Source: Sulfurovum sp.
GTDB lineage: Bacteria > Campylobacterota > Campylobacteria > Campylobacterales > Sulfurovaceae
Reading direction: 5' to 3'
Length of the DNA stretch: 36,443 bases
NCBI GenBank assembly: GCA_027045015.1
Contig: JALUBF010000011.1
Span: 1-36,443 of the forward strand
The position numbers and the translations under genes were made by a program. The notes under the pieces were generated by a model. That model was given only the letters and a program-made list of their open reading frames with translations. It was not told the DNA's origin and ran no database searches. Shown here piece after piece: positions 1 through 36,443 of the stretch (the stretch's first letter is position 1; every line of letters begins with the position of its first letter).

Positions 1-481
1 TTAAAGTGTGTGACCCAAACTCTATAACTCCACTATCTCTCATCTTCTCTATCTGATCACGAGTAAGTAATTTATCGAAGTTACCATTTTCAAACTTCTC
101 CCAACTATTGTAATCATAATTTGGTACCAAATATATAGTAGCTTTAAAACCATACTTTTGTAATATAGGTAAAGCGTTGATAAAGTTATCTTCATATCCA
201 TCATCAAATGTAATACAAAAAGATTTTGACGGTAGCTCTTTTGCCTCTACCATCTGAGTTATAGTATATGAACTCCAACCATTTTTAGCAAACCACTCCA
301 TCTGCTTTTCAAAATCTTCAGGCTTTACTCTCCATTTGTTTCTCTTTTTACTATTGGGGAGATGCTCCTTTACCATATGATACATTAGGACTCTTGGCTG
401 ATTATAGGATATTGGTATACGCCACCAATTATAACGTAGCGATACAAATATAAAAATAGTAAATATTATATATATATACAT
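1..481 (-). CDS. Polysaccharide deacetylase family protein (C-terminus cut by window edge)
   Basis: Not in the ORF track because it runs off the left edge. Translating the minus strand gives a hydrophobic N-terminal anchor (YIYIIFTIFIFVSL), then a NodB-type deacetylase domain with the metal-binding motif TFDDGY near residue 100 and the start of the second motif, SHTL, at the edge. The family removes N- or O-acetyl groups from glycans; the anchor suggests an inner-membrane enzyme facing the periplasm. Two in-frame ATGs exist, at 493 and 481. The one at 481 has GGAG six bases upstream, while the one at 493 has no Shine-Dalgarno, so I chose 481. It is the last visible gene of the glycosyltransferase operon, so its substrate is probably the surface glycan built by these genes. 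Family is clear; substrate is inferred. Confidence 0.85.
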   Translation of the reverse strand, partial: MYIYIIFTIFIFVSLRYNWWRIPISYNQPRVLMYHMVKEHLPNSKKRNKWRVKPEDFEKQMEWFAKNGWSSYTITQMVEAKELPSKSFCITFDDGYEDNFINALPILQKYGFKATIYLVPNYDYNSWEKFENGNFDKLLTRDQIEKMRDSGVIEFGSHTL

Positions 482-508
482 TTTATACTCCATTTTGTAA
501 TAAACTAT

Positions 509-1351
509 TTAATTAACAACTTTAGATATAAAGTTATAAACTATATATTTAAAAAAAGATACAAATTTATTATATTTTTCATATTGAACTAAATGCTTTT
601 TAGATAAAAATTCATAATAATTATAATTACAATTTCTAAAAATTATCTTTTGAAAATATTTTTTATTATTATCTCTTTTTTTAATAGATTTACTTAATCC
701 TTCATCTAAATATGTAACAACCTTTGATGGCATATCTATAACATACATCATACTTTTAGTAGATATTTGAAGAAAAAAAGCCCATTCGTAACCATTTTTA
801 AACTCTGTTGTAAAAGAAATATCTCTAATTATAGATTTTCTCATTAGCATACTCGCATCATTTATTGGATTTATCCCAACTAAATAGTCTAAATAATCTA
901 CAAAACCTATTTTATTAATTAATGTAATATTATCTCTTTTTTCATCAATACATTTTGTAACAAGCCAATCAATAGATTTATCTTGCAAAATTTTATTTGC
1001 CTTATAAAAATAATCATCAAGAAAATAATCATCATCATCCAATAAAGCTACACAATCTAATGATTTATTCTCAAAAATCTTCTCTAAAGCTAAATTTCTA
1101 GCATAATTTACTCCTAAATTATGTTCAACTCTAAAAAAATGTACTCTTAAATCATCTAAAATTCCATATTTTTCCAAGAAGCTTTTTATATCTGTATCTG
1201 AACAATCATCTACTATATAGACTTCCCACATATTATATTTTTGTGATTGTAATGATTTAATAGCCCTAAGTAATAATTCAGGTCTATTATATGTTGGTAA
1301 TATAACTCCTATATTAATATTGTTCAATTTCAATAATCTTTCTGTAAACAT
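509..1351 (-). CDS. Glycosyltransferase family 2
   Basis: A GT-A fold GT2 enzyme of 280 aa. The domain opens at about residue 15 with IGVILPTYNRP, followed by YIVDDCSD (the nucleotide-sugar-binding Asp) and the DXD-type metal site in ALLDDDDYF near residue 105. No C-terminal membrane helices are evident, so it should be a cytosolic or membrane-peripheral sugar transferase. It overlaps the upstream GT4 gene by 38 bases. Codon 1 is ATG at 1351 without a strong Shine-Dalgarno; TTG codons 7 and 9 are alternatives, but no start exists after the GT4 stop that would keep the domain intact. The coding sequence is very AT-rich compared with the window's housekeeping genes, as expected for a variable glycan locus. 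Donor and acceptor sugars cannot be read from the sequence. Confidence 0.88.
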   Translation of the reverse strand: MFTERLLKLNNINIGVILPTYNRPELLLRAIKSLQSQKYNMWEVYIVDDCSDTDIKSFLEKYGILDDLRVHFFRVEHNLGVNYARNLALEKIFENKSLDCVALLDDDDYFLDDYFYKANKILQDKSIDWLVTKCIDEKRDNITLINKIGFVDYLDYLVGINPINDASMLMRKSIIRDISFTTEFKNGYEWAFFLQISTKSMMYVIDMPSKVVTYLDEGLSKSIKKRDNNKKYFQKIIFRNCNYNYYEFLSKKHLVQYEKYNKFVSFFKYIVYNFISKVVN

Positions 1352-2303
1352 CTACATAATTATCTTTACATTTTTGCATAGTTAATTGTTCCAAATACTC
1401 TTTTTTGACATTTGCAAAAATATCTTTATATCTATCATAATTTTGATAAACCATCTCAATTGTTTTTGTTAGATTATCTGAATCATACAATAATTCATCA
1501 GGAAGTATATCTATACAACCACTTACTTTAGTACTCAATAATACAGAAGAGTAAAATATACCCTCTATCATAGCAAGTGAAAAACCTTCTGATATAGATG
1601 ATATTATTTGTATATTAGAACTAAAAAGATAGTCATTTACATTCTCTTTAAACCCAACAAGAGAGACTTTCTTTGAAATCTTTAATCTATCTACTAAATC
1701 TTCCAAATTTTTTCTCTCTTCACCCTCACCTACAATAGTTAGATGATAATCAAAGTTTAATAATGAGACAGATTTTATTAAATTATCATAACCTTTTACT
1801 TTTCGAAGTCCTCCAACAGCTACAATATTGAATACTTTTGGCATATCTATCTTTTGTGGTTTTTTAAAATCTATACCATTATATATACGAAAATCATATT
1901 TAGCCTTAACTGTTTTACTTGTCTCTTCTGTAATAGTAGCTACATATTCTAACCCATAAAAAGATTTTTTCTTCTGAATATCATGTTTAGTTGCAATGAA
2001 TGGAGTATCTATAAAAAACTTTAAACGTTTTATAATTTGAATACTTTTTTGTTTATGTAGATGTATAATATCTGCTTTAAAATTTTTCAATATCTTAAAA
2101 AGCCACCATAAGAAAAATATATTATTTCGACCTTTTTCTATATCCATCTCTACAAAATATACACTATCATCTAAATATTGTTTAAAAAATTTATTACCCA
2201 CAAATAGCACGGTATGCTCTTTTGATAAAGCATTAGATAAATCTATACAAAATTTCTCCATACCACCTATGCTATCTCCATGTAATATCTGTACTATTTT
2301 CAT
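1314..2303 (-). CDS. Glycosyltransferase family 4 (GT-B)
   Basis: A 329-aa GT-B enzyme. The N-terminal acceptor domain has the typical GGMEK loop (residues 13-17). The C-terminal donor domain shows VAVGGLRKVKG, LTIVGEGEE and the EX7E retaining-GT signature in SEGFSLAMIEG. It starts within the last four bases of the upstream GT4 gene (ATGA overlap), indicating translational coupling. It is a close structural sibling of the next gene upstream (both 329 aa, both with KxKG and EGFSL...E motifs), consistent with an old tandem duplication that diverged to add successive sugars. Role in LOS core or surface-glycan assembly is inferred from context. Confidence 0.88.
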   Translation of the reverse strand: MKIVQILHGDSIGGMEKFCIDLSNALSKEHTVLFVGNKFFKQYLDDSVYFVEMDIEKGRNNIFFLWWLFKILKNFKADIIHLHKQKSIQIIKRLKFFIDTPFIATKHDIQKKKSFYGLEYVATITEETSKTVKAKYDFRIYNGIDFKKPQKIDMPKVFNIVAVGGLRKVKGYDNLIKSVSLLNFDYHLTIVGEGEERKNLEDLVDRLKISKKVSLVGFKENVNDYLFSSNIQIISSISEGFSLAMIEGIFYSSVLLSTKVSGCIDILPDELLYDSDNLTKTIEMVYQNYDRYKDIFANVKKEYLEQLTMQKCKDNYVDVYRKIIEIEQY

Positions 2304-3289
2304 TTCTTCTCTTCTAATATCTTTTGATATAAATCAATATACTCTAGTGCTATATTGCTCAATAATAATTTTTTCTTAACTTTATCTTGTAAATTTTTAA
2401 ATAATTTTTTATATATATCATAGTTTTGATATATATCTTCTATTTTAGATCCCATATCCTTTATATCAAATAAAAATCTATCATCCAAGATCTCTGTTGC
2501 TCCACTTACCTTTGTTGAAATAAAGAGATTAGCATAAAACAGTGATTCAACCATTACCAGAGAGAAGCCTTCACTATATGAACTTGTTACAACCAAATGA
2601 GCATTTTTCATAATCTGAGGAATATCTTCTCTAAATCCTAAAAGTTTAACACTATCTTCAAGATTATATTTTAAAATTAATTCCTCCAGATAACTTTTCT
2701 CTTTACCATCTCCTACTATTTCAAGGAGGAAAGGAAATTTTAATCTACCACAAGATTCTATTAATTTATCAAAACCTTTTATTTTATCTAATCTTCCAAC
2801 TGCTAAAATGGTAAAAATTTCATTTTTTATACTTGAAATAACCTCTATAGGTTCTACTCCATTATATATTACTTTTACATTCTTAGAGAGTACACTCTTT
2901 TTAGAATCATTAGATACAGAAATAATATTATTTATTTTATTAAATATTTTTCCTCTTCTTGCATTATGCTTTGTTCCTACAAATGGACAATTAATCCTAT
3001 TTTGTATATTGTAAATAATTCTTGTTGCTTTTGCACCATGTGAATTAATAATATCTGGATCTATCTTATTTATAAGTTTTAATAATTTTAATAATGCAAA
3101 AATATTATAACGCTTAAACTCTTTAAATGTATAAACAGATACATCTGATGATATATTTTTTAAATTTTCATACTTATCAAATGTAATTAAGACTACTTCA
3201 TTATCTTTGCTCATCTCATTGCATAAATTAATAACTACTTTTTCAGCTCCACCAAAAAGACTAGAGGCAATAAAGTGGCATATCTTCAT
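2300..3289 (-). CDS. Glycosyltransferase family 4 (GT-B), sibling of the adjacent gene
   Basis: A 329-aa GT4 enzyme with the GGAEK acceptor-domain loop near residue 13, ILAVGRLDKIKG at the start of the donor domain, LEIVGDGKE, and the EX7E motif in YSEGFSLVMVES. It overlaps the SGNH gene upstream and the GT4 gene downstream by four bases each, so all three are probably translated in a coupled way. Predicted to transfer a hexose or derivative from a nucleotide sugar onto the growing lipid-linked glycan at the cytoplasmic face. The specific linkage is unknown. Confidence 0.88.
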   Translation of the reverse strand: MKICHFIASSLFGGAEKVVINLCNEMSKDNEVVLITFDKYENLKNISSDVSVYTFKEFKRYNIFALLKLLKLINKIDPDIINSHGAKATRIIYNIQNRINCPFVGTKHNARRGKIFNKINNIISVSNDSKKSVLSKNVKVIYNGVEPIEVISSIKNEIFTILAVGRLDKIKGFDKLIESCGRLKFPFLLEIVGDGKEKSYLEELILKYNLEDSVKLLGFREDIPQIMKNAHLVVTSSYSEGFSLVMVESLFYANLFISTKVSGATEILDDRFLFDIKDMGSKIEDIYQNYDIYKKLFKNLQDKVKKKLLLSNIALEYIDLYQKILEEKK

Positions 3290-3951
3290 TTTATCTCATT
3301 TGTTATTTTTCTGTACACAGACTCTATCTTTTTTGCAACAAGTTCGTATCCTATTATATTTAAATGCGTCTCATCTTGGTATAGGTTTGCATTGTCAACA
3401 AAATCATTATAAACCTCAACACAATAAACATAATCATATTTATTTGCCAATTGTTGCATTATTTGATTATATCTTATGATTTCACTGTTTCTTGAAGTAT
3501 CCAAATTAGGTACTGTTTCAACTAAAAGAACTACTCTGTTTTGTACCTCTACAATAAGAGATTCAATATTTTTTTCATACTCTTTCAAAGGTACAACATT
3601 TGATGTACCAAAAATATGATTTAATCCGATTAATCTTGTGATTTTTTTATATTTTTTTACAATCTTTCTGGCTATTTTTCTTATTTTATTATCAGGATAA
3701 TACAACACATATGGAGCATATACAAATGTTTTCCAAGAATCAACCAAACCGTATTGGAGTAAAATTATTTCTGTATCATCAGCCATAAAATCTTGAAAAA
3801 AATAGTGCATCTCTCTAGTGGTCGACATTGTAAAAACACAATTTTTTATACTTTTTTCTATTGATTTGGCAAAAAGATCAGCATATGCTTTCCCTTTTAA
3901 TTCTCCTGTACCCAATGTATTACAATCTCCCAATGCCAATATTTGTGCCAT
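3286..3951 (-). CDS. SGNH/GDSL-like hydrolase with Cys at the nucleophile position
   Basis: The ORF track starts at 3993, but the ATG at 3951 follows a strong GGAGGTG eight bases upstream, lies one base after the upstream stop, and begins directly at MAQILALGDCNTLG, so I use it (221 aa). Block I reads GDCN where the family has GDS(N), putting Cys at residue 10 in the place of catalytic Ser. QYGLVD resembles block III with the Asp kept but the Asn missing. DETHLN at residues 193-198 supplies the Asp and His of block V, followed by GYELVA. The protein has no signal peptide and should be cytosolic. Being inside a glycosyltransferase operon it may remove or transfer an acyl group on a glycan, or be a non-catalytic relative. 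Family assignment is good; activity is uncertain. Confidence 0.72.
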   Translation of the reverse strand: MAQILALGDCNTLGTGELKGKAYADLFAKSIEKSIKNCVFTMSTTREMHYFFQDFMADDTEIILLQYGLVDSWKTFVYAPYVLYYPDNKIRKIARKIVKKYKKITRLIGLNHIFGTSNVVPLKEYEKNIESLIVEVQNRVVLLVETVPNLDTSRNSEIIRYNQIMQQLANKYDYVYCVEVYNDFVDNANLYQDETHLNIIGYELVAKKIESVYRKITNEIK

Positions 3952-3952
3952 T

Positions 3953-5041
3953 TTAACACACCTCCATATTGTAAACTTCCAACGTTTTTTCAATCATATT
4001 ATTAAGCGAAAAATTATTTTCTATATAACTGTACCCATCAAATCTAAGATTTTTAGCATCTTCTATCTTCTGAGATAGTTCTTTACTAGAACCAACACTA
4101 TAAAAATAACCATTTTTACCATCTATAACTATATCTAAAACACCACCATGATTGGTAGCTATAACTGGTCTATTCATCGCTATAGCCTCGGCTACACTTC
4201 TTCCAAAACTTTCAGGTTTTTTAGAACTGCTTACCACAACATCACTCAAAGCATATATCTGTTCTACTCTACTTTGTGAACCAGTAAAAGTTATATATTT
4301 TTGTAGATTTAACTTCTCTATCTTCTCTTTAAGTAGATTAAAATAGCCCTCTTTATCTTCTCTAACACCACCTACTATAAGCCCTAAAACATTTGGTATT
4401 CTATTTTTCACTAAAGATATAGCATTTATAAATGTCTCTAAATCTTTTAATTGTGTTATCCTGCCAACTGATGTTACAATATATCTATCTTCTAACTCAT
4501 ATCTTTCTTTAAACTCATCTATAAATTTTATATCTATATTATTTGGATTAAATATATCCAAATCCACCCCTCTTGGGATAACTTCTATCTTATCTTTATC
4601 TACATCATAATGCTTTTTTATATAAGATTCAACAGCACTACTAACGCAAATAACTCTATCTCCTTTAGTCATAATAGCACTATATGTACTCACACTGTTA
4701 AATCCATGAACTGTAGTTACAAAAGGTAATCCTAACTTCTTATTTGCCCAGTAAGTTAGCCATGCAGGGACACGAGAACGTGCATGAAGTATATCTGGTT
4801 TCAATTCTCTTAAAATTTTTCTCAACCTAAGCATACGAAGTGGTGCAGTAAAAGAATTTTTAGAACATATATCTAATGTGATATGCTCTGCTCCATCTGC
4901 TTCTATCTGAGAGACTAACTTTCCCCCTGAACTTATAACTATACTTTTATGCCCTAGCTTAACAAGTTCACGACTTAACTCCATAGTACCACGCTCTACT
5001 CCACCCTCATTAAGCTCTGGTAGCAGTTGTACTATTTTCAT
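3953..5041 (-). CDS. Glycosyltransferase family 4, LPS-core type
   Basis: A 362-aa GT-B enzyme of the WaaG/RfaG-like branch. Visible features are GGVERGTMEL at residues 13-22, the acceptor-domain HARSRVPAW and VTTVHG segments, the linker VIPRGVDLDIFNP, the donor-domain start VTSVGRITQLKD, and the EX7E motif PESFGRSVAEA followed by PVIATNHGG. This set is typical of transferases that add a hexose to the LPS inner core. It overlaps the ELM1-family gene by four bases and ends one base before the SGNH gene; its last codons carry that gene's ribosome binding site. The exact sugar is unknown. Confidence 0.9.
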   Translation of the reverse strand: MKIVQLLPELNEGGVERGTMELSRELVKLGHKSIVISSGGKLVSQIEADGAEHITLDICSKNSFTAPLRMLRLRKILRELKPDILHARSRVPAWLTYWANKKLGLPFVTTVHGFNSVSTYSAIMTKGDRVICVSSAVESYIKKHYDVDKDKIEVIPRGVDLDIFNPNNIDIKFIDEFKERYELEDRYIVTSVGRITQLKDLETFINAISLVKNRIPNVLGLIVGGVREDKEGYFNLLKEKIEKLNLQKYITFTGSQSRVEQIYALSDVVVSSSKKPESFGRSVAEAIAMNRPVIATNHGGVLDIVIDGKNGYFYSVGSSKELSQKIEDAKNLRFDGYSYIENNFSLNNMIEKTLEVYNMEVC

Positions 5042-5925
5042 AGAGTAACTCCTTTAAGATATTTTCTAAAATCTATTTTACTATTTTTACTTTCAATTTT
5101 ATCATTATAGATATGCACATATCCATCTTTTTGTAAATCTTCTATAAAATGTTCAAATTTATTATCTTTTTTACTATCTAATGGCAATATAACTACATCT
5201 GATTTACCATAAGATATAGCCTCAGATATCATAGACGTGCTATCTCCTGTGATAAAGACTACTTCACACTGCTCTAAAAAATCAGATATTGGATTTACTC
5301 TATTTTTTGAAAATATTACCTCATATTCAAAATGATATGACTCAACCAAGCTCTCTATCTCTTTAGATGTTCGAGGAGAGGTGGTAATAGCTATATCATA
5401 CCCATCATAATAGCCAACTATAAAATCAAGTTGAGATTTTAATCTCTCTTTTGATATAGTAAAAATACTATTATCCCCACCTACAATAATGGCTATGGAT
5501 TTTCTATTTGATAGATATATCCCTTTTGGTTCAACATAAGCAAAATTGGCAGGTATCTCTATAATATTTTTATATTTTGGTGCATTATCATGACTTTGAG
5601 AAAATATATAATCAAAATCATATCTATATCCACGAGGCAACATCATCACAATAGACTTGGCTCTCATATCTTTAGCTAAAGTTTTTACTGCATAGTATGT
5701 TGTTGAGCCACTACCAACTACTACATTGTAACTCTTTTTAACATCTGCTATAAAAACTCTTTTAGATAAAATATTACACCTATCCAACAGATATGTAATA
5801 GACTTTAAAAATCTACTTTTAAATCTAACCTCAACTATATCATACTCATAACCTAGATACTTTGCTAAAGCTATTGACTGGTTTAGATGACCTAAACGCC
5901 CATCACTTAGTATCAATATTCTCAT
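5038..5925 (-). CDS. ELM1/GtrOC1-family putative glycosyltransferase (mitochondrial-fission ELM1-like)
   Basis: A 295-aa protein that matches the ELM1-like family (formerly DUF1022): N-terminal ILSDGRLGHLNQS, VVGSGSTTYY, IIVGGDNSIF, TTSPRTSKEIES and FITGDSTSMISEA. The family looks like a GT-B glycosyltransferase and was named after a plant mitochondrial fission protein; in bacteria it often sits in LPS gene clusters. Here it overlaps lpxL upstream and a GT4 gene downstream by four bases each, so it is an integral operon member. I infer a sugar-transfer step on lipid A/inner core. Family is fairly certain from motifs; the reaction is not. Confidence 0.82.
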   Translation of the reverse strand: MRILILSDGRLGHLNQSIALAKYLGYEYDIVEVRFKSRFLKSITYLLDRCNILSKRVFIADVKKSYNVVVGSGSTTYYAVKTLAKDMRAKSIVMMLPRGYRYDFDYIFSQSHDNAPKYKNIIEIPANFAYVEPKGIYLSNRKSIAIIVGGDNSIFTISKERLKSQLDFIVGYYDGYDIAITTSPRTSKEIESLVESYHFEYEVIFSKNRVNPISDFLEQCEVVFITGDSTSMISEAISYGKSDVVILPLDSKKDNKFEHFIEDLQKDGYVHIYNDKIESKNSKIDFRKYLKGVTL

Positions 5926-6815
5926 TTTTTATATATCTCAGGGTAGTATAGTTTCCATCTTCTATGTTGCCAAAACCAATCTTCTGGCTTCTTTCTAATC
6001 TGCTCTTCTAAAATATCTGAAAGATTTTGAGATAGTTTTTGAACCTCTTGTTCTGTCATATTTGGCTTAACTTCTATTGGCTCTAAAAAAACCAATCTAT
6101 GTTTTTCAAATCCATCTCTTATACTAAATATAGGAACTATAACAGCACCTAATTTAGATGCCAAGCGTACAGGAGAATCTACTTGAGATGCTCTATGTCC
6201 AAAAAAATTAACATCAACACCTTGCTTTGGATTGATACTCTGATCTATAGTCAATGCTATTGTTCTACTATTTTTCAATGATTTAACTATACACTTAGCT
6301 GCACCATCTTTTTCACACATCTGCAAATTTTGTCTATCTCTTGCTTTGGTAAAGATATCATTTATATATCTGTTATTTAGCTTTCTACTTATAATGGTCA
6401 AAGGATTATAATATGTTGCAAAAAATGGTAAAGATAACTCCCAACATCCATAATGTCCCGAAACTGTTATAATCTTTTTATTCTCTTCTAAAAGTTTTAA
6501 AATTATCTCTTCATTCTCTACACAATGGATCTTCTTTTTCATACTATCCAAAGGGGCTTTTTGAAGAACTATAAACTCATATAAATTATAAGCCATATTT
6601 ATCAAGGAACTCTTAATAATATCTCTCTTTTCATCTTCTGTTTTGCTATCACCAAATGCCAAATCTAAATTTGCTTTAGCTATCTTATAGTGTTTTTTAT
6701 CTAAAACATACCCTAAATAAGCCATAAAATGCAATATATTTTTCATAAAAACTCTTGGTAAAAAACGAAATAGAAATTCAAAAAATTTGTAAATTAAATA
6801 TATAATATAATCCAA
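5922..6815 (-). CDS. lpxL: Lipid A biosynthesis acyltransferase (LpxL/HtrB family)
   Basis: A 297-aa member of the lysophospholipid/lipid A acyltransferase family. The catalytic HX4(D/E) motif is HYGCWE (H121, E126), and RASQVDSP and the C-terminal WFWQHRRWK are family hallmarks. It adds a secondary acyl chain to lipid A at the inner membrane, held by an N-terminal hydrophobic segment (FFEFLFRFLPRVF). The start is TTG at 6815, supported by GAGGAG five bases upstream. It heads the operon, overlapping the ELM1-family gene by four bases. Which LpxL/LpxM-type chain it adds cannot be told; in Campylobacter relatives it is called htrB or waaM. Confidence 0.88.
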   Translation of the reverse strand: MDYIIYLIYKFFEFLFRFLPRVFMKNILHFMAYLGYVLDKKHYKIAKANLDLAFGDSKTEDEKRDIIKSSLINMAYNLYEFIVLQKAPLDSMKKKIHCVENEEIILKLLEENKKIITVSGHYGCWELSLPFFATYYNPLTIISRKLNNRYINDIFTKARDRQNLQMCEKDGAAKCIVKSLKNSRTIALTIDQSINPKQGVDVNFFGHRASQVDSPVRLASKLGAVIVPIFSIRDGFEKHRLVFLEPIEVKPNMTEQEVQKLSQNLSDILEEQIRKKPEDWFWQHRRWKLYYPEIYKK

Positions 6816-6842
6816 AAATACTCCTCTTGTACAATTAACTAT

Positions 6843-6848
6843 ATTTTA
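6843..6848 (-). promoter_or_regulatory. Candidate -10 box of the lpxL/glycan operon
   Basis: On the minus strand TTTTAGATAAAATATAG contains TAAAAT about 28 bases upstream of the TTG start. No recognisable -35 box is seen, as is usual for this phylum. It is the only plausible promoter for the whole minus-strand glycan operon in the 108-base divergent gap. Confidence 0.4.
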
Positions 6849-6890
6849 TCTAAAACGCATAAAGATTTATATCTTTTTAAATTAATTGGC

Positions 6891-6896
6891 TATAAT
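6891..6896 (+). promoter_or_regulatory. Promoter -10 box upstream of hisH
   Basis: A perfect TATAAT in the context TTGGCTATAATCACAC, 27 bases before the hisH GTG and preceded by T/A-rich runs. The same TATAATCACA string recurs upstream of the leuA leader, supporting it as the local promoter consensus. Confidence 0.65.
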
Positions 6897-6923
6897 CACA
6901 CTAATTTACATAAGGAAATCAAC

Positions 6924-7535
6924 GTGATTGGAATCGTCGATTATAATATGGGTAACTTAGCATCTGTTATAAATGCATTTAAAAAAGTTGGTGCTGATAC
7001 TAGGCTAGAGAGTAATCCTGAAAAACTTGCAAACTACGATAAGCTTATCTTACCAGGAGTTGGTGCTTTTGGTGATGCTATGGAGCATCTAAAAAGTAAT
7101 GGAATGGATAGTGCCATCAAAGAGTATGCAAAGAGTGGAAAACCTCTTTTGGGCATCTGTCTTGGAATGCAACTTCTTTTTGAGAGTTCTCAAGAGTTTG
7201 GTGCAACTGAAGGTTTAGGACTCATAGAAGGTAAAGTAGTAGCGTTTGATAAGTCAAAGTTTGACCATAAACTAAAAGTTCCTCATATGGGTTGGAATGA
7301 ACTTTTTAAACAAAAAGATGTCAAACTTTTTGAAGGATTGGAAGAAGAGTTTTATCTCTATTTTGTCCACTCTTTTCATGCAGTATGTGATGACAAATAT
7401 GCCATAGGAAAAACATATTATGGCTATGAATTTGTAAGTGCTGTAAATAAAGATAACATCTACGGCATACAACCACACCCAGAAAAGAGTCATAAAAATG
7501 GCTTAAAAATCATAGAGAATTTTGTAAATCTATAG
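6924..7535 (+). CDS. hisH: Imidazole glycerol phosphate synthase, glutamine amidotransferase subunit
   Basis: A 203-aa class I glutamine amidotransferase. The oxyanion segment PGVGAFGDA, the nucleophile in GICLGMQ (C79) and the His/Glu pair in QPHPEKS (H185, E187) complete the triad. It supplies ammonia to HisF for making IGP and AICAR in histidine biosynthesis; hisF is not in this window. The start is GTG at 6924 with AAGGAAA seven bases upstream. It is the first gene of the plus-strand run and is followed, after 16 bases, by an unrelated ATPase gene rather than hisA. The Pro in QPHPEKS replaces the more common Phe or Tyr (QFHPEKS) but lies beside, not on, a catalytic residue. Confidence 0.95.
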   Translation: MIGIVDYNMGNLASVINAFKKVGADTRLESNPEKLANYDKLILPGVGAFGDAMEHLKSNGMDSAIKEYAKSGKPLLGICLGMQLLFESSQEFGATEGLGLIEGKVVAFDKSKFDHKLKVPHMGWNELFKQKDVKLFEGLEEEFYLYFVHSFHAVCDDKYAIGKTYYGYEFVSAVNKDNIYGIQPHPEKSHKNGLKIIENFVNL

Positions 7536-7551
7536 CCCAAAAGGAAAACCA

Positions 7552-8472
7552 ATGAACGAACATTTCATAAAAAATATAGAGATCAAAAATTTTAAATGTT
7601 TTAAAGACTTCAAGGCAGAGGGCTTTGGTAGAGTTAATCTTATTGGTGGGAAAAATAATGTGGGGAAGACGGCTTTTATGGAGGCTGTTTATATTGTTGC
7701 TGATACTAGAAATAAAAAAGATAAAGATATTCTTGGTACATTTATAACAATAGAAAGCTTTAGGGGAATGCCAAATAAGATTAGTGGTAATGAACTGAAA
7801 ATTATTAATAATAAATATTATAATATAAAGATAAAAACAAATACTTTTGAATTGAAGTCAACATTAAAAAAAGATGAATCTCTTGTTGCTGAAAATACTG
7901 AATTATCTTTTACAAATACTAGTTATAATTTTATTCCTAGTTATATGGTAGATAATAAATTAATAGATAATATTTTTAATAAAATCAAAAAACAAAGAAA
8001 AAGAGATAAACTAAATAAGATTTTAAATGAATTTGATAGTAATATTTTGGAATTTGATATTATAGAAGAAAAACCACAAGTATTTTTAAAGACACTTGAT
8101 ACTTTTCAAAATGTATCAGAGTTAGGGCATGGTTTAAAAAGATATATAGCTATTGTCAGTTCAATTTTAATAAATAAAGATGGTATTTTATTTATAGACG
8201 AAATAGAAAATGGAATCCACTACACAAACCTAGACAAACTATGGGAAATAATCCTGAGTATCTCAAAACAACAAAATGTTCAAGTCTTCGCTACAACCCA
8301 CTCAAAAGAGTCTATAGAGTCTTATGCTAGGGTGGCTAAAAAATTAGAAGATAAAGAGATAATATTTATAGAACTATGTAAAAGAGAAGAAAATATAAAA
8401 GCTTTTGTTTACCCTTATGATTGGTTTATAGATGAGATAGAACAAGAGCATGAGGTACGAGGATGTCTCTAA
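7552..8472 (+). CDS. AAA/ABC-type ATPase, OLD/AriA-like
   Basis: A 306-aa ATPase of the AAA_15/AAA_21 (OLD/RecF-like) type. It opens with IKNFKCFKDF, typical of the family, then Walker A GKNNVGKT (33-40). The middle third (about 70-185) is Lys/Asn-rich and unassigned. LGHGLKR (191-197) occupies the place of the ABC signature, Walker B is ILFIDEIEN (212-220), and the switch His is in ATTHS (H250). It overlaps the TOPRIM-like gene by ten bases, so the two form a unit, as in OLD-family and PARIS (AriA/AriB) defence systems. It sits between hisH and hisA and is more AT-rich than both, suggesting later insertion. Defence function is an inference; the fold is certain. Confidence 0.88.
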   Translation: MNEHFIKNIEIKNFKCFKDFKAEGFGRVNLIGGKNNVGKTAFMEAVYIVADTRNKKDKDILGTFITIESFRGMPNKISGNELKIINNKYYNIKIKTNTFELKSTLKKDESLVAENTELSFTNTSYNFIPSYMVDNKLIDNIFNKIKKQRKRDKLNKILNEFDSNILEFDIIEEKPQVFLKTLDTFQNVSELGHGLKRYIAIVSSILINKDGILFIDEIENGIHYTNLDKLWEIILSISKQQNVQVFATTHSKESIESYARVAKKLEDKEIIFIELCKREENIKAFVYPYDWFIDEIEQEHEVRGCL

Positions 8473-9038
8473 GAATTTTTGTTGAAGGAAATGATGATAA
8501 AAATTTTATCGTTAAACTTTTGAATGATTTGAAAACATATAAAGAGATAGATATTTTAGATAATATAAATTTTAATAACTATATTGAAGTTATGGGAAGT
8601 AAATCTAAACTTTTAGATAAAAATCATATAAAATATAATAGACTTTCTCAAAAAATAGGTTTTGAGATAAAAAAAGCCCTCTTTATCTTTGATAGTGACT
8701 TTGAAGAAGATGATAAAAATTGTAATGGAATGGAAAACTCTAAAAAATGTTTTGATAAATTAATAAAAGAATTAGATTGGAAAATTGAAATAGATGTTTA
8801 TATTTTTGATAAAAATTTAGACTATTTTCTAGTAGAAACCATAAACAAAAAAGAGTGTTATGAACATTTTGATAAATTAGTAGAGTGTTTAGATGTAGAA
8901 AAACTAAAACCAAATAAAAAACCTATAGCCAATTTATACAGAGATTTATACCCTTATCCTCAATTTGATTTTAAAGATGATAGATTTCAACCAGTAAAAG
9001 ATAAATTAATAGACTTATTTAAAGGAATAAAAAAATGA
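8463..9038 (+). CDS. TOPRIM-like protein (DUF3226/DUF4435-like), partner of the ATPase
   Basis: A 191-aa protein with a TOPRIM pattern: beta strand plus catalytic Glu in RIFVEGNDD (E8), then a DxD in [12 protein letters not shown] (D77, D79). This acidic set matches metal-dependent TOPRIM nucleases such as those in OLD, GajA and AriB. The C-terminal half ([13 protein letters not shown] onward) fits DUF3226-type proteins, which are often encoded next to an AAA ATPase. Its start lies inside the end of the ATPase gene and its stop overlaps hisA by four bases, so the pair is translationally wired into the his operon. I infer a nuclease effector controlled by the ATPase. DUF number is by recollection and not certain. 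Confidence 0.75.
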
Positions 9039-9769
9039 CAATACTACCAGCGATTGACCTAAAAGATGGTAAAGCAGTAAGATTAAGCAAAGGCTTAATG
9101 GAGAGTGCAAAGATATATAGTGATGAACCGTGGCAAGTGGCTAAGAGATTTGAAGAGTTAGGGAGCAAATGGGTTCACCTTGTTGACCTAAATGGTGCAT
9201 TTGCAGGAAAGCCTGAAAATTTGGAGCAGATTAGAAAGATACGCAAGAATTGTAATCTAAAACTAGAACTTGGTGGTGGGATAAGAGATGAAGAGACCAT
9301 CAAGATGTACCTAGAGCTTGGAATTGACCGTTTAATTCTTGGTTCTATAGCTGTTAAAGATGCACAATTTGTTAAAGATATGGCAAAAAAGTATCCTATA
9401 GTTGTGGGTATTGATGCTATTGATGGTATGGTAGCTGTTGAGGGTTGGGCCAAGACTTCAGATATGAAGGCTACTGATTTAGCTCGTGCTTTTGCTGACT
9501 GTGGAGTTGAGGCGATTATATGTACAGATGTTGGTCGTGATGGTATGATGACTGGTGTCAATGTTGAGTTTACAAAATCTATTCAAGAGGCTTCTGGTTT
9601 AGAGACTATTGCTAGTGGTGGGCTTAAAGATATGAGAGATATTGATGCTCTACTTGAAGCAGGGATAGATGGAACGATTGTAGGAAAAGCCTTCTATGAA
9701 GGTACACTTGATTTAGAAGAGGCATTTTTAAAAACAAACAATATTGAGGAAATAATCAATGAAAAATAG
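9035..9769 (+). CDS. hisA: ProFAR isomerase (HisA)
   Basis: A 244-aa (beta/alpha)8-barrel enzyme that isomerises ProFAR to PRFAR in histidine biosynthesis. [10 protein letters not shown] carries the first catalytic Asp (D8), VVGIDAIDG the second (about D129), and the phosphate-binding loops are LGGGIRD and IASGGL. The start overlaps the TOPRIM-like gene by four bases with AAGGA upstream inside that gene. It overlaps prmA by eleven bases. The reading frame is intact, so the inserted pair has not destroyed the pathway. Confidence 0.96.
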
Positions 9770-10574
9770 ATATTATGAATTAACTATTGCACTAAATGAT
9801 GATTTTGTAGAGTTCATAGCAGACTTTGTAGCCAATATAGCAAATGATGGTGTAGAGATAGGATATGAGAAGATAATCGTTCGTAGCGAATCTGATTTAA
9901 CTTACGTTAAAGATGCTCTTATATCATTAAGCGATACATTAGATGGCAATATATCTATGAACTATACTATCCAAGAGAAAGAGAATCAAGACTGGATACA
10001 AAAATATAAAGACTCCATAGAGCCTATAGAGGCTGGAAAATTTTATATATTTCCTAGTTGGTATGAACCAAAAGAAAATCTTATAAATATTAAGATTGAC
10101 CCTGCTCTTGCATTTGGTTCAGGGCATCACGCTACAACATTCTCATGCTTAAATGCTGTATCGGAGTATGTAAAGGCTAATGATTTAGTGCTAGATGTTG
10201 GTTGTGGTTCTGGTATCTTGGGACTAGCCTCCAAAAAACTTGGAGCAACTGTAGAGCTGTGCGATACTGACCCTATATCTGTAGATAGCTGTAAACAAAA
10301 CTTTGAACTAAACAATGAGAGTTACGATAAACTCTGGGAAGGTTCTGTAGATAAAGCCAAAGGTAATTACGATGTAGTAATAGCCAATATCATAGCTGAT
10401 GTGCTTCGTTTTATCGCAAAAGATCTAAAAAATGATACAAAAGATGGTGGTTACTTGATACTTTCAGGTATATTAGATAAAAAAGAGGAATTGGTTAAAG
10501 AATCTTTCAAAGATCTTAACTTAGAGAAACGAACATTAAAAGATGAGTGGGTAACACTTGTCTATAAAAAATAG
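9759..10574 (+). CDS. prmA: Ribosomal protein L11 methyltransferase
   Basis: A 271-aa class I SAM-dependent methyltransferase. The diagnostic [14 protein letters not shown] is the PrmA form of the substrate/SAM loop, [11 protein letters not shown] is SAM motif I, and VIANIIADV is the active-site NI segment. An N-terminal ferredoxin-like domain (1 to about 85) recognises L11. It methylates ribosomal protein L11. It begins inside the end of hisA and ends 26 bases before ftsH; the prmA-ftsH arrangement is common in Campylobacterota. Confidence 0.93.
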
Positions 10575-10600
10575 AATAACCATACAGATAAAGGAAATCA

Positions 10601-12565
10601 ATGTCCAATAAAGATAATGATCAAAACAATAATAACAACAATAATTTTTTCAATAACAACCCACTACTTGCATTTGCTATTATATCTATAGTTATTATTA
10701 TGGTATTTAAGGCATTTATAGGAGAAAACGATAGTTTGGGAAATATGATGAATATGAACCAAAATATATCACAAACAAAATCAGTGAAATACTCTGAACT
10801 TAAAAAGAAAATAGAAAGTGGTGATATATCTTCAGTAAAACTAGCACAAAATACAATAGAAGCTATCTCAACGAGTAATGGAAAGAAAATAAGATATATA
10901 GCAGAAAATATACCTACTTACGATAAAGAACTTGTTCCTCTACTAGAGAAAAAAGGCATTAGCTATGAGGGTGTTATGGGTGGTGGCTTAGTTAGCGAAC
11001 TTATAAGCTCTATATTGCCAATCCTTCTCTTCTTTGGTATCTGGATATTTTTAGCTCGAAAAATGAGCAAAGGAATGGGTGGTGGCATTTTGGGTGCTGG
11101 TAAAGCCGATAAACTTATCAACTCTGAAAAACCAGATACTAAATTTTCTGATGTTCAAGGGGTAGAAGAGGCAAAAGATGAAGTTAAAGAGATAGTTGAT
11201 TTTCTTAAATTTCCAGAACGATATATGGAACTTGGAGCAAAGATACCAAAAGGGCTACTTTTAGTAGGACCTCCTGGTACAGGTAAGACACTTTTAGCAA
11301 AAGCTGTTGCTGGTGAAGCATCTGTTCCTTTCTTCTCTGTAAGTGGTTCAGGATTTATAGAGATGTTTGTAGGTGTTGGAGCTAGTCGTGTACGTGATCT
11401 ATTTGCTCAAGCAAAAAAAGAAGCACCTGCTATCATTTTTATTGATGAGATAGATGCTATTGGTAAAAGTAGAGCAAGTGGTGGTCAGATGGGTGGAAAT
11501 GATGAGCGTGAACAGACTCTAAACCAACTTCTTGCAGAGATGGACGGATTTGGTACAAATACCCCAGTCATAGTCCTTGCTGCAACAAACAGACCAGAGA
11601 CACTAGATGCTGCCCTACTTCGTGCAGGACGTTTTGACCGACAAGTTCTTGTAGATAAGCCTGATTATGATGGTCGTTTAGCCATCTTAAAAGTACACTC
11701 AAAAGATGTTAAGCTATCTAAAGAGGTAAATCTAAAAATTGTTGCGAAACAGACTGCTGGACTAGCTGGTGCTGACTTAGCAAATATTATTAACGAGGCA
11801 GCTTTGCTTGCAGGAAGACAAGATAAAAAAGAGATAGAACAAGCTGATCTACTTGAGTCTATAGAACGTTCATTTGTAGGACTAGAGAAGAAAAACCGTA
11901 AGATAAATGAAATAGAAAAAAGAATAGTTGCATACCATGAGAGTGGTCATGCTCTTATGGCTGAGCTTAGTAAAGGTGCAACAAGAGTTACGAAAGTATC
12001 CATCATACCTCGTGGTTTAGGAGCATTAGGTTACACACTTCACCTACCAGAAGATGAAGAGCGTTTCTTAAAACAAAAACATGAACTTATGGCTGAAGTA
12101 GATGTACTTCTTGGTGGTCGTGCATCTGAAGAGGTGTTTATAGGTGAAATATCAACGGGAGCTGGTAATGACCTCGATAGAGCTACTGCCATACTAAAAG
12201 ATATGATATCTGTATATGGTATGACTGATGTAGCTGGACTTATGGTACTTTCACGCTCTACAAACTCATTTTTAGGTGGTGGAGCAGTTAGTACAGACTA
12301 TAGTGAAAAGATGGCTGAAGAGATGGATAACTTTATCCGTTCTACACTAAATGAGCGTTACAACTATGTAAAAGGTACTCTCAAAGAGTACTCTAAAGCT
12401 ATTGAAAATATGGCTTCTGTACTTTTAGAGGTAGAAGTTATAGAGGGGAAACAGGTACGTTCTATTATCGAAGATTATGAAAAAGAGAACCATATGCCAA
12501 GTCGTCTAGCTCACCAAGAACAGATAGCAAAAGCTGAACAAGAAGATGAAAAAGAGGAGGAGTAA
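10601..12565 (+). CDS. ftsH: ATP-dependent zinc metalloprotease FtsH
   Basis: A 654-aa membrane AAA+ protease that degrades misfolded and regulatory membrane and cytosolic proteins. Two transmembrane helices (about 21-38 and 132-151) flank a periplasmic domain. Walker A is GPPGTGKT (222-229), Walker B IIFIDE (277-282), the second region of homology follows in ATNRPETLD, and the zinc site is HESGH (445-449) with a third ligand in GNDLDRAT (D523). The extreme N-terminus is asparagine-rich (runs of N within residues 6-19), unusual but probably harmless. AAGGAAA precedes the ATG. The last codon and stop fall inside a stem-loop that may end transcription. Confidence 0.97.
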
Positions 12566-12583
12566 GAGAAGTAAACTCTTACT
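12561..12583 (+). terminator. Candidate terminator hairpin at the ftsH stop
   Basis: AGTAAGAG pairs perfectly with CTCTTACT around a 7-base loop. The stem overlaps the ftsH stop codon. The following sequence, TGACTTTGAAATTC, is only weakly U-rich, so termination may be inefficient. Confidence 0.45.
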
Positions 12584-12610
12584 TGACTTTGAAATTCTAT
12601 AATTTTACAG

Positions 12611-12616
12611 TATAAT
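12611..12616 (+). promoter_or_regulatory. Promoter -10 box of the leuA leader
   Basis: A perfect TATAAT in ACAGTATAATCACA, matching the hisH promoter over TATAATCACA. It is 25 bases before the leader-peptide ATG. A second TATAAT lies at 12598-12603 and cannot be excluded. Confidence 0.6.
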
Positions 12617-12640
12617 CACAAAAAATTACAGGAGAGCATT

Positions 12641-12712
12641 ATGAAAAATATCATAAAAATACAAACAATTTTCACTAAAGATACAACTCTCCTGCTACTA
12701 CTTACTCTCTAA
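12641..12712 (+). CDS. Leucine-rich leader peptide of leuA (LeuL-like)
   Basis: Too short for the ORF track. A 23-residue ORF begins with ATG five bases after AGGAGAG and ends in tandem stops TAA TAG. The peptide runs MKNIIKIQT... and ends TLLLLLTL: five consecutive Leu codons (CTC CTG CTA CTA CTT), then ACT CTC. All six Leu codons are of the CTN type, so translation would sense charged CTN-reading leucyl-tRNAs. It lies between a strong -10 box and leuA, with alternative RNA pairings downstream, which is the layout of classical amino-acid attenuators such as leuL of enteric bacteria. Existence of the ORF is direct observation; its regulatory role is inferred. Confidence 0.75.
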   Translation: MKNIIKIQTIFTKDTTLLLLLTL

Positions 12713-12752
12713 TAGTACAACTATCCACCCTTTTAGACAATAAACAAACTAT

Positions 12753-12814
12753 TCTAATGCTCCTAACCAATTTTTAGGTAAAATTAGACAACCACTATGC
12801 ATTTAGCATTTTTT
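12753..12814 (+). promoter_or_regulatory. Candidate transcription attenuator upstream of leuA
   Basis: Two mutually exclusive pairings can be drawn. One is an antiterminator-like stem: TCTAAT (12753) with ATTAGA (12783), enclosing CCTAA/TTAGG. The other pairs AATGCT (12756-12761) with AGCATT (12805-12810), directly followed by T residues (12809-12814), with a smaller local ATGC/GCAT hairpin just before the T run. The leader's own ribosome-binding segment AGGAGAGCATTA can also pair with CTCTCCT inside the Leu codons or with TAATGCTC here. Stems are short, so the exact fold needs testing. Confidence 0.5.
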
Positions 12815-12828
12815 ATCGAGGCAATAAA

Positions 12829-14361
12829 ATGAAACAAGATACTATTAAGATATTTGACACAACTTTAAGAGATGGTGAACAAAGCCCTGGGGCTTCTATG
12901 AACACCGAAGAGAAGATACAAATAGCTGTACAGTTAGAGCGTTTAGGTGTTGACATCATAGAGGCAGGTTTTGCAGCAGCAAGTCCTGGTGACTTTGATG
13001 CCATAGAGAAGATAGCACAAAGGGTTCAAAACTCGACTATATGTTCATTGGCTCGTGCCATAGACTCCGACATAAAATCAGCAGGAGAAGCCATAGCTAA
13101 GGCAAATTTAAAGCGTATCCATACATTCATAGCTACATCTAAGATACATATGGAGTATAAGCTTAAGATGACTCCTGATGAAGTGATAAAAAGAGCCGTT
13201 AGAGCTGTAGAGTATGCTCGTACATTTGTAGATGATGTAGAGTTTAGCTGTGAAGATGCAGGACGTTCAGATATAGGATTTTTAAAAGAGGTGAGCGATG
13301 CAGTTATAGAAGCAGGAGCTACTACCATAAACTTACCAGATACAGTAGGTTTTAGACTTCCATCTGAGATAGGAGCTATGGTTAAAGAGATGAGCCAATA
13401 TACTCAAGGTAGAGCCATCATCTCTGTACACAATCACAATGATTTAGGCTTGGGTGTTGCCAACTCGTTAGAGGCTGTAGCAAATGGAGCTAGACAAGTA
13501 GAATGTACTATCAATGGTTTGGGTGAACGTGCAGGAAATGCAGCTCTTGAAGAGATAGTAATGGCAATAAAAACACGTTCAGATATATTTGCAAACTATA
13601 AAACAAACATAAATACAAAAGAGATATATCCATCAAGTCGTCTTATCGCAACCATAACAGGCATAGAACCTCAACCAAACAAGGCTATTGTCGGTAAAAA
13701 TGCATTCTCTCACGAATCTGGCATACATCAAGATGGTGTCTTAAAGAATAAAGAGACTTATGAGATTATCACTCCCGAGAGTATAGGTTTGATCAAAGAT
13801 GATACTTTAGTAATGGGTAAACACTCAGGACGTGCAGCATTTAAAGATAAGTTATTAAAACTTGGTTTTAGTTTAGATAACGAAGCACTAAATGCTTCAT
13901 TTGAACGTTTTAAAATCTTAGCCGATAAGAAAAAAGATATATATGATGATGATTTAAGAGCTTTAGTAACAAATGAGATGACTAAAGCTACTCAGATATA
14001 TGAGTTAATATCTCTACAGTTAATGGACTGTTCAAATGGTGTACCAAGTGCAGCCGTAAAGATAAAAAAAGAGAATAATGAGATTATAGAAGCTGGAATT
14101 GGAGAGGGTACTATAGATGCAGTATTTAAAACTATTGACCGTATATCAGGATACCATGGAAAACTTGAAGAGTACAAAGTAAAATCTGTAAGTAAAGGCA
14201 AAGATGCCTTAGCAAGTGTAACGGTAAAAGTATCTTTCAATGAAGAACAAGCCATCATAGGACATGGACTAAACATAGATACTATGTTAGCCTCTGCTAG
14301 AGCATACATAGGTGCATTAAATAGCTACTTAAGTATGAAAGGGAAACTCAAACCATGCTAA
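12829..14361 (+). CDS. leuA: 2-isopropylmalate synthase
   Basis: A 510-aa enzyme that condenses acetyl-CoA with 2-oxoisovalerate, the committed step of leucine biosynthesis. [13 protein letters not shown] (9-21) holds the catalytic Arg/Asp, HNHNDLGLG the metal His pair, and [14 protein letters not shown] and ESGIHQDG are further family signatures. The C-terminal part (about 390-510) is the allosteric LeuA dimerisation domain that binds leucine, so feedback control probably adds to leader control. GAGG precedes the ATG by seven bases. It converges on serS with a shared stem-loop between them. Confidence 0.96.
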
Positions 14362-14365
14362 AAGA

Positions 14366-14385
14366 AAGATAGAGTAATCTATCTT
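14366..14385. terminator. Bidirectional-type hairpin between leuA and serS
   Basis: AAGATAGA and TCTATCTT form a perfect 8-bp stem with a GTAA loop. On the minus strand it is followed by TCTTTTAG, so it works best as the serS terminator. On the plus strand the tail CCACTCATTTAATATT is a poorer U-tract for leuA. Confidence 0.6.
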
Positions 14386-14399
14386 CCACTCATTTAATA

Positions 14400-15644
14400 T
14401 TACATATATTTGTGTAATACCTCTGGAATATCAATAGTTCCATCTTCATTTTGATAGTTTTCCATAATAGCAACAATAGTTCTACCTACAGCTAAAGATG
14501 AGCCATTTAGAGTATGTACTAGTCTATTTTTCTTACCATCTTTAAAACGGATTTTAGCTCGTCTTGCTTGAAAGTCACGAGTATTTGAGATAGAGCTTAT
14601 CTCACGATATTGATTTTGTCCTGGTAGCCACACTTCAAGGTCTATGGTAGTTGCTGCTGAGAAACCCAAGTCACCACCACAAAGCTCTACCAATCTATGA
14701 GGTAAACCAAGAGCTGTTAATATATCTGATGCATTTTGAACCATAAGTTCAAATACTTCATCTGACTTATCTGGGTGAGCTATAGCTACCATCTCTACTT
14801 TATTGAACTGATGTTGACGTATGATACCTCTTGTATCACGCCCTGCACTACCTGCCTCTTTTCTAAAACATGGAGTATATCCTGTCATAAGAAGTGGTAG
14901 CTCTTTTTCAGATAATATCTCATCATTATACATATTGGTCAATGGTACTTCTGCTGTTGGAATAAGATACAAATCTTCATCTTCTATCTTAAACAAGTCA
15001 TCACCAAATTTTGGTAACTGTCCTGTACCTTGTAACATAGTTGCATTGTTTATAAATGGTACAGAGTACTCTTCAAAGCCTTTTTGTCTATTCATATCTA
15101 AAAAGAAGTTAATCAATGCACGTTCAAGTCTTGACGCTTCACCTTTGAGTATGGCAAAACGACTTTTAGCCAACTTTACACCACGTTCAAAGTCTATCCA
15201 ACCATTTATCTCAGATAGCTCCCAATGCTCTTTTGGTTTAAACTCAAAACTTCTAGGCTCAAGAACTTTACGAATCTCTACATTGTCATCTTCATCTGCA
15301 CCATTTGGAACAGAATCATCTGGAAAATTAGGGATAGCCAAAGCTACAGCATAAAGAGCCTCTTCAGCATTACGTGCTTTCTCTTGTGCTGGTACCATTG
15401 CCTCTTTATTGGCATCTACCTTAGCTTTAAGCTCAGATATATCTTTACCCTCTCTTTTGTACTGCCCAAAAAGTTTAGACATACTATTTTGTTCTGCCTT
15501 CATAGACTCCAATGTAGCATTTGCCTCTTTAAGTGATGAAAAAAGTATCTTAAGTTTTTCCAATGTAGATGTATCTACACCTTTTTTCTGAAGCCTTAAA
15601 CTAGCCTCTTCAAAATTGTTCTGAATATATTTCAAATCTATCAT
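14400..15644 (-). CDS. serS: Seryl-tRNA synthetase
   Basis: A 414-aa class II synthetase. The N-terminal coiled-coil arm (about 25-110) binds tRNA-Ser. The catalytic core shows TAEVPLTN, motif 2 in [22 protein letters not shown] and motif 3 in [12 protein letters not shown]. It charges tRNA-Ser in the cytosol. AGG lies eight bases before the ATG, and a TATAAT at 15672-15677 (minus strand) is a fitting -10 box. Monocistronic, convergent with leuA. Confidence 0.97.
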
Positions 15645-15671
15645 AATTACTACCTAATTTTTAATTATAAA

Positions 15672-15677
15672 ATTATA
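15672..15677 (-). promoter_or_regulatory. Promoter -10 box of serS
   Basis: Minus-strand TTTCACTATAATTTT contains TATAAT about 28 bases upstream of the serS ATG. Confidence 0.5.
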
Positions 15678-15765
15678 GTGAAAATTTTAGTAAAAAGTGT
15701 TGAGTTTTATCATATACAATATTATGAACCGATGTTACAAAAAAAACTTTAAATCTACTATCTCA

Positions 15766-15784
15766 CCCCCCCCCAAAAAAAAAA
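15766..15784. repeat. C9A10 homopolymer tract
   Basis: Nine C residues followed directly by ten A residues in the gap between serS and the Roadblock operon. Long G/C runs are rare in such AT-rich DNA and are the usual substrate for slipped-strand phase variation in Campylobacterota. The A run ends 11 bases before a TATAAT (15796-15801), putting the tract in the -35 region of that possible plus-strand promoter. The gap 15645-15901 otherwise holds only promoters and a 5' UTR hairpin. Confidence 0.85.
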
Positions 15785-15795
15785 TAATATATAAA

Positions 15796-15841
15796 TATAA
15801 TCAAAAATTAAACTTTTTATTAAATTAAGTTATGCTATTAT
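15796..15841 (+). promoter_or_regulatory. Promoter region of the Roadblock operon (two candidate -10 boxes)
   Basis: TATAAT at 15796-15801 lies just after the C9A10 tract. TGCTATTAT, an extended -10-like box with TATTAT at 15836-15841, is followed by TTCACT and would start transcription near the hairpin at 15849. Either can drive the operon; the second is better placed relative to the ribosome binding site. Confidence 0.5.
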
Positions 15842-15848
15842 TTCACTA

Positions 15849-15872
15849 TGCATAGTTTACATAATCTATGCA
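15849..15872 (+). promoter_or_regulatory. 5' UTR inverted repeat before the Roadblock gene
   Basis: TGCATAG and CTATGCA form a 7-bp inverted repeat around a 10-base AT-rich spacer, at or just after the expected transcription start. It could be an mRNA 5' stabilising hairpin or an operator; sequence alone does not decide. Confidence 0.45.
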
Positions 15873-15901
15873 AATATATTTTAAAAAGGAGCATTTATAT
15901 T

Positions 15902-16279
15902 ATGGATTTAAATATAGGCGCATTAACAACTCAAGGAGATCAACTTCTTAATGATTTTACTAAAAAAATGGGACTTAATGGTGCAGTAATTGCAACAGCA
16001 GAAGGTCTAGAGATGGCAAGTCATTTCAACTCAGATCAAGAAGCAGATGCTATTGCAGCAGATATGGCAGCACTACTTTCAGTAATGACTAATGGATTAC
16101 TTATAAATACAGAAGTTGGAGCACTTAAAGAGATGATCATCTCTGCTGAAAATGGTTCTCTTGCCATTAGAGATCTTGGTGAAGATATTGCTTTAGGTGT
16201 TAGTGCACCAGAGGGATACAAAATGGGTGGATTGACTATCGCATTGAAAAAATTTGCAGAAGAATTAAAAGCACTCTAA
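15902..16279 (+). CDS. Roadblock/LC7 domain protein
   Basis: The track starts at 15848, but the ATG at 15902 follows AAAGGAG ten bases upstream and starts at MDLNIGALTT, with the earlier residues showing no conservation-like pattern; I use 15902 (125 aa). The protein spans one Roadblock/LC7 domain: helix (QGDQLLNDFTKK), strands GAVIATAEG and LEMASHF, the Ala-rich helix EADAIAADMAALLS, three strands (EMIISAE, SLAIRDLG, IALGVSAPEG) and a C-terminal helix. Roadblock proteins such as MglB dimerise and usually regulate small GTPases, but no GTPase gene is nearby. It leads a five-gene operon ending in a hybrid histidine kinase, and a hairpin after it suggests it is made in excess. Confidence 0.88.
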   Translation: MDLNIGALTTQGDQLLNDFTKKMGLNGAVIATAEGLEMASHFNSDQEADAIAADMAALLSVMTNGLLINTEVGALKEMIISAENGSLAIRDLGEDIALGVSAPEGYKMGGLTIALKKFAEELKAL

Positions 16280-16294
16280 TTAAAAAGCTGATTA

Positions 16295-16324
16295 TTAGAC
16301 AATAACTCATTGTTGTCTAATTTT
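16295..16324 (+). terminator. Intra-operon terminator after the Roadblock gene
   Basis: TTAGACAATAA pairs with TTGTTGTCTAA (11 bp, one G-U) around a CTCA loop and is followed by TTTT. It lies between the Roadblock gene and the 69-aa gene, so it probably acts as a partial terminator lowering downstream expression. Confidence 0.7.
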
Positions 16325-16375
16325 AAAAAACTTTATTTTATATTTTAGATTCGTATTTCATAAGGAGAAACCCAC

Positions 16376-16585
16376 ATGGGAGGGAAAACAACAATGGCAC
16401 AAAATGCAATAGCAGAAGCAGAAACAGCACTAAACGCAATGAAAAGTGGAGACATAGATGCAGCAGAGTTCTACAAACAACTTATGGCAGTTCTAGCAAA
16501 TATAGAAGTAACCAATGAAGATCTTCAAGGCGTTACTCCACAATTACTTTCATTTGTGAATGCTCTTATACGTAATTTAAAATAA
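16376..16585 (+). CDS. Small hypothetical protein, helical
   Basis: A 69-aa protein I do not recognise. It has AGGAG eight bases before the ATG; a second in-frame ATG at 16394 follows GGGAGG and would give a 63-aa form starting MAQNAIAEAE. It looks all-helical, with an acidic, Ala-rich first half (AIAEAETALNAMKSGD) and a hydrophobic C-terminal helix (TPQLLSFVNALIRNLK). No signal peptide, membrane segment or DNA-binding motif is evident. Its place between a Roadblock protein and two Roadblock-fold-like proteins suggests a binding partner or adaptor for them; that is inference from position only. Confidence 0.7.
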   Translation: MGGKTTMAQNAIAEAETALNAMKSGDIDAAEFYKQLMAVLANIEVTNEDLQGVTPQLLSFVNALIRNLK

Positions 16586-16607
16586 ATTTTTAAATTACCA
16601 CTAGACT

Positions 16608-16629
16608 ATAGGGACTATATAGTCCCTAT
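16608..16629. repeat. Perfect 22-bp palindrome between operon genes 2 and 3
   Basis: ATAGGGACTAT joined to ATAGTCCCTAT is a perfect 22-bp palindrome. As RNA it would give a 9-bp stem with an ATAT loop. It is followed by CATAAGATTTTG, not a proper U-run, so it is either a weak terminator, an RNA-processing site or a dimeric-regulator operator. Confidence 0.75.
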
Positions 16630-16706
16630 CATAAGATTTTGTGTATATATTTTATATTTAGATTAAATCTTATTTAACGATATATCTTAAAAAGGAAGGA
16701 TTAGGT

Positions 16707-17036
16707 ATGCATAGAAAATCTCAACAAAATTTAGATAAATTATTTGAACTTGTAAAAAATATTGATGGTGTCACGGCTTTATATAATATAAATATAGAAG
16801 ATACAAAAATACAGCATAATATACTTAGTAAAACTCACAATCAAGAATCTTTTGTACAATATATAAAAAAGATATTTCCTATATGCAAAGAAGATAAATT
16901 TGAAATCATCGTAGTCGATTTAGAAGAACGTATCATTTGTAAAAAAGTTGATAGTACAAACATAATTGTATCTGTCTCAGATAAAAAAATACCATTAGGT
17001 AAGATACTTACACTACTTAAAAGTATTGATTTTTAA
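16707..17036 (+). CDS. Small protein with Roadblock-like predicted topology
   Basis: A 109-aa protein without a recognised family. AAGGAAGGA precedes the ATG. Reading hydrophobicity by eye gives helix (QQNLDKLFELVKNI), strand (GVTALYNINIE), a short second strand, helix (ESFVQYIKKIFPI), three strands (FEIIVVDLEE, RIICKKVDS, NIIVSVSDK) and a final helix (LGKILTLLKSI). That order, alpha-beta-beta-alpha-beta-beta-beta-alpha, is the Roadblock/LC7 fold of the operon's first gene. I infer a divergent paralogue that could heterodimerise with the others. Direct sequence similarity to the first gene is low, so this rests on topology only. Confidence 0.65.
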   Translation: MHRKSQQNLDKLFELVKNIDGVTALYNINIEDTKIQHNILSKTHNQESFVQYIKKIFPICKEDKFEIIVVDLEERIICKKVDSTNIIVSVSDKKIPLGKILTLLKSIDF

Positions 17037-17053
17037 AAAAGGAGAGCCAAATA

Positions 17054-17728
17054 ATGGAAGAAAAAATAGAAATATTTAATAAAAATTACCATCTTACTAC
17101 CGAATATTCTCTAAATAATATCTTGTCTAGTAAAATTTTTTTAGATTCATCTAATGGAAGAATTTTACTTGGAGAAATTCCTACAACTAGTTCAGAACAA
17201 GGAAATAAAGAAGTAACTATGCAAACATTTCATAAAAAAGTTCTATCATCTTTTTTAAGACTTATCTATACATATCGTGAAGAACATAATACTACAGATA
17301 AGATTAAATCATTGGTAGAAGAAAACCTATTGCCCGAAAAAGAAGAGATAAAACAAAAAGAAGAGACAAAACAAATAGTAAGTAATGATGAGCTAACTAG
17401 ATGGCAAGAGTTGTGCCGTAAACATCTACCAAACAATATATTGGCAGTATATAAACAAAAAGGGGAAGCATTACTAAACTACAGCTCTACAGAATATAAT
17501 GATGAAAATGACCAATATTTTATTGACTCGATTCAAGATTATCTAAAAAAAGAGGAACAAAATATTGTACATCTTGTCAATAAGATAAATATATTAACTC
17601 TTACTATTGATTCAAAATACTATTTTGTATATCCTTTAGCTAATGGTATAACACTTTTTATCATAGCTCCTATGGGATCGCTAGGTATGTATATAAAACT
17701 TATTGAATCATTTAAAGATAAATGTTAA
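17054..17728 (+). CDS. Unknown N-domain plus Roadblock-like C-domain
   Basis: A 224-aa protein preceded by AAGGAG. Residues 1-90 form an unrecognised domain (IFLDSSNGRILLGEIP; FHKKVLSSFLRLIYTY). A charged linker rich in Glu/Lys (about 91-113) follows. Residues 114-224 again read as helix (LTRWQELCRKHL), strand (NILAVYKQKG), strand (EALLNYSS), helix (YFIDSIQDYLKK), three strands (INILTLTIDS, KYYFVYPLAN, ITLFIIAPMG) and helix (LGMYIKLIESFK), i.e. Roadblock topology. It is followed closely by the hybrid kinase, so it may be the input subunit for that kinase. Function is inferred from fold and neighbours. Confidence 0.65.
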   Translation: MEEKIEIFNKNYHLTTEYSLNNILSSKIFLDSSNGRILLGEIPTTSSEQGNKEVTMQTFHKKVLSSFLRLIYTYREEHNTTDKIKSLVEENLLPEKEEIKQKEETKQIVSNDELTRWQELCRKHLPNNILAVYKQKGEALLNYSSTEYNDENDQYFIDSIQDYLKKEEQNIVHLVNKINILTLTIDSKYYFVYPLANGITLFIIAPMGSLGMYIKLIESFKDKC

Positions 17729-17756
17729 CCCATTAAAATATATAGTAGGAATAATT

Positions 17757-19259
17757 ATGATTAATCAAAACAATGAACTAGTTAAAGCCAATCAATTTTT
17801 CTCATCAGTCATTCATGATATACGAACTCCCATGAATGCAGTTATGGGGTTTTTAGAACTTCTTGAAGATGATGCAAAACCAAAACAAAAAGAGTATATA
17901 CAAGCTGCATATAAAAGTAGCGAGATGGTTGTAGCGTTAATAAATGATGTACTAGATATGAATAAAATATCTATGGGGAAAATAGAGATAAATAATCATT
18001 TTTTTTCACTATTGGAGGTTATGGAAAATACTGCACTACTTTTTTATCATAATGCTCTACAAAAAGATATAGATTTTATAATATATTATGACCCTCATAT
18101 ACCTTATCTCATAAAATCAGACCCTTTTAGAATTAAACAAGTTTTAAATAACCTATTGAGTAATGCTATCAAATTTACAGATGTTGGTGGTATGGTTGCT
18201 CTTGAGTTTCTATATGAAGCGACAACTGATACATTGATATGTAAAGTATCTGATACAGGCATAGGAATATCTCAAAAAAATCAAAAAGATATTTTTAAAC
18301 CTTTTACACAGGCAAGTATTGAAACATCGGGTAAATATGGAGGTACAGGTCTAGGACTAACTATATCTAAACAACTAGCCCTACTTCTTGGAGGGGATCT
18401 ATATATCCAAAGTGAAGAGAATAAGGGGTCTACATTTAGTATAGAAATTCCTTGTAATTCCATAGATAATACAGGTATATCTATAGATATAGATAACTAT
18501 GAATTACCAATGATTTATGTTATTGATGGAGAGTTATCTAAACATAGATATATAGAGTACTTTACAAAATATTTTAAAGCACTATATATCCCTTATGAGA
18601 TAATTACTTCAGAAGATGCAATAAAACATACAAATAAAAAAGAAAATATCTATGTTGCTATGAAACTTGACTATACTACTAATAAATGTAAAAAATTTAT
18701 AGAATCTATAGATGAACGTTTAATTATTCTTGAGACAGATGTCTTTTCTGATGTATCTAAGTTTTCACAAGATATTACGGTGTTGGAAATGCCTATATTA
18801 CCACAAGCACTATTTAATGCATTTAAAAAACTTACTAAAGGTTATAGCAATAATGAAGATAAAAAAGAGTCTAACAGTAGCATAAAAACTATAGATAAAA
18901 ATATACTTATAGCTGATGATAATCCAATTAACTTAAGACTAATGTCAGAGATAGTAAATAAATTTGGATGTAGATATACATTAGCTAAAAATGGACAAGA
19001 AGCTGTAGATATCTTTAAAGATGAAGATAATATCTTTGATATTATCCTAATTGATCAAAATATGCCAATATTAACAGGAACAGATGCTATAAAAATTATT
19101 CGTTCTTTACCAAAAGGAAAAAATATATATATTTATGGTCTTACAGGAGATAGCGATGAAAATACAAATCAAGATATGAAAGAAGCTGGAGCAAATGCTA
19201 TACTACATAAACCTATCAAGATACAAGAGTTAAAAGATATTATCTATAGTGAAGTTTAG
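17757..19259 (+). CDS. Soluble hybrid histidine kinase with receiver domain
   Basis: The track's TTG start at 17703 overlaps the previous gene; the ATG at 17757 has AGGA six bases upstream and lies after it, so I use 17757 (500 aa). Domains: HisKA with VIHDIRTPMNA (phospho-accepting H20), HATPase with N-box NNLLSNAIKF (about 131-140), G1 DTGIGI (166) and G2 GTGLGL (196-201); a degenerate receiver-like segment (about 251-362) starting MIYVIDGE; then a full receiver with ADDNPIN (acidic pair 387/388), phospho-accepting D433 in LIDQNMP and K485 in LHKPIK. It has no membrane segment and no PAS/GAF sensor, so input must come from partner proteins, probably the Roadblock-like proteins encoded upstream. 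An output regulator is not in the window. Confidence 0.93.
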   Translation: MINQNNELVKANQFFSSVIHDIRTPMNAVMGFLELLEDDAKPKQKEYIQAAYKSSEMVVALINDVLDMNKISMGKIEINNHFFSLLEVMENTALLFYHNALQKDIDFIIYYDPHIPYLIKSDPFRIKQVLNNLLSNAIKFTDVGGMVALEFLYEATTDTLICKVSDTGIGISQKNQKDIFKPFTQASIETSGKYGGTGLGLTISKQLALLLGGDLYIQSEENKGSTFSIEIPCNSIDNTGISIDIDNYELPMIYVIDGELSKHRYIEYFTKYFKALYIPYEIITSEDAIKHTNKKENIYVAMKLDYTTNKCKKFIESIDERLIILETDVFSDVSKFSQDITVLEMPILPQALFNAFKKLTKGYSNNEDKKESNSSIKTIDKNILIADDNPINLRLMSEIVNKFGCRYTLAKNGQEAVDIFKDEDNIFDIILIDQNMPILTGTDAIKIIRSLPKGKNIYIYGLTGDSDENTNQDMKEAGANAILHKPIKIQELKDIIYSEV

Positions 19260-19268
19260 ATGGAGAGA

Positions 19269-19655
19269 TTATATTTCCAATAAATTCAAACCTTTTATAC
19301 GTTCAAAATGCCTTTTATTGAGCGTTACAAGAGAAATATCTTCACTTATAGCAGATGAAGCAATCAAAATATCTCTAAACTCTATTAGACTATTTCTCTG
19401 TTTTAGGTCTTGATAAATTTCAGAGGCAATATAGGCTTGATTTTTATCAAATACTAAGACTTCTATATTCTCAAAAAGAAGTTTATCAAACTCTTTATTT
19501 TTAGAACCTGACATATATTCAAAGTAACAAATAGCCGAAGTTATCAAACTATAACCCTCTTTTGTTAAACGATAAAGCATACTTTTTTGTTTATTCTCTT
19601 TTCTAAAATACTCTATAAAAATAGAAGTATCTATTAAAATTCTTCTATTTTCCAA
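19269..19655 (-). CDS. PIN-domain (VapC-type) toxin
   Basis: A 128-aa PIN-domain ribonuclease. The acidic residues expected for metal binding are D9 in ILIDTSIF, E46 in CYFEYMSG and D95 in EFRDILIASSA, with TLNKRHF (111-117) completing the site. Such toxins cleave RNA, often tRNA or rRNA, when not bound by their antitoxin. It overlaps the upstream antitoxin gene by 22 bases, the standard layout. It converges on the hybrid kinase with a nine-base gap and no clear terminator. Confidence 0.88.
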   Translation of the reverse strand: MENRRILIDTSIFIEYFRKENKQKSMLYRLTKEGYSLITSAICYFEYMSGSKNKEFDKLLFENIEVLVFDKNQAYIASEIYQDLKQRNSLIEFRDILIASSAISEDISLVTLNKRHFERIKGLNLLEI

Positions 19656-19888
19656 GATTTATACCCACTATTAATATTTTTCTCCCACTCTTTTGCCTCT
19701 TCATCTGAAATAGTAGGCCCATTTTCCAATAAAACTAAAAAATTATTTTCTACAATATTAGGTTTATGATTTGATATATCTATCTTTTGATGATGAAAAA
19801 TCTCTCTTTTATTTTTAGGAATATTTTGCAAAAAATTAAGAATTTGCTCAAGGTAGCTATCATCAACATTTATGGTTAAGGTTTGCAT
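19634..19888 (-). CDS. Antitoxin partner of the PIN-domain toxin
   Basis: An 84-aa protein directly upstream of and overlapping the PIN gene. The N-terminus TLTINVDDSYLEQILNFLQNIP reads as a beta strand plus helix, like antitoxins of the ribbon-helix-helix/Phd-like small class, and the C-terminal half is acidic and Trp-rich (EEAKEWEKN, GYKSWKIEEF), fitting a toxin-wrapping tail. AGGAG seven bases before the ATG and a minus-strand TATAAT at 19916-19921 give it a strong start. Function is inferred from position and length. Confidence 0.78.
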   Translation of the reverse strand: MQTLTINVDDSYLEQILNFLQNIPKNKREIFHHQKIDISNHKPNIVENNFLVLLENGPTISDEEAKEWEKNINSGYKSWKIEEF

Positions 19889-19915
19889 CTTTTCTCCTTT
19901 ATTGCTTTATGTTTG

Positions 19916-19921
19916 ATTATA
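19916..19921 (-). promoter_or_regulatory. Promoter -10 box of the toxin-antitoxin pair
   Basis: Minus-strand TATGATATAATCAAAC contains TATAAT 28 bases upstream of the antitoxin ATG. Confidence 0.55.
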
Positions 19922-19946
19922 TCATAAAAAATAAGCTAAAATAGTA

Positions 19947-21248
19947 TTAATTAAATATATGTTTCTCTTCTTCTTTTTTGAAAAATGTGAAATATGTCCA
20001 TAGCACTGTTCCATAGATAAAGATAGATAGTACTACTACGCCTATGGTTACTGCTTCAAACATCTCTTTATGTGCAAAACTATCTGGTATCATATGTACC
20101 AATATTATAGATAATGCACCTTTCATACCAGAAAAAGTTAAGATGAACCATCCCTCTAAGCCTACTGGTTTAATGTAACTAAGCAACTTTACTCTACCAA
20201 AAAATGCAAATTTAGCCATAGATATGGCACGTATGAATGTAGTAACTGTAAACATAGTAACTATCTGCCATCTATACTCCCATAGTTTATGAAAATCTAC
20301 CATCTCTGCTAATGCAAAAAATATAACAACAGCTCCAATGTATCCAAACTCTTTTGCCATCTCATAGATATACTCTAATCTTTCCGTGGTGGTTGATTGT
20401 ATTTGAGATAGACGCATAGAACGCATAAAACTTTTTGTCTTTTTGTCACTCTTTTGTGCTAAATCTAAATCTATCCAAGCTTTTGTTGCAACAACAGCTA
20501 CTATAAGAGTCAATATACCACTTACGTGCATCTCTTCTGCTAAAACATAAGATAAATAAGCCTCCACTACAAATGCAAAAAGTTCACCTCTTTTATTTGA
20601 AAATAGCTTCATAAGCATATAGAAACTATAGCCTAAAACAATACCCATAAAACTACTAATTACAAATACTCTTAGTGCATCTATTGTTGCATCACTAGCA
20701 TCTATAGTTCCAGACAACATCCATGGTAACCCTATAAAGAAAAATGCTATAACAGCGGTGGCATCATTACCTAAAGATTCACCCTCTATAAGAACTTTTA
20801 TATCGTGACTTATACCTTTAAAACGTGAAAGTACAGACTGAACTGAGACTGCATCTGTAGCCATATTGATAGCAAATAGTGCTACATAAGCACCTATACT
20901 TAAGCCTTCAAAAAGATTAAAATATGATAAACTAGCTCCAATAACTATGGAGAGGGCAACAGCAACTACTGCTAAGTAAAAGATACTCCATGCATATTTT
21001 TTGATATCTGAAAAATGCAAATGTAGAGCATCACCCATAAAGATAAGTGGAATACAAAATAATATAACAGTAGAGAAGTTCTCTGCTAAATCTATGGGAA
21101 CTGCTAATTTAAAGTATCTATAGACCAAATATGAACCAATAAGTAGTATAAATACTGATGGGATTTTTAGTCTATTTGCAAGAGCATCTGAAAATATAAC
21201 TAGACTCAATATGGTAATCAATAAAATCTCTGGGGCAAAACTATGCAT
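19947..21248 (-). CDS. CPA1-family cation:proton antiporter
   Basis: A 433-aa polytopic inner-membrane protein with about twelve hydrophobic segments. ATDAVSV corresponds to the conserved ATDPVSV of CPA1/NhaP transporters (Pro replaced by Ala), and EGESLGNDATA carries the ion-binding Asn-Asp pair. It exchanges Na+ or K+ for H+ to control cytoplasmic pH or salt. AGGAGG precedes the ATG and lies in the eight-base gap after PBP1A, so the two are cotranscribed. No C-terminal cyclic-nucleotide or TrkA domain is attached. Ion choice cannot be told. Confidence 0.9.
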   Translation of the reverse strand: MHSFAPEILLITILSLVIFSDALANRLKIPSVFILLIGSYLVYRYFKLAVPIDLAENFSTVILFCIPLIFMGDALHLHFSDIKKYAWSIFYLAVVAVALSIVIGASLSYFNLFEGLSIGAYVALFAINMATDAVSVQSVLSRFKGISHDIKVLIEGESLGNDATAVIAFFFIGLPWMLSGTIDASDATIDALRVFVISSFMGIVLGYSFYMLMKLFSNKRGELFAFVVEAYLSYVLAEEMHVSGILTLIVAVVATKAWIDLDLAQKSDKKTKSFMRSMRLSQIQSTTTERLEYIYEMAKEFGYIGAVVIFFALAEMVDFHKLWEYRWQIVTMFTVTTFIRAISMAKFAFFGRVKLLSYIKPVGLEGWFILTFSGMKGALSIILVHMIPDSFAHKEMFEAVTIGVVVLSIFIYGTVLWTYFTFFKKEEEKHIFN

Positions 21249-21256
21249 ATATCCTC

Positions 21257-23353
21257 CTAAAAAAGTGTTCCACTATCTTCAGATACTGGAGTTAGAGGTG
21301 CTTTATGTTTTGGGTGTAGAGGATCATCGTCTTCATTTACATCTGAAGAGTCATCATCTATGTTTATTGTTGGTGCCATACCATTATCTTCATCATCTGA
21401 TGAGCTATCTATATTGTTTTGTTTATCTAAACTTTTTTCATAACTATCAGGTAGTGGTGACTGCTTTGTATATAGTTCTGTTTTTCCATTATATTTACCT
21501 CTAAATACTCCAGCAGGTATATCGAATGTACGCTTTATGTCTGGATATACTTTCAATAATTTTTTATAATAGTACGCAAAAGCAGGAGCAGATATAGAAC
21601 CACCTGTTGCTCCTCTTCCTATGGGTTTATTGTTATCTCTACCAAACCATACAATGGTTTCTATGGTTGGAGAGTATCCACAAAACCAAGCATCTACATT
21701 GTTATTGGTTGTACCTGTTTTACCTGCTAGTTCTATACCTTTTACCTTTGCATTACGCCCTGTACCTCTTTTGATAACATCTTCTAGTATATCTGTCATA
21801 AGGTAAGCTTGTTCAGGTGTTGTAAAGTTTGCTATCTCTTTAGGACGAGTCTCATATATGACTGCTCCCTCTTTAGAGACTATCTTGCTAACTAAACGTG
21901 GAGCTATCATATGTCCTTTATTTGCAAAAACAGAGAAGATTTCAGCCATTTTTAGTGGACTTAGACCCAAGTTACCAAGAGCTATAGACATATCTCTTGG
22001 AATATGTTTAACATCAAGAAAAGCTAACCTTTTTCTAATGGTACTTACTCCCAAATCTGATACAAGATTAATAGTAGCTAAATTACGAGAGTGAACAAGT
22101 GCATCTCTAAGAGATATAAACCCTTTAAAGTCATGTTCATAGTTTTTAGGAGACCAGATTTTTGGTTTACCTTTGTAGTAGTACTGAAATGTTCTTGCCA
22201 AATCGGTCAAAGGAGTTGCTGGGTTATATCCCATATCTAGTGCTGTTTGATATATAAATGGCTTAAAAGATGAACCAGGTTGACGTTCTGATTGTGTTAC
22301 ACGATTAAAGACAGATTTTTTATAATTCACCCCTCCTACCATACTCAATATATCTCCAGTTGCACTCTCTACAGAGACAAATGCAGAATTTAAAGTAGAT
22401 TTACTTGCTTTTTCATGGTATCTTTTTAGTGCTTTTTTATATGCAAATGCTACTGCCTCTTTAGCGATATATTGCTGTTTCATATCTATAGTGGTATATA
22501 TCTTATACCCACCTGTACGAATATCACCTAATTTACCCTTAAAACGTCTTAATACTTCATTTACAATGGCAGGAGCTATATTTTGTGTAAGTGAACTTCT
22601 ATATACTTTTGGTGACTCTTTAACAGCTTTTAGATAGTCACTCTTTGTTATCCACCCTATACTTTTCATTCTATATAAGACATTATTTGCACGATTTAAA
22701 GCACGTTTATAGTGTCTTAAAGGGTTATAAAAACTAGGAGCATTTGGTAGCCCTACAAGCATTGCCATCTCTTTTTTGGTAAGTTCGTTCATATCTTTAT
22801 GAAAATACCCTTTTGCTGCTGTTTTTACGCCAAAGTAGTTGTTACCATAAGATATCTCATTGAGATAACGCTCTATAATCTCCTCTTTACTCAGTTCATG
22901 CTCTATCTTTATAGCTAAGATAGCCTCTTTTATCTTACGTACCAATTTTTTCTTATTGGTTAAGACCTTATTTTTAATAAGTTGTTGAGTAAGTGTACTT
23001 CCTCCCTCTACAAATCTACCTGCTTCTATATCTTTAACCATAGCACGAAAAATAGCATTTGGATTTACTCCATCATGTTCAAAAAACATTGTATCTTCCA
23101 TAGCTACAAGACCCTCTACTAAAAATCCTGGTATCTCATCATAACGTACATACAAACGATGCTGTTTTTTAAAAACATAAGCTAACATCTTTCCATTTCT
23201 ATCGTAGATAACCGAAGATATTTCAGGTTTATAGTGGATAAGCTTATCTGCATCAAGTGAGATCTCATTGTATGCGTAGATAAATGCTGTCATTAGTGCC
23301 ACGGCAAACATTATTATTAATATTATAGAACCCTTAAGAAGACTACTAAACAC
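21257..23353 (-). CDS. mrcA: Penicillin-binding protein 1A (bifunctional)
   Basis: A 698-aa class A PBP that polymerises and crosslinks peptidoglycan. One N-terminal membrane helix (8-29). The glycosyltransferase domain has EDTMFFEHDG (catalytic E86) and GGSTLTQQL. The transpeptidase shows SSFK (active Ser), SRN and KTGTT. The last 50 or so residues are an unusual acidic, Ser/Asp-rich tail (SSSDDEDNG, DDSSDVNEDDD) after the domain ends, extracytoplasmic by topology. It is followed by the antiporter and preceded by the BioF-like gene with a 24-base gap. Confidence 0.94.
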   Translation of the reverse strand: MFSSLLKGSIILIIMFAVALMTAFIYAYNEISLDADKLIHYKPEISSVIYDRNGKMLAYVFKKQHRLYVRYDEIPGFLVEGLVAMEDTMFFEHDGVNPNAIFRAMVKDIEAGRFVEGGSTLTQQLIKNKVLTNKKKLVRKIKEAILAIKIEHELSKEEIIERYLNEISYGNNYFGVKTAAKGYFHKDMNELTKKEMAMLVGLPNAPSFYNPLRHYKRALNRANNVLYRMKSIGWITKSDYLKAVKESPKVYRSSLTQNIAPAIVNEVLRRFKGKLGDIRTGGYKIYTTIDMKQQYIAKEAVAFAYKKALKRYHEKASKSTLNSAFVSVESATGDILSMVGGVNYKKSVFNRVTQSERQPGSSFKPFIYQTALDMGYNPATPLTDLARTFQYYYKGKPKIWSPKNYEHDFKGFISLRDALVHSRNLATINLVSDLGVSTIRKRLAFLDVKHIPRDMSIALGNLGLSPLKMAEIFSVFANKGHMIAPRLVSKIVSKEGAVIYETRPKEIANFTTPEQAYLMTDILEDVIKRGTGRNAKVKGIELAGKTGTTNNNVDAWFCGYSPTIETIVWFGRDNNKPIGRGATGGSISAPAFAYYYKKLLKVYPDIKRTFDIPAGVFRGKYNGKTELYTKQSPLPDSYEKSLDKQNNIDSSSDDEDNGMAPTINIDDDSSDVNEDDDPLHPKHKAPLTPVSEDSGTLF

Positions 23354-23377
23354 TTTTAAACCTTTTTAAAATATATA

Positions 23378-24490
23378 TCATTGTATCAAATCCTCTTTAA
23401 TTAGCTCTATAGCAGATACTATACTATCTATTTTGACACCTACATTTGGTATAAGACGCATAATAGGTCTTTTTACAGTAGGTTGACGTATCGCACCTAC
23501 TAAATACCCCTCTTTTAGCAACTTTTTTTGCATACTCTGTGTAGATTGATTGTTAGGCATCTCTATGGGAAATATAAGACTACTACTCTTAATGCCAAGT
23601 ACTTTAAAGAGAATAGATTGTCTCTTTTTTATCTTTTTATTGTATCTCTTTGCACTCTTTTGTATATCTTTAAAATTAACAAGAGCTAAAGCAGTATCAA
23701 AAACAGATGGAGCTGTAGAGTAGATGATAGGCTTACCACGATTTACCAAAAAGGAGACTATATGAGAAGATGCCAATATATATGCTCCATAACTTCCATA
23801 AGCCTTACCCAATGTTCCCATTTTGATATGTCGTTCATTTATGGCTATATCATAGTATTCAAATACCCCTAGTAACTTCTTCCCAACTACACCTGAAGAG
23901 TGTGCTTCATCTACTATAAAAAGTGTCTTGTACTCATCGACTATGCTAAATATCTCTTTTTCACACAAATCTCCACCCATAGAGTAGATACCCTCAACAG
24001 CAACTACCTGTCTTTTAGCTGGATACTCCTCTAGCTTTTGTTGTAAATCTTTTGCATCATTATGTTTAAATTTAACTACTCTATCTTCAAGTAACTCTGA
24101 TGCCATAACTCCACTAGCATGATACTCCTCATCTATAAAAAGCATATCACCTTTGCGAACAAGTGCCTCAATAAGTGCCATATTTGCCAAGTATCCAGAA
24201 CCTACTACAATCCCATCTTCAAAGCCATTTTGTTTTGCCATCGTATCTTCAAACTTCTTATGAATAGGGTGATAACCATTGACCAACATACTAGCTTTGG
24301 AAGTGAGTGTATCGTATTTTTTTACTAACTTAATAGCTTTTTTAAACTGCTTTTTACTATTTGACAATCCAAGATAATCATTTGATGCCATATCTATAAC
24401 ATTTTCATCAAAAATCTTACGCTCTCTAAAGCGTCCTGCTTTTTTTAGGGCTTTTAGTTCACTACTGTACATATCTATCTGCCTATCCAT
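23378..24490 (-). CDS. bioF: 8-amino-7-oxononanoate synthase-like PLP enzyme
   Basis: A 370-aa alpha-oxoamine synthase. MASNDYLGLS, VVGSGYLANMA, VDEAHSSGVVG and the PLP lysine in MGTLGKAYGSYG are all present. BioF joins pimeloyl-ACP/CoA and alanine to make the biotin precursor KAPA. Relatives (Kbl, SPT) share these motifs, but the length and GxLGKA(Y/F)G context favour BioF. The ATG at 24490 overlaps maf by 16 bases without a Shine-Dalgarno; an in-frame ATG at 24472, just after the maf stop, is an alternative start. No other bio genes are in the window. Confidence 0.82.
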   Translation of the reverse strand: MDRQIDMYSSELKALKKAGRFRERKIFDENVIDMASNDYLGLSNSKKQFKKAIKLVKKYDTLTSKASMLVNGYHPIHKKFEDTMAKQNGFEDGIVVGSGYLANMALIEALVRKGDMLFIDEEYHASGVMASELLEDRVVKFKHNDAKDLQQKLEEYPAKRQVVAVEGIYSMGGDLCEKEIFSIVDEYKTLFIVDEAHSSGVVGKKLLGVFEYYDIAINERHIKMGTLGKAYGSYGAYILASSHIVSFLVNRGKPIIYSTAPSVFDTALALVNFKDIQKSAKRYNKKIKKRQSILFKVLGIKSSSLIFPIEMPNNQSTQSMQKKLLKEGYLVGAIRQPTVKRPIMRLIPNVGVKIDSIVSAIELIKEDLIQ

Positions 24491-25026
24491 GGCAACAAAA
24501 CTTCAACCTGCAATCCCATCGCTGTACTCTCATACCCATCAACAGACTTTATATACTTTTTACAAAAGCCTTCCACCATACATCCACCAGCTTTATCTCT
24601 CCAAAGACCACTTTGAAGGTACTCTTCTAAATCATTCTCTTCAAATTTATCAAAATGGTAATTTGTAGCCGATATATCTGAAAATGCCAAACTCTTTGAA
24701 CGGTAGTGAAGTGATGATATGATGGAGATAGTTGAGCCACTTTGTATCTTTAAAATACGTCTAGCGTCATCTATATTTTTAGCTTTTCGCAAGATAGTTC
24801 CATCTTGTGAAGATATTACTGTATCGGCACATAGTAGAGGTATATCTAGTCCAAACTCATCTATGGCAGACTCTAGTTTACCTTTACTTGCTTTATATAC
24901 AAAATCTTTTGCTATGGTTGTAGTGATTTGCTCTTCATCATAATATGGTGATTTTTGTATAAAATCTATGCCAAACTTCTTAAGAAGTAAAGCACGTGTT
25001 GAGGAGTTTGAAGCTAAATGTATCAT
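24475..25026 (-). CDS. maf: Maf-family nucleoside triphosphate pyrophosphatase
   Basis: A 183-aa Maf/YhdE-like protein. IHLASNSSTRALLLKKFG is the N-terminal substrate loop (usually LASxSxRR), LCADTVI holds the conserved Asp, and DKAGGCMVEG matches the GKAGxYxIQG segment though it is diverged. The family hydrolyses non-canonical or modified NTPs to monophosphates. It follows alaS by 35 bases and overlaps bioF, so it is within an alaS-maf-bioF-mrcA-antiporter run. Confidence 0.85.
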   Translation of the reverse strand: MIHLASNSSTRALLLKKFGIDFIQKSPYYDEEQITTTIAKDFVYKASKGKLESAIDEFGLDIPLLCADTVISSQDGTILRKAKNIDDARRILKIQSGSTISIISSLHYRSKSLAFSDISATNYHFDKFEENDLEEYLQSGLWRDKAGGCMVEGFCKKYIKSVDGYESTAMGLQVEVLLPWIGR

Positions 25027-25061
25027 AAAACTCTCATATAGTTAAGAAAAGCATATAGTAA

Positions 25062-27605
25062 CTATATATTCTCATCTAAATAAGCTAATGACTTCTCAAT
25101 AGCCTCATCTATCTTAGACGCATCTTTCCCACCAGCTTGAGCAAAGTCTGGACGACCTCCACCTCCACCACCAAGGATAGGTGCTATAGCCTTTATCCAG
25201 TTACCTGCTTTTATGGAAGTATCTTTTGAACCACAAGCTATCATAACTTTATCACCTTTTTTCTGAAATAGCATAATAGCAATCTTCTCATATTGGTTCT
25301 TAGCTTCATCTATAAGCTCTTTTATATCACCACTATCTACCTCTTCTACGATAACATTGATACCTTTTATATCTTTAGCATCAAGATCTTTTTTTGTTGC
25401 TAATTGTGCTATTTGTAGTTCAGACTTCAATGTTTTTATCTGCTCTTTTAATTTTGATATACCTGCTAAAGGATTGACATTTTTAAGTTCAGTTTTAACG
25501 TCATTTAGCTCATCACGCAAAGCTTTTACGGCTTTAACTGCGCTCTTTCCACAGATAGCTTCTATACGTCTAACACCTGCACTGACTCCTGACTCTTTTG
25601 CTATCATAAATATACCAATTTGTGATATATTATCTACATGTGTTCCACCACAAAGTTCAGTAGAGGCATCACCCATGCTTACTACACGAACTTCATCTCC
25701 ATACTTTTCACCAAACAGAGCCATAGCACCAGATTTTTTAGCATCTTCTATACCCATAACATCTGTTTTTGTAGAGATAGCTCGTGCTATCTTATCGTTT
25801 ACCCAAGACTCTACTTTAACCAACTCTTCACTTGTCATAGCTTTAGGGTGTGAAAAGTCAAAACGAAGACGACTATCGTCATTTAGTGAACCAGCTTGAG
25901 CTATATGGTCACCAAGTATCTCTCTTAGTGCAGAGTGAAGAAGGTGTGTAGCAGAGTGATGTTTCTCTATCTCTTTACGACTATTATCTACAACTGCTTC
26001 TACCTCATCACCCACAGAGAGTTTTCCCTCTACTTCAGAGAGATTCATATCTAAGAATTTTTTAGTATCTAAAACTTTTGCAACACCTATCGTACCTATA
26101 TCTCCAACTTGACCACCTGACTCTGCATAAAATGGTGTTTTATCAAGAAGAACCCAACCTTTACCATCTATAGAGTCTATCTCTTTAAAGTTCTCATCAA
26201 GAAGAGCTAAGACTTTTGCTTTAGTTGTTGTTGTTTCATACCCTACAAACTCATTTACATTAAAATTCTCTTTAAGTGCTTTAAAGTCACCTGTAGTTGA
26301 TGCATCTCCTGTACCTTTCCAACCTGCTTTAGATTGTGCTTTTTGAGCATTCATCTTAGCATTGAAAGCTTCCATATCTAACTTTATACCTTTTTCACGT
26401 AGCATATCTTCAGTTAAATCAAGAGGAAAACCATAGGTATCGTAAAGTTTAAATGCCACTTCACCATCAAATATATCTTTAGTATTTTTAAGCTCCTCAT
26501 TAAAAAGTTTAATCCCAGCTTCAATAGTCATAAAGAAACGCTCTTCCTCCATCTTCATAGCTGTTTTGATAGCCTCTGAACGTTTAGGTAGATAGTCATA
26601 CTGCTCACCCATAGTATCTACTAAAGTATCTACAAGCTTATACATAAATGGCTCACGAAGTCCTAACAAATACCCATGACGAATAGCACGACGCATAATA
26701 CGTCTAAGTACATACCCACGCCCCTCTTTATCGAAGTTTACACCTTGAGCAAGTAGAAATGAACAAGAGCGTAAATGGTCTGCTATAACTCTGTATGATG
26801 CTGAATTTGATGCATCATAGTCATACGGTGTTCCTACAAGCTCTCCAATTTTCTCTAAAAATGGCATAAATAGTGAAGAGTGGTAGTTGTTAAGTTTACC
26901 CTCTTTTATGGCTACTACACGTTCTAGTCCCATACCTGTATCTATGCTAGGTTTTGGAAGAGATGTTAGTGTACCATTTTCATCACGTTCATACTGCATA
27001 AATACCAAGTTCCAAATCTCTAAAAATCTATCACCCTCTCCACCCATTTTATCTTCTGGGCTGTTAAAATGCTCTTCACCTTGATCATAAAATATCTCAG
27101 AACATGGTCCACATGGTCCTGTGTCTCCCATCTGCCAGAAGTTATCTTTATCACCAAAACGAACTATACGATCTTTAGATATATGTCTGCTCCATATCTC
27201 TTCTGCTTCATCATCACTATCGTGTACTGTTACCCATAATTTTTCTATAGGAAGATTAAGATACTTTTCTGAAGTGATAAACTCCCAAGCATAAGCTATA
27301 GCATCTTCTTTAAAGTAGTCTGCAAAAGAGAAGTTACCAAGCATCTCAAAAAGTGTATGGTGGCGTGATGTATAACCAACATTGTCAAGGTCATTGTGTT
27401 TTCCACCTGCTCTTAAACAAGTTTGACTCGAAGTTGCACGAGGTGTAGTAGGGATTGGTGCTTCACCTGTAAAGATGTTTTTAAACTGAACCATACCAGC
27501 ATTTGTAAACATAAGTGTTGCATCATCTGGAACAAGTGGTGATGAAGGTACAAGTTGATGCCCTTTACTTTGAAAAAAGTCTAAAAATGATTTTCTAATA
27601 TCCAT
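25062..27605 (-). CDS. alaS: Alanyl-tRNA synthetase
   Basis: An 847-aa class II synthetase of usual length. The catalytic domain starts [16 protein letters not shown] with [18 protein letters not shown], and [12 protein letters not shown] is the ATP-site loop. The editing domain has [11 protein letters not shown] and CGGTHV zinc/active-site motifs. The C-terminal C-Ala domain ends with [14 protein letters not shown]. It charges tRNA-Ala and clears mischarged Ser/Gly. The ATG is preceded by TAGGATATTTACC. A GC-rich hairpin lies 21 bases upstream of the start. Confidence 0.97.
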
Positions 27606-27618
27606 TGGTAAATATCCT

Positions 27619-27641
27619 AAAATAAAGAGGCTTTTTGCCCC
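27619..27641 (-). terminator. Hairpin plus T-tract between the lipoprotein gene and alaS
   Basis: On the minus strand GGGGC-AAAAA-GCCTC (one G-T pair) is followed by TTTATTTT. It is 40 bases after the lipoprotein stop and so fits as its terminator. It also lies just before alaS; if alaS transcripts start upstream, near TAGATAAAAT, it would be in the alaS 5' UTR. Confidence 0.6.
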
Positions 27642-27680
27642 TTGAATTAATTGAAGATATTTTATCTAAAATGTGATTAT

Positions 27681-28121
27681 CTAAAGATAAAAAACACAAC
27701 TATCATTTGGAGCATAATCAAAACTTCCATCACCTATGCCATCATTGTAGGTATGGTTAACTCCTTCAAAGCTATTACACTCATAAGGTATGTTGTTTTT
27801 ACCATTATCAAGAGTATCTACTATATAGATAACATCATCTATATCTGGGTCATTAGATGTTGTACCATTCAATCCAGTAAAATCAAACTGACAATTATCT
27901 GGTGGATAGAATGTAAACTCCCCATTTGGTGTTGTTTTACTCCAACTACTCATAGAGTCACACTTATATGGTACCCCTCCATAAGAGTATCCCTTCGCAT
28001 CTACTAAAAATAGTGTTGTTGCATCACTTTTAACTTTAGTTACAATAACTGTAGAACCACCACAACCATTAAGTATAACCATAACCCATATAGAGACTAT
28101 AAAGATAGTAAATTTTTTCAT
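27681..28121 (-). CDS. Small lipoprotein with a duplicated two-Cys motif
   Basis: A 146-aa protein of unknown family. A lipoprotein signal peptide ends in the lipobox LNGC (lipidated C20), with Gly next, which favours outer-membrane sorting. The mature part holds two similar units: VPYKCDS...GEFTFYPPDNCQFDF (50-81) and IPYECNS...GSFDYAPNDSCVFYL (111-146), each with two Cys, suggesting a disulphide in each repeat. The linker is Asp-rich (SNDPDIDD, DTLDNGKNN) and could bind calcium. It has its own promoter and a downstream hairpin, so it is probably monocistronic. Role unknown. Confidence 0.8.
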   Translation of the reverse strand: MKKFTIFIVSIWVMVILNGCGGSTVIVTKVKSDATTLFLVDAKGYSYGGVPYKCDSMSSWSKTTPNGEFTFYPPDNCQFDFTGLNGTTSNDPDIDDVIYIVDTLDNGKNNIPYECNSFEGVNHTYNDGIGDGSFDYAPNDSCVFYL

Positions 28122-28140
28122 AACTGTTCCTTAGTAAATA

Positions 28141-28159
28141 TCAACTAGATTATAGTTGA
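28141..28159 (-). promoter_or_regulatory. Promoter with a palindrome over the -10 box, upstream of the lipoprotein gene
   Basis: On the minus strand TCAACTATAATCTAGTTGA holds a TATAAT (28149-28154) inside a 7-bp inverted repeat TCAACTA/TAGTTGA. It is 20-38 bases before the lipoprotein ATG. A repressor binding the repeat would block the -10 box; alternatively the stem could be a weak murG terminator. Confidence 0.5.
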
Positions 28160-28167
28160 AAATCGTG

Positions 28168-29184
28168 TTAAATTTGTGTTAAAAGTTTGGCTATTTTTAA
28201 ACTTCCATCTTTTTGAACTATATCCATAAGAGCTTGGCTCTTCTCTCTCATATCACTATCAAGAAGTTTTAAAATCTCTTTACTATCCAATTCATCTTCT
28301 CTCATAAGCCATGCTAGATTTTTATCTACTAAAAATTTAGCATTATAGTACTGATGGTCGCTTGTAGCATATGGGTAAGGGATAAAGAGTGTAGGTAGAG
28401 CTGTAGCACTAAGTTCCCATAATGTTGAAGCTCCTGCTCTTGCTATGGCAAAATCTGCTTTATTCATATATTCTGCTAGTTTATTGGTAAATCCAAATAC
28501 ATCTGCTTCTATATCTAGTTTGGAGTATGCCTCTTTTACCTCATCTATATTTTTACTACCTGCTTGATGAATTATCTTTATGCCTCTTTGTTTTAACTCT
28601 GGTGCTATTTGTAGTGCTAAAGTGTTGATAGCTTTTGCACCTTGTGAGCCACCTACAAATATAACAGTTTTTACACTATCTCTTAAGTGTGCATTGGTAA
28701 AAAATATATTTTTAAGAGGGTACGCCTTTATAGGACTCTTATCTAAATATGATGATATAAAATATTTTGCATAAGGTTTTAAAAGTTTATTGAGTGAACC
28801 TAGTGATGCATTCTGTTCATGTATAACCAATGGTGTGCCTGTAAGTTTTGAAGCAAACGCCATAGGAGCTGCTGAAAATCCACCAACACAAAAGATAACT
28901 TTTGCTTTATGTTTACGTATAATTCCAATAGATTTCAATGTAGCTTTTAGCATCATAAATAGTGATTTTACCTTACCTAAAGTACCTTGATTTACTACTC
29001 CACGCGTCTCAAAAAAGTACTTACTTGAAAAATCATTATCATCTTCAAACCAAGCTCTATCTTGTCCTGCCATTGAGCCAACATAAACTAAATCTTTACT
29101 ATTATCTAAAACCAGTGAATCTTTTACTGCTCTAATGATGGCTAAATGCCCACCTGTTCCTCCACCTGTCATTATGATACTCAT
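28168..29184 (-). CDS. murG: UDP-GlcNAc:lipid I N-acetylglucosaminyltransferase
   Basis: A 338-aa GT28 enzyme that converts lipid I to lipid II at the inner face of the membrane. TGGGTGGHL (6-14) is the N-terminal glycine loop, VIHEQNASLG and the C-terminal VGGSQGAKAIN and ARAGASTLWE segments are diagnostic. It follows ftsW by 14 bases in one transcription unit, the common ftsW-murG order. Confidence 0.95.
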   Translation of the reverse strand: MSIIMTGGGTGGHLAIIRAVKDSLVLDNSKDLVYVGSMAGQDRAWFEDDNDFSSKYFFETRGVVNQGTLGKVKSLFMMLKATLKSIGIIRKHKAKVIFCVGGFSAAPMAFASKLTGTPLVIHEQNASLGSLNKLLKPYAKYFISSYLDKSPIKAYPLKNIFFTNAHLRDSVKTVIFVGGSQGAKAINTLALQIAPELKQRGIKIIHQAGSKNIDEVKEAYSKLDIEADVFGFTNKLAEYMNKADFAIARAGASTLWELSATALPTLFIPYPYATSDHQYYNAKFLVDKNLAWLMREDELDSKEILKLLDSDMREKSQALMDIVQKDGSLKIAKLLTQI

Positions 29185-29198
29185 ACAATCTCCTATTG

Positions 29199-30362
29199 TT
29201 AATTATGTGGTACTTTTTTTGAAATCATAAGTACCATACCAATAGCTATACAAGATGCCAATATATGTGACCCTCCATAACTTAAAAATGGAACTGCTAT
29301 ACCTTTGATAGGTGTAATCCCTGATATACCATAAGAATTTAAGATAAAAGAAAAAGAGATTAATAATCCTACACCTATACAAAATAGATAATATATAGGA
29401 TTTCTTACTTTTGATGCTATTTTAAATATACGAAATACTATAAATAAAATAGTTGCCGTAACAAATGATAGACCAACAAAACCAAGCTCTTCTGTAATAC
29501 CTGCCAAGATAAAGTCTGTATGAACTTCCGATAGATAGCCTAACTTAAACTGACCATTACCCAAACCTCTTCCCCAGATACCTCCATTGTGTATAGCATT
29601 TAGAGAATTTGTTATCTGATATGGTGCTTTTGTAACCTCTATACGCAAGTTTTGAATAGACTCAAAGGGAAATAGTGACAATATACTATCTTGTACTGTA
29701 CCCCACCATGACTTAATACGTGCAACACGGTGTGGAGCAAAAACTATAAGCCCAATAAATGATACTATAACTCCACTAAGCATAGTAAAGAAAAATTTCA
29801 AAGATGAACCTGCAAAGAGAAGAAGTATCATAAGAGTAGCCCCTAAAACAACTACTTGACCCAAATCTTTTTGAAATATAGCTATAATAACAACAGATAC
29901 AAGAAATACAAATAGATAAGGAGAATATGCACGAACTTCTTCATTTAGACCAACTCTATTTTTATGTAACAACTTTCTTGAAAAACTCCAAGATAAAAAA
30001 AAGATAAAACCAACTTTGAAAAATTCAACAGGAGCAAGTGATACTGAGCCTAAATGAATCCAACGTTTTGCACCTCCTACTGCTTTTACTAAAGAAGGTG
30101 GAAACATCTGCATAGCTATAAGTAAAATAAAAAAAACAATAAAAAGTGTTAATCCTATACGAGAAAACCATACATCAGGATCTAATTTACTTAACAATAC
30201 CATAATTATAAAAGCAATAAATACTGATAGACTTTGCCGTATAAAAAAATGAAGATCATCATAATGAAAAAATAATACGGTATATGTTGATAATGAATAA
30301 CTCATCAATAACGATAATGTTAAAAGAATTATAACTCCAGCTAAAAGTGGTTTATCTATCAT
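29199..30362 (-). CDS. ftsW: Cell-division SEDS protein FtsW
   Basis: A 387-aa polytopic SEDS-family glycan polymerase with about ten membrane helices. QKDLGQ, GRGLGNGQFKLGYLSEVHTD (trimmed here from the loop region), ITEELGFVG and the C-terminal PFLSYGGSH are family hallmarks. FtsW rather than RodA is chosen because murG follows directly and ftsI is divergent upstream. It works with FtsI to make septal peptidoglycan. A minus-strand TAAAAT at 30396-30401 may be its -10 box. Confidence 0.92.
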   Translation of the reverse strand: MIDKPLLAGVIILLTLSLLMSYSLSTYTVLFFHYDDLHFFIRQSLSVFIAFIIMVLLSKLDPDVWFSRIGLTLFIVFFILLIAMQMFPPSLVKAVGGAKRWIHLGSVSLAPVEFFKVGFIFFLSWSFSRKLLHKNRVGLNEEVRAYSPYLFVFLVSVVIIAIFQKDLGQVVVLGATLMILLLFAGSSLKFFFTMLSGVIVSFIGLIVFAPHRVARIKSWWGTVQDSILSLFPFESIQNLRIEVTKAPYQITNSLNAIHNGGIWGRGLGNGQFKLGYLSEVHTDFILAGITEELGFVGLSFVTATILFIVFRIFKIASKVRNPIYYLFCIGVGLLISFSFILNSYGISGITPIKGIAVPFLSYGGSHILASCIAIGMVLMISKKVPHN

Positions 30363-30395
30363 AAAATATCTCTTTCTTTTTTAATATTAAATAGT

Positions 30396-30428
30396 ATTTT
30401 ACCAAGTTTATAGATAAATTTGTATAAA
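30396..30428. promoter_or_regulatory. Divergent promoters of ftsW and ftsI
   Basis: Minus-strand TTGGTAAAATAC (TAAAAT, 30396-30401) faces ftsW, and plus-strand TTTGTATAAAATAC (TATAAA, 30423-30428) faces ftsI, 22 bases before its ATG. The two septal synthases thus share one 88-base control region. Confidence 0.45.
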
Positions 30429-30450
30429 ATACTATTCTATTAGGAAATTT

Positions 30451-32445
30451 ATGAATTCAAAAATACAAAATAAAATCATTTACAGAAGAAAAAATAAAAT
30501 CATTTTTCTATTTATACTTTTAACTATTGGAATAGGTAGTTTTTTATTTTCTGCTTTTAAAACTATAACTAATGTTAGAAAACTTCCATCTCATAATAAT
30601 ACAATTCAAAATCGTTCACTACGAGGTAGCATAATATCTAAAGATAACTATGCATTAGTTAGATCAGCAAAAACATATCAAGCTATCGTGAGAGGAGAAA
30701 GTATAGATCCAGATAAAAAAAGTTTATTTGTAAAACTATTCTCTATCTATTCAGGTATTAACACCAAAGATATTTTAAAATCTTTTAAAGATAAATATGG
30801 GAAAAAGATAAAGGGAAATATTATTCTATCTACAACAATCAATAAGCACTCTGCTATGCAACTTAAAGATCTATCTTATAAATTAAGAAAATTGGGTGTT
30901 TTTCGTCCTGTTAAAAATAGGAATGGTATGGAGTATGTATATGGTTTAGATATTATAGAAAATCAAGAAAGTAGACATTTTCCATTACATGATATACTAA
31001 CTCCTCTTTTAGGATATGTAAGCAAAAAAAAAGAAGGTAACTATGTTCGACCTTTAGGAGAAAAAGGTCTTGAAAGATATTATGAAAAGTATCTTAGATC
31101 TAAAAAAGATGGATATATACAAGGTAAACGTGATGTTGTTGGAACTATTATTCACAATAAAAACTTTATAGATATTCATCGTGTTAATGGTATGGATTTG
31201 CATCTAAATATACCTCTTTCTGTACAAAGAAGAGTTGAACTTATGCTTGATAAAATGAAAGAGAGTATAGATGCTGATGAAATCATAGCAGGAATTATGG
31301 ATAGTAAAACAGGTAAAGTACTTTCTCTTGCATCATCAAATCGTTATGATCCTGCACACATCAGACAAGAAGACATATCTTCTATGGTTGTTAAAGCTGC
31401 CGAATATCCTTATGAAGCTGGTTCTGTCATAAAACCTCTTACTCTATCTATAGCACTAGAACATCATCGTGTTACTCCAAATACACTCTTTAATACAGGT
31501 TATCACAGATTTCAAATAGGAAAACATAGATTTATATCTGATGATGATTTTTTCAAATATCAAACTGCAACAGATATCATTATTCACTCATCAAATATTG
31601 GTATATCTCAAATCTCATGGCTACTATCTGGTAAAGAGTTTAGAGAAGGATTGATTAAATTTGGAATAGCAAGACCATCTGGCATAGATCTTTCACGTGA
31701 TTTACCTGGCTCACTCAAACCATTGAGACTTCTCAATAATAAAATGCACCGAGCAAATAGCTCTTATGGTTACGGTATGATGGTTACTTTTGCACAACTA
31801 TTTAAAGCTTACTCTGCATTCAATAATAATGGTATAGCTGTTACACCTAGATTGGCAGATTATCTAAAAGATGCTAAAGGGAAACACTATTATTTAGATC
31901 CAAAAGTTGGAAATCTAAAAGCGATTAGCAAAAAAACTGCAACAGATATACACAATATTCTTTTACAAGTTGTAAAACATGGTACAGGAGTAAAAGCACA
32001 ATATCCAGGACTTGAAGTAGGTGGAAAAACAGGAACAGCACATATAGCAAAACATGGACACTATGTTAAAGAGTATCATAGTAGTTTTTATGGTTTTGCA
32101 AATGATGACAAGGGAGATAAATATACCATTGGAGTATTAGTTATTAAGGCAAAAAAACCTTACAAATATTTTGCTTCACAATCTGCTGTTCCAACTTTTA
32201 GACATATATTGGATATATTGGTTGACTTGAACTATCTTAAACCAAAAAATGGAATAAAAATAGATATGCAAACTCAAGAACAAATGATAAAAGATAGTAA
32301 ATCAAATGCAGATAAAACTAATCAAATAAAAACTAAAACATATAAACCAACGCATAAAAAAATTGTTAAAAAATATAAACCAAAACATAAAAAAATTGGC
32401 AAAAAATATAAATCTCCACAAGAACTTTTTGAAAATCTATACTAA
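30451..32445 (+). CDS. ftsI: Septal peptidoglycan transpeptidase FtsI (PBP3-like, class B)
   Basis: A 664-aa class B PBP. A cytosolic basic N-terminus and one membrane helix (about 18-38) precede RGSIISKD, the usual N-terminal pedestal motif. The transpeptidase has AGSVIKPL (SxxK), HSSN (SxN) and GGKTGTA (KTG). GYGMMVTFAQLFKAYSAF supports FtsI over PBP2. After the domain, residues 631 to about 655 are a lysine-rich tandem repeat, YKPTHKKIVKK then YKPKHKKIGKK, which is not part of the family core. It is divergent from ftsW and overlaps the convergent panC gene by four bases at the stop. Confidence 0.92.
   Translation: MNSKIQNKIIYRRKNKIIFLFILLTIGIGSFLFSAFKTITNVRKLPSHNNTIQNRSLRGSIISKDNYALVRSAKTYQAIVRGESIDPDKKSLFVKLFSIYSGINTKDILKSFKDKYGKKIKGNIILSTTINKHSAMQLKDLSYKLRKLGVFRPVKNRNGMEYVYGLDIIENQESRHFPLHDILTPLLGYVSKKKEGNYVRPLGEKGLERYYEKYLRSKKDGYIQGKRDVVGTIIHNKNFIDIHRVNGMDLHLNIPLSVQRRVELMLDKMKESIDADEIIAGIMDSKTGKVLSLASSNRYDPAHIRQEDISSMVVKAAEYPYEAGSVIKPLTLSIALEHHRVTPNTLFNTGYHRFQIGKHRFISDDDFFKYQTATDIIIHSSNIGISQISWLLSGKEFREGLIKFGIARPSGIDLSRDLPGSLKPLRLLNNKMHRANSSYGYGMMVTFAQLFKAYSAFNNNGIAVTPRLADYLKDAKGKHYYLDPKVGNLKAISKKTATDIHNILLQVVKHGTGVKAQYPGLEVGGKTGTAHIAKHGHYVKEYHSSFYGFANDDKGDKYTIGVLVIKAKKPYKYFASQSAVPTFRHILDILVDLNYLKPKNGIKIDMQTQEQMIKDSKSNADKTNQIKTKTYKPTHKKIVKKYKPKHKKIGKKYKSPQELFENLY
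32341..32415 (+). repeat. 33-bp tandem repeat in the 3' end of ftsI
   Basis: Two 33-base copies (32341-32373, 32374-32406) with few differences, then a partial third (TATAAATCT). Each copy encodes YKPxHKKIxKK and contains an A7 run. In-frame unit gain or loss would change tail length without breaking the gene. Confidence 0.85.
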
Positions 32446-33269
32446 ATCCAGATATTGTCAATAAGTCTAGGCTTACCTACCCATACAGCTACAAGTATGA
32501 TGGTGTTGCCTATCTCTACTTTTTTTAAAGCTTTAAACTCCCTAGTTACAAAAGCTACATATTCTACTTTATCTACCACAGATAAAATATTGGTCATCTC
32601 TGATTTTATCTTATGGACATCAAGTTCTCCTGCCATTACCATTTTTGTAGCATATTTTAAAGAACGTGATAGAGCTAAAGCACGCTCTTTTTCATCGTTA
32701 TCTTTTAGATAAACATTACGAGAACTAAGAGCAAGTCCAAACTCATCACGTACTATCTCGCATGGAACAATGGTAATATCCATAAAATAGTTTTTTACCA
32801 TTTGGCTAATAAGTGCCAACTGCTGAGCATCTTTTTTACCAAAGTAAGCACGATTTGCTCCACTAAGGTTAAGTAGTTTCATCACAACTTGAAGCATACC
32901 ATCAAAATGCCCTGCTCTTTTTTCTCCTTCAAGTAGATAACCTCTACGTGCAGGTGCGCCTATACATAATTCATCATCTTCATACATGGTATCTACTGTT
33001 GGCATAAACAATATATCAACCTTTGCAACTTCACATATCTTGATATCTGCTTCATCTTTTCTAGGATAAGCATCAAGATCTTCACCCTCTAAAAACTGTG
33101 TAGGATTTACAAAAATAGAGACTATAAGATGTTCATTTTCACTTCTTGCTTTTTGTATGAGAGATAGATGACCTTGATGTAAAGCTCCCATTGTTGGAAC
33201 AAACCCTATACTACCAGATAATCTTTTTCTAGCCTTTTGTAACTCATCTATAGTTTTTACAATAATCAT
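32442..33269 (-). CDS. panC: Pantothenate synthetase
   Basis: A 275-aa enzyme that joins pantoate and beta-alanine using ATP. FVPTMGALHQGHLSLI carries the HIGH-like HQGH (H31, H34), IFVNPTQF the pantoate site, YFGKKDAQQ and LALSSRN (the KMSKS-equivalent) complete the signature. AGAGGG precedes the ATG. The 3' end overlaps ftsI by four bases tail to tail. panB and panD are not in the window. Confidence 0.96.
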   Translation of the reverse strand: MIIVKTIDELQKARKRLSGSIGFVPTMGALHQGHLSLIQKARSENEHLIVSIFVNPTQFLEGEDLDAYPRKDEADIKICEVAKVDILFMPTVDTMYEDDELCIGAPARRGYLLEGEKRAGHFDGMLQVVMKLLNLSGANRAYFGKKDAQQLALISQMVKNYFMDITIVPCEIVRDEFGLALSSRNVYLKDNDEKERALALSRSLKYATKMVMAGELDVHKIKSEMTNILSVVDKVEYVAFVTREFKALKKVEIGNTIILVAVWVGKPRLIDNIWI

Positions 33270-33280
33270 ATCTAACCCTC

Positions 33281-33303
33281 TATTTTGCTATATTTTGCTA
33301 AAA
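33281..33303. promoter_or_regulatory. panC/prfB divergent promoter region with tandem 10-bp repeat
   Basis: TATTTTGCTA occurs twice in tandem (33281-33300). The second copy runs into TGCTAAAATG, giving an extended -10-like TAAAAT (33298-33303) for prfB, about 38 bases before its GTG. On the minus strand the repeats supply A/T-rich boxes for panC. Confidence 0.45.
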
Positions 33304-33341
33304 TGATACCAAAATTTAATGATGAATTAGGAACTTTTTAC

Positions 33342-34436
33342 GTGGATACATACGAATATGGTGAATTGTTAAAATCACTAACTACTAAAATGGATAATAT
33401 TAAAAATATTGTAAAACCAGATGAACTTAAAGCAAGACTAGATGAGATAGAGCGTATGCAACAAGATGCTAACTTCTGGAATGATGCCAAGAATGCAGGA
33501 AAAATCTCTCAAGAGAAGACTAAAACAGAACGTATCTTAGAGACATACAATAGAGCTAATGATGCAGTATCTGATGCCATAGAGTACTTTGAGATGGCAA
33601 AATCTGAAAAAGATGATGATACCTTAGAGATGCTATTTGAAGATGCAAACAATCTACAAGCCTCTACTAATGCTCTTGAAGTTCAAATGATGCTAAATGG
33701 AGAACACGATAGCAATAATGCCATAGTATCTATACACCCTGGAGCTGGAGGAACAGAGAGTCAAGACTGGGCAAATATGCTTTACCGTATGTATCTACGT
33801 TGGGCAGAACGTCATAACTTTAAAGTAGAAGTACTCGACTACCAACCAGCTGAAGAGGCAGGCATAAAAGATGTATCTTTCATCATCAAAGGTGAAAATG
33901 CTTATGGCTACCTCAAAGTAGAAAATGGCATACATAGACTTGTACGAATAAGCCCATTTGATTCAAATGCAAAACGTCACACTTCATTCTCTTCTGTTAT
34001 GGTGTCTCCAGAAGTTGATGACGATATAGACATTGTTATAGAAGATAAAGATATTCGTGTAGATACCTATCGTTCAAGTGGTGCAGGAGGACAACATGTC
34101 AATAAGACAGAATCAGCTATACGTCTAACACACATAGCAACAGGTATCGTAGTACAGTGTCAAAACGATAGAAGTCAACACAAAAATAAAGCCTCTGCTA
34201 TGAAAATGCTAAAATCACGTCTTTATGAATATGAGATGGCTAAAAAACAAGCTATCCTTGATGGTGTAGAGAAATCAGATATCGGTTGGGGACATCAAAT
34301 ACGCTCCTATGTTATGCAACCCTACCAACAAGTAAAAGACACAAGAAGCAATCAAGCTTTTAGTAATGTAGATGCCATATTAGATGGAGATATAGACAAA
34401 CTATTAGAGGGTGTACTTATAGCTCAAGCAAAATAA
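33342..34436 (+). CDS. prfB: Peptide chain release factor 2
   Basis: A 364-aa class I release factor. SPF in [12 protein letters not shown] is the RF2 anticodon-like tripeptide for UGA/UAA, and [14 protein letters not shown] holds the peptidyl-hydrolysis GGQ. The track starts at a TTG at 33285; I prefer GTG at 33342 because AGGA lies nine bases upstream, the likely -10 box is inside the longer version, and 364 aa is the normal RF2 length. No in-frame TGA or programmed frameshift site is present, unlike E. coli prfB. Confidence 0.95.
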
Positions 34437-34445
34437 GAAAAAATA

Positions 34446-34892
34446 TTAATTTTGGATTTTACGAACACCCCAACGAAATTTATCTTTGTAAAATCCTTTA
34501 TCTAGGTTAGAGATAGTTACACTATAAACTTTACCTGAACTAGAATGAATAAACTTTCCATTACCCAAATAAATACCACTATGATTGATATGTTTTCTAT
34601 GATACGTATCAAAAAAAACCATATCTCCCTTTTTTAGTTCTTCGCGTTTAATCTTCTTACCACTTTGAGACTGTTTTAAAGATGTTCTTGGAATTTTAAT
34701 ACCATTATTAATAAATATATAATATACAAATCCAGAACAATCAAAATGATCTGGTCCAGTTTTAGCAAATTCATAAGAATCACCTATCTTACTTTTCGCA
34801 AGAGTAATAATCTTATCTATTTTTATATCACTATTAGCATATAATAAACTTACAAATGTAAAAAAAATAAAAATTACAATACTTTTCACCAT
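34446..34892 (-). CDS. NlpC/P60-family peptidoglycan endopeptidase
   Basis: A 148-aa secreted cysteine peptidase. A signal peptide (1 to about 20, FTFVSLLYANS) is followed by a single NlpC/P60 domain: HFDCSGF (C52), HINHSGIYLG (H104) and GKFIHSSSG (H116). It should cut stem-peptide bonds in the periplasm. The ATG directly abuts the stop of the upstream barrel-protein gene (TAG ATG), so translation is coupled. It converges with prfB, with nine bases between the stops and no hairpin. Confidence 0.9.
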   Translation of the reverse strand: MVKSIVIFIFFTFVSLLYANSDIKIDKIITLAKSKIGDSYEFAKTGPDHFDCSGFVYYIFINNGIKIPRTSLKQSQSGKKIKREELKKGDMVFFDTYHRKHINHSGIYLGNGKFIHSSSGKVYSVTISNLDKGFYKDKFRWGVRKIQN

Positions 34893-35810
34893 CTAAAAAC
34901 TAAGACCAAATCCAAAATTAACTCCATCAAGATTATCGCCTCTGACTATATTTATATTAAATGAAACTTCACTAATATATTTATTGATAGTAGTAGTACC
35001 TAAATGAAATGTAGTACCTAAGAGATAAAGATTATTTGACTTCAATACCTCTTTTATATCACCATTAGTAAAGATATCTGAAGCATAAAATTCAACTTTT
35101 AAAGGTAACTTATAGATAGAAAAAATAGTTGGAGTAACTACTCCTATCTTTAACTTTGATATAGTATAAGTACTATCAGATATAGTAGCATATGATTTAT
35201 TTAAATTCGTATGAAAATAATGTATATCTGCATTTAAATATGTTTTATATTTATTAAAAGTTGGATGATAACCAATAAAACTAGAAAACTCATAAGTATT
35301 AAAATGATTATTACTATTAAATATATGATTTAAAGTCTTATCTATATCCTTACTATTATCTAATCTCAATGAAGTATCATAACTACTATTTAATCGTGAA
35401 TATATATATGCACTACCAAATTTTATATCCGTATCTTTTATAAGATTTAGACAAATACCTCCACCCAATTTAAAAGCATAAGTCTTAATGATATTGTCAT
35501 CAAGACTTCCTCTAAAATCAATATTTTTTTCTTTATATTTACTATAACCAAGACTTCCATTTATATAAAAATTATATTTATCTGAATTATTTTTAAAATT
35601 ATAAGTAAAAGGGAAAGAGTGTGTATCTAACCTTGAATCATTATTTCCAAATTTATAAGACCCTGAAGATAATATATCTTCTGAAGTAAATAGAAGTATT
35701 CTATTAGATTCTTTTAAATATAAATTTTCAGCAGAACTCTTTATCTCTTCTGCATATAAGCGTAAAAAAATAGTTGAGATACCCAATAGCAATATTACTT
35801 TTTTTATCAT
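34893..35810 (-). CDS. Probable outer-membrane beta-barrel protein
   Basis: A 305-aa protein of no recognised family. It has a signal peptide (VILLLGISTIFLRLYAEE), then many alternating strands rich in Tyr, Asn and Ser, such as YNFYINGSLGYSKY, YAFKLGGGICLNL and SYATISDSTYTISKLKIGVVTP. It ends GVNFGFGLSF; the terminal aromatic Phe is the classic outer-membrane insertion signal. It is very AT-rich and is coupled to the NlpC/P60 gene. It may be a porin-like or structural barrel whose assembly or local cell wall needs the peptidase; that link is inference. Confidence 0.75.
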   Translation of the reverse strand: MIKKVILLLGISTIFLRLYAEEIKSSAENLYLKESNRILLFTSEDILSSGSYKFGNNDSRLDTHSFPFTYNFKNNSDKYNFYINGSLGYSKYKEKNIDFRGSLDDNIIKTYAFKLGGGICLNLIKDTDIKFGSAYIYSRLNSSYDTSLRLDNSKDIDKTLNHIFNSNNHFNTYEFSSFIGYHPTFNKYKTYLNADIHYFHTNLNKSYATISDSTYTISKLKIGVVTPTIFSIYKLPLKVEFYASDIFTNGDIKEVLKSNNLYLLGTTFHLGTTTINKYISEVSFNINIVRGDNLDGVNFGFGLSF

Positions 35811-35853
35811 TATAATTCCATTTTATTTAGATATTGTAGATTTGATTAGTTTA

Positions 35854-35880
35854 AGTTACTAAGTCGCTTCACTAGTAACT
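35854..35880. repeat. 8-bp inverted repeat
   Basis: AGTTACTA and TAGTAACT flank an 11-base loop (AGTCGCTTCAC). No U-tract follows on either strand, so it is more like a REP-type or regulatory hairpin than a terminator. It lies 44 bases upstream of the barrel-protein gene. Confidence 0.65.
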
Positions 35881-35897
35881 ACTTTATATACCAATTT

Positions 35898-36032
35898 CTA
35901 TGTATGATAAATTGAGAAATCTCTTTTAAGTGTATCTCCAATAATCTTAAACTTATCATACACCATATACCCTTTATTTAACTTTTTCTTCTCATTCAAA
36001 GAAGTTATAGAGTTATTTTTATCACTTAATAG
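35898..36032 (-). pseudogene. Possible C-terminal gene fragment cut by the mobile element
   Basis: An open minus-strand frame reads TLLSDKNNSITSLNEKKK... and ends DFSIYHT with TAG. It has no start and runs directly into the left end of the IS200/IS605-like element, inside which a stop occurs. The length (about 45 codons) could arise by chance in AT-rich DNA. Its DNA includes a 10-bp inverted repeat (TGTATGATAA at 35901, TTATCATACA at 35953). I do not recognise the peptide. Confidence 0.28.
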
Positions 36033-36088
36033 CGTAAAACCACCTTATTTATGGGGTGGATATAAGTGGTATCTGATGGAAAATATGC

Positions 36089-36094
36089 TATAAT
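36089..36094 (+). promoter_or_regulatory. Promoter -10 box inside the solo element
   Basis: TATAAT preceded by TGC (extended -10), matching the strongest host-type promoters in this window. Confidence 0.5.
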
Positions 36095-36100
36095 ACCAAC

Positions 36101-36257
36101 ATTGAATCGCAATCAATGCTACAAAAACCAAATAGTCAATTCCTTTCAAAACATATAGTCTAGGTAGGATATACCCGACTTTAAATGCTTGTCTGAAAAT
36201 AGCCAGTTAGGTTATGGAACAAGAATCCACCTCTTTTAAGGGGTGGAGTATCAATAG
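36101..36257 (+). ncRNA. Omega-RNA-like structured transcript
   Basis: A strong extended -10 box, TGCTATAATACC (36089-36094), lies inside the element. The predicted RNA would start near 36101 with ATTGA...TCAAT, contain GGTA...TACC (36163-36176), then a long arm CTTGT...ACAAG (36188-36233) enclosing AGCC...GGTT, and finish with the right-end hairpin. This matches the arrangement of the omega-RNA scaffold that TnpB uses, which is normally encoded at the 3' end of tnpB. A guide would come from bases after TCAA. RNA identity is inferred from structure. Confidence 0.55.
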
Positions 36258-36313
36258 AATAAATCACATAAATAGAAAGATTTATATAAAACAGTAGTAA
36301 AGAGATATAGAAA

Positions 36314-36443
36314 TCATAAAATCACCTCAAATCTACTCCCAATCTCTTTTTGGGACTCTATCTTCAGTTCCCCACTATGCAACATCACAGCATTACTAAC
36401 AATGCTCAATCCAAGTCCAAAACCTTTTATCTTTTTATTTCGA
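36314..36443 (-). CDS. Sensor histidine kinase, C-terminal end only
   Basis: Not in the ORF track because it runs off the right edge. The last 42 residues read RNKKIKGFGLGLSIVSN...RFEVIL and stop with TGA. GFGLGLSIV is the G2 box of a HATPase domain and SGELKIES...GSRFEV is its usual final strand-turn-strand. The kinase would read leftward into the mobile-element region; no response regulator is seen after it. Confidence 0.85.
   Translation of the reverse strand, partial: RNKKIKGFGLGLSIVSNAVMLHSGELKIESQKEIGSRFEVIL

Follow-up and report, generated by a model that had tools for sequence, protein, structure and literature searches.

Roadblock proteins usually have small GTPases as their partners. 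The window analysed here, a stretch of 36,443 nucleotides from Sulfurovum sp., contains a Roadblock gene in one operon with a histidine kinase gene, and there is no GTPase gene within the operon or among the surrounding ORFs. What does the Roadblock protein work with at this locus? Positions 15902 to 19259 contain five ORFs, all on the forward strand and all intact in the ORF reading of the window. A purine-rich ribosome-binding site can be read in the sequence ahead of each of the five starts. The pairing of a Roadblock protein and a kinase without a linked GTPase points to an uncharacterised signalling complex.

Gene 1 (15902..16279, +, 125 aa) encodes an MglB-like Roadblock/LC7 protein, as the initial annotation had stated. 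The match to Robl_LC7 (Pfam PF03259, E=1.8e-8) reaches 34.4 bits, over the curated Pfam cut-off of 23. It is the best-conserved member of the module; the identity to nine relatives is 36-76%, with a column mean of 65%. Gene 2 (16376..16585, +, 69 aa) encodes a small protein, helical by sequence prediction, with no family match. It adjoins gene 1 at all 15 loci where the contig continues, and among 397 genomes of the phylum its strong homologs are found only in module-bearing genomes. It represents a new small family. A Roadblock-like nature of gene 2 was considered and rejected, as the profile comparison was no better than shuffles. Weak Pfam matches for genes 2 and 4 were dismissed; they are below the cut-offs and involve one or two members each.

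Genes 3 and 4 had also been proposed to share the Roadblock fold. The proposal stands for gene 3 (16707..17036, +, 109 aa). Its AlphaFold2 model, based like that of gene 4 on an alignment of the window and L012 sequences only, shows a pLDDT of 74.6 and the element order a-b-b-a-b-b-b-a. The best Foldseek matches of the model were Roadblock3 (9jue, archaeal/Asgard), LAMTOR (Ragulator subunits), and MglB, with the probability of 1.00. In hhalign, gene 3 and gene 1 scored 28.1, against 19.0 for the best of 150 column shuffles. The gene 3 protein of L083 was matched by the gene 1 profile with E=6.9e-5 in a small sequence set. Gene 3 does not exceed the Pfam cut-off for Robl_LC7, and the predicted structure indicates that it has the Roadblock fold and is a remote member of the Roadblock/LC7 superfamily.

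For gene 4 (17054..17728, +, 224 aa), the proposal stands only for the C-terminal half of ~110 aa, and by profile comparison. Residues 115-224 aligned with residues 14-123 of gene 1 at a score of 28.7, against 18.4 for the best of 150 shuffles. When the comparison was repeated with more sequences, the C-terminal half scored 23.3 against gene 1 (shuffles 17.1) and 28.9 against gene 3 (shuffles 16.8). The AlphaFold2 model from the two-sequence alignment had a pLDDT of 37 and was discarded. The assignment of this half as a putative remote Roadblock-like domain is moderately supported. The N-terminal ~110 aa has no assignment.

Gene 5 (17757..19259, +, 500 aa) encodes a soluble hybrid histidine kinase, in which HisKA, HATPase_c, and a receiver are present in one chain (Pfam PF00512, PF02518, and PF00072). 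Between HATPase_c and the intact receiver, a degenerate receiver-like stretch is recognised by eye. Inspection by eye also indicated that the H, N, and G boxes and the receiver Asp, Thr, and Lys are kept. In the tree, the window kinase pairs with the L012 kinase (100/99) and the operon kinases group together (82/81), with the remaining hybrid kinases of these genomes more distant. Pfam revealed no GAF domain N-terminal to HisKA in the window kinase, and the kinase had been described as sensorless. This does not hold as a defining feature of the module, however; most sister kinases carry an N-terminal GAF-type domain. The kinase homolog at L064 has a GAF_2 match over the cut-off (E=3.8e-7), and its N-terminus aligns with the N-termini of six operon kinases (P=5e-14). 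Sequence comparison indicates that GAF is ancestral for this kinase and that the sensorless state of the window copy was derived by loss.

The window kinase lacks GAF relative to its closest sister, L012, which could mean that the operon in the window is a remnant, either decaying or specific to its lineage. A PIN-domain toxin gene lies directly downstream, so that the operon adjoins a toxin-antitoxin pair beside which it could be drifting, and within the genus the slot flanking serS is variable. However, the intact ORFs, the kept kinase motifs and the starts with ribosome-binding sites make such decay very improbable, as does the identity to L012, which is 76% for gene 1 and 87% for gene 2.

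The order gene 1-gene 2-gene 3-gene 4-kinase recurs in relatives. It is complete in nine genomes, the window genome and those represented by L012, L013, L014, L016, L018, L081, L082, and L083, and in a tenth (L015) it is kept up to the contig end. The recurrence is well beyond chance. PF03259 matches were seen in 8 of 249 genomes of the order, and all eight carry the module; thus, the Roadblock gene there is not found outside the module. A scan of a genome collection with one protein returned only L012. No match was obtained in the plasmid search with gene 1 or in the viral collection searched with gene 3, and Pfam, NCBIfam, PADLOC, and PHROGs contain no family for genes 2-4. The module is a small bacterial operon with a patchy distribution. 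In L017 the kinase gene is unlinked, and in L019 and L020 it is convergent, indicating that tight coupling to the kinase is not universal. Gene 3 is missing from L019, L020, and L085.

It had been claimed that no GTPase is present. In the window genome (G000, 86% complete), every match to PF00025 or PF08477 falls in a long frame (450-837 aa); a single-domain small GTPase was not detected. None was detected either in the module-bearing genomes G041 (100% complete) and G112 (99%), in the less complete G202 and G232, or in the L012 genome, which was searched with PF08477 only. The claim is therefore right for linked genes and, by detection, for the window genome, but not as a general statement. 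Unlinked single-domain Ras/Roc-type (Rup-type) GTPases are present in seven module-bearing genus-mates (G008, G023, G262, G014, G527, G530, and G539), and one of them, tested by Pfam, matched PF00071 with E=4e-24. A GTPase partner in trans is possible in these seven carriers. The module might then be an ordinary GTPase-Roadblock system, whose Rup/Ras-type GTPase is encoded elsewhere in the genome. We consider it improbable, given the genomes in which none was detected. In 3/3 genomes examined, the Rup-type GTPases lie in a separate cluster that also encodes an OmpA-domain protein, and among the 1,611 prokaryote genomes of a published survey no Rup GTPase was coupled to an MglB (PMC4316618). 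The near-complete module carriers with no detectable single-domain small GTPase offer a clean setting for asking whether Roadblock platforms can act without such a GTPase.

Literature searches found no description of the module. Among known systems, the actinobacterial conservon (AGPS) comes closest; it consists of the kinase CvnA, the Roadblock protein CvnB, the DUF protein CvnC, the GTPase CvnD, and optionally the GAF-type CvnF. In both systems, the operon encodes a small protein of no known function besides a histidine kinase and an MglB-type Roadblock protein; GAF input and loss of the kinase sensory domain are likewise found in both. They differ in phylum and in several components. The module has no GTPase gene corresponding to CvnD and no CvnC; genes 2-4 match no curated Pfam/NCBIfam family, and the families of genes 2 and 4 are absent from all libraries searched. 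Its kinase is a soluble hybrid with a receiver, whereas the conservon kinase is membrane-bound. It also has two additional remote Roadblock-like proteins.

Other systems are more distant. The MglA/MglB polarity systems (with MglC and RomR) share an MglB-type Roadblock protein, links to response-regulator signalling, and the presence of more than one Roadblock protein, as MglB and MglC are known to cooperate. Such systems are recognised by an MglA-type small GTPase gene that lies at most four genes from the one for the Roadblock protein; the window locus has no MglA family GTPase in that range, and several carriers have none detected at all. Gene 1 belongs with the orphan MglB homologs, Roadblock proteins uncoupled from a GTPase, but it is set in a conserved group of five genes that includes a kinase. 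The model of gene 3 is closest to Asgard Roadblock3 and LAMTOR subunits, and Ragulator likewise combines several distinct Roadblock-fold subunits and a helical protein in one set. This is a likeness of fold only; the module has no Rag GTPase.

The anatomy of the module (the operon structure, the folds of genes 1 and 3, the gene order, and the lack of an operon GTPase) is well supported; the physical contacts, stoichiometry, signalling direction, and output are what we infer. We give about an even chance to a conserved two-component module built on a Roadblock platform, which is docked on the hybrid kinase and needs no dedicated small GTPase. Gene 1, an MglB-like Roadblock protein, would presumably be a homodimer and, with the gene 2 protein, would form the core, which is conserved and probably the most abundant part. 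The fast-evolving Roadblock-like domains, namely gene 3 and the C-terminal ~110 aa of gene 4, are expected to pair with gene 1 or mutually. They would dock the hybrid kinase, coupling the state of the platform to autophosphorylation. The ancestral kinase would also have taken a cytosolic signal via its own GAF domain, and the window kinase, which has lost it, would rely on the accessory proteins alone. The intact receiver may pass the output on to an Hpt protein whose gene is unlinked. This reading as a whole is supported by the presence of Hpt domains in 9/9 genomes searched, by the grouping of operon kinases, and by the precedent of the conservon accessory protein CvnF8 (GAF), which binds and stimulates the sensorless kinase CvnA8 (PMC13343842).

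The direction may be the reverse: the kinase as the input and the Roadblock proteins as the output, an abundant assembly of genes 1 and 2 (a polarity or scaffold structure) set by kinase signalling. The authors of the conservon study suggested CvnB or CvnC as the phosphorylation target, which agrees with it. Genes 1 and 2 are far more conserved than genes 3 and 4, and both are GC-richer than genes 3-5 in 5/7 five-gene loci. The unlinked or convergent kinase genes of L017, L019, and L020 also fit. Against this, the kinase owns a receiver, and a normal phosphorelay output is thus already present. We regard the reverse direction as possible but rather doubtful, although the genomic data fit signalling from the Roadblock proteins to the kinase and from the kinase to the Roadblock platform about as well.

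The intergenic sequences bear on the same division. The gap between genes 2 and 3 (16586..16706, +, 121 bp) contains a 9-bp GC-containing hairpin, TATAGGGAC..GTCCCTATA, which in the five-gene loci sets genes 1 and 2 apart from the rest. Its z is -1.4; at the same place, z is -3.6 in L012, -9.3 in L013, -7.1 in L014, -1.6 in L015, -3.1 in L016, and -3.9 in L018. Rfam has no family for this gap. The gap between genes 1 and 2 (16280..16375, +, 96 bp) contains an AT-rich hairpin, TTAGACAATAA..TTGTTGTCTAA, read from the sequence and followed by T-rich sequence. It is weak (z=-1.2), and its presence in relatives is inconsistent. The terminator scan found a consensus terminator in neither gap, and the hairpins are therefore named only as candidate attenuator or processing elements, the second of which would divide genes 1-2 from genes 3-5. 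With hairpins in both gaps, the operon is one with internal RNA elements, not a tightly packed one.

A 2014 survey counted 328 orphans among 749 MglB homologs, nearly half, and none was then characterised (PMC4316618). In this module, an orphan Roadblock protein has compact and conserved surroundings, from which its likely partners can be read: the new gene 2 protein, the remote Roadblock-like proteins of genes 3 and 4, and the hybrid kinase. More tentatively, with chances somewhat short of even, it may represent a new class of signalling complex, in which three different Roadblock-fold subunits and a dedicated helical partner act directly on a histidine kinase, or are acted on by it, and no small GTPase takes part. 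If true, two-component signalling can use the Roadblock fold as an adaptor that works without a GTPase. At the variant locus L085, the place of genes 3 and 4, between gene 2 and a related kinase, is taken by a GAF protein and by a protein of 560 aa that belongs to no family. Such a swap is the expected outcome if the positions of genes 3 and 4 hold exchangeable input or adaptor parts.

The operon at 15902-19259 in the window consists of five genes, all in one direction. Gene 1 (125 aa) is a Roadblock/LC7 protein (PF03259, E=1.8e-8). For genes 2 to 4 (69, 109, and 224 aa), searches of Pfam, NCBIfam, PADLOC, and PHROGs gave no curated family. Gene 5 (500 aa) encodes a hybrid histidine kinase, in which HisKA, HATPase_c, and receiver domains were identified; the interval between HATPase and receiver contains a degenerate receiver-like stretch, judged by eye. 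Immediately downstream, at 19269-19888 on the minus strand, there are a PIN-domain toxin gene and a likely antitoxin gene.

The five-gene operon is real and its order is conserved. Gene 1 is present in fifteen genomes besides that of the window, and in 10 of the 78 genomes of the genus. PF03259 matches were observed in 8 of 249 genomes of the order, all eight of which carry the module. The complete order is found in nine genomes (the window, L012, L013, L014, L016, L018, L081, L082, and L083), with a frameshift near the N-terminus of gene 4 in the metagenome contig of L012. It is retained until the contig end inside the kinase in L015 and after gene 3 in L084. Wherever the contig goes on, gene 2 adjoins gene 1 (15 of 15 loci), and strong matches to gene 2 are limited to module-bearing genomes among the 397 genomes of the phylum searched.

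Locus variants were also observed. Gene 2 is tandemly duplicated in L017 (9384-9814) and L019 (9468-9881). L017 reads g1-g2-g2'-g3-g4 and has its kinase homolog at a separate locus, L064. L019 and L020 lack gene 3 and have a convergent kinase. L085 (5032-11224) contains two tandem copies of gene 1, gene 2, and a related kinase; the place of genes 3 and 4 is taken by a GAF protein and by a protein of 560 aa without family. In L012, an extra gene past the kinase (9926-10279), without homologs in the other loci compared, shows a weak LAMTOR5 match (E=0.028) and possibly encodes a further Roadblock-like protein.

Genes 3 and 4 had been proposed to share the Roadblock fold, which is confirmed for gene 3 and moderately supported for part of gene 4. 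The AlphaFold2 model of gene 3, built from two sequences (pLDDT 74.6), has the order helix-strand-strand-helix-three strands-helix. In Foldseek it comes closest to Asgard Roadblock3, to LAMTOR chains of Ragulator, and to MglB, with probability 1.00 and TM-scores reaching 0.71. Independently of the model, the only PDB match of the gene 3 profile is a Roadblock3 protein also found by Foldseek (E=0.012). The gene 3 and gene 1 profiles align with a score of 28.1, and none of 150 column shuffles exceeded 19.0; in a control comparison with the receiver domain, gene 3 scores 18.1. Residues 115-224 of gene 4 align over the full length of gene 1's Roadblock domain with a score of 28.7, the best shuffle reaching 18.4. 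With more sequences, gene 4 scores 23.3 against gene 1 (shuffles 17.1) and 28.9 against gene 3 (shuffles 16.8); its control scores against kinase domains, 8.6 and 13.0, stay below these values. A Roadblock-like fold is moderately supported by these profiles for the C-terminal part of gene 4; its first 110 residues are unassigned. Gene 2 showed no similarity to Roadblock in profile comparison and was rejected as Roadblock-like; it is a new small family.

The kinase was initially described as sensorless. This holds for the copy in the window, where no PAS or GAF domain was found and no membrane segment was seen on reading the sequence, but not for the module as a whole. In most relatives, the operon kinases that are complete span 643-660 aa, with an N-terminal domain of ~150 aa bearing a conserved DNP(F/L/M) motif. 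The L064 homolog matches GAF_2 above the Pfam cut-off (E=3.8e-7), and its N-terminus aligns with those of six operon kinases (P=5e-14). Because this GAF-type N-terminus is missing from the kinases of the window, L019, and L020 (511-521 aa in the latter two), the sensorless kinase looks like a derived state that arose in two lineages. The kinase tree places the operon kinases in one group (82/81), distinct from other hybrid kinases encoded in these genomes, and joins the kinases of the window and L012 as a pair (100/99).

As the initial annotation stated, the operon contains no small GTPase. No single-domain GTPase was found in the genome of the window (86% complete) either: PF00025 and PF08477 matches are confined to frames of 450-837 aa, whose sizes fit MnmE, Der, and IF-2. 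The same searches found none in G041 (100% complete), G112 (99%), G202, and G232, where the shortest matching frames, about 300 aa, fit Era in size. In the genome of L012, all PF08477 matches are in long frames, and G079 has a Roc-like domain within a 663-aa frame. Seven module-carrying genus-mates possess single-domain GTPases. In the three genomes inspected, these Ras/Rup-type GTPases lie in a separate cluster, alongside an OmpA-domain protein and another that likely contains a GGDEF domain (L030, 3751-8827; L031, 4438-8079; L032, 3572-7121). The cluster resembles the Rup family, which was never coupled to MglB in a published survey (PMC4316618). Since GTPases are present in seven module genomes and undetected in others, some lineages may use a GTPase supplied in trans, though the module as a whole does not seem to depend on one. 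An N-terminal stretch of the OmpA-domain protein looks Roadblock-like by eye.

Folding of seven five-gene loci revealed a hairpin in the gap between genes 2 and 3 in every one. Five of them (L012, L013, L014, L016, and L018) have a strong hairpin, with z from -3.1 to -9.3; in the window (z -1.4) and L015 (z -1.6) it is modest. The gap between genes 1 and 2 shows no consistent hairpin signal across the folded loci. Genes 1 and 2 are more conserved than genes 3 and 4, and their GC content is above that of genes 3 to 5 in five of the seven loci. The hairpin, conservation, and GC content together suggest, without proving, that genes 1 and 2 are produced in excess of genes 3 to 5.

The module is real, conserved, and apparently undescribed. 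Within the kinase-Roadblock kind it stands out for lacking the GTPase and for containing a new small family alongside two remote Roadblock-like proteins. The initial observation stands, and its interpretation is borne out in part. The module most likely represents a Roadblock platform, independent of a GTPase, coupled to a hybrid kinase. Genes 1 and 2 would form the core and genes 3 and 4 would serve as adaptors; the platform may regulate the kinase, or the kinase the platform. The best precedent for this coupling is in the actinobacterial conservon, where the accessory GAF protein CvnF8 binds and stimulates its cognate sensorless kinase (PMC13343842).

The alaS gene of the window is 80-83% identical to those of five genomes (G003, G023, G013, G008, and G015) and 78% to that of the L012 genome, whereas its operon genes are nearest to those of L012 (gene 1, 76%; kinase, 61%). 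On the operon's side of serS, the slot varies among members of the genus. Because the alaS and operon kinships disagree and the slot is variable, horizontal transfer or repeated loss would fit the history of the module. Elsewhere in the window, at 7552-9038, genes reading as hisH and hisA flank what is probably an inserted defence-type pair: a DUF3226-like gene and a gene for an AAA ATPase that is AbiLi-like in PADLOC (E=1.7e-55).
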